A stretch of 44,668 nt of DNA from a virus, in the IMG/VR virus record IMGVR_UViG_3300012964_000016, positions 1-44,668 of that record; one strand, 5' to 3'. A model generated the notes under the pieces. It saw nothing but the letters and a program-made list of their open reading frames with translations, had not been told where the DNA came from and searched no databases. Within the stretch, counting starts at the first letter, position 1. Every line of letters begins with the position of its first letter. Shown here in pieces: positions 1-44,668 of the stretch. The translations under genes and the position numbers were made by a program.

Positions 1-79
1 GCACCGTACTGCACGCTTCCTGCAAAGCGTGTTTTTGCCACTGTGAACGGCGAAAAACTTTTAACGTGGTGCACAAAAA

Positions 80-131
80 TATTGATGCACAACGGGAAAG
101 ATTTTGTTGATGCGCGCTATTGATGCACAAC
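80..131. repeat. Two direct copies of a 14-bp motif upstream of the first gene
   Basis: TATTGATGCACAAC occurs at 80-93 and again at 118-131, 38 bp apart. A related GTGCACAA lies at 70-77 and a partial TTGATGC at 107-113. The second copy ends about 20 bp before the start codon at 153. Repeats like these could be operator or iteron sites, but no matching promoter boxes are clear. They are seen directly; their role is unknown. Confidence 0.5.
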
Positions 132-152
132 TAATACTGGAGGATAACCATC

Positions 153-551
153 ATGCATAATAGAAGCGATGTAAGAGCAGCGCTGTTGCTGGCGGCTGTT
201 GTTGTGTTGATGATTCTGAGCGGATACGTGAAGGCCGACGAGTGGCGTGCTGCGGATACATGGCGAGAAGCCTCATTCCAAACGCTGAACTATATTGATT
301 GGCGACAAACTTCATATATTGTTGATCATGCAGATGAAGGATACTATGAATCTCAGTCTGCGTGGTTAATCGGCGAGCATCCCACACAGGTGGGGGTTGA
401 CAATATGATGGCCGGTGCTGCTGTGCTGCATGCGGTTGCGGCATATTACCTACCGCATGGATGGCGCGAGGCATTCCAGTACATCACCATCGGCGGCAAG
501 CTACAGGCCACTGTCAACAATTACGCAATCGGGATCCGCGTTCCATTCTAA
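153..551 (+). CDS. Exported or membrane-anchored phage protein, function unknown
   Basis: 132 residues, starting at an ATG with GGAGG about 9 nt upstream. Residues 8-27 form a hydrophobic segment followed by KADEW, which looks like a signal peptide or single anchor. The body contains DWRQTSYI, a YYES segment, GEHPTQVGVDN and HGWREAFQYITIGGK. As I recall this layout recurs in small conserved phage proteins near lysis genes, with no known role. It is the only plus-strand gene in the left 25 kb. It runs head-on into Rz, and the two stop codons overlap at 548-551. If the map is circular it would be the last gene of the rightward block. Confidence 0.75.
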   Translation: MHNRSDVRAALLLAAVVVLMILSGYVKADEWRAADTWREASFQTLNYIDWRQTSYIVDHADEGYYESQSAWLIGEHPTQVGVDNMMAGAAVLHAVAAYYLPHGWREAFQYITIGGKLQATVNNYAIGIRVPF

Positions 552-961
552 TCGCCCGTCGGCAAGCCGTTCTTAGTTGCCCAATCACTCCACAGGATCA
601 CCGTGTTTGCATCCTCGGCGCAAGCTGCCTCGAATTCCGATAGGCTTCCAAGAGCCTGAGATTCTTGGGCGGTTCCCGCAGCTTTTTCGGCACACTTGGC
701 AAGGGCTGCTGTATAAAGACTTCTCTGTCCTTGCAGCACGCTGTTGTGATACTCATTGATACGAGCAACACTAGCATCAAGTTCAATCGCAATTTCATTT
801 TCATTCTCCTTGTATTTAACTTTAGCAGCGCGAGCCGCAGTGTCAGCAGCTAGGAGCTGACTGCGCAACTCTACTATCTGTGGTTCGTAGTACCTTAGTG
901 CTGCATAGTACCCGGCTATGAATGCCACGATAAACGGTATCGCGTATTTAAGTAGCGCCAT
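548..961 (-). CDS. Rz: Rz-like inner-membrane spanin subunit
   Basis: 137 residues if started at the ATG at 961, which has AAGGG 8 nt upstream; a GTG at 970 is possible but too close to that site. One N-terminal transmembrane helix (KYAIPFIVAFIAGYYAALRY) is followed by a long charged helical region rich in Ala, Glu and Lys, as in i-spanins. In the Rz family the periplasmic helix pairs with the Rz1 lipoprotein and fuses inner and outer membranes at the end of lysis. The assignment rests on topology, length, position after the holin and lytic-protein genes, and the nested Rz1 reading frame. There is no sequence motif to rely on. Confidence 0.8.
   Translation of the reverse strand: MALLKYAIPFIVAFIAGYYAALRYYEPQIVELRSQLLAADTAARAAKVKYKENENEIAIELDASVARINEYHNSVLQGQRSLYTAALAKCAEKAAGTAQESQALGSLSEFEAACAEDANTVILWSDWATKNGLPTGD
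598..798 (-). CDS. Rz1: Rz1-like outer-membrane lipoprotein spanin, nested in Rz
   Basis: 66 residues, entirely inside Rz in the +1 frame. An ATG at 804 is also open, but AAGGAG is ideally spaced for the ATG at 798. The N-terminus is basic then hydrophobic (LMLVLLVSMSITTACC), ending in a lipobox-like TTAC; the -3 residue is Thr instead of the usual Leu, so processing is inferred. The mature part is short and proline-containing (QQPLPSVPKKLREPP), the hallmark of Rz1 proteins. Complete nesting is the lambda arrangement. Confidence 0.75.
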   Translation of the reverse strand: MKLRLNLMLVLLVSMSITTACCKDREVFIQQPLPSVPKKLREPPKNLRLLEAYRNSRQLAPRMQTR

Positions 962-1331
962 TGTCTGCACCCTTCATTCCATGCGCTTTACTGTCAATCA
1001 GGTATCCAGCTGTATGAAAGCTGCCTAGCATGATCACTGCGTTGAGCGCTGCTTGTGGGTCGAATGGTGCGCCAGCAACTACCACAGAATACACCACCTG
1101 CCACACAAGTTCTGGATTTGCCCACGCGCCTATCCCTGACGAGCATAGCGCAAGTGACGACAGCAGAATAGCCGTGAATTTAACGCCCTGTCTGCTACGC
1201 GTTCCAAACACGACATAGGAGAAAAATCGCACAGCAGTTCTGCGAGATTTAGTCAGTGTTCTCCAGTGAGAATAGACCCCCGTATACTGTACCAACACAA
1301 CCACCAGTAAAGCCCACAAATTAATCTGCAT
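948..1331 (-). CDS. Small membrane protein of the lysis cassette, possible second holin or antiholin
   Basis: 127 residues, start ATG with GGAGGT 6 nt upstream. Three hydrophobic stretches are visible: about 5-22, 52-70 and 79-95. It lies between the DUF5675 protein and Rz, overlapping both neighbours by about 10-14 bp, so it is translated with the lysis cassette. Position and topology suggest holin or antiholin activity, but no holin family is recognisable. The protein at 1733-2050 is the better holin candidate. Confidence 0.6.
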   Translation of the reverse strand: MQINLWALLVVVLVQYTGVYSHWRTLTKSRRTAVRFFSYVVFGTRSRQGVKFTAILLSSLALCSSGIGAWANPELVWQVVYSVVVAGAPFDPQAALNAVIMLGSFHTAGYLIDSKAHGMKGADNGAT

Positions 1332-1731
1332 GTGTCACCTCCAAGAAGCACGGTTCTCCGCGTTTTATAGCAGAATCAATTCTAGGGAATAGCGCATCAA
1401 GCGCCCTAGCAGAGTTTGCTATCCAATTAACTTTACGTCCGTAGCCAACGAGAATACAGCCCTCAGTGTCGGTTGCCTTGTTGCCGCTGTGTATGCGTAT
1501 GCCAGAGAAACCCGGCACAGCCAGTACGTGGAGCATGGGGCGCCCCGCATGGCTTGGGCTTGGGTCTATTACAACGCCATATCGACCTTCCGGTATTGCC
1601 GTCTGGCCGTACACCTTTGGACCTTTGCGGACAACGTCTTCCAGGGTGTCACAGAAATCAACACCATCCACCAGCAACCGACCAATGGTAGATTCTGACG
1701 TGAACGTATCGCGCACTAGTTTAAGTTCCAT
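1321..1731 (-). CDS. DUF5675-type protein, candidate lysis enzyme
   Basis: 136 residues from the ATG at 1731, which has GGAGGT 7 nt upstream inside the end of the holin gene. It matches the DUF5675 pattern: a short Thr/Glu-rich lead, FCDTLEDVVR, KVYGQTAIPEGRYGVVID, then GFSGIRIHSGNKATDTEGC. The late HSGN...TEGC pair resembles the His and Cys of L,D-transpeptidase (YkuD) active sites (inference from pattern only). No lysozyme, amidase or lytic transglycosylase is seen elsewhere in the window. It sits between a holin and the spanins, where an endolysin normally lies. Family call is firm; enzymatic role is inference. Confidence 0.75.
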   Translation of the reverse strand: MELKLVRDTFTSESTIGRLLVDGVDFCDTLEDVVRKGPKVYGQTAIPEGRYGVVIDPSPSHAGRPMLHVLAVPGFSGIRIHSGNKATDTEGCILVGYGRKVNWIANSARALDALFPRIDSAIKRGEPCFLEVTHAD

Positions 1732-1732
1732 T

Positions 1733-2050
1733 TCAGTCACCTCCGTTGTCTATGCGTTTAATAATTCTGCGCTCTGCAGCGGCCAAAAGTTGCGTCGCCA
1801 TGTGACCGCCAATACCGGCACCAGCAGCGCACACTCCCATCGGCATATCCACTGCAGCCAGGATCATGAAGGTTCCCATACCAACAAAACCGCTCGTAAC
1901 CACTTCGCCGATAAACTCAAATATGCTAAAGGTCTTTCTGTTTCTTCGCTTCAGCCGCTGGTAGAAACTCACAACCCCTCCCCCGAATGCCATGATCATC
2001 GCAAGAACCCACGTTGCGAACGCCCAGTTTGTCGGGTCTTTTTCTAACAT
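1733..2050 (-). CDS. Holin, probably LydA/phage_holin_3-like
   Basis: 105 residues. The start is the ATG at 2050, because the in-frame upstream codons KEEG are the ribosome site AAGGAGG itself. It has three hydrophobic helices (WAFATWVLAMIMAFGGG, a middle FIGEVVTSGFVGMGTFMIL, and a Gly/Ala-rich third) with a dibasic stretch KRRNRK between the first two. This arrangement, FxGEVVTSxFVG then GxxGHMATQ, resembles LydA-type holins. Holins open the inner membrane at the programmed time of lysis. The gene is directly followed by the DUF5675 gene. Confidence 0.75.
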   Translation of the reverse strand: MLEKDPTNWAFATWVLAMIMAFGGGVVSFYQRLKRRNRKTFSIFEFIGEVVTSGFVGMGTFMILAAVDMPMGVCAAGAGIGGHMATQLLAAAERRIIKRIDNGGD

Positions 2051-2074
2051 ACCTTCCTCCTTATTTATTTGCAT

Positions 2075-2185
2075 TTACAAACCCTCCGTTCCCACCTGTG
2101 TATCTCTGGCCGGATGTCCGCAGTACTTATAATCGGCTACCGCCAGAGTTGGAATAAGCATCGCTATCGCAAGTAGTATCCGCAT
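2075..2185 (-). CDS. Tiny exported peptide (36 aa)
   Basis: ATG at 2185 with AAGGAGG 7 nt upstream, running 36 codons to a TAA at 2075. Residues 1-17 (MRILLAIAMLIPTLAVA) form a clean signal-peptide-like segment ending in AVA, leaving a mature peptide of about 19 residues with a single Cys (DYKYCGHPARD). It fits exactly between its neighbours with short gaps, so the ribosome site and spacing support real translation. Function unknown; the location suggests an accessory to lysis. Confidence 0.6.
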   Translation of the reverse strand: MRILLAIAMLIPTLAVADYKYCGHPARDTQVGTEGL

Positions 2186-2187
2186 GA

Positions 2188-2553
2188 CTAGTCCTCCTTG
2201 CAATGCCCGATGTCGAATGGAGTCAGCCAATTGTCGCACCACCAAAGCGACTGTACCTGGCGGAACCCTGAGGACTTAAATTTATGTCGACGGATACGCG
2301 CTGTGGATAGAAATTCTCTCGGAAGTTCGCAGTAGGTTATCGTCAGGAACCACCAGTTCAGCAGCGTATCCGACGCTAGTCCAAGGGCAAGCAGCGCAAA
2401 GCAAGTCCACCGAACTATTACGGAACCGCTAAACAAAGTATCGCGCACCTCATTCATTTTCATAATTGCTACGTACAGAACGAAGGTTGTGAGTAGCAGA
2501 ACAGCGGAAACCCAAATCCAGATTAATGGGTACAACCAATATTGGTAGTCCAT
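2188..2553 (-). CDS. Predicted two- or three-helix membrane protein, function unknown
   Basis: 121 residues, start preceded by AGGAGGT. Hydrophobic helices lie at about 8-32 and 46-72. The C-terminal part carries PREFLSTARIRRHK and ends NWLTPFDIGHCKED. A membrane protein of this shape, with PRE(W/F)..TAR.RR and a terminal L.PFD..HC, recurs in tailed phages of Beta- and Gammaproteobacteria near lysis genes (recalled from the family, not searched). Its role is unknown. Confidence 0.65.
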   Translation of the reverse strand: MDYQYWLYPLIWIWVSAVLLLTTFVLYVAIMKMNEVRDTLFSGSVIVRWTCFALLALGLASDTLLNWWFLTITYCELPREFLSTARIRRHKFKSSGFRQVQSLWWCDNWLTPFDIGHCKED

Positions 2554-2561
2554 GACACCTC

Positions 2562-2813
2562 CTATAGTGAATTTTTAACGCGCTTAATTCTTTCGATGTC
2601 TTCAGCTGTTACTGGATCGCAGCCCATTTGTGCCAGATGATCATTAACTGCGGCCATCTGCAGCAGAACATCTGTATCTGGCGTCACTAAAGTTCTGTGC
2701 CAGTGAGAAGCAACAACCTCGTCGCCCACCATTGTTTCTACCGCGATCCTAATTTGCAGATTATTGTTTCGCGTTACTTCTATCTGATCCACCACTGCCA
2801 ATTTCTTAATCAT
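2562..2813 (-). CDS. Hypothetical phage protein downstream of the fibre gene
   Basis: 83 residues from the ATG at 2813, with GAGAGGG upstream. An earlier start at 2876 would overlap the fibre gene by 53 bp and lacks a good ribosome site. The protein is hydrophilic: a beta-rich first half (VVDQIEVTRNNNLQIRIA) and a helical C-terminus. No known domain is recognised. Its place after the fibre gene suggests a structural or fibre-assembly role, which is a guess. Confidence 0.65.
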   Translation of the reverse strand: MIKKLAVVDQIEVTRNNNLQIRIAVETMVGDEVVASHWHRTLVTPDTDVLLQMAAVNDHLAQMGCDPVTAEDIERIKRVKNSL

Positions 2814-2823
2814 GATGCCCTCT

Positions 2824-3462
2824 CTATTGTACTGGATATGATATGTTGCCGTAGATACTGCAGGTTCCGCCGACAAGCCCGTCTAAGCTCGGTCCGTTGG
2901 TTGCTCCCGTGGACCCCGGAACATCGAACATATCGATATATGAAGAGTTAGCGCCCATAGTGCCGATGACGTTGTAGTAGTTCGCAGATGTACTAGACCA
3001 CAATACAGAGCAGGTCGCAATGTACGGAGTTGACGCGCTTACGTTCAGAGAAGCAAATGGCTGTCCTGTCATGCGGTATCCACCAGAACCAGAGGCGCTC
3101 GTGTATTTAAATGTTAGGTGGCACATTCTACCGATCTTTGTATACGTACCATACACCGTATTTGCAGTGATTCCAGTGACTGCTGGAGTCCACGTACCCT
3201 CCTCATAATCATCAAGTGTATTTGCATCGGCACTCGCGTTCTGTGCAGCGGGGAATTTTATCTGCCCGCCAGTTAGTGTCATCAACCCAGAGAATGTGCT
3301 GGTCGTTGCATTTACGGTACCGCCGGATTGATTCGTAGCATTCACGATCGTAGGTGCGCCAGCGTCTCCGGCTGCCATTGCCGCAAAGTTGTCAAACAGC
3401 TGAGACATCTTCGCACTGGTCAGAACAGAGCCGTATGCGAAGGTCAGTGCAGTCCAAGTCAT
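2824..3462 (-). CDS. Tail fibre-like protein
   Basis: 212 residues, start with GGGGGCTGAT before the ATG. The N-terminal 35 residues look like a tail-attachment helix (AYGSVLTSAKMSQLFDNFAAM). A Thr/Ser/Asn-rich beta segment follows, then NTLDDYEEGTWTPAVTG at about 82-98. That LDDYEEGTWTP signature recurs in phage tail-fibre and receptor-binding proteins just before the C-terminal beta domain. The rest (about 100-212) is Gly/Ser/Tyr-rich as expected for a receptor-binding tip. It is the last structural gene before lysis. Confidence 0.7.
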   Translation of the reverse strand: MTWTALTFAYGSVLTSAKMSQLFDNFAAMAAGDAGAPTIVNATNQSGGTVNATTSTFSGLMTLTGGQIKFPAAQNASADANTLDDYEEGTWTPAVTGITANTVYGTYTKIGRMCHLTFKYTSASGSGGYRMTGQPFASLNVSASTPYIATCSVLWSSTSANYYNVIGTMGANSSYIDMFDVPGSTGATNGPSLDGLVGGTCSIYGNISYPVQ

Positions 3463-3463
3463 A

Positions 3464-3670
3464 TCAGCCCCCTTCTTTTTTCAGCTCGCTGGCTGTGTCA
3501 TCCAGCATCTTCATCACCACGCTAGTATGATCTCTGCACAGCGCCGGGTTCGCAACACCATTCAGCGAGACACCATGTACAGAAGACCAGCCGGGAAATC
3601 CAGCCCCTTCAACCACCTCTCCCTCTACGATGCCACACACATCGCAGCGGATTGATCTAATAATTGCCAT
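3464..3670 (-). CDS. Small zinc-finger-like protein between tail genes
   Basis: 68 residues, start with GGAGGGAGGAG upstream. It contains CDVCG at residues 9-13 and LCRDH at 44-48, giving a plausible Cys2-Cys-His metal site across about 40 residues. It lies two bases from the fibre gene stop. Function unknown; a metal-stabilised small structural or regulatory protein is possible. Confidence 0.6.
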   Translation of the reverse strand: MAIIRSIRCDVCGIVEGEVVEGAGFPGWSSVHGVSLNGVANPALCRDHTSVVMKMLDDTASELKKEGG

Positions 3671-3682
3671 CTACTCCTCCCT

Positions 3683-4861
3683 CTAGGTTAATATGTCTAC
3701 AGAATCAAGCGCAGACACGTCAAGCGTGAAACCATTGAAGTATTGCGATTGATCTATCATGAAATTCTTTGTTCCGTTGTTCATGTCCAACGTTTCACCC
3801 ATTATCCTGAAGGTGTCACTAACTGAGAGCAGCGGATTGGTATACAGGATAGTATCACCAATGGTCAGTAGCGCAGCCTGCAGCGACGACTTTACATTAA
3901 ATTTATTGTGAATAAGAGAATTAGTGTGTATTATTCTCTGAGCAAGATTTATAGCAGATAGCGAATCTACCAACCACACTGCTGTTTCCGCCACGATACG
4001 TTCGCGCAGTCCGTAATTAGAACGACTGCTGGAAGAGGTGTCTTGTACCGTAAATCCGAAGAACTGCGATGTCGTGTCGTATGCGCCACTGACGAACGCA
4101 TTGTTGACGAGTTCTCTGTCGTCCAACGTAGCTGAATAGTCAAGAACCGTATCGTTTGTCAGCGTGCCGGAAGCCGGAACTGCTACGCTATATCGTACGA
4201 ACTTCAGCTTATCGCCTTCGACAAATACTGCGGACTGTGTGAGATACGCCAGCTTTGAAAGTATTTCCATCGGTTGTTGGCCGGTCAGCTGCATTCTAGC
4301 GCGAACGTTGTCGGTAGAAAATACGGAAGTCCAGCTACTAAAGCTGGCATAGTCAAGGTCAGGGTTGCTGGTACTGGCAACAGCTGATAGACCTCCGTGA
4401 CTGGTGCACACCCACCACGCCAGATCATGTATCAGATAACTTGAAGAGGTGTAGTTTGTCGGAGTGGTTGTACTTCCGATACGCTTGTCCGCCAGCTTGC
4501 GGAATTTATCGATCAGGGTCAGAGAACAACTTGCGCCTGCGTACCTGACAGCATCAATCGTGCCGTTAAAGATAGGAATGTAGTCGCTGCTGACCGTGCC
4601 GTCTGAATACACAGCGCTCAGTCTTATGGCAACTGCATTTCGCAATTTAGTAGGGTCTGCACTGAGAAAGTTGAATGATCCGGCTGCGTTACTAAGATCA
4701 ATGGTCGCAGTCTGTGGCTGTAATGCGTCCCACTGCTTGCTCAGTGTGGGCCAGCTTAGTACATAGGCGGAATAATCACTACCACCGATAGTGAGCAGAC
4801 GCGACAACTTAACGCGCTTGAGCGCTATTTCATTGGCGAATTGTGACGATACGGAATACAC
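3683..4861 (-). CDS. Tail protein, probable hub or baseplate component
   Basis: 392 residues, GTG start overlapping the preceding stop by one base (TAGTG) with AGGG upstream. Early residues KLSRLLTIGGSDYSAYVLSW and TLSKQWDALQPQTATIDLSN look like the beta-rich N-terminal part of siphophage tail hub proteins. The middle (about 190-300) reads like an extended domain of surface loops. Its place after the tape measure and a short distal-tail protein is where Dit/Tal-type proteins are encoded. Hub role is inferred from position. Confidence 0.6.
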   Translation of the reverse strand: MYSVSSQFANEIALKRVKLSRLLTIGGSDYSAYVLSWPTLSKQWDALQPQTATIDLSNAAGSFNFLSADPTKLRNAVAIRLSAVYSDGTVSSDYIPIFNGTIDAVRYAGASCSLTLIDKFRKLADKRIGSTTTPTNYTSSSYLIHDLAWWVCTSHGGLSAVASTSNPDLDYASFSSWTSVFSTDNVRARMQLTGQQPMEILSKLAYLTQSAVFVEGDKLKFVRYSVAVPASGTLTNDTVLDYSATLDDRELVNNAFVSGAYDTTSQFFGFTVQDTSSSSRSNYGLRERIVAETAVWLVDSLSAINLAQRIIHTNSLIHNKFNVKSSLQAALLTIGDTILYTNPLLSVSDTFRIMGETLDMNNGTKNFMIDQSQYFNGFTLDVSALDSVDILT

Positions 4862-5214
4862 TAGAATCCCTCCAGTTCTATTGTTCCCGCGAATTGATCA
4901 GTGTATGGTGGCACCAACCTAGAGATCGGCTTGTCCACGTTGGCGATATAGCCACTGACGACGACAATGCTGTTAAGGTCATACACACGAACAGGAACGT
5001 TCGCTCCCCACCAAGAATTGATACTCGTCATATCTGCTGATGATAAGAACGCGACATTGAGTCGCACCTTTGGAAATGAACCCCAAATATACCGATAATT
5101 TGCGCCGGACAAGGTACGGTGCGACGATTCAATTTTCTGTCCGCTGGTCATGATGTCGTACTCAGGATTCATGCTGACTACGGTTGTTCCATCAGTTATT
5201 GTGTATGCTGGCAT
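4861..5214 (-). CDS. Short tail protein following the tape measure
   Basis: 117 residues, start with AAGGTATAGACT before the ATG. Almost entirely beta-type composition (YRYIWGSFPKVRLNVAFLSS, VPVRVYDLNSIVVVSGYIANV). Short beta proteins directly after the tape measure are typically distal-tail or minor tail proteins that begin tip assembly. No family motif is recognised; the call is from context. Confidence 0.6.
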   Translation of the reverse strand: MPAYTITDGTTVVSMNPEYDIMTSGQKIESSHRTLSGANYRYIWGSFPKVRLNVAFLSSADMTSINSWWGANVPVRVYDLNSIVVVSGYIANVDKPISRLVPPYTDQFAGTIELEGF

Positions 5215-5217
5215 AGT

Positions 5218-7758
5218 CTATACCTTTTGTGAAGCGAAGTCGGGGCGCACCCCTATCGCAAACATTTCATTCAGCGCATCAACTACCGGGCGACCTATGG
5301 CATTGCGCAGTTGTATCCTATCCATATTGGCAAACACATCAGCGTTGACGGCATTCTCCATTATGTGAATAGTCAAATTCTGGATGACCACAGAACCACC
5401 GCTAGACTGATTCTTGTCATGATCTATTACCGTTTCATTGGGGTGCAGGATAGCCGCGAAGCCGCCGCGTCCATCAATGCCGCCACTGCGAGAACCATAG
5501 CCAGTGAAGCCACCTCCATCAAACGACAGCGCGTCGGATATGTTGGAAACAACCGAACCGCCGCCAGTTACGACATTGACGCCCTTGTTGGCGATGTCCC
5601 CTCCGATACCACCGATAGCACCAGAGGCAGTCTTTATAGCGTCTATCAACTTGTTGACCAAGTCAATAACAACCTTGATCGCTTCTGACATAAGCGCGAA
5701 AGACCACAAGATTGGACTCAGTGCGGAAACTATAGTGGGCGATTCTCCCTTTACAAGTTTACTGAGTTCTTCAAAGGCGGCTTTTACGAGCCACACAGCA
5801 GCCGCAATCGAAAGGGCTACAGCTGCCGCTGGCGCCCACGCAATGCTAACGGCTATGCCCGTAGCCACACCAACCGGCCCAAACTGCTGCACGGCCTCCC
5901 TAACCAGCCAAATGGCCGCAGCCACGGCCACAAAGCCTATCAACACCGGACCCCATGCTATAGAGGTTGCAGTGCCGCCAGCCACCATAACGCCAGTCGC
6001 GCCGGTAGATGCAGCCGCCTCAGCCGAATAAGCTGTGATTATGCCAGCGCTTAGCAATGCGCGCTGCACGCCTATCTGGATGAATGTTGAGATGATGGTT
6101 TTTAAAATCTGCTTACCTATTTGCGTGAATGATTCACTTAAATCCTTTCCCTCAATTATCGCATCAGCGGTTGCGTCGCCAATGCCACGCACGACAGAAA
6201 AGAATACATCAGAAATCATGGTGCCGATTTGATACGACACACTTCCCAAGCTGCGCATGTGCATGTAAATGCTTTTACCGGCAACTTCCATAGAATCATC
6301 AGCTGTGTTCTTATACTGCTCAGTACTGAACCGCGCATCGTCCCACGCAGCTGACTCACGACGAATCATGCGAGCGTGGTCATCTACAGTAACTGCTCCA
6401 TTCTCAAGTGCGGAGTTTATCTTGTCTAGCATTTCCAGGTGTTTCTCAAGCGGCGTCTGTTGTGACGAAATTATGGAGGTAGCTTCTGAAAGCTGCTCTT
6501 TAAAGTTGGCCTGTGCATCAATGATAGTCGCCAACGATTTAGCGTGCGCCAGCTGCGCGCCGGTAGCACCCTTCAGGGAAAGTTCATACACCTTAGTTTC
6601 GGATGAAGTCATGCCTGTAGTCATGATGGTTGCAAGCATGCTCTTGATTGAATCATCAATTGACTTGGTCAGCTTTTCACGCTCTTTTCTGGCGTCTTCG
6701 TCTGCCTTGGTTTGCACCGCCATCGCGTCAGCAGCTTTGCGGATTGCGGTCATCTGCCTTGCGGAGGCTGCGGCGGCGCTCTGTGCTGATTCGTCCCATA
6801 TCTTGCTCGTATTGGTTACAGCGGCATTGATTGTATCCGAACCATCAATGAATGCCTGCTTTACCGTATGAAACGCACCCACAAAGTCGCCGTTCATTAT
6901 CTGCACATTCGTGGCAACAATAGCAGCAATGGTCTGTCCTAGCACACGGAACGCTGCCGTGACAATGACAATGGCAGACAAGGCTACTCTAAATCCGGCA
7001 GCAACGGCATTGCCAAAATCTTGGATAAATCCACTGTTGGCAGTGAAGTCAATCAGCAGACCGGTGAGTTCTTCTAGAACTGGTGCGAGAGAAGTCATGG
7101 CTACATTGAAGGACCCTTTTACTATGTCAGCCATAGTCGTTAGATTGTCATTCACCTGATCTGCGGACTTGGCAAAATCATCTGTGATCACCACGCCGAA
7201 CTTCTTAGCGTTGTCCATCATTTCTCGAATTGCTGCGCTACCTTGATGAAGGAAGGGCAGCATATCAGTCCCGATCTTTCTACCGAACAAATCTGATGCA
7301 TTCTTGGCTTGTTCGGCGCCGTCCTTTGTGCTGGCGAATTTGTCAGCCAGATCAAGCAATATGTCAATGGTTGGTCGAATGTTGCCGCCAGCATCCTTCG
7401 CCGACACTCCCATTTTTGCAAGCGCCTTGCCCGCTGGTGTGGCGTCGCTGTCGGCAAGACTCTTTCCCAACATGCGCAACGCACTGGTCAAGGTGTTTGC
7501 CTCAACGTTGGACATCTTGGCCGCCCATGATAGCGCCGAGAATGCTTCCGTAGTCATGCCAGCTTTCTCTGCCTGCGTACCCATGGCCTCAGCATTTTCA
7601 AGAGACGCCTTAGCCATCTTCAATGTTTCGTATATGACAGCGCCGATTTTTAGCTGGCTGATTTCTTTGTCAAATGCAGCGACGCTGGCATTCATCCGCT
7701 TCATTTCTGCGGTAAATTCGTCCTTTGCCTGTATCGAGTATTCAACTGCATTAGTCAT
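5218..7758 (-). CDS. Tape measure protein
   Basis: 846 residues, the longest tail gene. Start ATG has AAGGAG 8 nt upstream and overlaps the GT stop as ATGA. The N-terminal half is alpha-helical with repeated KAGMTTEAFSALSWAAKMS and LGKSLADSD segments typical of tape measure proteins. Long hydrophobic stretches lie at about 590-700 (GVMVAGGTATSIAWGPVLIG, AAAAIWLV). A Gly-rich stretch and a C-terminal beta part follow. In this family the protein sets tail length and is ejected on infection. At the usual 1.5 angstroms per residue, a tail of about 125 nm would be expected (inference). Confidence 0.92.
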   Translation of the reverse strand: MTNAVEYSIQAKDEFTAEMKRMNASVAAFDKEISQLKIGAVIYETLKMAKASLENAEAMGTQAEKAGMTTEAFSALSWAAKMSNVEANTLTSALRMLGKSLADSDATPAGKALAKMGVSAKDAGGNIRPTIDILLDLADKFASTKDGAEQAKNASDLFGRKIGTDMLPFLHQGSAAIREMMDNAKKFGVVITDDFAKSADQVNDNLTTMADIVKGSFNVAMTSLAPVLEELTGLLIDFTANSGFIQDFGNAVAAGFRVALSAIVIVTAAFRVLGQTIAAIVATNVQIMNGDFVGAFHTVKQAFIDGSDTINAAVTNTSKIWDESAQSAAAASARQMTAIRKAADAMAVQTKADEDARKEREKLTKSIDDSIKSMLATIMTTGMTSSETKVYELSLKGATGAQLAHAKSLATIIDAQANFKEQLSEATSIISSQQTPLEKHLEMLDKINSALENGAVTVDDHARMIRRESAAWDDARFSTEQYKNTADDSMEVAGKSIYMHMRSLGSVSYQIGTMISDVFFSVVRGIGDATADAIIEGKDLSESFTQIGKQILKTIISTFIQIGVQRALLSAGIITAYSAEAAASTGATGVMVAGGTATSIAWGPVLIGFVAVAAAIWLVREAVQQFGPVGVATGIAVSIAWAPAAAVALSIAAAVWLVKAAFEELSKLVKGESPTIVSALSPILWSFALMSEAIKVVIDLVNKLIDAIKTASGAIGGIGGDIANKGVNVVTGGGSVVSNISDALSFDGGGFTGYGSRSGGIDGRGGFAAILHPNETVIDHDKNQSSGGSVVIQNLTIHIMENAVNADVFANMDRIQLRNAIGRPVVDALNEMFAIGVRPDFASQKV

Positions 7759-8341
7759 TTTGACTGCTCCTTAGCGTATAGTGCCAATTCGGAACCTATG
7801 ATAGCCCATACTTCGAGCAGCATGGCTGTCTGTTCCAAATAACACCCACCATCAGGCCACTCAATCCGGCCATTCTTGTTGTGCGTGCCTGCGTACATAC
7901 TAAACCACATGCTCGCCTCAAGATTTCCACACCACGTCGTCTCGCTCCGCCTTACACCGCGAATTATACGGGCGAAGGCGGAGCGAAGTTTTTTTCCACA
8001 CCTCGTACCGTGCTGATGGCGATCAATCGCGCAAGCACGATCGCCAGCATTGGTGCAAAATAGAACTCAGACATGACGGCCTTGAACTCCTCCAGCGTGA
8101 CCGGGGTGTTGTCTGCAGATACCATACCAGTCATTCCGGTGATGTACTTGGGCAGAATCTCGTTTGAGAGCTTGCATAGTTCGAGAGGATCAGCAACGCT
8201 GATTGCTCCCATCTTCTCGTCATAATGCTTCATCAGGGTTTGCATGTCGTCAATGCGCAACCGCTGAACGCTGAATACTATTTGATCACCGTCGAATTCA
8301 ATCGGTTCCAGCATCACCGCTTTATTAGACCAGCTTCCCAT
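7755..8341 (-). CDS. Tail assembly chaperone GT, made by -1 frameshift
   Basis: Translation starts at 8341 as for G. At the slippery A AAA AAC (7994-7988) ribosomes can move back one base and read a second open frame of 77 codons to the TGA at 7755-7757, giving about 195 residues. The T part is basic then mixed (LRSAFARIIRGVRRSE near the shift). It has no start of its own with a good ribosome site, and ends in ATGA coupling with the tape measure gene. In lambda-like tails G and GT are made in a fixed ratio and load tape measure and tube proteins. The frame, the heptamer and the stop are all seen directly. Confidence 0.85.
7942..7994 (-). promoter_or_regulatory. Programmed -1 frameshift signal: slippery heptamer plus 12-bp stem
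   Basis: The heptamer A AAA AAC at 7994-7988 is in the X XXY YYZ register of the G frame. Arms 7986-7975 (TCGCTCCGCCTT) and 7953-7942 (AAGGCGGAGCGA) are perfectly complementary over 12 bp with a 21-nt loop; a U-G pair could extend it. The stem begins one base after the heptamer, closer than the usual 5-9 nt spacer, so partial melting before the shift or an alternative fold is likely. Confidence 0.85.
7964..8341 (-). CDS. Tail assembly chaperone G (zero-frame product)
   Basis: 125 residues, ATG with AGGG upstream, two bases after the tail tube stop. Helical content is high, with DPLELCKLSNEILPKYITGM in the middle. The last eight residues lie beyond the slip site and are lost in GT. G-type proteins bind the tape measure during tail assembly and are absent from the virion. 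The identification rests on position between tail tube and tape measure and on the frameshift product. Confidence 0.82.
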   Translation of the reverse strand: MGSWSNKAVMLEPIEFDGDQIVFSVQRLRIDDMQTLMKHYDEKMGAISVADPLELCKLSNEILPKYITGMTGMVSADNTPVTLEEFKAVMSEFYFAPMLAIVLARLIAISTVRGVEKNFAPPSPV

Positions 8342-8342
8342 G

Positions 8343-9311
8343 TTAGAACCCTGCCTTTCCGCACGCCAAAGTATATGAGATGGCAGTGCCAGAGCCTGTG
8401 TGGTACTGCGCCTCCGCCTTGAAATTGACCTCCAGCTGCCCCGGTCCGCCCACGCTTATCGGATGCTCGGTGTAACGCATCTTTGGAATCTCGACCAGCA
8501 AGCTTTCATAGTAGCCAGACTGAACGAGAGATGAGCCGCGCAAGAAGATGTTAGCAGCTTGATCAGTCTGGTTCAGGAAGTACTCGTATTCAGATTGATC
8601 GTCGAAAATAAGCGTACCCGACACATTAATCACGCGTGCATCGTTACGCTTGATACGAGCCGGGAACTTATCAGTGTCGATTGTGTGTTGCGCCTGCAGT
8701 CCGAGTTCCTGCGAGATGGTCAATGACCGAATAATGCCGGTCATAGCCACGCCGCCGAACGAAGCCGAACCGACTGACCAGTCAATTGCGTTGCTCTCGG
8801 AATATGTGGCAGCTACTGCTGCGATGCGCGCGAACGAGCCACCAACAATACCAAGCTTGGCCGTCAGCAATTCGCCATTTGACACAGCCAATTCGAGAGT
8901 ATTACCATTCAGATCAGAGTACTCCTGCGCAGAACCAGTATCCCCCAAGAACTTGAGATAGGTAAATGGGCGCTCAGCGCTCAATTGACTGTGGTCTGAC
9001 TGGCGCGGTTTGAATACGTGTGTGTATAGCGAGCCGCTGGTAATAGACAACGAACTAACATTGACAGCCGAGAGCAAAACGCCGAGCGCGTTTGCCTTGG
9101 CCTCGATTGTAACATCACCGGCCACGGTATTCATTCCTTCTTGTAGAACGCCCTTGTCGTACACACCGCGAAGACCCTTCTGCGTAATCTGTGCCTTCAA
9201 CAGATTCACGCTCTCATTAATCGGTTCAATCCAGTGCAGGGACGCAACGTTCGGTGTCCCGTAGCTGTTCTGAAAACTTATTCCAACCCGTGTATCCTGA
9301 CCATATGACAT
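8343..9311 (-). CDS. Major tail tube protein
   Basis: 322 residues, ATG with AGGAGGT upstream. The N-terminus (MSYGQDTRVGISFQNSYGTP) and the beta-rich body with a C-terminal Ig-like stretch (VEIPKMRYTEHPISVGGPGQ) match phage tail tube proteins of the longer, Phage_tube_2-like type. These proteins stack as hexameric rings to form the DNA-conducting tube. Position between tail terminator and chaperone G supports the call. Confidence 0.82.
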   Translation of the reverse strand: MSYGQDTRVGISFQNSYGTPNVASLHWIEPINESVNLLKAQITQKGLRGVYDKGVLQEGMNTVAGDVTIEAKANALGVLLSAVNVSSLSITSGSLYTHVFKPRQSDHSQLSAERPFTYLKFLGDTGSAQEYSDLNGNTLELAVSNGELLTAKLGIVGGSFARIAAVAATYSESNAIDWSVGSASFGGVAMTGIIRSLTISQELGLQAQHTIDTDKFPARIKRNDARVINVSGTLIFDDQSEYEYFLNQTDQAANIFLRGSSLVQSGYYESLLVEIPKMRYTEHPISVGGPGQLEVNFKAEAQYHTGSGTAISYTLACGKAGF

Positions 9312-9323
9312 ACATACCTCCTA

Positions 9324-9779
9324 TTAAGAACGTGCCTCAATCTTCACTCTGACAATTGCCTGCGGCATGAACAATTGCCCACTTCCATCGGTATCAAATA
9401 CGACATACCTGTATTCCCTGCTGAACCCCAGTATGCGAACACCGGCCAACCCAAGACTCAAGTCCTTTCCTTCGCCACCAAGTTCTTCCAAGGTTGCGTC
9501 AATTGCATCTTCGAGCATGTCGCTAGCCTCAGTTCCATCATCGGTCATTGACTGCGCCTGTATAACTATCTGCGGTTCAAGAGTATCCACCCACTTTCTT
9601 CCAGACATGGCTTTTGGTAGCGTGTCCACTATGCCGGGGTATATGCCAACCCACGGACAGCGACCTGGATCATAATTTATGCGCACGCTACGTTCTACCG
9701 TACACCCCAGAGCCATCAAGGTCGTGTTAACCTTTAGGCGTGATTCAATTGCTGTGGTTATATCTTTTATGTTTATCAT
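9324..9779 (-). CDS. Tail terminator-like (gpU-type) protein
   Basis: 151 residues. The ATG overlaps the stop of the upstream gene as ATGATAA, so translation is coupled. The N-terminal helix IKDITTAIESRLKVNTTLMALG, followed by alternating beta strands and a late ARVKIEARS-like strand, resembles minor tail/tail terminator proteins. Its position between the virion-morphogenesis protein and the tail tube is the usual one. The family caps the tube and joins it to the head. Confidence 0.7.
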   Translation of the reverse strand: MINIKDITTAIESRLKVNTTLMALGCTVERSVRINYDPGRCPWVGIYPGIVDTLPKAMSGRKWVDTLEPQIVIQAQSMTDDGTEASDMLEDAIDATLEELGGEGKDLSLGLAGVRILGFSREYRYVVFDTDGSGQLFMPQAIVRVKIEARS

Positions 9780-10264
9780 CGCATGCCTTTCGTGCTGGCA
9801 AGAATAAAATTTTCCAATATCTTAATAATCGCCGGGCGCACGTCTGCATCTCGTGGAAGTATGCGTCGCTGCGGCACGTTCTTTTCAGGCAGTCCTTCTT
9901 CGTGCGTCTTTGAATACGGTAACTCAGACCCGACGCCCACGTTATCTCCGTCAACAAACGGTAGGAACGATATGCGCAGCCGACCCGTGTCCTGCAGTAG
10001 TACAGCTGCACCATTAATCCAGTGCCTGCCCTCGATTGATTGCGCGTTCGCCTTGCTCTTTGTGGTTAGGCGGCCGCCGTATCTGTATGGCGCCCAGCCT
10101 CCGACCCGACCGCCCTGCGATGCAAAGTTGCGCTGCACCCAGCCATCCAGGTACGCAGCTAGCTGCTTGTATGCCGGGGCTTTATCCTTGAGCGCAGCGA
10201 GCGACGCCTTGTATCGCCGATTAAACTCGTCCAAAGTCGGTTGTGATACCTTGACAGAGATCAT
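9776..10264 (-). CDS. Virion morphogenesis / head-tail joining protein (Mu gpG or HK97 gp10 type)
   Basis: 162 residues, start overlapping the stop of the upstream gene by 4 bp. The pattern FASQGGRVGGWAPYRYGG, LLQDTGRLRISF, VGVGSELPYSKTHEEG and a late QRRILPRD is the classic W.P.....L..TG.LR.S...VG...YA..H..G...P.R.(F/I)L layout of phage virion morphogenesis proteins. These act in head-tail joining or tail completion. Confidence 0.85.
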   Translation of the reverse strand: MISVKVSQPTLDEFNRRYKASLAALKDKAPAYKQLAAYLDGWVQRNFASQGGRVGGWAPYRYGGRLTTKSKANAQSIEGRHWINGAAVLLQDTGRLRISFLPFVDGDNVGVGSELPYSKTHEEGLPEKNVPQRRILPRDADVRPAIIKILENFILASTKGMR

Positions 10265-10731
10265 ATGGTATTCTCACCGCGAGTGGCTGCTTCATCCAGA
10301 AGCTGTGCGCTGCTTACAACAGCCTTCTCTATCGGACCGAGACCGAAGACAGGGTGATAGTCCTGCGTACTAGACCAGATCGTATCTCCGATGGCGGTTA
10401 TAGCAACACTACCAGAATCCGTCACCATATCAGCCTGTCCCATCTGCAGCGCGGTAATTCGTTCATCGAAGTAAGCGCGCAATAGTTTGACTTTATCAGG
10501 TTGTCGTGTCATCTGCGTCTGTATGAACACAGCATCGATGCACAGATCACGAGCTGTGTAATTGTTAGAACTGAACGGCACTGTGTACCTGGATGAAAGC
10601 TTGCTGTGTACAAGCGCTTCAGCCAGCCCGATAATTATATTCTGCGTCTGCGGACTGTTGCCGTTTGGCAGCTTGTCCAGTTCTGGATACCTGCCGTTGG
10701 TTATATCAGACCAATCAATGACGTTTCCCAT
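10261..10731 (-). CDS. Head-tail connector, Mu gp36 (DUF1320) type
   Basis: 156 residues, ATG with GGAGGT upstream, overlapping the glycosyltransferase stop by one base. It has the family layout: a helical protein with short N-terminal acidic segment, LDKLPNGNSPQTQNIIIGLAEALVHSKL (20-residue steps), YTVPFSSNNYTARDLCIDA and a final helical region. Family members are adaptor proteins under the portal. Order gp36-like, gpG-like, terminator, tube is that of Mu-related heads. Confidence 0.75.
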   Translation of the reverse strand: MGNVIDWSDITNGRYPELDKLPNGNSPQTQNIIIGLAEALVHSKLSSRYTVPFSSNNYTARDLCIDAVFIQTQMTRQPDKVKLLRAYFDERITALQMGQADMVTDSGSVAITAIGDTIWSSTQDYHPVFGLGPIEKAVVSSAQLLDEAATRGENTI

Positions 10732-13637
10732 TACAAATACCTCCTGTCAAGACTACCGATTTTTTCACGAGAGATGCCAACCACCAGTGAAAGTGCGTGG
10801 TCTACTGAAGCGAAATGTCCATGCACCATTGGCTGTGTAGATGCATCAGACTCACGCAGCACGCTACCGTCAACCTTGAAGCTGTAATCCACACCATCAC
10901 CGCGAAGCTGCACCAATTGCGAATAGTATGGCAGCGCGTCCACCGCCAGCCTATAATTCTTCGCTTCCAGAAGTTCCTGCCAGAGCATGATGCCTTCCGC
11001 GATTCTTTCGTCAAAGATTGACACGTTGACCGAACCTGCTTCAATGTCGTACTGGCAACTCTGCGCCAAATCTCGCAGCCACAAGAATTTTCCAAGCAGG
11101 CGTTCAGGCAATTCTGCACGATCACGTTTCAGCAGCGGAAGATTGCGGTTAAACCGTTTGCGACGCACCGTGTCGTCCACGTAACCGTGATGAACGATAG
11201 CCGTGTTCGGTAAAATGGAGACCGGACCAAGACCTTCATTTAGTACGATCTCAGGATGCTCGTGAACAGCACCGAAGAATTTTACGCCAATGCCATTGCG
11301 GAAAATGCGACACGGCATGTCGATTTTAATCACTGCCACCGGGTCATGACTAAAATGATGCTGCCTGATAGCCAGACCGTTATACATAGAATTGCGCAGA
11401 TACCGCTGAATTGTGTGACCATTGGTAAGCACTTCGTCCGCGTCTATCCACAGAATCCAGTCGCATGATGTACATGCAATAGTCTCGTTTCTAGCGGAGG
11501 AGAACCCCTGCACGACTGGCGACTGAATTGTAAATACGCGGAATGACACCAATGGGTTTTCGTTTTCAATCTGCTGTAAAATGAGTGCCGTGTTGTCTGT
11601 CGTGCTGCCATCCACGCCAATAACGACTTCTTGTACATACGGCAGCACGCTAGACAAGCAGCGCTTTATGTCTTGTTCGGCATCCTTTACAATCATGCAG
11701 CACGCCAGCGTCTGATCCGGCATTGTCTCGGCGACCTTTCTGCGATAGTCTATTTCCATGCTGCGGTGAGCCGGTTTTTTAAACGACAGAATGTAGCTAC
11801 CAAGCGCAGAACTGAACATAGATTGCCCGCTAGGGGCTGCTACGATCTTGTACTCCGGATGGTGTCCCAGCATTTCGACCAAGTCGCGGCGCTCAAAGTG
11901 ATGCAAATGTGCGCGCCAGTATCCGTGCTGGCGGTAGCCCTGCGACTCCCATGGTCCGTATGGCACCGTAATGACGATAATGCCTTCTGGTACCAGTTTA
12001 CCGGCCAGCGCATCAATAAACGCCTGCGGATTGCCCACATGCTCAACCACTTCAGCGGCAATTATAAGGTCAAAACCTCCGTGATCATTCACCACGCGTC
12101 CGTCGACCTTTTCAAAGCGAACGTTTCGCAACCCTTCCGCAGCCGCCCACGCACGAGCCTTCTCCACGTTGCTGTCGGATAAGTCTCTTCCAATAAAATT
12201 CAAAGAAGGAAAAGCTTTCGCAAGAGGAATAGTGTAGTGGCCGTGAGCGCAGCCATAATCAAGCACAGCAGCACCAGAACGCAGACTAGCAACATACCCA
12301 GCAACCGCCATAAAGCGACTAGTGCCTGTAACATCTTCAGGACCATAATTCACCCCCCTGTCTGCCTCGTACTTGTAGAATGCTTTGTAGTGTTCTTCGT
12401 ACGTGTCTTCTCGATAAAATGCATACGCGCGATCGTATTCTTCTGACAACTTTTTACAAAGACTGTCCACGCATGACCCACTTGAAAACACCTTCTCAAG
12501 CGCTACAATATCAGAATGGCGCATGAAGTGGTGCGCAATAGACGATGTTTTCGTAGCTGAGAACGTGTCCCGCACTACATCCAGTAAGCGATCAGCCACC
12601 TTCTCCCATGTATAGTCATTGGCTACTGTGCGCTGGTATGTACGGGGCGCGTCAGACAAGGTCTTTACGCGCGCAACGAATTCGTCAGTATTGACGGTAC
12701 CATCTTCATTCAGTGGTAGAACAGCACCGGCAGCAATTCCACAGGTCTCCGGAAGTGCGCCCACTGCACTGGTCAGCACCCAGCATCCGGCTGCCATAGC
12801 TTCCATCGCTGTGATGCAGGACACCTCTTCAAAGGTAGTGGGGTACAACCATGCATCACATGCTTTTTGCAGAGAGGCAAGTTCAGTCTTCGTCAGCGCG
12901 CCGTGCAGCGTAACATTTGACATTTCATCGCAACGATTCCACAGCATTTCGTATTGATCCTGCATCTGTGGTGTAGTGTTGTCGTAGTGGCATACGTGTA
13001 GATGCATGGGCGCTTCCCGCAATTTGTCCATGATGCCGTTAGGCTTCACCAATTCGAGCAACCCGCGCTCAGGGCGAGAAGAATAGAACAGATTGTATTT
13101 GTGCTGGTGCATCGCTTCGCGGGCTGGCTCAGCTCTATCGTACATATCCAGGTCAACGCCATTTCGGATTGCCTTGATTGATTCTTTGGGGATGCCGTAC
13201 ACCTTTGAAACTTGTTCCGCATGATATTCAGAAACGACCAGCACCTTATCAATGTTCCACATCTGGCCAAGAACGATTTCTTTATTGCGATACAGCGCCA
13301 GATCATGCAGCCACCACAGATTTATTTTACTGGCGTACTTGCGCTCAAACGCACGCGGATGACGCTGTATGATGCACACATCGTGCGGAGTATTTTCCGC
13401 ATAGTATGTGAAGCGATCTCCGAGTGGTGTATTTTCAGACTGTGCGCCAGCCCATTCGTACTTGACACCTTCAAAGATTCCGCCGATCTTGTCGTTGGTG
13501 AACAACGTTACTGAATGTCCGGCAGAAGTCAGTTCTTTCGCCAAATAATAGGCAGCGGACTCAGAACCGCCGAGCGATCTTGTCTTTATTGTATCGCCGT
13601 TAAATGGAATTCCGCCGCAGTGCATAACGATAAACAT
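10731..13637 (-). CDS. Three-domain glycosyltransferase / methyltransferase / glycosyltransferase
   Basis: 968 residues. Residues 1-360 are a GT4-like GT-B fold: GGSESAAYYLAKELTSAGHS at 23-42, NGVDLDMYDRAEP at 159-171, and an E-x7-E pair (E271, E279) in EEVSCITAMEAMAAG. Residues about 440-620 are a class I SAM methyltransferase: motif I VLDYGCAHGHY at 458-468, then IIAAEVVEHVGNPQAF and VITVPYGPWE. Residues about 643-968 are a GT2-type glycosyltransferase: CCMIVKDAEQDIKRCLSSV, DGSTTDNT and the DxD WIDADE at 730-735. The gene is in the capsid operon, with AAGGAG upstream. Likely role: building a sugar, perhaps methylated, on virion proteins (inference). Substrate is not deducible. Confidence 0.88.
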   Translation of the reverse strand: MFIVMHCGGIPFNGDTIKTRSLGGSESAAYYLAKELTSAGHSVTLFTNDKIGGIFEGVKYEWAGAQSENTPLGDRFTYYAENTPHDVCIIQRHPRAFERKYASKINLWWLHDLALYRNKEIVLGQMWNIDKVLVVSEYHAEQVSKVYGIPKESIKAIRNGVDLDMYDRAEPAREAMHQHKYNLFYSSRPERGLLELVKPNGIMDKLREAPMHLHVCHYDNTTPQMQDQYEMLWNRCDEMSNVTLHGALTKTELASLQKACDAWLYPTTFEEVSCITAMEAMAAGCWVLTSAVGALPETCGIAAGAVLPLNEDGTVNTDEFVARVKTLSDAPRTYQRTVANDYTWEKVADRLLDVVRDTFSATKTSSIAHHFMRHSDIVALEKVFSSGSCVDSLCKKLSEEYDRAYAFYREDTYEEHYKAFYKYEADRGVNYGPEDVTGTSRFMAVAGYVASLRSGAAVLDYGCAHGHYTIPLAKAFPSLNFIGRDLSDSNVEKARAWAAAEGLRNVRFEKVDGRVVNDHGGFDLIIAAEVVEHVGNPQAFIDALAGKLVPEGIIVITVPYGPWESQGYRQHGYWRAHLHHFERRDLVEMLGHHPEYKIVAAPSGQSMFSSALGSYILSFKKPAHRSMEIDYRRKVAETMPDQTLACCMIVKDAEQDIKRCLSSVLPYVQEVVIGVDGSTTDNTALILQQIENENPLVSFRVFTIQSPVVQGFSSARNETIACTSCDWILWIDADEVLTNGHTIQRYLRNSMYNGLAIRQHHFSHDPVAVIKIDMPCRIFRNGIGVKFFGAVHEHPEIVLNEGLGPVSILPNTAIVHHGYVDDTVRRKRFNRNLPLLKRDRAELPERLLGKFLWLRDLAQSCQYDIEAGSVNVSIFDERIAEGIMLWQELLEAKNYRLAVDALPYYSQLVQLRGDGVDYSFKVDGSVLRESDASTQPMVHGHFASVDHALSLVVGISREKIGSLDRRYL

Positions 13638-13646
13638 GTCTTCTCC

Positions 13647-14057
13647 TTATTTGCTAAAAAGTTTCGAAAGAATTCCCGACTGCTTCTTGCCTTTGCCCGT
13701 GCGTGCGACGGCTTCTGTATAAACAGCACTGATAAGATCAGCACGATTCTTATCCGCTATTTCTGCAGCATGCAACGCGGCCAGCTGTTCATCAGTCAGC
13801 GTGGCAAGTTCCGCAATAATTGCTTCAGCTGGTTGTGACAAGTACGCGGTCCAGCTGGTGTCCACGGCTTGGTCAGCTGCAGGGTTGTTATCGACTGCAG
13901 TGGATTCTGATACCAGACCGCCGTTCGGAATATCCTTGTCCAAAGGCATGTCCGCAATGTATGGTATATCCGTTCCGAATTGCTCTGGATTTTTCTTCGC
14001 GCGTTTGAGTTCTGCATCACGATTTGCATCGTCAACCGCTGGTGTCAATGGTGGCAT
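13647..14057 (-). CDS. Small acidic protein downstream of the capsid genes, function unknown
   Basis: 136 residues from the ATG at 14057, which has GAGGAG 7 nt upstream; longer starts would run back into the terminator. N-terminal half is proline- and Asp-rich and probably disordered (LDKDIPNGGLVSES). The C-terminal half is helical (EAIIAELATLTDEQLAALHA) and ends in a basic tail KGKKQSGILSKLFSK. It is the first gene after the minus-strand terminator, so its supply may be lower than that of the capsid protein. It could be a capsid-completion or glycosylation-target protein; neither is shown. Confidence 0.65.
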   Translation of the reverse strand: MPPLTPAVDDANRDAELKRAKKNPEQFGTDIPYIADMPLDKDIPNGGLVSESTAVDNNPAADQAVDTSWTAYLSQPAEAIIAELATLTDEQLAALHAAEIADKNRADLISAVYTEAVARTGKGKKQSGILSKLFSK

Positions 14058-14124
14058 TTCAATCTCCTCGATGTAGCGGCGTCGGTAAATATACCCTGAT
14101 ACACTTACCGATGCCGCATGTTGT

Positions 14125-14154
14125 AAAAAAGAGGGCATCATGCGGACTACCCTC
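14125..14154 (-). terminator. Rho-independent terminator after the major capsid gene
   Basis: On the minus strand GAGGGTA and TGCCCTC (14154-14148 and 14137-14131) form a 7-bp stem (one G-U) with a 10-nt loop, directly followed by TTTTTT (14130-14125). It lies 20 bp past the capsid stop at 14174. It would make the head-decoration/capsid transcript end or be attenuated before the downstream genes. Confidence 0.75.
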
Positions 14155-14173
14155 AAGGCACTGCGGCAGCAAA

Positions 14174-15310
14174 TTAGGTAGAGCTGTTCACGGCCTTCAG
14201 CAAGAAGGCATAGCTTGCCCCCGTGATTTTCTCGTCCTGGTAGTAACCAACCTCGATGTCTTCAGACTTGGTCTTGCTGTCGAACGGATGGCGCTCAACC
14301 TGCATGTTCGGAAGACCGGGCGCAGACCACCGGAAGTTATATCCGAAGCTTGGACGATCAATCGCCGGAGTCTGTGGTGCGTAATAGACCAACACGTTGT
14401 CATTCCAGATGGTGGCGAGCGTTTCTGACTGGCCCTCCTGTGCCGTATTCTGGTATGCGCCACCAACGAGCACTTCTTCAACGTCCAGCAGTTGCGCGAC
14501 TTGTTGCACGGTCGGATACCCGCCGCCATTGTTCGTACCGAAGATCAGGTTTCTGACAGTGGAATTGCGGCGGAACGAGCGCCATGCCTGCAGACCCATG
14601 ACGACGCGGTTAGGGCGCACGCCATTTGAGTCACTGACGTTGTCGATGGCAGTGTTGATATTCGCCAGCGGATCAGCACCAGAGCCACTCCAGCCAGACG
14701 ATACCGCAGCAGACGAACCAACATTGGAGCCAGACGTGCACATCAGCGCAACCCGGTTTTCCCAGTCAAGCAGCAGTTTATCGAGCAGGAAGGTGGCCTT
14801 GCCATTGATGACGCCAGCTACGAAGGCCGGATCAGCATTCACCTTATCTTCAAGAATGGCTGCGGCGGCAAGCGCGTAGTTGTTGGCGTAGTATGTGGCA
14901 GAACCGACAGACTCAGACACGCGACGCGCCATTGTTCCAGGTGCGCGAACCGTGCTTTCAATTCGCATACGATCGCCACGATCAAAGACCAGATACTTAT
15001 CTGTCTGTTTAGCTACCGGCACCGTCGGGAAGATCATATCAGCGATGAAGCCGCTAGGACGATACCCGATTGCCATCTGCGACAGCACCTGATCAATGTG
15101 CAGATCACGACCAGTAGCAGCCCCCATGTACATAACACCGCCCATGCGCGCCAACCCTGCCAACAATGCATCATTGATGGTGGTGCCAACCGACACGGCG
15201 ATCTTCTTGACAACGGACACCACAGCTTTCGCGGCCGAAACTACTGGCTGGTAGACGAAGGCGAGTACTGCGATACCGATGGCAAGGATAGACGACATAA
15301 ATTTCCTCAT
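14174..15310 (-). CDS. Major capsid protein with hydrophobic N-terminus
   Basis: 378 residues from the ATG at 15310, preceded by AAAGGGGG 5 nt away. A longer frame to 15424 has no ribosome site and would overlap the decoration gene. From about residue 60 (GRDLHIDQVLSQMAIGYRPS) it reads as an HK97-fold capsid: MIFPTVPVAKQTDKYLVFDR, ATYYANNYALAAAI, VVMGLQAWRSFRRN and a C-terminal FGYNFRWSAPGL. The first 40 residues are strongly hydrophobic (SSILAIGIAVLAFVYQPVVS), resembling a membrane or signal anchor, which is unusual in a capsid protein. They may be a cleaved delta-like domain acted on by the protease encoded upstream. Confidence 0.85.
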   Translation of the reverse strand: MRKFMSSILAIGIAVLAFVYQPVVSAAKAVVSVVKKIAVSVGTTINDALLAGLARMGGVMYMGAATGRDLHIDQVLSQMAIGYRPSGFIADMIFPTVPVAKQTDKYLVFDRGDRMRIESTVRAPGTMARRVSESVGSATYYANNYALAAAAILEDKVNADPAFVAGVINGKATFLLDKLLLDWENRVALMCTSGSNVGSSAAVSSGWSGSGADPLANINTAIDNVSDSNGVRPNRVVMGLQAWRSFRRNSTVRNLIFGTNNGGGYPTVQQVAQLLDVEEVLVGGAYQNTAQEGQSETLATIWNDNVLVYYAPQTPAIDRPSFGYNFRWSAPGLPNMQVERHPFDSKTKSEDIEVGYYQDEKITGASYAFLLKAVNSST

Positions 15311-15320
15311 AAATCCCCCT

Positions 15321-15683
15321 TTAGTATGTTGTGGCCGCACCGGCGAAGTCAAAAATACCTTCGACGATACTACCGCTGTTTGCTGCTGCCAGAGACTTAC
15401 CGCATGCCCCGTCACCAGACGCAACGACCACGACGTAACCGCTCGTAGTCACCTTGAGCCGGGCACCTTTGGTAATGGCACCCCCGGCATATGCCTTGCT
15501 ATGGCCTGCGTAGCACACTGCAGCTTCTTCATTCAGCTGCGGTTTGTTTAACAGAATGCCCAGCGCGGCGCTGTTCGCTGCGGAAATTGTGCCGGCAACG
15601 TCAATAACCTTGAATTGACAACCGCTGGATAAATCCGCGCCGGCCAGAATGCCGACTACTTCTTGATCACCTTGAACGCTCAT
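15321..15683 (-). CDS. Head decoration-like protein
   Basis: 120 residues, ATG with GGAGGGATCT upstream, immediately before the capsid gene. Almost all Ala, Gly, Ser and Val in short beta strands (VVGILAGADLSSGCQFKVID, GAITKGARLKVTTSGYVVVV). Small beta-barrel proteins between the scaffold/protease and major capsid genes usually decorate and stabilise the expanded capsid. Some resemblance to DUF2190-type capsid cement. The family is not certain. Confidence 0.72.
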   Translation of the reverse strand: MSVQGDQEVVGILAGADLSSGCQFKVIDVAGTISAANSAALGILLNKPQLNEEAAVCYAGHSKAYAGGAITKGARLKVTTSGYVVVVASGDGACGKSLAAANSGSIVEGIFDFAGAATTY

Positions 15684-15692
15684 AGATCCCTC

Positions 15693-16226
15693 CTACGCGT
15701 TGTTGAAGTCGACGTATTCACGTGCGAGCTTCGGGTTGCGGGAAAAGAGCAGCGCTTGCGCGGCAAAGAAATCAGACGCCTCTTTCTTGGCCATGATTTC
15801 TTTGATGCCGTCAGCAACCTGTTGATCAACCGACAGCGTGCCTTCACCTGCGGGTGTCTGACGACCTTGCTCTTTTGAGAACTGCTTCTTGCCGTTGGCA
15901 GTCAGCTTCTTCACTTCTTCGACGTCAATCGCCATAACGGCAACGTCATCGTCGATTCTCATCAGCTTACTGAACTGTTCACGGGCTGCGGGCGTGATGG
16001 CTTCGGACTTAACGCCCTCTTCCAGCAAGCCCACAATCTGTGCACGTTTTGCAGAGACGCGTGCCTTTGCTTCAACTTCGTCGCGAGTTTTTGCGTCGGT
16101 CTCGAACTTTGCGATTTTTGCAGACATCTCCAGCTTCTCGGCTTTGAATGCTGCGTTTTCTGTCGTCAAAGTGGAAACCTGCGCAGTCAACTCCGCAATT
16201 TTTTTCGTGAGTTCTGCCAGTTCCAT
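15693..16226 (-). CDS. Scaffold protein from an internal in-frame start
   Basis: 177 residues beginning at the ATG at 16226 inside the protease gene and sharing its frame and stop. AAGGAGGT lies 7 nt upstream, one of the strongest ribosome sites in the region, whose codons spell QEGGNI in the longer protein. The product begins MELAELTKKIAELTAQVSTL and is a coiled coil through about residue 70, then a charged helical C-terminus, as expected for a capsid scaffold. Mu (I/Z) and lambda (C/Nu3) use the same nested arrangement. Confidence 0.8.
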   Translation of the reverse strand: MELAELTKKIAELTAQVSTLTTENAAFKAEKLEMSAKIAKFETDAKTRDEVEAKARVSAKRAQIVGLLEEGVKSEAITPAAREQFSKLMRIDDDVAVMAIDVEEVKKLTANGKKQFSKEQGRQTPAGEGTLSVDQQVADGIKEIMAKKEASDFFAAQALLFSRNPKLAREYVDFNNA

Positions 16227-16862
16227 GATATTACCTCCTTCTTGATTGTCCGCATTTGCTGAGAACACCGCCCGGCGACCTGCGCTAAAATTAACGCTTC
16301 GTCTGAGATAGTGAGTCAGGTCCTTAAGGGTGTTGACTGCGGGAATGTCAGCACCTAGTAACGCCACGCCAGACAACACGAATGGAAACGTGTTGCCTTT
16401 GTAGTTAACACCAATATCCAGTTCAACGGATACGTTCTTGTACAACTTCTTCTTCATAGCCTCGTACACGATTGCAGGCAGATCAGTAAACCGTGCAAGC
16501 AGTTTCTGCCCGTCAACCCAGACACGATCAACCCACCCGAGTGCGGGTTGTCCATCGGTCATTGGCTGCTGATCATTATGTCCGAACTTCAGCGGAACTT
16601 GGTGGTTATTCTGCAGCAGTTCAAACGCTGCTGCTATAGCGTGCAAGTCGCTTTCTGTGAATTCCATGCCGTTCCACTTGCCAACTGCGAATATTTCTCG
16701 CTCAATAACGTTGGACGCAGACATCTTTTTCTCGTTTGCGAAAAGCGCAGCCAGTTGATCATTCGCTTCTTGTTCAGTGTCGTGACATTCGCCGATAGGC
16801 TTGTCTGCGCCTTCTTTGAATATACACCACTTACCGCCAACCTTCTTCTTATTCCACGGCAT
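15693..16862 (-). CDS. Prohead protease with C-terminal scaffold (Mu I-like)
   Basis: 389 residues from the ATG at 16862, preceded by AAGGAGGT; an earlier in-frame start at 16955 is not supported. After a short N-terminal region, the Mu gpI-type domain spans about 50-200 (IFAVGKWNGMEFTESDLHAI, VPLKFGHNDQQPM, ALGWVDRVWVDGQKLLA, NVSVELDIGV, LSGVALLGADIP). The C-terminal 177 residues are the scaffold, also made separately. The protease is expected to trim scaffold and perhaps the capsid N-terminus after assembly. Confidence 0.88.
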   Translation of the reverse strand: MPWNKKKVGGKWCIFKEGADKPIGECHDTEQEANDQLAALFANEKKMSASNVIEREIFAVGKWNGMEFTESDLHAIAAAFELLQNNHQVPLKFGHNDQQPMTDGQPALGWVDRVWVDGQKLLARFTDLPAIVYEAMKKKLYKNVSVELDIGVNYKGNTFPFVLSGVALLGADIPAVNTLKDLTHYLRRSVNFSAGRRAVFSANADNQEGGNIMELAELTKKIAELTAQVSTLTTENAAFKAEKLEMSAKIAKFETDAKTRDEVEAKARVSAKRAQIVGLLEEGVKSEAITPAAREQFSKLMRIDDDVAVMAIDVEEVKKLTANGKKQFSKEQGRQTPAGEGTLSVDQQVADGIKEIMAKKEASDFFAAQALLFSRNPKLAREYVDFNNA

Positions 16863-17022
16863 CGCGCACCTCCTTCTGTGTTGATTGGCGCTGGCGCTGC
16901 TTGGCAACCAAGCTGTCCCACGCGGCTTGCACTGCTGGCGCGAGATATTTGCCATCGGAGTCTTGCGACACTTTCAGCCCCTTTGCGCGCATTTCGGTTT
17001 CAAAATCTTCTTTGTTTACCAT
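16849..17022 (-). CDS. Small hypothetical protein before the protease
   Basis: 57 residues, ATG at 17022 with AGGAG upstream, TAA at 16849, overlapping the protease start by 14 bp, which suggests translational coupling. Mostly charged and helical (MVNKEDFETEMRAKGLKVSQ near the start). No family recognised. Supported by the ribosome site, uninterrupted frame and tight packing between neighbours. Confidence 0.65.
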   Translation of the reverse strand: MVNKEDFETEMRAKGLKVSQDSDGKYLAPAVQAAWDSLVAKQRQRQSTQKEVRDAVE

Positions 17023-17031
17023 AGCATTCTC

Positions 17032-17316
17032 CTATAGATTGATAATCTGCAAATCAAAACTCTTTTCCTCAGTCCTGCCTTGTGCAGTTACGATACGATT
17101 TGTTATCTTATCATTGCTGCCCAGAGTGCCGCTGCCAACGAAACAGACCGTAGTGTGTGACGTTATAGACTGCGAGGTGATGCTGCACGTTGACGCAGAA
17201 CCTGTTGCTGTAGATGCCGACCATGTTGATGTAGAAATGGTATCGCCACTTGACATCCATAGATGGTAGTCAAATCCGTAATCTTTGTTAGCACTTGGGT
17301 CTTTCGCAAATCTCAT
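17032..17316 (-). CDS. Ig-like beta structural protein
   Basis: 94 residues, ATG with GAGG upstream. It contains DYGFDYHLWMSSGDTISTST at 13-32 and ends with a strand NRIVTAQGRTEEKSFDLQI. The D(Y/W)..W(L/M)..GDTI..STW pattern followed by NRI.T..GRT..++F.L is common in small phage head proteins with an immunoglobulin-like fold. It probably decorates the virion or plugs the connector region (inference). Confidence 0.65.
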   Translation of the reverse strand: MRFAKDPSANKDYGFDYHLWMSSGDTISTSTWSASTATGSASTCSITSQSITSHTTVCFVGSGTLGSNDKITNRIVTAQGRTEEKSFDLQIINL

Positions 17317-17531
17317 GTTGACCTCACTAAAATCGTTCTATCCTCTGCATTCACGCTCTGTACTCGGGCTTCGTATGAAGCCACTGTTGTTCTGTTTTCA
17401 GCCAGCACGGTCAGCAATCGTACTGACGGCGGCGCGTTCGCAACAACTGCACCTTCGCGCCACACACCGGCGACCCACACCGTAGTAGCCCACACCCCCG
17501 CCTTCCACACACCATCTATTTCTAGACTCAT
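17313..17531 (-). CDS. Small Trp-repeat structural protein
   Basis: 72 residues; start overlaps the preceding stop (ATGA), ribosome site weak, so coupling is likely. The N-terminus has three evenly spaced Trp motifs (WKAGVW, TTVWVAGVW, WREG). The C-terminus is basic/polar. Packed between two virion genes with 4-bp overlaps on both sides. No known family. Confidence 0.6.
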   Translation of the reverse strand: MSLEIDGVWKAGVWATTVWVAGVWREGAVVANAPPSVRLLTVLAENRTTVASYEARVQSVNAEDRTILVRST

Positions 17532-19252
17532 ACATTGAACGGCGTTGTTGAGCCGTTGCCTGTTATCGTCACGTCGTTTATGCGCTGAACATTAGAATCA
17601 ACTTGCCCGGCTACAGTGAAAGTCAATTGGTCTGTCTTGGCCTTGATGGCTGCCACTTCTGTGTCCACATATCCGCTGACGGTAGCTAGCGCGGCAGCAG
17701 TTGCCAACCCATTCTGAATCTCAGTGATTGGATGCGTGTGGCCGTGCAGAATGTAGAATGAATCGCCGTTTGCAGGCGCGGAGGTGAACGCCTCGTCGAA
17801 CGTTACCGCCCCATTTGTCGCCACGTAGGTGTTGATTGTCTTGGCCTGCCCAGCCAACGCACCGCTATTGAATATCAGAGTGGCATCATTCCAAAATCCG
17901 GTGGCCTGCGTCAAATTTGTATTGAAGCTGAGCGTAGTGGCTGCGACATCATTAATCAGACCACGCGTTTGCCGCGATGCCGGAACTACGGCATAGCTGA
18001 CATATATCTGATCGATACGCAGTGTGGCGCTAGTAAGTCCAGACACGGTGTAGAATCTTACGCGCACCTTACCCAAGTTTGTCCCAGTGCCGACGTGTGA
18101 CGTATATAGTGCGAAGTCGTACACTTCATCAATCGTACCAGCCTTGCCATTCACGGTGCCGATCTGGTCCCATGAAGAACCAGCCCAGTTGTACGCGTAC
18201 ACACCAAGATTGTCATTGTCGCCGTTCACGCGTCCAGTCATTCGTGCGCTAGACGGTACGCCGTCATCAGTTACGTCGAACTGGTAGTACAAATCCATCG
18301 CGCCCGCTGTATCAGTATGTTCGTGGCGAACTCCGTCTAGCGGCGCTGTCGCTGTGTAGGTGTTGAGCGATTGTGTGCCGGTGGTCAGTAAATAACTCTC
18401 TGCAGCTACGTTCACCGCAGAGCCAGTGTTAGTCAGCGCTCCAAGTTGTGATTGTTTTGCCGGGTACGTATCACCGGTTAGCCCAGTGCCGTCGAACTGA
18501 AGCTGAAGTGCGTCTGCGGCTGGTACGCTGGCGCTCACTGCAGTCACATCGCAACTCATAAGCCCGCCTGATAGAGCAGCCGGGATGCGCGTCTGTATAT
18601 CATTCGTATCCGCTTGAATAGCTGCGACATCCGCGCTAACGCTCAGCCCTGCTGGAGCGCCAAGCCGCGCGAACGAATCTCCGGTCTGCGGAGTATTGCC
18701 CGTATACGTTGTGAGTGTGTCCGCCAGTACCAGCCCTTGCACCTTATTTGTAACGGGGTCATATCCAGCATCTGCAAAATCTTTGAGGTCGATCTGCGAC
18801 TGCGCATCGCCACCTATGTGAGTCAGATCGACCTCCGGCACGCCTGCGACGGTAGGCGTTGCGCATGCAGTTCCGAGCCATTGTACAACGCTGACATCCA
18901 GATTATCCGTACCGCTGACAAGAGCATCATAGACCACCGCTGGCACTACGGTAAAGTCTTCCCACACAGGCGCACAGGATGCAGCTGCCGCAAACTGAAC
19001 CCGCAGAATGCCGAGGGTGCCTGTGTCTGTAGTATCCAACGTGACGCGATAATTGCCATAGGCGTCATAGGTGCTGGCTGTGACGGTAGCGTGGCGCACT
19101 GCGAATGCACCACCAGCCTTAGACAGCATGATACCTGTGGTTGCGTTATCAAGCGCAGATACGAGACCAGTTTGCAGCGTGACGCCATCCGTCGGACTCA
19201 CAAATGGTCCGAACGAAATTACCTGTGCAGTGCTTTGTTTAAGTAGCTTCAT
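17528..19252 (-). CDS. Large beta-rich virion protein, function unknown
   Basis: 574 residues from the ATG at 19252, with GGAG 7 nt upstream and just after the preceding stop. The N-terminal 100 residues (STAQVISFGPFVSPTDGVTL, ATTGIMLSKAGGAFAVRHAT, YDAYGNYRVTLDTTDTGTLG) look like a repeated beta module. The middle has many TGDTYPAKQSQLG-like Ser/Thr/Gly segments. About 400-470 is a jelly-roll-like stretch (GKVRVRFYTVSGLTSATLRI). A head fibre or decoration role is plausible from composition and placement between portal and protease genes. Confidence 0.65.
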   Translation of the reverse strand: MKLLKQSTAQVISFGPFVSPTDGVTLQTGLVSALDNATTGIMLSKAGGAFAVRHATVTASTYDAYGNYRVTLDTTDTGTLGILRVQFAAAASCAPVWEDFTVVPAVVYDALVSGTDNLDVSVVQWLGTACATPTVAGVPEVDLTHIGGDAQSQIDLKDFADAGYDPVTNKVQGLVLADTLTTYTGNTPQTGDSFARLGAPAGLSVSADVAAIQADTNDIQTRIPAALSGGLMSCDVTAVSASVPAADALQLQFDGTGLTGDTYPAKQSQLGALTNTGSAVNVAAESYLLTTGTQSLNTYTATAPLDGVRHEHTDTAGAMDLYYQFDVTDDGVPSSARMTGRVNGDNDNLGVYAYNWAGSSWDQIGTVNGKAGTIDEVYDFALYTSHVGTGTNLGKVRVRFYTVSGLTSATLRIDQIYVSYAVVPASRQTRGLINDVAATTLSFNTNLTQATGFWNDATLIFNSGALAGQAKTINTYVATNGAVTFDEAFTSAPANGDSFYILHGHTHPITEIQNGLATAAALATVSGYVDTEVAAIKAKTDQLTFTVAGQVDSNVQRINDVTITGNGSTTPFNV

Positions 19253-19254
19253 CG

Positions 19255-19665
19255 TCACACTCCATCGAAGTAGGTGTTCAGCCAATTCGCCTTGAGCGAA
19301 GTCTGCAACGTGACTATGCGCGTGTCGCTGGCTGCCAGTAGACCAAGATTTACGAGCCGCATATACTTCTGCAACTTGAAGTAGTCACTAAACCACGCAG
19401 CACGTGCGGCGTCCACGACTGGCGCTATCACTGCTGGTGGCGTGAGATCAATCGCATCACCAGCGGCCATGCTACTGACAACCGTATCCAGGTAATTCAG
19501 GGACGCGACTTTGCTGCGTGCGGTAGCCTTTATAGTCTCTGCGTCTAAAACTGACTGCGTATAGCGCTGGTCAATTGTATTTGTTCCGTCTGTATACCGC
19601 ACGATTACCACGATGTGCGCGCCTTCTCTGAAGGGAGCTTCTTTCAGTGTTGCTGTCCACGCCAT
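19255..19665 (-). CDS. Structural protein of the portal-proximal block
   Basis: 136 residues, ATG with GAGGG upstream, overlapping the next gene by one base. Beta strands at the start (WTATLKEAPFREGAHIVVIV) then helices (DAETIKATARSKVASLNYLD, TLQTSLKANWLNTYFDGV). No family recognised; tight packing with the neighbouring virion genes is the only functional clue. Confidence 0.6.
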   Translation of the reverse strand: MAWTATLKEAPFREGAHIVVIVRYTDGTNTIDQRYTQSVLDAETIKATARSKVASLNYLDTVVSSMAAGDAIDLTPPAVIAPVVDAARAAWFSDYFKLQKYMRLVNLGLLAASDTRIVTLQTSLKANWLNTYFDGV

Positions 19666-20336
19666 TATGCAGCCCTCCTCATTCTATTTTGATGCATCAG
19701 TATTGGCATGACGGAACTAGCAGCAGCTGGCTTGATGGCAAAGCCGATGGATGCCCACGCATCGGCAGCGTGTGTCCAGTTCAGGTTTCCGTCTGCAGTC
19801 TGGTATTCGCTGTTGACGTAGTTATCGTTATTGGCGATAGACGAATACGAAACTAGAGAAGTGTCGCCAGCTGTAGGCGCACCGCCGCCGATCAACAACG
19901 CACCGAATGCAAAGTCTCCGGATGCCCAGTCGCTCACGGTGACGGTCGGGTCAGCGCTGGTGCCGTTCACCGGCGAGGTATTGCTGTACGCAGCACCGAG
20001 GCTTCCATAGCCGCTGAATGACTGCACAGTAAACCCCATATCTTGCCGCGCTGCCGTCCACGTGACGACCAGATTGTGCGCCGCTCCGGTTGCAGGGTTG
20101 GCGAGATACCAGCCTTCGGAGTTTTTTATGTTGCCGAAAAAGTTTGACGCGGCACTCACCTTCTTGGTTAGCGCGACGCCGTTATAGGTTACGCTGCTGA
20201 CCGTACCGCTTCCATCGTTATGTGCTGTAATTGCCAAGAAGTCAGCGCCAGCGGTGAGCGTCACAGAACCCGTGATTGAACTCACATTATTCGTATCGTG
20301 GAAAGATATTCCAGAATCTACTAGCGTGACGGCCAT
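19665..20336 (-). CDS. Fibre-like or Ig-like beta structural protein
   Basis: 223 residues, ATG with GGAGGGGG upstream. The sequence is Ser/Thr/Gly-rich with repeated beta segments (SSITGSVTLTAGADFLAITA, WASGDFAFGALLIGG) and ends in a helical basic tail (PILMHQNRMRRAA). This resembles lectin-like or Ig-like surface domains seen on phage heads. It directly follows the portal gene. Function inferred only from composition. Confidence 0.6.
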   Translation of the reverse strand: MAVTLVDSGISFHDTNNVSSITGSVTLTAGADFLAITAHNDGSGTVSSVTYNGVALTKKVSAASNFFGNIKNSEGWYLANPATGAAHNLVVTWTAARQDMGFTVQSFSGYGSLGAAYSNTSPVNGTSADPTVTVSDWASGDFAFGALLIGGGAPTAGDTSLVSYSSIANNDNYVNSEYQTADGNLNWTHAADAWASIGFAIKPAAASSVMPILMHQNRMRRAA

Positions 20337-22798
20337 TATGCGCCCCCTCCAATCTTGCTAAAACCGAAGCCCTTCTGTGGCTGTACAGTTGGCGGGCTGC
20401 TCTCAGCCCATGTGTCGAGCATCGTGATTGGTATGAGCAGACTTCTGCAATTAAAGTGGTTTGGCGGGCGGAAGGTTGACCATACCTCCGAATCGATGCC
20501 GTAGGTTTCGCCATTCAGCTGTGAGCATATTTCAGTGGTACGGTCATCCATGATCGCGCTATATTCAAGCGCGACAACGAACCCGGCTAAATCGGGATCG
20601 GTGTAAAAATCGTATCTTGCTTCATTGATAGCCTCGAATGTGGTGGTGCGTATTGCTGTTTCAATGCGTGCGCTTGCATTCTTAACCGTGTTCGCCCCAA
20701 GCGCTTCGGCCACGGCTTCCTCGGTCAGCATACCATCGGCTTCCAGCGCTTTGTATATCTCGTCCTTCACCTGCTTCGTTGTCTTACTTGTCTTGGTACC
20801 TTCAGACAGAATGTTCTGAATGGTCTTTTGCGTGGCCGCGCTTATGTCACCGGCCAGCGTATAGCTACGCGCCTTCAGGTATTTGGAAGCCAGTTCTTCA
20901 AGCGCTGCCTTGTTGACAGCGAACGTCTGCTGTGCTCCAGTAGCGGTCATCTTTGCCTTGTCTGCCTTGGCCTTGCCCAATTCCCTTTCTGCATGCTGCA
21001 CGCCGATGTCCCACGCATCATTGAGCGCTGCCTGTGCCGTGTTCTTAAGCTTGCTCACCTCTGCTGGCGTGAATACTATCTTGCGAATTCCATCTGGGTC
21101 ACCTTCTGCAGTGCCAAGTTTTTGTTCTTCTATCACGGATACTAGGCGGGCCACTGCGTCAGCATTAATAGAAGCCAGCTTGTGTGCGTAGTCAGAAGAC
21201 AGATTGTCGGCCTTGTTGCCTATCACTGCGAAATCCACGCGCTTCATGGCGCTGCTGAACGCACTGACAGAAATCCCCATTTTGCCTACGATGGTTTCGT
21301 CCTGCATGACTGCTGCAGGGTTTTGTGGCGCGGCTGGTTTTCCGGCTGCGGGCGCGGCTGGCTCGCCTGTCTGTTGCGGCTTCGCTGGTGCAGTCGGACC
21401 AGTCGCCCTTGCATTCTCAACCATCTTGGCAGCTTGCTCTTCCTTGATTGGGAAGACCGCAGTTATCAGAGCCTTTGCGGCATCCGGGGTCATGATGCCT
21501 GTACCGACCTTGGATACGATGTCCACGATGGCCAGCACCTGCGAACCATTGAGAACTAGGTCAGGCGCATCACCCTCAATAGCTGGCTTCTGTGGAACTT
21601 CAAGTGTCTGGCGAATGAATTTCTCGTCGGTCTCCGTGGCCTGTACCGCGCCAGATGTGACCAGCTGCGTCCATATCTTCACGATCTCCAGTTTGCGCGT
21701 ATCACTGACCGGCTTGAATTTGAATATGGGGTATACTCCGTCGCCGAAATTGTAGTCACCAAGTTCCTTGAATAGTTGTGTGTTGATAACGGCTTCGAGC
21801 CGTGCAGCATCGGCGTCCAGCGTCCACAGGAACGCTTCAAGCTGTGTTTCCGACTGAGAATAGCTGCCTATACGGCCTTGTTCGCTCACGCCCATGAGAT
21901 TGGGTACGAGCAGTGACTTTGCGATAGCCTTGTCGTGCTGCACCACGGCGCGTTCAAATATGTCTGTAGTCGCCGGATGCTCAAAATTAAGTTCGATGTT
22001 GCTTGGCAGTATCAGAGAAGAGGTTGCTTGCAAATTCTGCATCACGTTCTGTAGCGTGGTGTATTCTGCGGAACCTGCAACGATGGTCTTCCCGTTCACT
22101 GGAGCAGCCCACACGAATCCCGCAGCGAAGCGCTCCATATGAATGTTCTGGAACTTGATGACCATGTCTTTGCTGAACCATGCGCGGTATGCCTCGCGCA
22201 ATTCACTAGCGCCGTAGTGCTCATCGTAGTCTGGGTTCTGCACATAGTGTATGAAAGTTTCCAGGTTAATCTCCTGCTCTTTCATTTCATACTTCTGGGT
22301 CACTTTTTCAACGTTGCCAAATTCGTCAACATGAAAGAAGAACGTATCTGCTGGGCGCAACTTGAGCTTCTTCACGCCGACCCATGTTTTACCGCCGACA
22401 ATAATCTGCTTGTACAATTTCTCAGTGAGTGAGAACCCGTTGTACATTCCGGACATGATGCCGTTAAGGGCGTCGCTGAATGGTGCTTCCATCTTAAGTA
22501 CAATCTGCTTGAACAGTTCCTTGCGCCTTGTTTTTTCATCTTCACTGAGTTCTTCTGTCTCCAGAGTAAACTCCCAGTCCCTGCTAGTGATTGCGTCGCG
22601 CTTGAATCGTACAACTGCCTTGACCTGTTCGTCGCGCATCATCTTGCGGTATATCGCATACCCCTTGGCCCCTATCAGATCATCAGGGTTGTATTTAGGG
22701 AAGTCTGCGTTGGTATACATGGATGATTCAGACCATGCCACCTCAACCTGATGTGGCACTTCGCTCGGCGCTTTCTTGAACAGACTCATTAATCCCAT
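20336..22798 (-). CDS. Portal protein fused to MuF head morphogenesis protein
   Basis: 820 residues, ATG with GGAGG upstream. Residues 1 to about 420 are a Mu gp29-like (DUF935) portal: AKGYAIYRKMMRDEQVKAVV, RDWEFTLE, VGVKKLKLRPADTFFFHVDE, SQSETQLEAFLWTLDADAAR. A Pro/Ala/Gln linker at about 485-510 leads to a helical region. Residues about 690-810 are a MuF domain: TAIRTTTFEAINEARYDFY, ALEYSAIMDDRTTEICSQLN, RPPNHFNCRSLLIPIT. In most phages these are separate genes. The portal forms the dodecameric DNA channel; MuF is a minor head protein sometimes ejected with DNA. Confidence 0.9.
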   Translation of the reverse strand: MGLMSLFKKAPSEVPHQVEVAWSESSMYTNADFPKYNPDDLIGAKGYAIYRKMMRDEQVKAVVRFKRDAITSRDWEFTLETEELSEDEKTRRKELFKQIVLKMEAPFSDALNGIMSGMYNGFSLTEKLYKQIIVGGKTWVGVKKLKLRPADTFFFHVDEFGNVEKVTQKYEMKEQEINLETFIHYVQNPDYDEHYGASELREAYRAWFSKDMVIKFQNIHMERFAAGFVWAAPVNGKTIVAGSAEYTTLQNVMQNLQATSSLILPSNIELNFEHPATTDIFERAVVQHDKAIAKSLLVPNLMGVSEQGRIGSYSQSETQLEAFLWTLDADAARLEAVINTQLFKELGDYNFGDGVYPIFKFKPVSDTRKLEIVKIWTQLVTSGAVQATETDEKFIRQTLEVPQKPAIEGDAPDLVLNGSQVLAIVDIVSKVGTGIMTPDAAKALITAVFPIKEEQAAKMVENARATGPTAPAKPQQTGEPAAPAAGKPAAPQNPAAVMQDETIVGKMGISVSAFSSAMKRVDFAVIGNKADNLSSDYAHKLASINADAVARLVSVIEEQKLGTAEGDPDGIRKIVFTPAEVSKLKNTAQAALNDAWDIGVQHAERELGKAKADKAKMTATGAQQTFAVNKAALEELASKYLKARSYTLAGDISAATQKTIQNILSEGTKTSKTTKQVKDEIYKALEADGMLTEEAVAEALGANTVKNASARIETAIRTTTFEAINEARYDFYTDPDLAGFVVALEYSAIMDDRTTEICSQLNGETYGIDSEVWSTFRPPNHFNCRSLLIPITMLDTWAESSPPTVQPQKGFGFSKIGGGA

Positions 22799-22799
22799 A

Positions 22800-24341
22800 T
22801 TACCAGCCTCCCTGTGCGCTGCTCATAGAGCCTATCGCGACGATATCTAATTGTGTGGCTACGCTGGGCATCTGCGTGGCGAACAGCATGGCAATGCCGT
22901 CTGCTCTGTCTGGAGATGCTATTCCGCGCTTCTTCATAGACTCCTTGGTTTCCAACTCCTCTATCCGCTCATCGCCCGGCTTGGTGCGCACACTACACAT
23001 CTGAGCAGTGAATTCATCCCAGTCACCTTCTACGCCTTCTTCGGCAAGAAAATCTTCTGCGTATGAAATAAGACCATCGCGGTGCGCGTCGCGGCACACC
23101 ATATATGACTGAGTCCTACGATTGCGCCACTGCTTCGTATCGTCACTAGCCTCGCCGCCTTTATATGTGATCACAGGGAACTTTCTCTCAAGCAAATACC
23201 CGGAAGTTCCAGCACCCACGCCCAGCGAGTCAACCACGACGTCGTCGCCATTTGTTGCACTGCCACCATATCGCATGAACATCGTGATTACGGCCTGTGC
23301 TGCGAGTATGGGCGCTTCGCTGGAAGGGAACGAATACTGGCGTTGGTTGATTACTTCCACTTCGCGCTCGTCGTAAATCCATGCCGCTGTTACGACCGTG
23401 AAGTTCTCGCCGCCGTCAGCCACGTCACAGCTGACGCGCAATTTGCGCAGTCTGCCAGTACCAACATTTTCGCGACCATACGCGTCCAGCAACCACTGAT
23501 ATGGAATAAGCTGCGCTTCGTCAGCGTCCGCGAACTCTCCGTAGCAGCGAACCTTTACAACCGGGCTATTACGACCGTACTTATCTTCCATCTTGCCGAC
23601 CCAGTCCCTGGATACTCGCGTAGTCTTGCTGATGTCAACATGAACTTGATGGTAGTGCTTCGCCACCTTGGGAATGTTGTGGCTGGCGTGGAATGAGCCT
23701 GTATTCTTTGTCGGGTTGCCGATCAATAGCACGATAACAATTGTTCCGGTGGAAGCCATGCCCTCTATCACTGGGAACATGCTTTCATTCACACCGCTAG
23801 CTTCGTCTACTACGATAAGCATATAGTCGTCATGATACCCCGCTAGGTTCTCAGGCTGGCTGGCTGTCTCTGCCAGAGCGCACCAGTCCTCGTCACCGTG
23901 CCACACAATCTTCGTGCTGTCTATCTTCAGCGCGCTGCTATACAGCTTACCCGCATGTGTGGCAATCTTTCTGAAGGCGGGCCACAGACGGGTCGATATC
24001 TGTTTCTCTTTCGGCGCTGTGCAAATTATGCGCCCGCGAAACGCGCAGTTGAACCAGTGCATGATCATGGCTACCCCAAACGTCTTGCCAGGACCATGCA
24101 TGGCGCGCACGGTAATCATGCTCTTGCCTTCGTGATTGATTACAGTGGGCAGCCCGCTCTTGTGGCGGTATACATCGGCGACCGCTTCATGCAGTTCTTT
24201 CTGCCACACATCCAGATAGTATTTGTCGCCAACCAGCTTGAGAATGTTCTCGTCGAACCACACAGGGTCGGTGCGCGTGCGCTCCAGCACCTCGAGCATC
24301 TCGATGGCCTGCGAGAAATTTGTAGCGTCGTCACTGCTCAT
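22800..24341 (-). CDS. terL: Terminase large subunit
   Basis: 513 residues. ATPase: a Walker A variant RAMHGPGKT at 79-87 and Walker B MLIVVDEAS at 174-182, with motif III-like IGNP at 207-210. Nuclease: VSCDVADGG at 303-311, DVVVDSLGVG at about 363-372 and a late RADGIAMLF. The enzyme packages DNA into proheads and cuts it. The weak ribosome site (GGGGAC) and 4-bp overlap with the small-subunit gene suggest coupled translation. Confidence 0.93.
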   Translation of the reverse strand: MSSDDATNFSQAIEMLEVLERTRTDPVWFDENILKLVGDKYYLDVWQKELHEAVADVYRHKSGLPTVINHEGKSMITVRAMHGPGKTFGVAMIMHWFNCAFRGRIICTAPKEKQISTRLWPAFRKIATHAGKLYSSALKIDSTKIVWHGDEDWCALAETASQPENLAGYHDDYMLIVVDEASGVNESMFPVIEGMASTGTIVIVLLIGNPTKNTGSFHASHNIPKVAKHYHQVHVDISKTTRVSRDWVGKMEDKYGRNSPVVKVRCYGEFADADEAQLIPYQWLLDAYGRENVGTGRLRKLRVSCDVADGGENFTVVTAAWIYDEREVEVINQRQYSFPSSEAPILAAQAVITMFMRYGGSATNGDDVVVDSLGVGAGTSGYLLERKFPVITYKGGEASDDTKQWRNRRTQSYMVCRDAHRDGLISYAEDFLAEEGVEGDWDEFTAQMCSVRTKPGDERIEELETKESMKKRGIASPDRADGIAMLFATQMPSVATQLDIVAIGSMSSAQGGW

Positions 24342-24697
24342 TTTGATAATGTCCCCGCCTTGGCTAGAAGTTCTTTCAACGAAACTAGTTCTTTCTGAGA
24401 CATGCCGCGCAGCATGCCGACATCAAAGAAGTTGACCGGCGTGCCGTCAGGGTTCGCAAGCTCCACGCCCTGCGTGGCTTTACCGTCCAGTCTGTTGGCA
24501 AGTTCCTTGATCGCCCACTCGTGACCCTTCGCGGCTTGATTCAGAAGTTGCTCAGCGGCCTTGCGAAGTCTGCGCTTCTTTTCTGGCAATTCCATCTCGT
24601 CGGTGGCGATGAGAACGCGCAACTGCGCTAGAAATATTTTACCCTTCGCGGCGTTGGTGTTGCCCGGCTTTGCCCCGCCCTTATTGCGTTCTATCAT
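24338..24697 (-). CDS. Terminase small subunit-like protein
   Basis: 119 residues from the ATG at 24697; a GTG at 24709 is also open and neither has a clear ribosome site. The N-terminus NKGGAKPGNTNAAKGKIFLA followed by a helical core with AAEQLLNQAAKGHEWAIKEL and ANRLDGKATQ matches small terminase or DUF5681-type proteins, which recognise the packaging site. It is the first gene of the leftward block, directly after the divergent promoter region, and overlaps terL by 4 bp. Confidence 0.78.
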   Translation of the reverse strand: MIERNKGGAKPGNTNAAKGKIFLAQLRVLIATDEMELPEKKRRLRKAAEQLLNQAAKGHEWAIKELANRLDGKATQGVELANPDGTPVNFFDVGMLRGMSQKELVSLKELLAKAGTLSK

Positions 24698-24733
24698 GTC
24701 TCGACTCACAATTGATTGTTGTATATGGCCGCA

Positions 24734-24763
24734 ATTATCCGCTTAATGGAGCATACAAAACAA
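24734..24763 (-). promoter_or_regulatory. Candidate leftward sigma-70 promoter for the structural operon
   Basis: On the minus strand TTGTTT (24763-24758) and GATAAT (24739-24734) are separated by 18 bp. The -10 box matches 5 of 6 consensus bases, the -35 weaker. The first gene starts about 37 bp downstream. Not confirmed; AT-rich DNA gives such matches by chance. Confidence 0.4.
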
Positions 24764-24879
24764 GCACTCTAATTCTCATGGTTATCATATTCTTCAGATG
24801 ATGCGCACCGCGCAACCCGCGCCAGCTGGTGCAATCTGGGCAAAACTTCCGGCGATAATGCTCACTTGTCGCAATAGGC

Positions 24880-24948
24880 TAACCAGATGTTAACCACAGT
24901 AAGTTGTTGTTTATTTGCTTATTATTCTATATTGGTTAACATGGTTAA
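24880..24948. repeat. Inverted pair of ATGTTAACC sites around the rightward promoter
   Basis: TAACCAGATGTTAACC at 24880-24895 and GGTTAACATGGTTAA at 24934-24948 share ATGTTAACC in opposite orientation, and each also has a second AACC half. The 38 bp between them contain the candidate promoter TTGTTG-18-TATATT. The second site begins right after the -10 box, where an operator normally sits. An XRE-type regulator is encoded at 42735. Confidence 0.55.
24904..24933 (+). promoter_or_regulatory. Candidate rightward sigma-70 promoter for the replication block
   Basis: TTGTTG at 24904-24909 and TATATT at 24928-24933 with an 18-bp spacer. It lies between the two inverted ATGTTAACC sites. The first rightward gene starts about 390 nt downstream, leaving a long leader that contains the dyad at 25128-25186. 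Confidence 0.45.
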
Positions 24949-25127
24949 TATTATTGAAGTTGAAAGTGGCATAGGAGTGTTGAATTTAGGGGTGGGTGGT
25001 GGCTAAATTTACACTCTCTTTTTTAAAAGGTTTCAAAACACGATGTGAACCGCAAATAGTAACCAGCGGTGCAATGTGTTGTTTAACCTTTGTAAACAGT
25101 GTGTTACAGCGCTCAACCCTGTTGGGT

Positions 25128-25202
25128 GCGGTTTGCATTACTAGTCGCTTGCCGGGCTGCGCAGCGCGGCGCATAATGCAACCCGCTGCAACGTTATTTT
25201 TT
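25128..25202. terminator. Large nested dyad with downstream T-tract (attenuator or cruciform)
   Basis: Outer arms GCGGTTTGCATTA (25128-25140) and TAATGCAACCCGC (25174-25186) pair at 12 of 13 positions. Inside is a near-perfect 20-bp palindrome (25151-25170) centred on CTGCGCAG. TTTTTT follows at 25197-25202, 10 nt after the outer stem. It may terminate or attenuate the rightward leader, or form a cruciform at an origin. Confidence 0.55.
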
Positions 25203-25324
25203 CGCGCATGGCCTTTCTTCCAGCGCGGTGGCTCCCGCTCATAAAGCGTGCGCGCAATAGTAATGGTGCAGCCCAGAATTGTAGGAGCCACGGTAAGAAC
25301 ACAAAGCGAAGAAAGGATACAACT

Positions 25325-25633
25325 ATGTCAACACAGGAAGAATCCATCAAGCAGTTCAGAATATCGCGCATGCTTGAATTCAAGAGAGTGCTGCGCGATA
25401 TAAAGCACGCCACAGCGTCCGAGATATGTTCCATAACAGATGCATTTAACGCCAGAACAAGAGCGATGGAGCGCGCCTTGAAGAAGACGCTGCGTGCAGA
25501 ACGCGCTGAAAAGTTCGCGCATGCTCGCTCCGCATATGTGTCCGAGCAGTTGATTCTTGTGCGCGAAGAAATTGATGCAATATGGCGCAAATACCACCAG
25601 AACATCAGTGACTGGGAAGCTAAGAACAAATGA
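25325..25633 (+). CDS. Small helical protein opening the rightward block, function unknown
   Basis: 102 residues from the ATG at 25325, with GAAAGGA upstream; an open frame from 25208 lacks a ribosome site. Nearly all alpha-helical and charged (ISRMLEFKRVLRDIKHATAS, RAMERALKKTLRAERAEKFA), compatible with a coiled coil. It overlaps the primase-helicase start as ATGA. No known family; possibly an early regulator or replication accessory. Confidence 0.7.
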   Translation: MSTQEESIKQFRISRMLEFKRVLRDIKHATASEICSITDAFNARTRAMERALKKTLRAERAEKFAHARSAYVSEQLILVREEIDAIWRKYHQNISDWEAKNK

Positions 25634-27627
25634 CCAACATTCGCGAATTGATGCTGGCCGACATAGCCCGCAGCGGTCTTGATGACAAAGATGCAAAGCT
25701 GCTGCACATGAGCACAGCGCCGCACAAACTGAAGCCAGCGATAGCTGGATATACCATACCCTATTTTGACACGCAGGGGCGCAAAACTAAATTCTACCGT
25801 GTGCGCTATGTAGAATCTACGAACACAGGATTCGCAGCATTGGCTGGAAAAAAGACCTTGCGATATGCCCAACCGCCCGGCACAGTCAACGAAGTCTATT
25901 TACCGCCGTATATAGATTGGAAGGAATATCTAGCAGGTAAACTTCCGATCATCTTTACAGAAGGTGAGAAAAAGAGCGCCGCAGCAACTAAGAATGATTT
26001 ACCGACCATTGGGCTGGGCGGCGTCTGGTGTTTCATGAGTACACGAGCGCAAGCGCCACTTCTGCCGATATTCGATGAAATAAATTTAAAAGACAGGATG
26101 GTCTACATCTGCTACGACAGCGATGCTGCGACCAATCCTGATATCGTGGTGGCGGAGTACACATTTGCCAAGCGATTGACGGAACGTGGTGCGGTCGTCA
26201 TGATAGCGCGGATACCATCTGTCAAAGGTGCTAAGGTTGGTATAGATGACTATCTGCTGAAGTACGATGCAGCCAAGTTCCGCCGCAATATTCTGAACAG
26301 GTCAATTGAATTCGACACAAGCCACGAGCTGCACCATCTGAATTCTGAAATCGTGTATCTGCGCAAGCTTGGCATCATATATGATCACGTTCATGAGATG
26401 CGCGTTTCTGCAGCATCCTTCGTACAACACACACACAGCAACCGGTTTATAGATGTCGTTACGTATACCAAAGAAGGTGACGCCAAGATGGTGCGAAAGA
26501 GTGCCGCAAAAATGTGGCTGGAATGGGAGCATCGCGCTGAGTTGCAGGGCATGACCTACGCGCCGGGGCAGCCAAGCATCACAGACAGTGGAGAGCTGAA
26601 CATGTGGAGCGGCTGGGGCGTGCAGGCTGCTACGAAAGGCGATGTATCCCCGTGGAAGGAATTACTGGACGTTCTTTTTGGTGATCAACACAAGTCGCGC
26701 TTGTGGTTTGAAAGGTGGTGCGCCTACCCGATACAGAACCCAGGATGTAAGATGGCTAGCGCGGTTCTTATGTGGGGCGCGTCACAAGGCACAGGAAAAA
26801 CGTTATGCGGACACACGCTGATGAATCTCTATGGTGATAACGCCACCGAAGTGAAGGATAGTGATCTAGAAGATGCGAGTTTTACGTGGGCAGAGAACAA
26901 GCAATTCGTTCTCGCAGACGACATAACCGGGCAGAATAATCGGAAGCTTGCCAACAAATTCAAGACAATGATAACGCAGAAAACTCTGCACATCAATCAG
27001 AAATACATCCCGCGGTATTCAGTTCCAGATTTAATCAACTACTACTTTACGTCTAATGATCCAGATGCATTCTACATGGATGATAAGGACAGGCGTAACT
27101 TCGTGCATGAAGTGCTGGTAGATCGTCTACCTGACGATTTGCGTCGTAGGTATGTTGCATGGATGAATAGCCGCGAAGGCATGGAAGCCCTATTCTACTA
27201 TATGCTGAATATGGATCTGGGAGACTTTGATCCGCAGGCCGCGGCGCTGCATACAGAAGCAAAAGGCGACATGACGCACATAAGCAAGAGCGAACTTGGT
27301 ACTTGGGTCGCGCAATTGCGAGATCATCCTGATTCTGTAATCGCCGGGCGCATGCGTGGAGATCTATTTACAGCAGAAGAGCTGCACATGCTGTTCGACC
27401 CGACAGGTACGAAGCGCGCGAGTCCGAACGCATTGGCGCGAGAACTTAAGCGCAGCGGCTTCAGCAGAATTGCCAGAAGTGGCGGCGCAGGCGTGCGTGT
27501 GAATGGCAGGCAGCTTAGACTATACGTAGTGCGCAACGCGGATTTCTGGTTTAAGGCTTCTTTGGAGAAGCTTGCTGAGCACTATAGCGCCACCAGAAGC
27601 GCGGCAATCGCGAAACAGAAATTCTAA
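25630..27627 (+). CDS. Primase-helicase (Toprim/DUF3854-like plus D5-type helicase)
   Basis: 665 residues, start coupled as ATGA. The N-terminal third is a Toprim-like module: FTEGEKKSAAAT at 109-120 supplies the acidic Glu, and VYICYDSDAA at 158-167 the DxD. The C-terminal half is a superfamily 3 / D5-like helicase: Walker A MWGASQGTGKTL at 382-393, Walker B FVLADD at 427-432, and a sensor region YYFTSNDPDAF near 477-487. Such proteins prime and unwind DNA at the phage fork. No separate zinc-ribbon or canonical primase catalytic domain is obvious, so primase activity is inferred. Confidence 0.88.
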   Translation: MTNIRELMLADIARSGLDDKDAKLLHMSTAPHKLKPAIAGYTIPYFDTQGRKTKFYRVRYVESTNTGFAALAGKKTLRYAQPPGTVNEVYLPPYIDWKEYLAGKLPIIFTEGEKKSAAATKNDLPTIGLGGVWCFMSTRAQAPLLPIFDEINLKDRMVYICYDSDAATNPDIVVAEYTFAKRLTERGAVVMIARIPSVKGAKVGIDDYLLKYDAAKFRRNILNRSIEFDTSHELHHLNSEIVYLRKLGIIYDHVHEMRVSAASFVQHTHSNRFIDVVTYTKEGDAKMVRKSAAKMWLEWEHRAELQGMTYAPGQPSITDSGELNMWSGWGVQAATKGDVSPWKELLDVLFGDQHKSRLWFERWCAYPIQNPGCKMASAVLMWGASQGTGKTLCGHTLMNLYGDNATEVKDSDLEDASFTWAENKQFVLADDITGQNNRKLANKFKTMITQKTLHINQKYIPRYSVPDLINYYFTSNDPDAFYMDDKDRRNFVHEVLVDRLPDDLRRRYVAWMNSREGMEALFYYMLNMDLGDFDPQAAALHTEAKGDMTHISKSELGTWVAQLRDHPDSVIAGRMRGDLFTAEELHMLFDPTGTKRASPNALARELKRSGFSRIARSGGAGVRVNGRQLRLYVVRNADFWFKASLEKLAEHYSATRSAAIAKQKF

Positions 27628-27647
27628 CAACCTGAAAGGAGCCAGAA

Positions 27648-28019
27648 TTGAAATCGGTTATGGGAAGAGATAGATCATACGACAGCATCATGAGACAGAT
27701 TGTTGAATCGCCGAACTACTTCGTGATGTTCAGGGTGCACAAGGCCAGCACAGAACGTGAGATTGCACAGTCCAGGCGTGAACTGATGATGTATGTTCAT
27801 CCTGATTTGAATGCGCGTAAAGAAGCGCATCAGCTTGCGGCAATGGTGAACGCTGCCTATGAAACGCTTACTACGGAGCCTGAAAAATACGCGCGAGCGC
27901 TAGGCCGGTCTGACTGCGCAGCTTGCAAGGGCAGAGGGTTCGCCACAAAGCAGCGCGGATTTAAGAACGTTACGACAGCGCCGTGCACAGTATGCGGCGG
28001 AACTGGCCGCAGCAAGTAG
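27648..28019 (+). CDS. DnaJ-like protein with J-domain and short zinc-finger segment
   Basis: 123 residues. The start is a TTG with AAGGAG 6 nt upstream; an ATG at 27660 is less well placed. A compact J-domain spans about 20-80 with the essential HPD at 51-53 (MMYVHPDLNARKEA) and AAMVNAAYETL. Residues 90-119 hold two CxxCxGxG motifs (CAACKGRGF, CTVCGGTG), half of the normal four in a DnaJ zinc finger. J-proteins stimulate DnaK ATPase. Here it probably recruits host DnaK to the replication complex, as lambda does by other means (inference). Confidence 0.85.
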   Translation: MKSVMGRDRSYDSIMRQIVESPNYFVMFRVHKASTEREIAQSRRELMMYVHPDLNARKEAHQLAAMVNAAYETLTTEPEKYARALGRSDCAACKGRGFATKQRGFKNVTTAPCTVCGGTGRSK

Positions 28020-28023
28020 TCAC

Positions 28024-28151
28024 TTGCGACAACCAGCTACTTATTGCACAATAAGCGCGCGTAGTAAATCAACCAACCGGAGGACGCCATGTGACCGCAC
28101 AGCAGTGAATCTAAATCGCGACATCTAAATTCTAATTATCTAAGACTCTAA
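28024..28151 (+). promoter_or_regulatory. Untranslated leader with TTGCGACAA, a start-stop pair and five TCTAA repeats
   Basis: TTGCGACAA lies at 28024-28032, followed by possible -10 boxes (CACAAT at 28047-28052 with TTGCGA as -35, 17-bp spacer). GGAGG at 28079-28083 precedes an ATG at 28089 whose next codon is TGA. TCTAA occurs at 28110, 28124, 28131, 28139 and 28147, the last four 7-8 nt apart. The next gene starts at 28164. It looks like a new transcription start with an RNA-level control region; function inferred. Confidence 0.4.
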
Positions 28152-28163
28152 CGGAGCCACGAA

Positions 28164-28565
28164 ATGCCAAAACAATTTAAACCGCCTAAATCGCTGGCGA
28201 TATGTGCAGACATGCTCTACACAACGCGCAACGAACGTCTCGCCAAAGAAGCCGAAGTCGAATTACTAAAGACCAAGGAATCAGCCTTGCGCGAACACAT
28301 CATCAACAACCTACCCAAGTCAAGCGCTTCTGGAATTACCGGCAAAATCGCATACGCGGAAATAAAAGAAAAGATTGTCGTGAAGGTTGACAACTGGGAA
28401 TCTCTTATAACCTACTGCATAAAGAACCGCAAGAAGGGCGCTTTCGCGATGATACAACACCGCATCAGCCCGAGCGCGGTTGAAGACCTGTGGGCAGCTG
28501 GTAAGAAAGTCCCCGGCTGTTCGCCATTTAAAACTAAAATCGTCAGTTCCGGTAAGCGCTCATGA
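28164..28565 (+). CDS. Conserved phage protein next to the ssDNA-binding protein, function unknown
   Basis: 133 residues, ATG with CGGAGCC upstream. N-terminal helices (ADMLYTTRNERLAKEAEVEL, KESALREHIINNLP) lead to a mixed core (ASGITGKIAYAEIKEKIVVK, WESLITYCIKNRKKGAF) and a C-terminal SAVEDLWAAGKKVPGCSPFK. As I recall proteins ending in a WxxGKxVPGxxPF pattern are common beside phage ssDNA-binding and polymerase genes. Probably replication-associated; no enzymatic motif. Confidence 0.72.
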   Translation: MPKQFKPPKSLAICADMLYTTRNERLAKEAEVELLKTKESALREHIINNLPKSSASGITGKIAYAEIKEKIVVKVDNWESLITYCIKNRKKGAFAMIQHRISPSAVEDLWAAGKKVPGCSPFKTKIVSSGKRS

Positions 28566-28795
28566 ACATGACAGACTGCCGATTGTGCGATGGTGTGCGC
28601 ACAGTCGCAGTAACCTTGCACCATAGCGGTGAGTATTTGCCGCATTGCAGCAACTGCAGGACATTCTTCCCAACAACCAAGGAGACGTATCATGGCAACA
28701 AGAAAAGCAAAGACAGGCACAGCAATCGTTCCGTGGAAGCAGGCAATGGCCGAAGCCGCGAAAGCACAAGTAACGGTGGAAAAGACTACCGCTAG
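28562..28795 (+). CDS. Possible small Cys4 zinc-finger protein, overlaps next gene
   Basis: 77 residues. The start overlaps the upstream stop (ATGA) and the frame encodes CRLC (6-9) and CSNC (29-32), a plausible zinc ribbon. The last 104 bp overlap the ssDNA-binding gene in another frame and the peptide there is low-complexity. The zinc motifs and coupling favour a real gene, perhaps with only the first 45 residues structured. It could also be fortuitous. Confidence 0.5.
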   Translation: MNMTDCRLCDGVRTVAVTLHHSGEYLPHCSNCRTFFPTTKETYHGNKKSKDRHSNRSVEAGNGRSRESTSNGGKDYR

Positions 28796-29549
28796 TTTCC
28801 AGTCCATCGGAACCCGCAACGGCATTCTCAGCGTTGACGACACCCCGATAAAGGGCAACGAGATTCGTGTCGTTGTCGTCATGTCTGCACATGAAAACCA
28901 GCTCTACCCTGGAAGGTACAATCCTGATATAAAGCAGATCCCGTCATGCTTCGCATTTAGCGAACCAGAAGGTCCGGAAGATGACATGCGCCCGCATGAA
29001 GATTCTTCAGACCCGCAGAATGCAGATTGCGCCAGCTGCCCAATGAACGAGATGGGAACTGCTGACACAGGAAGGGGCAAGGCGTGCAAGAATATCCGGC
29101 GGCTGGCTGTGATCACCGAGGACGCACTGGAAGATCCCGCAGCGCTTGAAGAGGCGGAGGTTCGCTTGCTGAAGGTTCCTGTAACCTCAGTCAAGAACTG
29201 GTCCAAGTATGTGCATCGGTTGTCCGAAGAGATGCAGACTCCTGCGTGGGGTGTTGTGACTACGATCAGCATCGCACCAGACGCGAAGACTCAATTCAAG
29301 ATTTTGTTTTCCTTCGAAAACGAGATTGAGTTCGATCAGGAATTGTTCGACGCAATGGAGCGCAAGCGTGCAGAGGTGGCAAAAGAAATCACGTTACCCT
29401 ACACGGAGCCGCCAGTCGAAGAAGCGCCGGTGCGCGGTCGCAAAGGAGCTGCGGCTAAAGCTGCTCAGAAACCTGCTCCTCAGAAACCTGCTCCTCAGAA
29501 GCGTGGTGCCGCTGCAAAACCTGCGCCGCGTCGTGCGTCTAAGTATTAG
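28692..29549 (+). CDS. ssDNA-binding-like protein
   Basis: 285 residues from the ATG at 28692, with AAGGAG upstream. After a basic N-terminus (MATRKAKTGTAIVPWKQ) there is an OB-like beta core and a Cys cluster CASCPMNEMGTADTGRGKAC at about 117-136 that looks metal-binding. An acidic region follows, then a long disordered tail with three KPAPQ-type repeats ending ASKY. A four-Cys loop in a beta-rich core beside polymerase and primase-helicase genes matches phage ssDNA-binding proteins I recall. Unlike most SSBs the tail is basic, not acidic. Confidence 0.65.
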   Translation: MATRKAKTGTAIVPWKQAMAEAAKAQVTVEKTTASFQSIGTRNGILSVDDTPIKGNEIRVVVVMSAHENQLYPGRYNPDIKQIPSCFAFSEPEGPEDDMRPHEDSSDPQNADCASCPMNEMGTADTGRGKACKNIRRLAVITEDALEDPAALEEAEVRLLKVPVTSVKNWSKYVHRLSEEMQTPAWGVVTTISIAPDAKTQFKILFSFENEIEFDQELFDAMERKRAEVAKEITLPYTEPPVEEAPVRGRKGAAAKAAQKPAPQKPAPQKRGAAAKPAPRRASKY

Positions 29550-29558
29550 GAGGTCGTG

Positions 29559-29888
29559 ATGGAAATCTCTGAAGAGTTCAAAGAAAGCATGTGCAAGAAA
29601 TACGGCAAGAATCTGGCGGTCATTTCCCTGGAGGTGCTGACGCAGATTATCATGTTGAAGAAGATGGAGCGATTTATGTGCGACGAGGAACTCGCGTACA
29701 TTGGCTCCTGTCTTGCCGATTCATTGGCAGCGCACATGGTGCAAGCCGACATCGGACCGGAGAGTCAGCCAGCGTGTCTCGCGTGCATCAAGGAAATCCG
29801 GCACTATCTCATGAACCTGAAGAAGGATACGGACAGAGCGAAGGAAATGGCTGATGCCGTGGTAGCTCATCAGATGTCTGGTGGTTAA
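29559..29888 (+). CDS. Small helical protein, function unknown
   Basis: 109 residues from the ATG at 29559, AGGAGG 5 nt upstream; a GTG three bases earlier is also possible. Helical throughout (EEFKESMCKKYGKNLAVISL, EELAYIGSCLADSLAAHMVQ) with five Cys, two of them as CLAC at about 75. No family recognised. It lies in the replication operon between the ssDNA-binding-like and polymerase genes. Confidence 0.68.
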   Translation: MEISEEFKESMCKKYGKNLAVISLEVLTQIIMLKKMERFMCDEELAYIGSCLADSLAAHMVQADIGPESQPACLACIKEIRHYLMNLKKDTDRAKEMADAVVAHQMSGG

Positions 29889-29899
29889 GTAGTACCGCG

Positions 29900-29919
29900 C
29901 ACAGGCGGGTTCCCCTGTG
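29900..29919 (+). promoter_or_regulatory. Hairpin before the gene at 29942
   Basis: CACAGG (29900-29905) and CCTGTG (29914-29919) form a 6-bp stem with an 8-nt loop, 11 nt past the preceding stop. AATTT follows without a clear T-run. It may be a weak terminator, RNA-processing site or mRNA 5' cap structure. Confidence 0.4.
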
Positions 29920-29941
29920 TAATTTAGAAAGGAGAAGTATC

Positions 29942-30127
29942 GTGGCGAAAGTAATTACAAAAGAAGACGTACAGACTGCGGTGGACAAGGCTGTGGAAAA
30001 AGCGACGAAGGTAGAGCGCAAGCGCTGCATCGCCGCTGTGAAAAGCTGTGAACATGGCAAGGACGTTTCTTCCAAGGACTTCAAGGGCGCAGCAGTGGCA
30101 GCAATCAATGATGTAGAAGCTGAGTAA
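29942..30127 (+). CDS. Small basic protein (61 aa), function unknown
   Basis: GTG start with AAAGGAG 8 nt upstream. 61 residues, helical and Lys-rich (DVQTAVDKAVEKATKVERKR), with two Cys. Separated from the polymerase gene by a strongly structured leader. No family recognised. Confidence 0.62.
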   Translation: MAKVITKEDVQTAVDKAVEKATKVERKRCIAAVKSCEHGKDVSSKDFKGAAVAAINDVEAE

Positions 30128-30134
30128 CAGACGG

Positions 30135-30224
30135 AGCATCTTCTAACGAGGATGCTTTGTGTGTCGCATTTTGCACTCGGTGCGCGAGGGCTACGAGAGA
30201 AGGCGCAGAGTGCGACACCCAAAG
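30135..30224 (+). promoter_or_regulatory. Structured leader before the DNA polymerase gene
   Basis: A 9-bp hairpin, AGCATCTTC/GAGGATGCT with a TAAC loop (30135-30156), is followed by TTTGTGTGT. A second dyad has 14-nt arms at 30155-30168 and 30211-30224, pairing at 13 of 14 positions around a 42-nt loop that itself contains GCACTCGGTGC. The arms share two bases with the first hairpin. The polymerase ribosome site (AAGGAG, about 30228) follows four bases later. Such layout suits attenuation, RNA processing or translation control. Confidence 0.5.
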
Positions 30225-30240
30225 ACAAAGGAGCCATATA

Positions 30241-32142
30241 GTGAAGATACCAGCCGTTGCAACCATAGACTTCGAAACACAACCCATCTACACGCGTCCA
30301 GACTACCCGCCCAAGCCGGTGGGGTTTAGCATTCTGCACGCTGGGGAGCGCAAATCAAAATATTACGCATGGGGCCACCCTGTGGGCAACAACTGCTCGT
30401 TCAAGGATGCGCGGCGCGTGCTGGCGGAGGTGTGGCGGTCTGGCGAGCTGCTGTTCCACCACAGCAAGTTTGACGTTGACGTGGCAGAGACGCACATGGG
30501 GATAAAGCCGGTAGACCCGCTGCTGATGCACGACACCATGTTTCTATTATTCCTCACAGACCCGCATGCGGAATCGTTATCACTCAAGCCCAGCGCGGAG
30601 CGCATACTGGGCATGAAGCCAGAGGAGCAGCGTAAGCTGGGAGAGTGGTTGGTGACGAACCAAGTGCGCCTTAAGGAAGAAGGGTTGTTGCCGCTGAGCG
30701 AGAAGATAACGATGTCCAACTTTGGCAAGTGGATTTGCCTCGGGCCTGGAGACGTGGTTGGTCAGTACGCAGACGGCGACGTGGTGCGTACGTACAAACT
30801 GTTCCGCAGGCTGTGGAAAGAGGTTGCAGAGCGCGACATGCTGGCAGCGTACCAGCGGGAACAAAAGTTGATGCCGATAATGCTGGACAACGAGCGCGTC
30901 GGTATGCTGTGCGACCACGCACGTCTGCGCAAGGAAGAGAAGTTGTACACAGCATCGCTGGAGACTGCGGACAACTGGCTGCGCAAGAAGTTGAAGTCGC
31001 CGGACTTGAATGTAGACAGTGATGCTGAGTTGGCGAAGGCGTTGGACTTGTCTGGTATGGTGACAGAGTGGACTAAGACAAAGACCGGCAAGAACAGCAC
31101 CAGCAAGAAGAACATGCGCCCCGAGCACTTTAAAGACCAGCGCGTGATCCAGACACTTATGTACCGCAACAAGCTGAGCACCTGCCTCGGCACATTCATG
31201 CGCCCGTGGCTGGCAACTGCGGAGCGCACTGGTGGGCGCATTCACACATCGTGGAACCAAGTGCGCCAGACGCACGGTCGGGAAAAGATTGCCGGTGCGC
31301 GCACAGGGCGTCTTTCTTCGTCGCCCAACTTTATGAACATCCCGACAGACCTTGAGGATAAGAACGACGGGTACGTACACCCGAGTCATATCATCGTGCC
31401 GGAGCTGCCTTTGCTGCGGAAGATTATTCTACCTGATGCGAAGAACCACTACTTCGGGCGGCGCGATTATAATCAGCAGGAGTTGCGCATCCTTGCGCAC
31501 TTTGAGGACGGTGCGCTGCTGGAGGCTTACCAGAACAACCCAGAACTGGACACACACGCGTTCGTGAAGGGTGTTATTGAAGAACTGCTCATGCGGGAGA
31601 TTGCGCGTAGCCCAGTTAAGACACTCAACTTCGGGTACATCTACGGTCAGGGCGTGCCAAGCATGGCGGAGAAGCTGGGGTTGCCGGTGCTGGAGATTAA
31701 GCAACTGCGCAACGCACAGTTGAAAGCGCTGCCTGGACTTAAGGACTTGAGCAACTCGTTGACGGCGCGTGCGCGTGAAGACTTGCCGATTCGCACGTGG
31801 GGTGGGCGCGAATACTTCTGCGAACCGCCTGCGTACTCTGAGAAGTTTGGTCGCATGGTTACGTTCGAATACAAACTGCTCAATTACTTGATTCAGGGTA
31901 GCGCGGCGGACGTGACCAAGGAAGCGATCATACGCTACCACGCGATGCCGAATCGTGAGGGGCGCATGTTGGTAACGGTGCACGATGAGATAGACATCAG
32001 CGCTGAGAAGGGTGTGTTCAAGGAAGAGATGTTGCGTCTGCGCGAAGCAATGCAGTCAATCGAGATGGATGTATTGATGTTGAGCGATGGTGAGTACGGC
32101 CCCAACTGGGGAACACTTAAAGACTTAAAGGAGAAGAGATGA
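30241..32142 (+). CDS. DNA polymerase, family A, with 3'-5' exonuclease
   Basis: 633 residues from a GTG at 30241 with AAGGAG 7 nt upstream; an upstream in-frame extension lies in the structured leader. Exonuclease motifs: TIDFETQ near residues 8-14, LLFHHSKFDVDV near 74-85, and YADGDVVRTY near 178-187. Polymerase motifs: A, RRDYNQQELRILAHFEDG; B, RSPVKTLNFGYIYGQG; C, VHDEID. No 5' nuclease domain. Motif B has Phe where T7 polymerase has Tyr, as in E. coli Pol I. It is the replicative polymerase, and must accept any modified thymidine triphosphates made by the downstream cluster. Confidence 0.95.
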   Translation: MKIPAVATIDFETQPIYTRPDYPPKPVGFSILHAGERKSKYYAWGHPVGNNCSFKDARRVLAEVWRSGELLFHHSKFDVDVAETHMGIKPVDPLLMHDTMFLLFLTDPHAESLSLKPSAERILGMKPEEQRKLGEWLVTNQVRLKEEGLLPLSEKITMSNFGKWICLGPGDVVGQYADGDVVRTYKLFRRLWKEVAERDMLAAYQREQKLMPIMLDNERVGMLCDHARLRKEEKLYTASLETADNWLRKKLKSPDLNVDSDAELAKALDLSGMVTEWTKTKTGKNSTSKKNMRPEHFKDQRVIQTLMYRNKLSTCLGTFMRPWLATAERTGGRIHTSWNQVRQTHGREKIAGARTGRLSSSPNFMNIPTDLEDKNDGYVHPSHIIVPELPLLRKIILPDAKNHYFGRRDYNQQELRILAHFEDGALLEAYQNNPELDTHAFVKGVIEELLMREIARSPVKTLNFGYIYGQGVPSMAEKLGLPVLEIKQLRNAQLKALPGLKDLSNSLTARAREDLPIRTWGGREYFCEPPAYSEKFGRMVTFEYKLLNYLIQGSAADVTKEAIIRYHAMPNREGRMLVTVHDEIDISAEKGVFKEEMLRLREAMQSIEMDVLMLSDGEYGPNWGTLKDLKEKR

Positions 32143-32405
32143 ACACTAACGTATGGAAGACAAGGGACGGGCGTGTGATCCCAGTGGTGGACATGACAGA
32201 TGACCACCTGCGAAACACGCTGCGCATGATTCAGCGCGCAGGTTACGTACACTCTAAGCAATTCGTGAGTCTGCTCATGTACGCGTGTTCTGAGTTCACA
32301 CCGGACGGAGCGGCGGATGCTGCGAAGCAGGAGTGGGAGGTGGCGAGGTGCAGTAAACACACCGACGCTATACTTGACGAAGCTGAGCGAAGGGGAATAG
32401 AATGA
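32139..32405 (+). CDS. Conserved small phage protein, function unknown
   Basis: 88 residues, coupled to the polymerase stop as ATGA. The N-terminus VWKTRDGRVIPVVDMTDDHL followed by RNTLRMIQRAG resembles small phage proteins with a WKT+DG..IPI.DM.D.HL..T+..+.R pattern that often flank replication genes (recalled). No biochemical role is known. Confidence 0.7.
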   Translation: MNTNVWKTRDGRVIPVVDMTDDHLRNTLRMIQRAGYVHSKQFVSLLMYACSEFTPDGAADAAKQEWEVARCSKHTDAILDEAERRGIE

Positions 32406-33088
32406 GCAAGCAGATAACATCGTGGTCTTACAGCCGATACGCGGATTACAGGCAGTGCCCAGCGAAGGCCATGTACAAGCACGTGATGAAGCTGCCAGAG
32501 CCTCCGAATCCGGCGATGGCACGCGGCACAGCGATACACAAGAAAGCCGAAGACTACGCCAAGGGTGAGCTGAAGAAGCTGCCTGAGGAGCTGGGACTGT
32601 TTAAGACTGAGTTTGCTGCACTGCGCAAAGAGAAGAAGCTGTACGTGGAAGAGCAGTGGGCATTCCGCAGTGACTGGACGACAACGCAGTGGAACAACTG
32701 GAGCGAGTGTTGGGTACGCATTAAGATGGACGCCGCATACATCAACCAGAAGTACAACGCACTTGTGATCATTGACCACAAGACCGGCAAGATACGCGAC
32801 GAGGATAAGGTCAACTACATCGAGGCGCTGGAACTGTATTCGCTGGCCGGTCTTAAGATGTTCCCAGATGTGGAGCTCGTGTCTCCGCGCTTGTGGTACA
32901 TAGATCAAGGCGTTGTGTATCCAGAAGAAGACGTTGAATACAATCGCGACGACGAAGCGCGGTTGGAAAAGTTGTGGAACCAGCGCGTGACGCCAATGCT
33001 GCGCGATGTACGCTTTAAACCGACACCGAATGCGAAGTGCTGTTGGTGTGCGTACAGCGCGGCGAAGGGCGGACCATGCAAGTTCTAA
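32402..33088 (+). CDS. PD-(D/E)xK nuclease, Cas4/RecB type
   Basis: 228 residues, ATGA-coupled to the previous gene. N-terminal SWSYSRYADYRQCPAKAMYK gives Cys19; GTAIHKKAEDYA gives the motif His46; KMDAAYI and VIIDHKTGK give D110, D125 and K127 of the catalytic core. The C-terminal CCWCAYSAAKGGPCKF at 213-228 supplies further cysteines, so an iron-sulfur cluster as in Cas4/AddB is likely. Enzymes of this type resect DNA ends. Together with the VRR-NUC and helicase genes it forms a recombination module. Confidence 0.88.
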   Translation: MSKQITSWSYSRYADYRQCPAKAMYKHVMKLPEPPNPAMARGTAIHKKAEDYAKGELKKLPEELGLFKTEFAALRKEKKLYVEEQWAFRSDWTTTQWNNWSECWVRIKMDAAYINQKYNALVIIDHKTGKIRDEDKVNYIEALELYSLAGLKMFPDVELVSPRLWYIDQGVVYPEEDVEYNRDDEARLEKLWNQRVTPMLRDVRFKPTPNAKCCWCAYSAAKGGPCKF

Positions 33089-33181
33089 GAATCTGCCAGT
33101 GCTTTGCAACTACCGACACTGAATAGAGAAGAGCAAACCGATGCCCTTGGGTAGTCTCAATCGGGTAAGACAGAGGATTGT

Positions 33182-33538
33182 ATGAAGACAATAATAAGAT
33201 GGAAAATTGGCGGCGGCGGGTTCATAGGGGAAGTAAGTTTGTTTGAGTTGGGTGAGTACGATGATTATGTAGCGCGCAAGGCCGGCAGCGCGTGCGTGAT
33301 GCTGAGCAACCTGCACGTTCACCCGCTGCGCAGGGGGCGTGGCTGGGGGCGCATACTGGTAGAGACAGCACTGGCGCACGCACAGAAGAAAGGCTGGTGC
33401 GTGTTCATCCGCGTGGTGCCGTACAACGACAGCACGCTGGACGCTGCCGGTCTGACAGAGTTCTACAAGTCATTGGGGTTTAAGTCTATGCGACACGACA
33501 AGCGGGAGATGCTGTGGAAGCCTACGAAAGCGAAGTAG
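33182..33538 (+). CDS. GNAT-family acetyltransferase
   Basis: 118 residues, ATG with GAGG upstream. The acetyl-CoA motif is LHVHPLRRGRGWGRILVETA (44-63) with R51-x-x-G54-x-G56, and the C-terminal half has the usual FIRVVPYND and LTEFYKSLGFKSM. Small N-terminal region, so it is a compact single-domain GNAT. Substrate unknown. In a genome with probable hypermodified bases, acylation of a base amine is possible; Mu Mom is also of GNAT fold. Peptide or tRNA substrates are equally open. Confidence 0.85.
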   Translation: MKTIIRWKIGGGGFIGEVSLFELGEYDDYVARKAGSACVMLSNLHVHPLRRGRGWGRILVETALAHAQKKGWCVFIRVVPYNDSTLDAAGLTEFYKSLGFKSMRHDKREMLWKPTKAK

Positions 33539-33888
33539 AGTCGTGGGTCTGCGGAGAGGCTCTTATAAGGTACGGCATATTCAGCATCAAGATAAAGAGT
33601 GCGCAGGAGAACGGCTACCCTGACAGACAGTTTTTAATTCGCGGCGGTGTTCCGCTGTTCATTGAGTTTAAACGTCCCGGTGAAGAACCGGAACCATACC
33701 AGAAACTGATACACGAGAGGTTGAGATATGCGGGATACGAAGTACAAGTTCACAGCAACCGCGAAGAAGCGCTCCAAGCAATCAAAGCAGCGATGGAAGC
33801 CGGAAAAGATGCAGCTGATCGGCGTAGAATGGCTGGTCCAACGAAGCGCGGCGGCGCTGCTGTTAGACCCAGGAAGCGGAAAGACTAG
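33514..33888 (+). CDS. VRR-NUC nuclease
   Basis: 124 residues. The GTG start has GGGAG upstream and overlaps the acetyltransferase gene by 25 bp. The VRR-NUC core is complete: NGYPDRQFLIRGGVPLFIEF with D37, then E51 and K53 of the E-x-K motif, and PGEEPEPYQKLIHERLRYAG with Q63. The C-terminus is a basic tail (TKRGGAAVRPRKRKD). Family members cut branched or damaged DNA. The last 161 bp also encode the helicase N-terminus. Confidence 0.88.
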   Translation: MEAYESEVESWVCGEALIRYGIFSIKIKSAQENGYPDRQFLIRGGVPLFIEFKRPGEEPEPYQKLIHERLRYAGYEVQVHSNREEALQAIKAAMEAGKDAADRRRMAGPTKRGGAAVRPRKRKD

Positions 33889-35218
33889 CATCTCGTATGC
33901 TGGTATGGTGGTGCTGAAGGAAGATGGCACGTTCCTAGGTGCGCTCGTGGTTGCGCCGCTGCGTCCGGCGTACATGGTTTGGCCTGCGGAGCAAGCGAAG
34001 TGGTCAGACTTTGAAGACTTGTCTGTGGCGGTACTGCATGGCAAGAACAAGGAAGCGCTTGCTGCGCAAAGACACGACGTCTACGTGATCAACTACGAGG
34101 GTTTAGACTGGCTGATAAACAGCGGCACGCTCGCGATGCTGCTCAAGAAGAAGTGGATCGACACGCTGGTACTGGACGAGCTGAGCAAGATGAGCAACGC
34201 CAGCAAGAAGGCAAAGCGGCGCAAGCTGTTGGTACCGTGGCTCCCTAAGTTTGCGCGGCGCTGGGGGTTAACTGGCAGTCCAGCATCCAACGGTCTTATT
34301 AAATTGTTCGGTCAGATTAACGTGTTGGATCTCGGTGCGGCATTCGGACCATACATAACGTACTTCAGAAACAAATTCTTTACTCCCGTGGGAATGTATA
34401 GCTGGGCGCTGAAAGAAGGCGCTGAAAAGTTGATCTACAAGACCATAGCTAACGTTGCCCTGCGATTTGAATTGCCGAAGAGCGCTGGGGTGCCGTCGCT
34501 GGTTGAAAACAACATAATAGTAGACCTGCCCCCAGCGGCGCGACGTGCGTATGACGAGATTGAGCAGCAGATGCTGACCATCCTGGATGACAGCACCGTG
34601 ACGGCCGGAACAGCCGGTGCGGTGTACGGCAAGTGCTGCCAGATTGCAGCCGGTGCTGTGTTCCTTTCTCCGATCGATCCAATAACTGGGGAGACAAAAG
34701 CTGGCAAGCGAGAATGGAAAAACATACACGATGAAAAGCTGGATGCGCTGGAAGAGCTGATCGAAGAATTGCAGGGCCAGCAGTTGCTGACTGCATACTG
34801 GTATGAGCACGATCTGCAGAAAATACAAGCGCGGTTTGGTAAGGCTATCGCGTACATAGGTTCAGGCGTGAGTATGAAGCGTGCGCTGGAGTACGAAGCC
34901 GCGTGGAATGCTGGCGAATTGCAATACCTGTTCGGCCATCCCATGAGCATGGGGCACGGACTAAACCTACAGGGCAGCGGCGCGCATCACATAGCGTGGT
35001 ATACCACCCCACCAGATTACGAGCTGTACGACCAGTTTAACCGCCGCTTGCGCAGGCGTGGCAATGCCGCCAAGGTGGTCACGGCGCATCGCATAGTGGC
35101 GCGGCAAACGGTGGACACCTGGAACACACTGCCCAGTCTAAAGCGCAAGGGCGGCACACAGCAAAGGCTTTTTGACGCCCTGCGCGTTAACAGCAAATCC
35201 CGGCGGGGCGGGGCTTAG
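33728..35218 (+). CDS. SNF2-type superfamily 2 helicase
   Basis: 496 residues. Motifs in order: Walker A LLLDPGSGKTS at 45-54, VVAPLRP (Ia), NYEGLDWL, DELSKMSN at 150-157 (II), GLTGSPASNG (III), and YDQFNRRLRRRGNAAKV near the end (VI). The start at 33728 (AGAGG upstream) overlaps VRR-NUC by 161 bp; an ATG at 33809 would still overlap 80 bp and still precede Walker A. The VRR-NUC plus SNF2 pair is common in phages. Role: DNA translocation in recombination or repair. Confidence 0.9.
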   Translation: MRDTKYKFTATAKKRSKQSKQRWKPEKMQLIGVEWLVQRSAAALLLDPGSGKTSISYAGMVVLKEDGTFLGALVVAPLRPAYMVWPAEQAKWSDFEDLSVAVLHGKNKEALAAQRHDVYVINYEGLDWLINSGTLAMLLKKKWIDTLVLDELSKMSNASKKAKRRKLLVPWLPKFARRWGLTGSPASNGLIKLFGQINVLDLGAAFGPYITYFRNKFFTPVGMYSWALKEGAEKLIYKTIANVALRFELPKSAGVPSLVENNIIVDLPPAARRAYDEIEQQMLTILDDSTVTAGTAGAVYGKCCQIAAGAVFLSPIDPITGETKAGKREWKNIHDEKLDALEELIEELQGQQLLTAYWYEHDLQKIQARFGKAIAYIGSGVSMKRALEYEAAWNAGELQYLFGHPMSMGHGLNLQGSGAHHIAWYTTPPDYELYDQFNRRLRRRGNAAKVVTAHRIVARQTVDTWNTLPSLKRKGGTQQRLFDALRVNSKSRRGGA

Positions 35219-35576
35219 GACGAAAGTTCTAAAAAAGATGAAAATAATGCTTGCCTTTTGCGACAACTAAGAAGATAATGGCTCCACGGTTGATAGGAAG
35301 TAGTCGCAGGTCAGTTAAAAGTCAAGCCCCTGATAGCTACCAACCAAACAACAAACGGTTCTGCAGTCCGGTACTCCCGTCGTGACGATGGCACACAGTA
35401 AAGATTCTCTGCAGAAGGGTGAAACCGCCTCGTCGCACTATATAGTGACATTGCGCAGCTAGACGTCAAGCTGGTGGCAGTGAATTCCAACAGTATCTTC
35501 GGCACCAACGGCGTGCGCATGCCGCTGAGGGTACTGTGGGAACCAATCCGGTTCGACCTATTATATGGAGCCAACC
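35219..35576. other. Intergenic region before the small-gene block
   Basis: 358 bases with no supported gene. It contains the candidate promoter at 35251-35279 and, at its right end, the first copy of the leader cassette with its ribosome site. The middle (35300-35480) shows no ORF with a ribosome site, no strong hairpin and no repeats that I can see. A short frame through the cassette exists but has no support. Confidence 0.55.
35251..35279 (+). promoter_or_regulatory. Candidate sigma-70 promoter with embedded TTGCGACAA
   Basis: TTGCCT (35251-35256), 17-bp spacer, GATAAT (35274-35279); 4 of 6 and 5 of 6 matches. TTGCGACAA at 35258-35266 fills the spacer, where a bound regulator would block RNA polymerase. 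It lies just after the helicase stop, ahead of the small-gene block. Confidence 0.5.
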
Positions 35577-35579
35577 ATG
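35497..35579 (+). repeat. Leader cassette copy 1 (carries ribosome site and start codon)
   Basis: Shares 51 bp with copy 2 (from CTTCGGCACCAACGG) and 72 bp, without mismatch, with copy 3. The shared 40-bp core runs ACGGCGTGCGCATGCC to GTGGGAACCAAT. The 3' part contains CCGGTTCGACC, TATTAT, GGAG and the ATG of the next gene. So expression signals are part of the repeat. Confidence 0.9.
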
Positions 35580-35819
35580 TCAAGAATAATTCACGCAGAC
35601 GACAAGCATACGAAGTCTTACAAAACATACGCACGCGCCACTCAAGAAGCAGAAGCTGTGATAGAACAGCTTGGATTGAAGTCAACGCTGGTGTTCATAA
35701 TGGCTGTAGAATCAGACGCGCGCAGTGAAGTGCGGTTCGCACCACTTTTCAATGTAGGGCAGCATGAGCAGCACTACCTCGCAGCACTGTCGCACAAAGG
35801 GCATATGGTTACATGCTAA
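35577..35819 (+). CDS. Small hypothetical protein under cassette copy 1
   Basis: 80 residues. Its ATG and GGAG ribosome site are supplied by the cassette. The sequence is helical then beta (TKSYKTYARATQEAEAVIEQ, STLVFIMAVESDARSEVRFA), with a C-terminal FNVGQHEQHYLAALSHKGHM. Unknown function; no family recognised. Confidence 0.65.
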   Translation: MSRIIHADDKHTKSYKTYARATQEAEAVIEQLGLKSTLVFIMAVESDARSEVRFAPLFNVGQHEQHYLAALSHKGHMVTC

Positions 35820-35832
35820 CGCAACACCACCG

Positions 35833-35883
35833 CTTCGGCACCAACGGCGTGCGCATGCCGCTGAGGGTACTGTGGGAACCAAT
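35833..35883 (+). repeat. Leader cassette copy 2 (truncated at its 3' side)
   Basis: Identical to the first 51 bp of copy 1, then diverges before the TATTAT and ribosome-site part. Its left edge lies in CCACCGCTTCGGC, matching the left half of the UUCG hairpin found intact at 36995-37010. Confidence 0.9.
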
Positions 35884-35921
35884 ACCGCGCCTCGGGTAAT
35901 CAGGGGCACAGGAGATACAAA

Positions 35922-36209
35922 ATGAAAACCAAAATCACAGTTGATTCCAACCATTACGTGACAGTTGAGCGTGACGACCTGTTTAGTGGCGAACGCACCA
36001 CCACCACATATTTTGCCCCTCACCTCTCCAATGGGCAGGCCGGTTACGTTAGAATCGCTGACCGCGCCGGGCGCTTCCCACAGGTCTGTGAACGGTTGAG
36101 CAGCACTGGCAGCACGCTGATGGCTACGCCTGAAAATCTGCCAGCAGTGATACGCCGAGAACTGCGTCGCAGGTATGCTGCCGACCGCCGCATACTGGAC
36201 GGACAGTGA
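35922..36209 (+). CDS. Hypothetical protein (95 aa)
   Basis: ATG with AGGAGAT 5 nt upstream. N-terminal beta strands (KITVDSNHYVTVERDDLFSG, TTTTYFAPHLS), then an Arg-rich helical C-terminus (PAVIRRELRRRYAADRRILD). Unknown function. Its own ribosome site is not part of the cassette. Confidence 0.65.
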   Translation: MKTKITVDSNHYVTVERDDLFSGERTTTTYFAPHLSNGQAGYVRIADRAGRFPQVCERLSSTGSTLMATPENLPAVIRRELRRRYAADRRILDGQ

Positions 36210-36400
36210 GCAACCATCCGAACCGTAATTGGCGGCAACGTATGCAGGTTGCCGCCAACCAATGGCTCTCAGGTGTAGCGAGCGTGCTTTATACGATGCC
36301 GCTGGGCAATGATGAGCCAGCACGGACAAATGGGCTGCGCAATCGTATCCGCGAGGCATATCTCGCTGGTTATCAAGATGGGAGAAAACATCATGACTAA
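36206..36400 (+). CDS. Small hypothetical protein (64 aa)
   Basis: GTG start overlapping the preceding stop (GTGA), so coupled. Basic N-terminus (NHPNRNWRQRMQVAANQWLS) and a helical end with RIREAYLAGYQDGRKHH, a charged helix seen at the C-terminus of many small phage proteins. No known role. Confidence 0.6.
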   Translation: MSNHPNRNWRQRMQVAANQWLSGVASVLYTMPLGNDEPARTNGLRNRIREAYLAGYQDGRKHHD

Positions 36401-36551
36401 CAAAATCACAATCAGCACTTTGGAGCTTTTCCAACTTTTCCCGGACGCGGAATCTGCGCGGCTGTACCTTGAGGCTCGCTTGTGGCCTAACGGTTGCCGC
36501 TGCCCTGTCTGCGGCCTCAGCGACCGCATTACGGCGTGCGCATGCCGCTGA
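36393..36551 (+). pseudogene. Truncated zinc-ribbon protein of IS1595-transposase type
   Basis: 52 residues from an ATG with GGGAGAAA upstream. LFQLFPDAESARLYLEARLW, then PNGCRCPVCGLSDRI, matches the N-terminal zinc ribbon found at the front of IS1595/ISXO2-family transposases and in stand-alone phage proteins. The normal second CxxC and the following residues are missing. The reading frame runs into cassette copy 3, which supplies the last codons and the TGA. Only half of the metal site remains. It looks like a gene cut by cassette insertion or recombination. Confidence 0.7.
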
Positions 36552-36602
36552 GGGTACTGTGGGAACCAATCCGGTTCGACCTATTATATGGAGCCAACCA
36601 TG
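36531..36602 (+). repeat. Leader cassette copy 3 (carries ribosome site and start codon)
   Basis: 72 bp identical to 35508-35579. It begins inside the zinc-ribbon gene and ends at the ATG of the gene at 36600. Contains the TATTAT and GGAG elements. Confidence 0.9.
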
Positions 36603-36986
36603 GAATATCAAACCTTCAAACTTGCAACGACAGCCGAGCAGCGCCGCGCTCTGTGCGACGCTTACGGACTGTTCTTTAATTCTGATTCACTTCTTGCAAC
36701 ACTGGAAATCCCGGAGCTTATGTCTGCGTTCAGGATAGATCCAACTAACGGCGTACAGATAACATACGCGCAGGCGTGGCTGTTCGTAGACACTGACGTG
36801 GACAAAAAGTATTTCACACTTAATGTGTTGCTACTGAATGAAAGCCCAGAATGCGTCGTCAATCAGTGGGAACGTGCGCATTCTAGCTTCGACGAAGCTG
36901 TGGGTCTAATGTTTGACTTAGCCAACGCGGACAACGCTGTAGCTTTCTGGGACGTGGTTGCTACAACCATGACCAAAATCTGCTAA
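36600..36986 (+). CDS. Hypothetical protein (128 aa) under cassette copy 3
   Basis: ATG and GGAG come from the cassette. Sequence: MEYQTFKLATTAEQRRALCD at the start, a beta-containing centre with FVDTDVDKKYFTLNVLLLN, and a helical end. The stop is followed by an intact UUCG hairpin. No family recognised. Confidence 0.65.
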   Translation: MEYQTFKLATTAEQRRALCDAYGLFFNSDSLLATLEIPELMSAFRIDPTNGVQITYAQAWLFVDTDVDKKYFTLNVLLLNESPECVVNQWERAHSSFDEAVGLMFDLANADNAVAFWDVVATTMTKIC

Positions 36987-36994
36987 CACAACAC

Positions 36995-37010
36995 CACCGC
37001 TTCGGCGGTG
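36995..37010 (+). terminator. UUCG-tetraloop hairpin
   Basis: CACCGC-TTCG-GCGGTG, a perfect 6-bp stem with a C(UUCG)G tetraloop, 9 nt past a stop codon. No T-run follows (ATACTACAAGG), so it is more likely an mRNA stabiliser or rho-dependent/processing element than a strong terminator. A half copy lies at 35826-35839, broken by cassette copy 2. Confidence 0.55.
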
Positions 37011-37029
37011 ATACTACAAGGAGAACGAC

Positions 37030-37257
37030 ATGACGACACACAACGACAACACAAAATTTCAAAACGCTTCTGCGCATCTGGTGGACTGCGCTGATGACAT
37101 CTTATCCGAGAATCTTTCGGTTGCGGAGTACGCTGCACGCATAGATCTGGTGAACGACGCTTGCGTCATGCTGCAGGAACTAGGTATACACGTTGACCTG
37201 CACGAGCGCACTGTGGAGCAGTGTATTGTAGAAGCGCAGATGCGGGGTGGCGTATGA
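37030..37257 (+). CDS. Hypothetical protein (75 aa)
   Basis: ATG with AAGGAG upstream. Helical acidic protein (LVDCADDILSENLSVAEYAA, RIDLVNDACVMLQELGIHVD). It is translationally coupled to the next gene by ATGA. Function unknown. Confidence 0.62.
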   Translation: MTTHNDNTKFQNASAHLVDCADDILSENLSVAEYAARIDLVNDACVMLQELGIHVDLHERTVEQCIVEAQMRGGV

Positions 37258-37457
37258 AAGCGAATACAGATAACCAACACAGTCGATTTACTGTGGTGCT
37301 GCCGAATCACCCACCGGTGGTAGTTACAACTGATTACGCAGTGACAGACAGTGGCAAGCTACCAACGGCCTACATTCGCGAATTGAAACAACATGTGCTT
37401 CGCTGTGAGAATGAACCGATAAAGAAGCGCTTCAAGTACGAGTACTATCCATCATGA
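37254..37457 (+). CDS. Hypothetical protein (67 aa)
   Basis: ATGA overlap with the preceding gene and with the following one. Beta then helical sequence (RFTVVLPNHPPVVVTTDYAV, AYIRELKQHVLRCENEPIKK) ending KYEYYPS. Function unknown; the overlaps support translation. Confidence 0.6.
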   Translation: MKANTDNQHSRFTVVLPNHPPVVVTTDYAVTDSGKLPTAYIRELKQHVLRCENEPIKKRFKYEYYPS

Positions 37458-38512
37458 GCGCCATCTGTGTATTCTACGACGAACACCGGCATTCATGCCT
37501 TCGCATCCACGAGACTGCCAGGAAGACATTCTTTATTGCAATGTTATGCGAAGGCATTTCAGTAAAGTCATCGGGCAGCGAGACTTTCCGCGAACGATGG
37601 CAGGCAGCCCCTGAAAAGAATGTTGTGGCGGCTGCCAGACTGTATCTGTATTCCAATGCCGCCAGATTCTTCATCTCCGACGAGGCACGTCACCACCTCG
37701 AGGAGATCATCGAAAACGGGACTACAACATTTAAGGAGATTGAGATGTCACAGCAGGAAAAGAAAAGTAATGTAGTTCAGACAACACCCGCAGCAACACA
37801 GCCAGTCGCAGCAGCCCGGCCTATCGCACCGCCAAACAGCGCAGCGAACGCCGCAGCAAAACCAGCAGCCCGGCCTATCGCACCGCCAAACAGCGCAGCG
37901 AACGCCGCAGCAAAACCAGCAGCACAGAAACCGCTCGACTTTGGCGGCGGCGTGGCGACGGTAATTGATCCAGCCGCAGGTACAGTGAAGTCTGTGGCTG
38001 TGGATGCAAAGCCAGCAGCAAAGCCAGCAGCAAAGCCAGCAGCAAAGCCAGCAGCAAAGCCAGCAGCAAAGCCAGCAGCAAAGCCAGCACATAAACAATC
38101 TAAGACAACTAAGGAGCCTGAAATGAAAACCACCACTAAACCAAAAGCAGCACCAGCAAAGCCAGCAGCAAAGCCAGCAGCAAAGCCAGCAGCAAAGCCA
38201 GCAGCAAAGCCAGCAGCAAAGCCAGCAGCAAAGCCAGCAGCAAAACCGACCGCCGCTGACAGGAAGGCCGCGAAGAAGGCATTCTTCGGCGGTGCTGCAC
38301 CAAAAGGTGCGAAACAACCTTCGAAGCCTGCTGTAAAGCCAACCGCAAAACCGACTGCGAAGAATGGCGCGGCCCAGAAGAGCAATTCCATTGACGGAAA
38401 ATTGGCTGAGTTGCGCAAGCTGCTCAAGGGTGGCGTGACTAACGTGCAAGAATTGGCCGACAACTTGCTCATCTGCAAGAAGAGCGTGCGTAAGCTGATG
38501 TCGCAGGTGTAG
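37454..38512 (+). CDS. Lys/Ala/Pro repeat protein with possible nested starts
   Basis: 352 residues as one frame. Residues 1-97 form a compact domain (CVFYDEHRHSCLRIHETARK, YLYSNAARFFISDEARHHLE). Then comes a disordered region: two 18-residue PIAPPNSAANAAAKPA repeats and two KPAA arrays. Residues 313-352 look like a winged-helix remnant (LKGGVTNVQELADNLLICKK). In-frame ATGs at 37745 and 38123 each have AAGGAG at ideal spacing, so shorter proteins of 255 and 129 residues may also be made. Histone H1-like, DNA-compacting activity is plausible from composition; it is not shown. Confidence 0.75.
   Translation: MSAICVFYDEHRHSCLRIHETARKTFFIAMLCEGISVKSSGSETFRERWQAAPEKNVVAAARLYLYSNAARFFISDEARHHLEEIIENGTTTFKEIEMSQQEKKSNVVQTTPAATQPVAAARPIAPPNSAANAAAKPAARPIAPPNSAANAAAKPAAQKPLDFGGGVATVIDPAAGTVKSVAVDAKPAAKPAAKPAAKPAAKPAAKPAAKPAHKQSKTTKEPEMKTTTKPKAAPAKPAAKPAAKPAAKPAAKPAAKPAAKPAAKPTAADRKAAKKAFFGGAAPKGAKQPSKPAVKPTAKPTAKNGAAQKSNSIDGKLAELRKLLKGGVTNVQELADNLLICKKSVRKLMSQV
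37811..37918 (+). repeat. Two tandem 54-bp units
   Basis: The segment starting GCAGCCCGGCCTATCGCACC at 37811 recurs at 37865 after 54 bp with no visible change. Each unit encodes 18 residues including PIAPPNSAANAAAKP. Perfect identity implies recent duplication or gene conversion. Confidence 0.9.
38006..38239 (+). repeat. Two arrays of seven 12-bp units (GCAAAGCCAGCA)
   Basis: Seven units at 38006-38089 and seven at 38156-38239, encoding KPAA-type repeats, separated by 66 bp that contain an internal ribosome site and ATG. Units are identical at base level, so slippage could change copy number in 4-residue steps without breaking frame. Confidence 0.92.
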
Positions 38513-38514
38513 TC

Positions 38515-39177
38515 GTGAGGGCGCAGTCGTTCGTCGGCACTCGCGCCAGTCTGCCGAAACCTACACAGGCAGACTGTTACGCATTTCCACACCACCAAGT
38601 CTATCTAGATGGTGGTGTTTTTCTACAAACCCGCAGCGGCCCTAACTGGGAAGGTGGTGTCATAACGCTAGCCACTTGCAAGCATCATCTTCGAACCACG
38701 CGCACACCGGAAGAATGGATAGGTGTGTGGTTCGCTGGATTCACCCCGAAAATCAACGGAGAAAACTATCTGTTGTATTTGGCAGAAGTTACGCAGGCGT
38801 TCGATTCAAACTATGCGCTCGGCCAACTACTGAAAGACAAGTATCCGAGGGCGTATGCTGTGAAGAACGCTGCTAACAATCCGCTGGGGGACGTATATCC
38901 GCCATCTGGATCGCTGCGCGGAGAACAAGTGTACTATAGACAGAACTTCTCTGCTTCTGCTGAGCATGTGCGTCAAGAGTTGAAGCATGGAGAACCCAAG
39001 TGGTATTCCGACATAGAATACATTGGACGCTCCGGTCGCAGACCTGCTGCGCTGGTGCTGCGTGGTTCTGTATTCAAAAGACCGACGTACAGAGCGCGCA
39101 GACCTCTGCATCGCAGCGGGTGGCGTTGCTCCCTGTCAGAATTGATCAACGCACACATAGAGGAGGTCGTATGGTAG
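38515..39177 (+). CDS. Nmad2-like nucleotide-modification-associated protein
   Basis: 220 residues, GTG start with AGGTG upstream, two bases after the preceding stop. The segment GGVITLATCKHHLRTTRTPE, EWIGVWFAGF, NYLLYLAEV and the later NPLGDVYPPSG and EQVYYRQNF follow the Nmad2 pattern I recall: G..TLA.CKP.+R......W+.G.G......L+YA..V, then D..YY. Nmad proteins were predicted, from gene neighbourhoods, to take part in phage base modification; their reaction is unknown. Its stop overlaps the kinase gene start. Family call moderate. Confidence 0.6.
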   Translation: MRAQSFVGTRASLPKPTQADCYAFPHHQVYLDGGVFLQTRSGPNWEGGVITLATCKHHLRTTRTPEEWIGVWFAGFTPKINGENYLLYLAEVTQAFDSNYALGQLLKDKYPRAYAVKNAANNPLGDVYPPSGSLRGEQVYYRQNFSASAEHVRQELKHGEPKWYSDIEYIGRSGRRPAALVLRGSVFKRPTYRARRPLHRSGWRCSLSELINAHIEEVVW

Positions 39178-39764
39178 TCGTCAAAATCGGTGGTACAAAC
39201 GGTAGCGGGAAGACTAGTGTCGCTAGAGCGTTGATAGAACAGTACGAACACAATCCCATCATGGGATCGAAGAAGATTGAAGCCTATAAAGTTTCAACCG
39301 AACTGCCGATGCCGGTGTATTTGTTGGGCAGCTATGTGAATGTGTGCGGCGGCATGGACGGCATATCTGACAAGCATGACAGACTTGCTTTGGTGCGTAA
39401 GTACGCAGTTCCAGGAAATATTGTCGTTTACGAAGGGTTAATCACTGGGAAAACATATGGGGCCATGGGTGCGATGAGTGAAGAGCCGCAGCAGCGCGGG
39501 TGCTGGTTGTACACCTTTATGGACACACCATACGAAGTTTGTGTTGGGCGCATACTGGACCGCCGAAGGGCGCGTGGAAACTACGCTCCCTTCGACCCAG
39601 AGCGAACCGTGCGCGCGACGTTTAACTCTTGTGTGAGTACAGCACGCAGGGCGGCGGCGGAAGGTCACGACGTGCTGATGCTAGACCACACGCAACCGCC
39701 GGAAAAGCAGTTATCTGTAATCATGCGGTCTGTGCGCAAAATTCTGAAAAGGAATCTAACATGA
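39171..39764 (+). CDS. P-loop kinase of the 5-hmdU DNA kinase type
   Basis: 197 residues from the ATG at 39171, with GAGGAGGT 3-6 nt upstream. Walker A is KIGGTNGSGKTSVARALIEQ at 5-24; later elements are YVNVCGGMDGISDKHDRL, VVYEGLITGKTYGAMG and FMDTPYEVCVGRILDRRRAR. The CGGMDGIS and EGL segments are those I associate with phage kinases that phosphorylate 5-hydroxymethyl-dU in DNA. It is coupled by ATGA to the helical-partner gene. Role: activate the hydroxymethyl group for later substitution. Confidence 0.75.
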   Translation: MVVVKIGGTNGSGKTSVARALIEQYEHNPIMGSKKIEAYKVSTELPMPVYLLGSYVNVCGGMDGISDKHDRLALVRKYAVPGNIVVYEGLITGKTYGAMGAMSEEPQQRGCWLYTFMDTPYEVCVGRILDRRRARGNYAPFDPERTVRATFNSCVSTARRAAAEGHDVLMLDHTQPPEKQLSVIMRSVRKILKRNLT

Positions 39765-40582
39765 AGACAAGATACATAGCAACATTCATTCGTGCTCGCG
39801 AAGATATCCGCATCAGACGCGCAGACGGACAGCCCAAGCCGTGGACAGCAGATCCGATCTTGCAGAATTATCGGTTCTGTAACGTGCATCGTGAAAACGA
39901 TACTGTGACCAAGTGGATATCAGAGAACTGGCGCGGCCCGCACAGCGAAGACCCTAACCTGTGGTTCGCGATGGTGGTGGCGCGGTTGGTTAACAAGCCG
40001 TCAACGCTGGCGGCGCTTGGGTACCCGGTGCCGTGGAATGCGAAGAAGTTTGTGCGCGTCATTCACAAGGTAATGAGCACAGGGTCAGCATTCAGTCCAG
40101 CGTACATCGTTTCAACCAATGGTTGCGCACAGGACAAGGCTGAGTATCTTGCGGAACACGTGCTGACTCCACTGTGGGTGTATCGCAAACAGCTTACTCC
40201 GATAGAGGGCGACACGCTGGCAACATTCCACGCTCGGCTGATGAAGTGCAACGGTCTTGGAAGTTTCATGGCGGCGCAGGTGGTGGCGGATATGAAGTAC
40301 GTGCCGCCGTTGTTGTACGCCACAGACTGGGATTCGTGGGCGGCGTCGGGTCCAGGAAGCAAGCGTGGCCTGAACCGCGTGTGTGGCAGACCTGTGAACG
40401 CTCAGTGGAAGGAATCTGCGTGGCACAACACACTGACAGAACTGCGCGTGGACTTGCTGGTGGAGTGCGGCATCAAGCTGCATGCGCAGGACGTTCAGAA
40501 CTGCTTGTGTGAGTTTGACAAGTATGAGCGCGTGCGACTGGGGAAAGGTAGACCCAAGCAGCGATATGATGGAGGTGCGTGA
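39761..40582 (+). CDS. 5-hmdU DNA kinase-associated helical protein (glycosylase-like fold)
   Basis: 273 residues, ATGA-coupled with AAAAGG upstream. Conserved-looking segments: PWTADPILQNYRFCNVHREN at 26-45, TVTKWISENW, LVNKPSTLAALG, the HhH-like LMKCNGLGSFMAAQVVADMK, then DWDSWAASGPGSKRGLNRV, and DVQNCLCEFDKYERVRLGKG. This matches the helical family found fused or adjacent to 5-hmdU DNA kinases (also described as alpha-glutamyl/putrescinyl thymine pyrophosphorylase-related). It probably acts on the phosphorylated base in DNA. The exact chemistry is not settled by sequence. Confidence 0.75.
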   Translation: MKTRYIATFIRAREDIRIRRADGQPKPWTADPILQNYRFCNVHRENDTVTKWISENWRGPHSEDPNLWFAMVVARLVNKPSTLAALGYPVPWNAKKFVRVIHKVMSTGSAFSPAYIVSTNGCAQDKAEYLAEHVLTPLWVYRKQLTPIEGDTLATFHARLMKCNGLGSFMAAQVVADMKYVPPLLYATDWDSWAASGPGSKRGLNRVCGRPVNAQWKESAWHNTLTELRVDLLVECGIKLHAQDVQNCLCEFDKYERVRLGKGRPKQRYDGGA

Positions 40583-40860
40583 TGACCATCAACAGAATAA
40601 AGATTGAAGACATTAAATTCAACAGCATCTACACATGCTGTGACTGTAAGAAGACAGCGGTGGGGTCGACGCAATACGCAGCGTTTGACGGACACGGTAT
40701 CCAGAAGCTCGACGCGTTTCTTCTCAAGCTGCGTCCAACCGCGCACGCTATGCCGATCGGCTGGGCAAGCTACTACCGCGACGGTGGCGGCACGGTTTAC
40801 AATTGCGGGTGCAGAGAACTATCAACACAACAAGGAGCCAGTGATGGAAATCAAAGTTAG
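40582..40860 (+). CDS. Cysteine-rich small protein in the modification cluster
   Basis: 92 residues, ATG overlapping the previous stop (TGATG) with GGAGG 6 nt upstream. CCDCKK at about 18-23 and NCGCREL at about 74-80 make a plausible Cys4 metal site. A helical LDAFLLKLRPTAHAMPIGWA lies between. The last 17 bp overlap the thymidylate synthase gene. Unknown function; the location suggests an accessory. Confidence 0.65.
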   Translation: MTINRIKIEDIKFNSIYTCCDCKKTAVGSTQYAAFDGHGIQKLDAFLLKLRPTAHAMPIGWASYYRDGGGTVYNCGCRELSTQQGASDGNQS

Positions 40861-41872
40861 AAACGTCAACCATGCTTTGGAGGAGATACTATGGAAGTTC
40901 AAAACCTCCGGAGTACTGGTCAATTCTCGTAATGGCGCGGTGCTGCGCATCCCAGAACCGGTACTAACCACATACACGCACCCGACAGAGCGCGTGCTGT
41001 TCTCACAATTACGCGACGCCAACCCGTTCTTCCACCTGTTCGAAGCGTTGTGGATGCTGGGCGGGTATAACGAAGTAGACTTCCCGGCACGGTTTGCAAA
41101 GCAGATAGCTGCCTATTCAGATGACGCGGTTACTCTCAACGGCGCGTATGGCTACCGCTGGCGGCACCACTTCGGGCATGACCAGATTAAAGCAGCGCTC
41201 AAAGAACTACGCGCACAGAATACGCGTCGCGCTGTGATTGCCATGTGGGATGGGATTGAAGATCTTCAGTCAGCCGCTCACGGTTCGCTGGATGTGCCAT
41301 GTAATACGCATATCTATTTCGACAGACCGACCGGCGCACTGGACATGACCGTGTGCTGCCGCAGCAATGACGCTGTCTGGGGCGCTTACGGTGCAAATGC
41401 TGTGCACTTCTCTGTTCTTCAGCAATACATGGCAGAAGTGTTGGGTGTGCCGGTGGGGGTGTACAGGCAGTTCAGCAATAATATGCACATCTATGCTGAT
41501 AGGCCAGATGTTGTCAGACTTCTGGATTCTGATGGTGTGAGGTATGTGGCCGACGACCGGTATACACAAGGGCATGAAGCATTGTCTCCAGACATCCAAC
41601 ACACACGACTGATACAACCACAAGAATCCGCGCTGGCATTCCTGGCAGATATTCACAGGCTCGTGTGGCGTACTGGCGAAGATTGCAAATACGCCACAGA
41701 ATTTTTCGCAGAAACTGTATCCCCAATGCAGAAAGCACATGCACAATATAAATCCGGTCTGTGTGAGTGTGCGCGCAATACTGCGTGCGAAATAGCCGCG
41801 CAGGACTGGATGATGGCCTGCGTAGACTGGCTGGACAGAAGGGAGGTTGCACGCGATGCGAAGAAAACTTGA
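40844..41872 (+). CDS. Thymidylate-synthase-family enzyme, probable dUMP hydroxymethyltransferase
   Basis: 342 residues from the ATG at 40844 with AAGGAG 6 nt upstream. Folate-dependent pyrimidine methylase features: active-site Cys153 in LDVPCNTHIYF, CCRSNDAVWGAYGANAVHFS (171-190), and the late QFSNNMHIY (209-217). The Asn in GAN suggests a uracil nucleotide substrate, since dCMP hydroxymethylases have Asp at the equivalent place (family knowledge; alignment by eye). Sequence is far from cellular ThyA. Beside a 5-hmdU DNA kinase, hydroxymethyl-dUMP is the likely product. Ordinary dTMP synthesis is the alternative. Confidence 0.82.
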   Translation: MEIKVRNVNHALEEILWKFKTSGVLVNSRNGAVLRIPEPVLTTYTHPTERVLFSQLRDANPFFHLFEALWMLGGYNEVDFPARFAKQIAAYSDDAVTLNGAYGYRWRHHFGHDQIKAALKELRAQNTRRAVIAMWDGIEDLQSAAHGSLDVPCNTHIYFDRPTGALDMTVCCRSNDAVWGAYGANAVHFSVLQQYMAEVLGVPVGVYRQFSNNMHIYADRPDVVRLLDSDGVRYVADDRYTQGHEALSPDIQHTRLIQPQESALAFLADIHRLVWRTGEDCKYATEFFAETVSPMQKAHAQYKSGLCECARNTACEIAAQDWMMACVDWLDRREVARDAKKT

Positions 41873-42362
41873 ATTGATTGTAAGTGGTGGTGGCGTTAAG
41901 CGCTGGCATGTGCAGCGCACATTGAAGGAGCAGTCAGTGGCCGAGCACAGCTTCGGAGTGGCGTGGCTGGTGTGGTTTATTACCGATGGTCGTGCCAGCG
42001 TCAATCTGATAATGCACGCGCTGGCACACGATGTAGCTGAATACATCACCGGTGATGTGCCTGCACCAGCGAAGCGCAGCATGGGCATATCGCACCTGTT
42101 CGACATAGAGGAAGAAGCCGTGTGGGCGGATCATGGCCTGTACCTGCCCAATCTGACGAAGGAAGAGTTGCGTACACTTAAATTCGCAGATGTTTGTGAA
42201 TTGTTGCTGTTCTGCGTGCGCGAAATTTCTTTAGGTAATAAAAATATGGTCGAGGTGTATTCTCGCGGAGTGGGCTACTTGTTGCAGCATTCTCCGTGGA
42301 ATGATCTGGAAGCCAAGTTGATGACTGTTATAGGAGAGCGTTATGGACAAGCGTGCAAATGA
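41856..42362 (+). CDS. HD-domain nucleotidase (YfbR-like)
   Basis: 168 residues from the ATG at 41856, with GGGAGG upstream; it overlaps the thymidylate synthase gene by 17 bp. The motifs KRWHVQ, AEHSFGVAW (H31), MHALAHDVAEYITGD (H58, D59) and LKFADVCELL give the HD metal site in the YfbR order. YfbR enzymes dephosphorylate dNMPs. Here it could lower competing dTMP or dCMP so that the modified nucleotide is favoured (inference). Confidence 0.85.
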   Translation: MRRKLELIVSGGGVKRWHVQRTLKEQSVAEHSFGVAWLVWFITDGRASVNLIMHALAHDVAEYITGDVPAPAKRSMGISHLFDIEEEAVWADHGLYLPNLTKEELRTLKFADVCELLLFCVREISLGNKNMVEVYSRGVGYLLQHSPWNDLEAKLMTVIGERYGQACK

Positions 42363-42738
42363 TATTCAAGTTGCTGGGGATCACTACAGAAGCCCGGCGC
42401 AGCATTGGGATTTTGCGGTCACGCATTATGGGGTTGCATACCTGACCAGTCAGGTGACCAACTACGTGGCTCGATGGCGTGCGAAGAACGGCATGGAAGA
42501 TTTGCACAAGGCGCTACACTACCTCATGAAGCTGGAAGAAGTCCTTGCAAATCCAGACGGCAATCGCGTAACACTGGATGAGTTCTGCAAGGTAAACAAT
42601 CTTCTGCCGGAAGAATGTGAGGTGCTGTCTATAATGACCAGCGCAGACATCACGCCAGAACTGGTACAGCAGGCGCGGAGAGCAATTCAATCGTTGCTTG
42701 CCGCAGAACCATCAACATCCTATGTGAGCCAATCATGA
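42343..42738 (+). CDS. DUF3310-type protein
   Basis: 131 residues, ATG with AGGAG upstream, overlapping the HD gene by 20 bp. VAGDHYRSPAQHWDFAVTHY and GVAYLTSQVTNYVARWRAKN, then GMEDLHKALHYLMKLEEVL, match DUF3310, widespread in phages beside nucleotide-metabolism genes. C-terminal extension helical. Function unsettled. Confidence 0.82.
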   Translation: MDKRANDIQVAGDHYRSPAQHWDFAVTHYGVAYLTSQVTNYVARWRAKNGMEDLHKALHYLMKLEEVLANPDGNRVTLDEFCKVNNLLPEECEVLSIMTSADITPELVQQARRAIQSLLAAEPSTSYVSQS

Positions 42739-42944
42739 GTTTCGGAACTAGACTACTCAGCTGCATGCGAGAAGCGGACATAACGCACACAGAATTGTCC
42801 GCGATAACCGGCATGGACATAACCCACATCAGCCACATAGTGCACGACGACCGCAGTCCATCACTCACAACATTGACCAGAATTCTAAAGGCTCTGCCAG
42901 AGGCTGACGCACGCTGGCTGATTACTGGCGAACGACATGTCTAA
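42735..42944 (+). CDS. XRE-family helix-turn-helix regulator
   Basis: 69 residues, ATGA-coupled. FGTRLLSCMREADITHTELS, ITGMDITHISHIVHDDRSPS and LTTLTRILKALPEADARWLI form a complete Cro/CI-type HTH with recognition helix around residues 28-40. Small regulators like this control phage early/late switching. It is the only obvious DNA-binding regulator in the window, so it is a candidate for the ATGTTAACC or TTGCGACAA sites. Confidence 0.85.
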   Translation: MSFGTRLLSCMREADITHTELSAITGMDITHISHIVHDDRSPSLTTLTRILKALPEADARWLITGERHV

Positions 42945-43146
42945 GTATTCTCAATGGTTCGACGGCATGTATGATAACCCGGTGCATGCTGGGGTGTATG
43001 AGATAATCGGCGGCTCTCTGATTATGTATGCCAGATGGGATGGCCTACGGTGGAGCATTCCACAACCGACAGCGAAGCTGGCAGCAAGCTGTGACACGTG
43101 GTACAGGGTACCACCTTTTTACAAATGGAGAGGAGTATTGAAATGA
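42937..43146 (+). CDS. Small hypothetical protein (69 aa)
   Basis: Overlaps the regulator gene by 8 bp. Trp/Tyr-rich beta protein (QWFDGMYDNPVHAGVYEIIG, RWDGLRWSIPQPT, WYRVPPFYKWRG). P.(H/R).GVYE followed by YA.WDG..W is a pattern I recall from small conserved phage proteins with no known role. Confidence 0.65.
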   Translation: MSKYSQWFDGMYDNPVHAGVYEIIGGSLIMYARWDGLRWSIPQPTAKLAASCDTWYRVPPFYKWRGVLK

Positions 43147-43553
43147 ACCCAAATTCTAAATCAGAGCAACCAGAGCAAGCGCCGCCAGCGGCAGCGGTGG
43201 TGCGAATGTCTCCGATCTATAGAATGCGCATTCCGGGGTACAGAGTTTACGAAGAGCCGCAGACAATGCACATTGATTTGTCGAAGATCGTGTCTATATC
43301 AGGTCCGCGCCTTGTGACAATTGGGCGGTATGAGACTGAGATACAACTTGAGATGGTGGTACAGTTGCTGGCGTCTCCGGTTGTCGTAGCTGTACTCCAG
43401 CCAATGACGGTCAACACAAGACCGGGCAATGCGTACGACTACGTCGTGGTGACCGATCCAGAAACAGAGATGCCCTCGCGCATGTCGGAGATGAATAGTC
43501 TTGCAGAGCAGCTGTTGGACGCGTGGAGGCAGCACACAGAGGAGAATGCGTGA
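43143..43553 (+). CDS. Hypothetical protein (136 aa)
   Basis: ATG at 43143 with GAGGAG 8 nt upstream, overlapping the previous stop as ATGA. N-terminal Pro/Gln-rich lead (SEQPEQAPPAAAVVRMSP), beta core (HIDLSKIVSISGPRLVTIG) and a helical end (MNSLAEQLLDAWRQH). No family recognised. Confidence 0.62.
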   Translation: MNPNSKSEQPEQAPPAAAVVRMSPIYRMRIPGYRVYEEPQTMHIDLSKIVSISGPRLVTIGRYETEIQLEMVVQLLASPVVVAVLQPMTVNTRPGNAYDYVVVTDPETEMPSRMSEMNSLAEQLLDAWRQHTEENA

Positions 43554-43795
43554 TGGTCACCAGCACCAGAATGTATCAGCTGCGCGAAATTGGCGTAATT
43601 GTAATTCTGACACCGCCATGGCTTTCATATCTGCCGCCTGATCTTTGCGCTGTGGCAGCAGACAACGGTGAAAGCGTGATGTACGATAACGAGTTGTTTG
43701 TTAGGAAATGGCTTGACAAGCAGGGGATTAAGATTTTGCGCGTAGTCGATTGCGAACATTACCTACACACGCGCAAGTTTCTGAGGCTTCATTAA
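43553..43795 (+). CDS. Hypothetical protein (80 aa)
   Basis: ATG overlaps the upstream stop (TGATG) with GAGGAG close by. Mixed alpha/beta (YQLREIGVIVILTPPWLSYL, GIKILRVVDCEHYLHTRKFL). Short and coupled; no family recognised. Confidence 0.6.
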   Translation: MVTSTRMYQLREIGVIVILTPPWLSYLPPDLCAVAADNGESVMYDNELFVRKWLDKQGIKILRVVDCEHYLHTRKFLRLH

Positions 43796-43831
43796 TAAAT
43801 ACCAGAAGCATACGTAGAGGAGAACGAACCA

Positions 43832-44095
43832 GTGAACACCGCCAACGAAGATAAGACGAAGAATAGACCAATAGTGCAGCGCAGACCAGACCGCAGAGTG
43901 TCTGACATTCACTGGTGCGTGGCCGTGCTGTGCGTGCAGTGGGTTTGTATGGTTGTGCTGCTGGTAATTATTCTGCATCTGTCCGCGAAGAATGATCGAC
44001 TGTTGTCAGAGGTTGATAAATACGGAATGAAGCAGTTTTCATGCTGGCAGTTGTTGCAGAATGCTGATGTGCGCAGAATCATGTGTGCGAAGTGA
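43832..44095 (+). CDS. Single-pass membrane protein
   Basis: 87 residues, GTG start with GAGGAG about 10 nt upstream. A charged N-terminus (NEDKTKNRPIVQRRPDRRVS) precedes one strong transmembrane helix at about 27-50 (CVAVLCVQWVCMVVLLVIIL). The C-terminus is polar. Function unknown; superinfection exclusion or host takeover are possibilities only. Confidence 0.65.
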   Translation: MNTANEDKTKNRPIVQRRPDRRVSDIHWCVAVLCVQWVCMVVLLVIILHLSAKNDRLLSEVDKYGMKQFSCWQLLQNADVRRIMCAK

Positions 44096-44134
44096 ATCAT
44101 AAACAATCTACTACACTTAATTAAGGAGAAAGAA

Positions 44135-44479
44135 ATGAATATTGATGATTTAACACTTAAACAGATCAAAGAAATCCAGCAATTAACATTTGCCAGTAAA
44201 AATGATTTGATGCAATCTAATTATCCAGTTGGCAAGAATGTAATTGTTCGCACTGTAACTATGATCTACACCGGCAGACTCGAACAAGTTACCGACACGG
44301 ATCTGGTCCTTGTCGACTGCTCCTGGATTCCAGAAACCGAACGGTTTATGAAATTCGTTGCAGAAGGGGTAGTGAGAGAGTGTGAGCCTTATCCGGATGA
44401 TTTACCCGTATATATCAATCGTGGCGCTCTACTCGATATGTGTGAGCTTCGCAAAGACCTACCAAGGAGCCAGAAATGA
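44135..44479 (+). CDS. Conserved phage protein (114 aa), function unknown
   Basis: ATG with AAGGAG upstream. MNIDDLTLKQIKEIQQLTFA, VGKNVIVRTVTMIYTGRLEQ, LVLVDCSWIPETERFMKFV and VYINRGALLDM give a recognisable layout (IGKN...RTVT...TG+L..V...+LVL.DA.WI..T.R) that I recall from many phage genomes. Function unknown. Ends ATGA-coupled to the repeat gene. Confidence 0.72.
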   Translation: MNIDDLTLKQIKEIQQLTFASKNDLMQSNYPVGKNVIVRTVTMIYTGRLEQVTDTDLVLVDCSWIPETERFMKFVAEGVVRECEPYPDDLPVYINRGALLDMCELRKDLPRSQK

Positions 44480-44571
44480 ATGCCGTTATGCTACGGGAGC
44501 GATGGTCGCGGTCGCGGTCGCGGTCGGGGTCGTGGTCGGGGTCGCGGTCGTGGTCGAGGTCGCGGTCGTAG
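44476..44571 (+). CDS. Short Ser/Arg/Trp dipeptide-repeat protein at the window end
   Basis: ATG with AAGGAG 6-7 nt upstream, ATGA-coupled. Begins MNAVMLRERW and then alternates Ser with Arg, Gly or Trp for about 21 residues, 31 in all, to a TAG. The codon pattern is a hexamer TCG-NGG. The stop may be real or a sequencing error within the repeat, so the true length is uncertain. Coupling to the previous gene supports translation. Confidence 0.55.
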   Translation: MNAVMLRERWSRSRSRSGSWSGSRSWSRSRS

Positions 44572-44668
44572 TCGAGGGCGCGGTCAGGCGTGCGAGCGGG
44601 TGCGCGGACGAGGTCGGGAACGGGGGCGGGGAGGGGGGCGTGGGGAAAACCTTGAACGCGTTGGGGGA
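44506..44668 (+). repeat. Hexamer repeat tract degenerating to G-rich end
   Basis: TCGCGG-type hexamers run from 44506 to about 44575, then decay into G-rich sequence with long G runs to the window end. Strong G strand bias (few A or T). Likely a slippage-prone tandem repeat or an assembly end with poor consensus. Confidence 0.75.

Follow-up and report, generated by a model that had tools for sequence, protein, structure and literature searches.

Which base is finally made by an uncultured phage that carries a 5-hmdU DNA kinase-like gene next to thymine-modification genes and encodes no recognizable enzyme for the step after phosphorylation? This question is raised by a cassette at positions 38515–42362 of a 44,668-nucleotide virus record, IMGVR_UViG_3300012964_000016 (all of it analyzed here and called the window), for which a near-identity search of phage records gave no match. 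The chances seem to us about even that this cassette serves thymine modification of the 5-hmdU type and ends at the phosphorylated base.

Organization and flanks of the cassette

The cassette lies on the + strand and consists of six tightly overlapping genes, every internal junction overlapping by 4–17 bases. In order, they encode an Nmad2-like protein with a weak match (38515–39177, 220 aa), a probable P-loop 5-hmdU DNA kinase (39171–39764, 197 aa), a protein of the HMUDK_hel/aGPT-PPlase1 family, here called HEL (39761–40582, 273 aa), a 93-aa ORF (40579–40860), a thymidylate synthase (TS)-family enzyme that is a probable dUMP hydroxymethylase (40844–41872, 342 aa) and a YfbR-like HD 5′-deoxynucleotidase (41856–42362, 168 aa). 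The initial annotation correctly described a coupled operon but counted five genes, missing the 93-aa ORF, which overlaps the HEL stop and the TS start, has a cysteine cluster (CCDCKK, CGC) and matches neither Pfam nor PHROG. The kinase gene starts at the ATG at 39171 (a longer ORF from 39000 was rejected) and is joined to the HEL gene by an ATGA overlap, and the HD gene starts at an ATG behind GGAGG.

Directly upstream, 37454–38512 (+) encodes a Lys/Ala/Pro-repeat protein that falls in the same BLAST cluster (cluster 7) as the Lys/Ala-rich proteins found upstream of many HEL loci; because of their low complexity, its homology to the other members is uncertain, and a first reading of this cluster as Nmad2 was rejected. 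Downstream, a DUF3310-like gene (42343–42738, +; PF11753 E 5e-4, below cut-off) overlaps the HD gene, and similar genes follow the HD gene in many relatives.

The TS-family enzyme matches PF00303 (56.6 bits, cut-off 24.3), phrog_5131 (347 bits) and M6 gp58 (E 7e-78), lies close to the TS proteins of phages with hypermodified DNA, and has the catalytic Cys153 and a GAN motif with a uracil-type Asn185; the uracil-type Asn is present in all TS relatives readable by motif scan, and the predicted activity is that of a dUMP hydroxymethylase. The HD protein matches PF12917 (YfbR-like; 53.4 bits, cut-off 25.9) and is homologous to M6 gp59. The initial annotation already had them as a TS-family enzyme, with Cys153/GAN, and an HD nucleotidase, and both assignments stand. 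The Nmad2-like name fares less well, since the match to PF18753 exists (E 4.2e-5) but is weak (23.6 bits, cut-off 26.1) and covers only residues 41–114. Its one IMG/VR homolog (L027:1827–2504, 48% identical) lies directly upstream of a 5-hmdU kinase and none was found in cultured phages; this is a rare accessory protein, seen in the window and L027 only.

The probable 5-hmdU DNA kinase and its neighbor HEL

The P-loop protein contains Walker A GGTNGSGKTS (residue 7), CGGMDGIS (59), YEGL (87) and DTP, and 13 invariant alignment columns are common to it, M6 gp54 and PaMx11 gp49. It scores 14.2 bits against PF18748, below the cut-off of 27, but two homologs that are 54% and 53% identical to it (L070, 32.3 bits; L071, 28.1 bits) pass. 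Single-sequence scans for relatives of the kinase or the Nmad2-like protein found nothing; alignment scans did find relatives. The earlier reading as a 5-hmdU DNA kinase-like P-loop protein is upheld, and all the motifs quoted for the kinase, HEL and TS-family proteins are present; in the profile searches that had been proposed as a check, the HMUDK_hel, TS and YfbR-like matches lie above their cut-offs and well outside what chance would give, and the kinase and Nmad2-like proteins lie below their own.

HEL matches PF18723 (HMUDK_hel) with 142.6 bits (cut-off 25) and carries PWTADPIL (27), FCNV (39) and GPGSKRGL (197). Its AlphaFold2 model (mean pLDDT 95.6) placed 8-oxoG and AlkA glycosylases (query TM about 0.34–0.42) and PaMx11 gp46 (8z2n; prob 0.89, E 0.24) at the top of a Foldseek search, all weakly (E 0.13 or worse). 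A GxG hairpin at residues 165–167 and the invariant D189 fit the HhH-GPD glycosylase pattern, although the fold matches are weak and the HEL sequence profile had no match among solved glycosylases. Profile–profile comparison of HEL with the amino acid:DNA transferase gave similarity limited to a 27-residue hairpin. The model weakly predicts an HhH DNA-glycosylase-like fold, with a weak resemblance also to the transferase.

Among 62 loci with HEL and TS, the kinase is present in 21, glycosyltransferases in 40 and both in none, and the HEL tree requires at least 12 changes between these partners. HEL is not dedicated to the kinase, because the same family accompanies glycosyltransferases in related phages; the initial annotation had called it the kinase's helical partner, which is right as to family and wrong if it is taken as kinase-specific. 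Partner exchange gives the family a testable role, and the names pyrophosphorylase and kinase helical domain misfit its gene neighborhoods.

Relatives and the missing transferase

Pseudomonas phage M6 has in common with the window kinase gp54, HEL gp55, TS gp58 and HD gp59 in the same block order, and in addition encodes transferase gp51, PLP enzyme gp52, radical SAM protein gp53 and Nmad5 gp56, none of which was found in the window. The modified base of M6 is 5-(2-aminoethyl)-dU. M6-like cassettes have been described as hydroxymethylase, Nmad5, aGPT-Pplase1, kinase, rSAM, PLP enzyme and aGPT-Pplase2 (PMC9476957). In Pseudomonas phage PaMx11 (gp46–gp52) the kinase, HEL, TS and HD genes are homologous and in the same order, but transferase gp46, FAD enzyme gp47 and acetyltransferase gp48 lie upstream of the kinase where the window has the Nmad2-like gene. 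The structure of gp46 (8z2n) is that of a "5-phosphomethyl-dU glycinyltransferase", and 5-phosphomethyl-dU (5-PmdU) is therefore its substrate. Phage phiW-14, which makes alpha-putrescinylthymine via HmPPUra, resembles the window in going first through hydroxymethyl-dUMP and then through a phosphorylated base in DNA; it puts putrescine in place of the phosphate, a step for which the window has no recognized enzyme. Some cassettes of uncultured phages (for example L018, L012, L066 and L015) share with the window HEL, HD, a neighboring SNF2 helicase and a TS that is of the Asn type wherever it could be read, but in place of the kinase they have glycosyltransferases, either TAGT or GT-B-like, to which a radical SAM protein is sometimes added.

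Searches of the whole window with PF18724 and with a profile from 13 sequences (A6), at E 0.1, detected no amino acid:DNA transferase, although they picked up 5/5 and 6/6 of their positive controls; nor did they detect one in 11 related records that carry this cassette. A search with PF18746 gave no hit in any sequence and so carries no weight either way. The record is linear and might be incomplete, although its length (44.7 kb) is in line with the 41–50 kb of relatives that have this cassette. No radical SAM protein was found in the window, and no PLP or FAD enzyme family among its scanned genes, some small structural ORFs lying outside that scan. The original observation that radical SAM, PLP and amino acid transferase genes are missing has thus held up. 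By both profiles, 68 of 100 loci with kinase and HEL have the transferase and 32 lack it; the view given by the first profile, that nearly all kinase loci lack it, was abandoned once a cluster conserved upstream of the kinase turned out to belong, as a divergent member, to PF18724. Rhodoferax phage P26218 has kinase and transferase (gp14) without HEL and so was rejected as a cultured transferase-less model; in the Microbacterium foliorum phage BouleyBill, with HEL and TS and without transferase, the P-loop protein is Ploopntkinase3 and not HMUDK.

Proposed pathway and end product

By homology to characterized systems, the TS-family enzyme would make 5-hydroxymethyl-dUMP, the HD nucleotidase would reduce the competing dTMP pool, and the phage family A DNA polymerase (30157–32142, +; PF00476 180.7 bits) would incorporate, from 5-hmdUTP, 5-hmdU, which the P-loop kinase would then phosphorylate in DNA to 5-PmdU while HEL binds or flips the base. 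The phosphorylated base would be the final modification, with the Nmad2-like protein as an accessory. The 5-hmdU route is very likely on these comparisons, and phosphorylation within DNA is likely. As the window encodes no amino acid:DNA transferase, the phosphorylated base is the likeliest final modification, although, as we infer this from the absence of a gene, we give it slightly less than an even chance. To our knowledge, every characterized kinase system goes on to a substituted base, and kinase-type thymine modifications all end in amines or amino acids.

Phages with simple 5-hmdU are well known, and the P-loop protein, which weakly matches the thymidylate-kinase-like phrog_761, might be a nucleotide kinase (e.g., an hmdUMP kinase) in a phage with 5-hmdU only; this we consider improbable, as among named proteins it is closest to the 5-hmdU DNA kinases of M6 and PaMx11, and a passage of PMC6449724 cites an unpublished result that the purified M6 kinase phosphorylates 5-hmdU in DNA. 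A glycosylated final base is very improbable: related HEL–TS cassettes do have glycosyltransferases in place of the kinase, and the window encodes a glycosyltransferase–methyltransferase–glycosyltransferase (GT4–MTase–GT2) fusion at 10731–13637, but that gene lies on the other strand amid virion genes, 25 kb from the cassette, and is missing from 24 related records, and no TAGT was found in the window.

Of the ways in which the phosphate might still be replaced, the most credible, though we judge it unlikely, is a complete pathway to an amino- or otherwise substituted thymine. An unrelated or unrecognized transferase could complete the reaction, whether supplied by the host or by the phage itself, where the Nmad2-like protein, the 93-aa ORF and other genes are candidates; several window genes lie outside known families, and some of the transferases in the 68 loci were too divergent for the first profile. 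Against this, no further enzyme family was seen common to the transferase-less loci, only two of them have the Nmad2-like gene, and at some of these loci no spare gene separates the kinase from the helicase (the two adjoin in L011 and L093, and only a 74-aa ORF lies between them in L139). That HEL itself is the transferase in such phages is a good deal less likely again; the Foldseek match to gp46 and the exchange in cultured phages, where P26218 has the transferase without HEL, favor it, but M6, PaMx11 and Pam3 each encode both HEL and a transferase, the profile likeness of the two is confined to the hairpin, and HEL also accompanies glycosyltransferases without a kinase, a setting in which one would not expect a phosphate leaving group.

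If phosphorylation is indeed the last step, the end product may be 5-PmdU or its pyrophosphate, and the phage DNA may contain a simpler, negatively charged base that is so far undescribed. A broader proposal, which we put forward only tentatively, is that there is a phage group with finished 5-PmdU in which HEL is a glycosylase-like, 5-hmdU-presenting module swapped between kinases and glycosyltransferases; if true, one common hydroxymethyluracil backbone would serve interchangeable finishing enzymes. Should the lineage stop at the phosphate, an anionic base would be added to phage DNA chemistry, and there would be a natural source of DNA containing 5-PmdU, the substrate of the solved glycinyltransferase.

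Operon layout and kinase identity

The initial annotation read positions 38515–42362 as a probable thymine hypermodification operon of five coupled genes, and our analysis supports this reading; the finding is real. The genes overlap one another and all the motifs quoted for their products are present, but the count had missed a 93-aa ORF. The order, all on the + strand, is an Nmad2-like gene (38515–39177), a P-loop kinase (probable 5-hmdU DNA kinase, 39171–39764), the HMUDK_hel (PF18723) protein, here HEL (39761–40582), the 93-aa ORF (40579–40860), a thymidylate-synthase-family enzyme, TS (40844–41872), and a YfbR-like nucleotidase, HD (41856–42362), followed by a DUF3310-like gene (42343–42738). 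HEL, TS and HD score far over the Pfam cut-offs (142.6, 56.6 and 53.4 bits), whereas Nmad2 (23.6 vs 26.1 bits) and the kinase family HMUDK (14.2 vs 27) fall below theirs. The kinase assignment is rescued by two relatives (L070 and L071, 54% and 53% identical to it) that reach 32.3 and 28.1 bits against HMUDK, and by invariant residues common to the window kinase, M6 gp54 and PaMx11 gp49. The PHROG family that matches it best goes by the name "terminase small subunit", wrongly so, and M6 gp54 and PaMx11 gp49 have been given this name too; in phage records the label (phrog_800) is widespread on 5-hmdU DNA kinases (M6 gp54, PaMx11 gp49, P26218 gp15). Immediately 5′ of the cassette lies a protein with long PAAKPAAK repeats (37454–38512, +), and in many related loci Lys/Ala-rich proteins hold the same place.

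The rest of the genome

The + strand also carries a family A polymerase, a PDDEXK exonuclease, an SNF2 helicase and a primase/helicase-like protein, and the opposite strand carries terminase, portal, head protease, major head, tail tube and tape measure genes. Since both replication and virion gene sets are found, the record looks close to a whole genome, and its length is in line with same-cassette relatives (longest 41–50 kb). Every absence reported here for the window holds for this 44,668-base record, which is judged near-whole from gene content and length.

Amid the virion genes, a 968-aa protein (10731–13637, −) joins GT4-type glycosyltransferase, methyltransferase and GT2-type glycosyltransferase domains, and it was not found in 24 related records. 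A GNAT acetyltransferase (33182–33538, +) adjoins the exonuclease; among the first 86 loci scanned its sole relative is in a locus with a full kinase/transferase cassette (L080, 2191–2643). PaMx11 carries a GNAT within its cassette. Two short ORFs (35474–35725 and 36494–36676, +) share GVRMPLRVLWEPIRFDLLYGANH, pointing to a direct repeat with copies ~1 kb apart, and low-complexity GGTCGCGGTCG repeats at the extreme end of the record (44490–44668) may be an assembly artefact.

HEL and its partners

For the HEL structure model (pLDDT 95.6) the top-ranked structures are 8-oxoguanine glycosylases, AlkA glycosylases and PaMx11 gp46, but no E-value is better than 0.13, and the proposed fold therefore counts as a lead. 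HEL has a GxG hairpin at 165–167 and an invariant D189, which we take to match the HhH-GPD pattern; profile comparison gave no match to any solved glycosylase.

A set of 80 IMG/VR loci was collected with the window HEL as query. In most of them TS and HD stay close to HEL, but the gene 5′ of HEL varies: kinase, TET-associated glycosyltransferase (TAGT, PF20691) or further proteins resembling glycosyltransferases, in some loci accompanied by a radical SAM/SPASM protein. Pfam backs TAGT and radical SAM, and protein cluster 23 weakly; clusters 21, 41 and 44 are called glycosyltransferase-like from sequence. The kinase occurs in 21 and glycosyltransferase clusters in 40 of the 62 HEL+TS loci, and both in none, counts that are not independent because some loci are near-duplicates. 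A tree of 69 HEL proteins requires at least 12 partner changes (shuffled labels: mean 17.5, minimum 12), and partners are mixed inside well-supported small clades (L064/L070, L014+L022/L026, L018/L071). HEL, annotated initially as the kinase's partner, is thus not a kinase-only partner, as it also lies beside glycosyltransferases without a kinase; our reading is that it binds or extrudes 5-hmdU for any finishing enzyme. Both classes appear to start from hydroxymethyl-dUMP, because the TS Asn is retained in each wherever readable. An earlier report of pelagiphages with TS, aG/PT-PPlase1, a nucleotidase and a putative glycosyltransferase in a single region (PMC9599517) is a partial precedent for HEL with a glycosyltransferase.

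Several other arrangements were seen. HEL-TS-HD cassettes in which glycosyltransferases and radical SAM/SPASM replace the kinase (L015, L009, L023, L062 and others) are candidates for producing a glycosylated hydroxymethyluracil that undergoes additional radical reactions. The cultured Rhodoferax phage P26218 (L167) lacks HEL while encoding the kinase, the transferase, TS and HD, which makes it a natural test of the need for HEL. In Microbacterium phage BouleyBill, which has TS and no transferase in its complete genome, HEL adjoins a P-loop protein that belongs to Ploopntkinase3, a different family (L170:1357–2830). HEL may work alone in a clade on large contigs of up to 463 kb (L006, L048, L081, L034, L040), where no TS, kinase or glycosyltransferase lies within 7 kb of it.

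A proposed first-half pathway and its likely end product

The published route runs from 5-hmdU through kinase and amino acid:DNA transferase (PF18724) to tailoring. The M6 cassette comprises gp51 transferase, gp52 PLP enzyme, gp53 radical SAM, gp54 kinase, gp55 HEL, gp56 Nmad5, gp58 TS and gp59 HD; the phage SN1 paper names the M6 set as hydroxymethylase, Nmad5, aGPT-Pplase1, kinase, rSAM, PLP enzyme and aGPT-Pplase2 (PMC9476957). PaMx11 has gp46 transferase (titled "5-phosphomethyl-2'-deoxyuridine (5-PmdU) glycinyltransferase" in PDB 8z2m/8z2n), gp47 FAD enzyme, gp48 acetyltransferase, gp49 kinase, gp50 HEL, gp51 TS and gp52 HD. In one related locus (L068:6657–8534) the transferase is fused to a glutamine-amidotransferase-like domain.

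Neither the PF18724 profile (positive controls 5/5) nor a profile of 13 diverse transferases (controls 6/6 at E <1e-79, their own sequences being included in the profile) found a transferase in the window or its kinase+HEL relatives (11 long or medium and two short records), and a search of the window for radical SAM found none, bearing out what was noted initially for these two. A transferase is nearby in 68 of 100 kinase+HEL loci; several of the 32 without one are truncated upstream. The kinase of L011 and L093 directly adjoins the SNF2 helicase gene, so the smallest cassette is kinase-HEL-TS-HD; the Nmad2-like gene is an extra of the window, found otherwise in L027 only. These absences and minimal cassettes argue for a real phage sub-group whose cassettes cover just the opening half of the known route.

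The TS-family enzyme would convert dUMP to hydroxymethyl-dUMP and HD would remove dTMP; phiW-14-infected cells are without dTTP, owing to a dTTPase (PMC5977210). The phage polymerase would then incorporate 5-hmdU, and kinase and HEL would phosphorylate it in DNA; purified M6 kinase is reported active on 5-hmdU DNA in an unpublished result cited in PMC6449724. Because the window encodes no transferase, the end product would most likely be a phosphorylated base. In a phiW-14 amber mutant a pyrophosphorylated base builds up in DNA (PMC5977210), and therefore a base of this kind can persist there. The window cassette is best read as a variant of the M6/PaMx11 route, and the predicted chemistry of its final base is directly testable in vitro.
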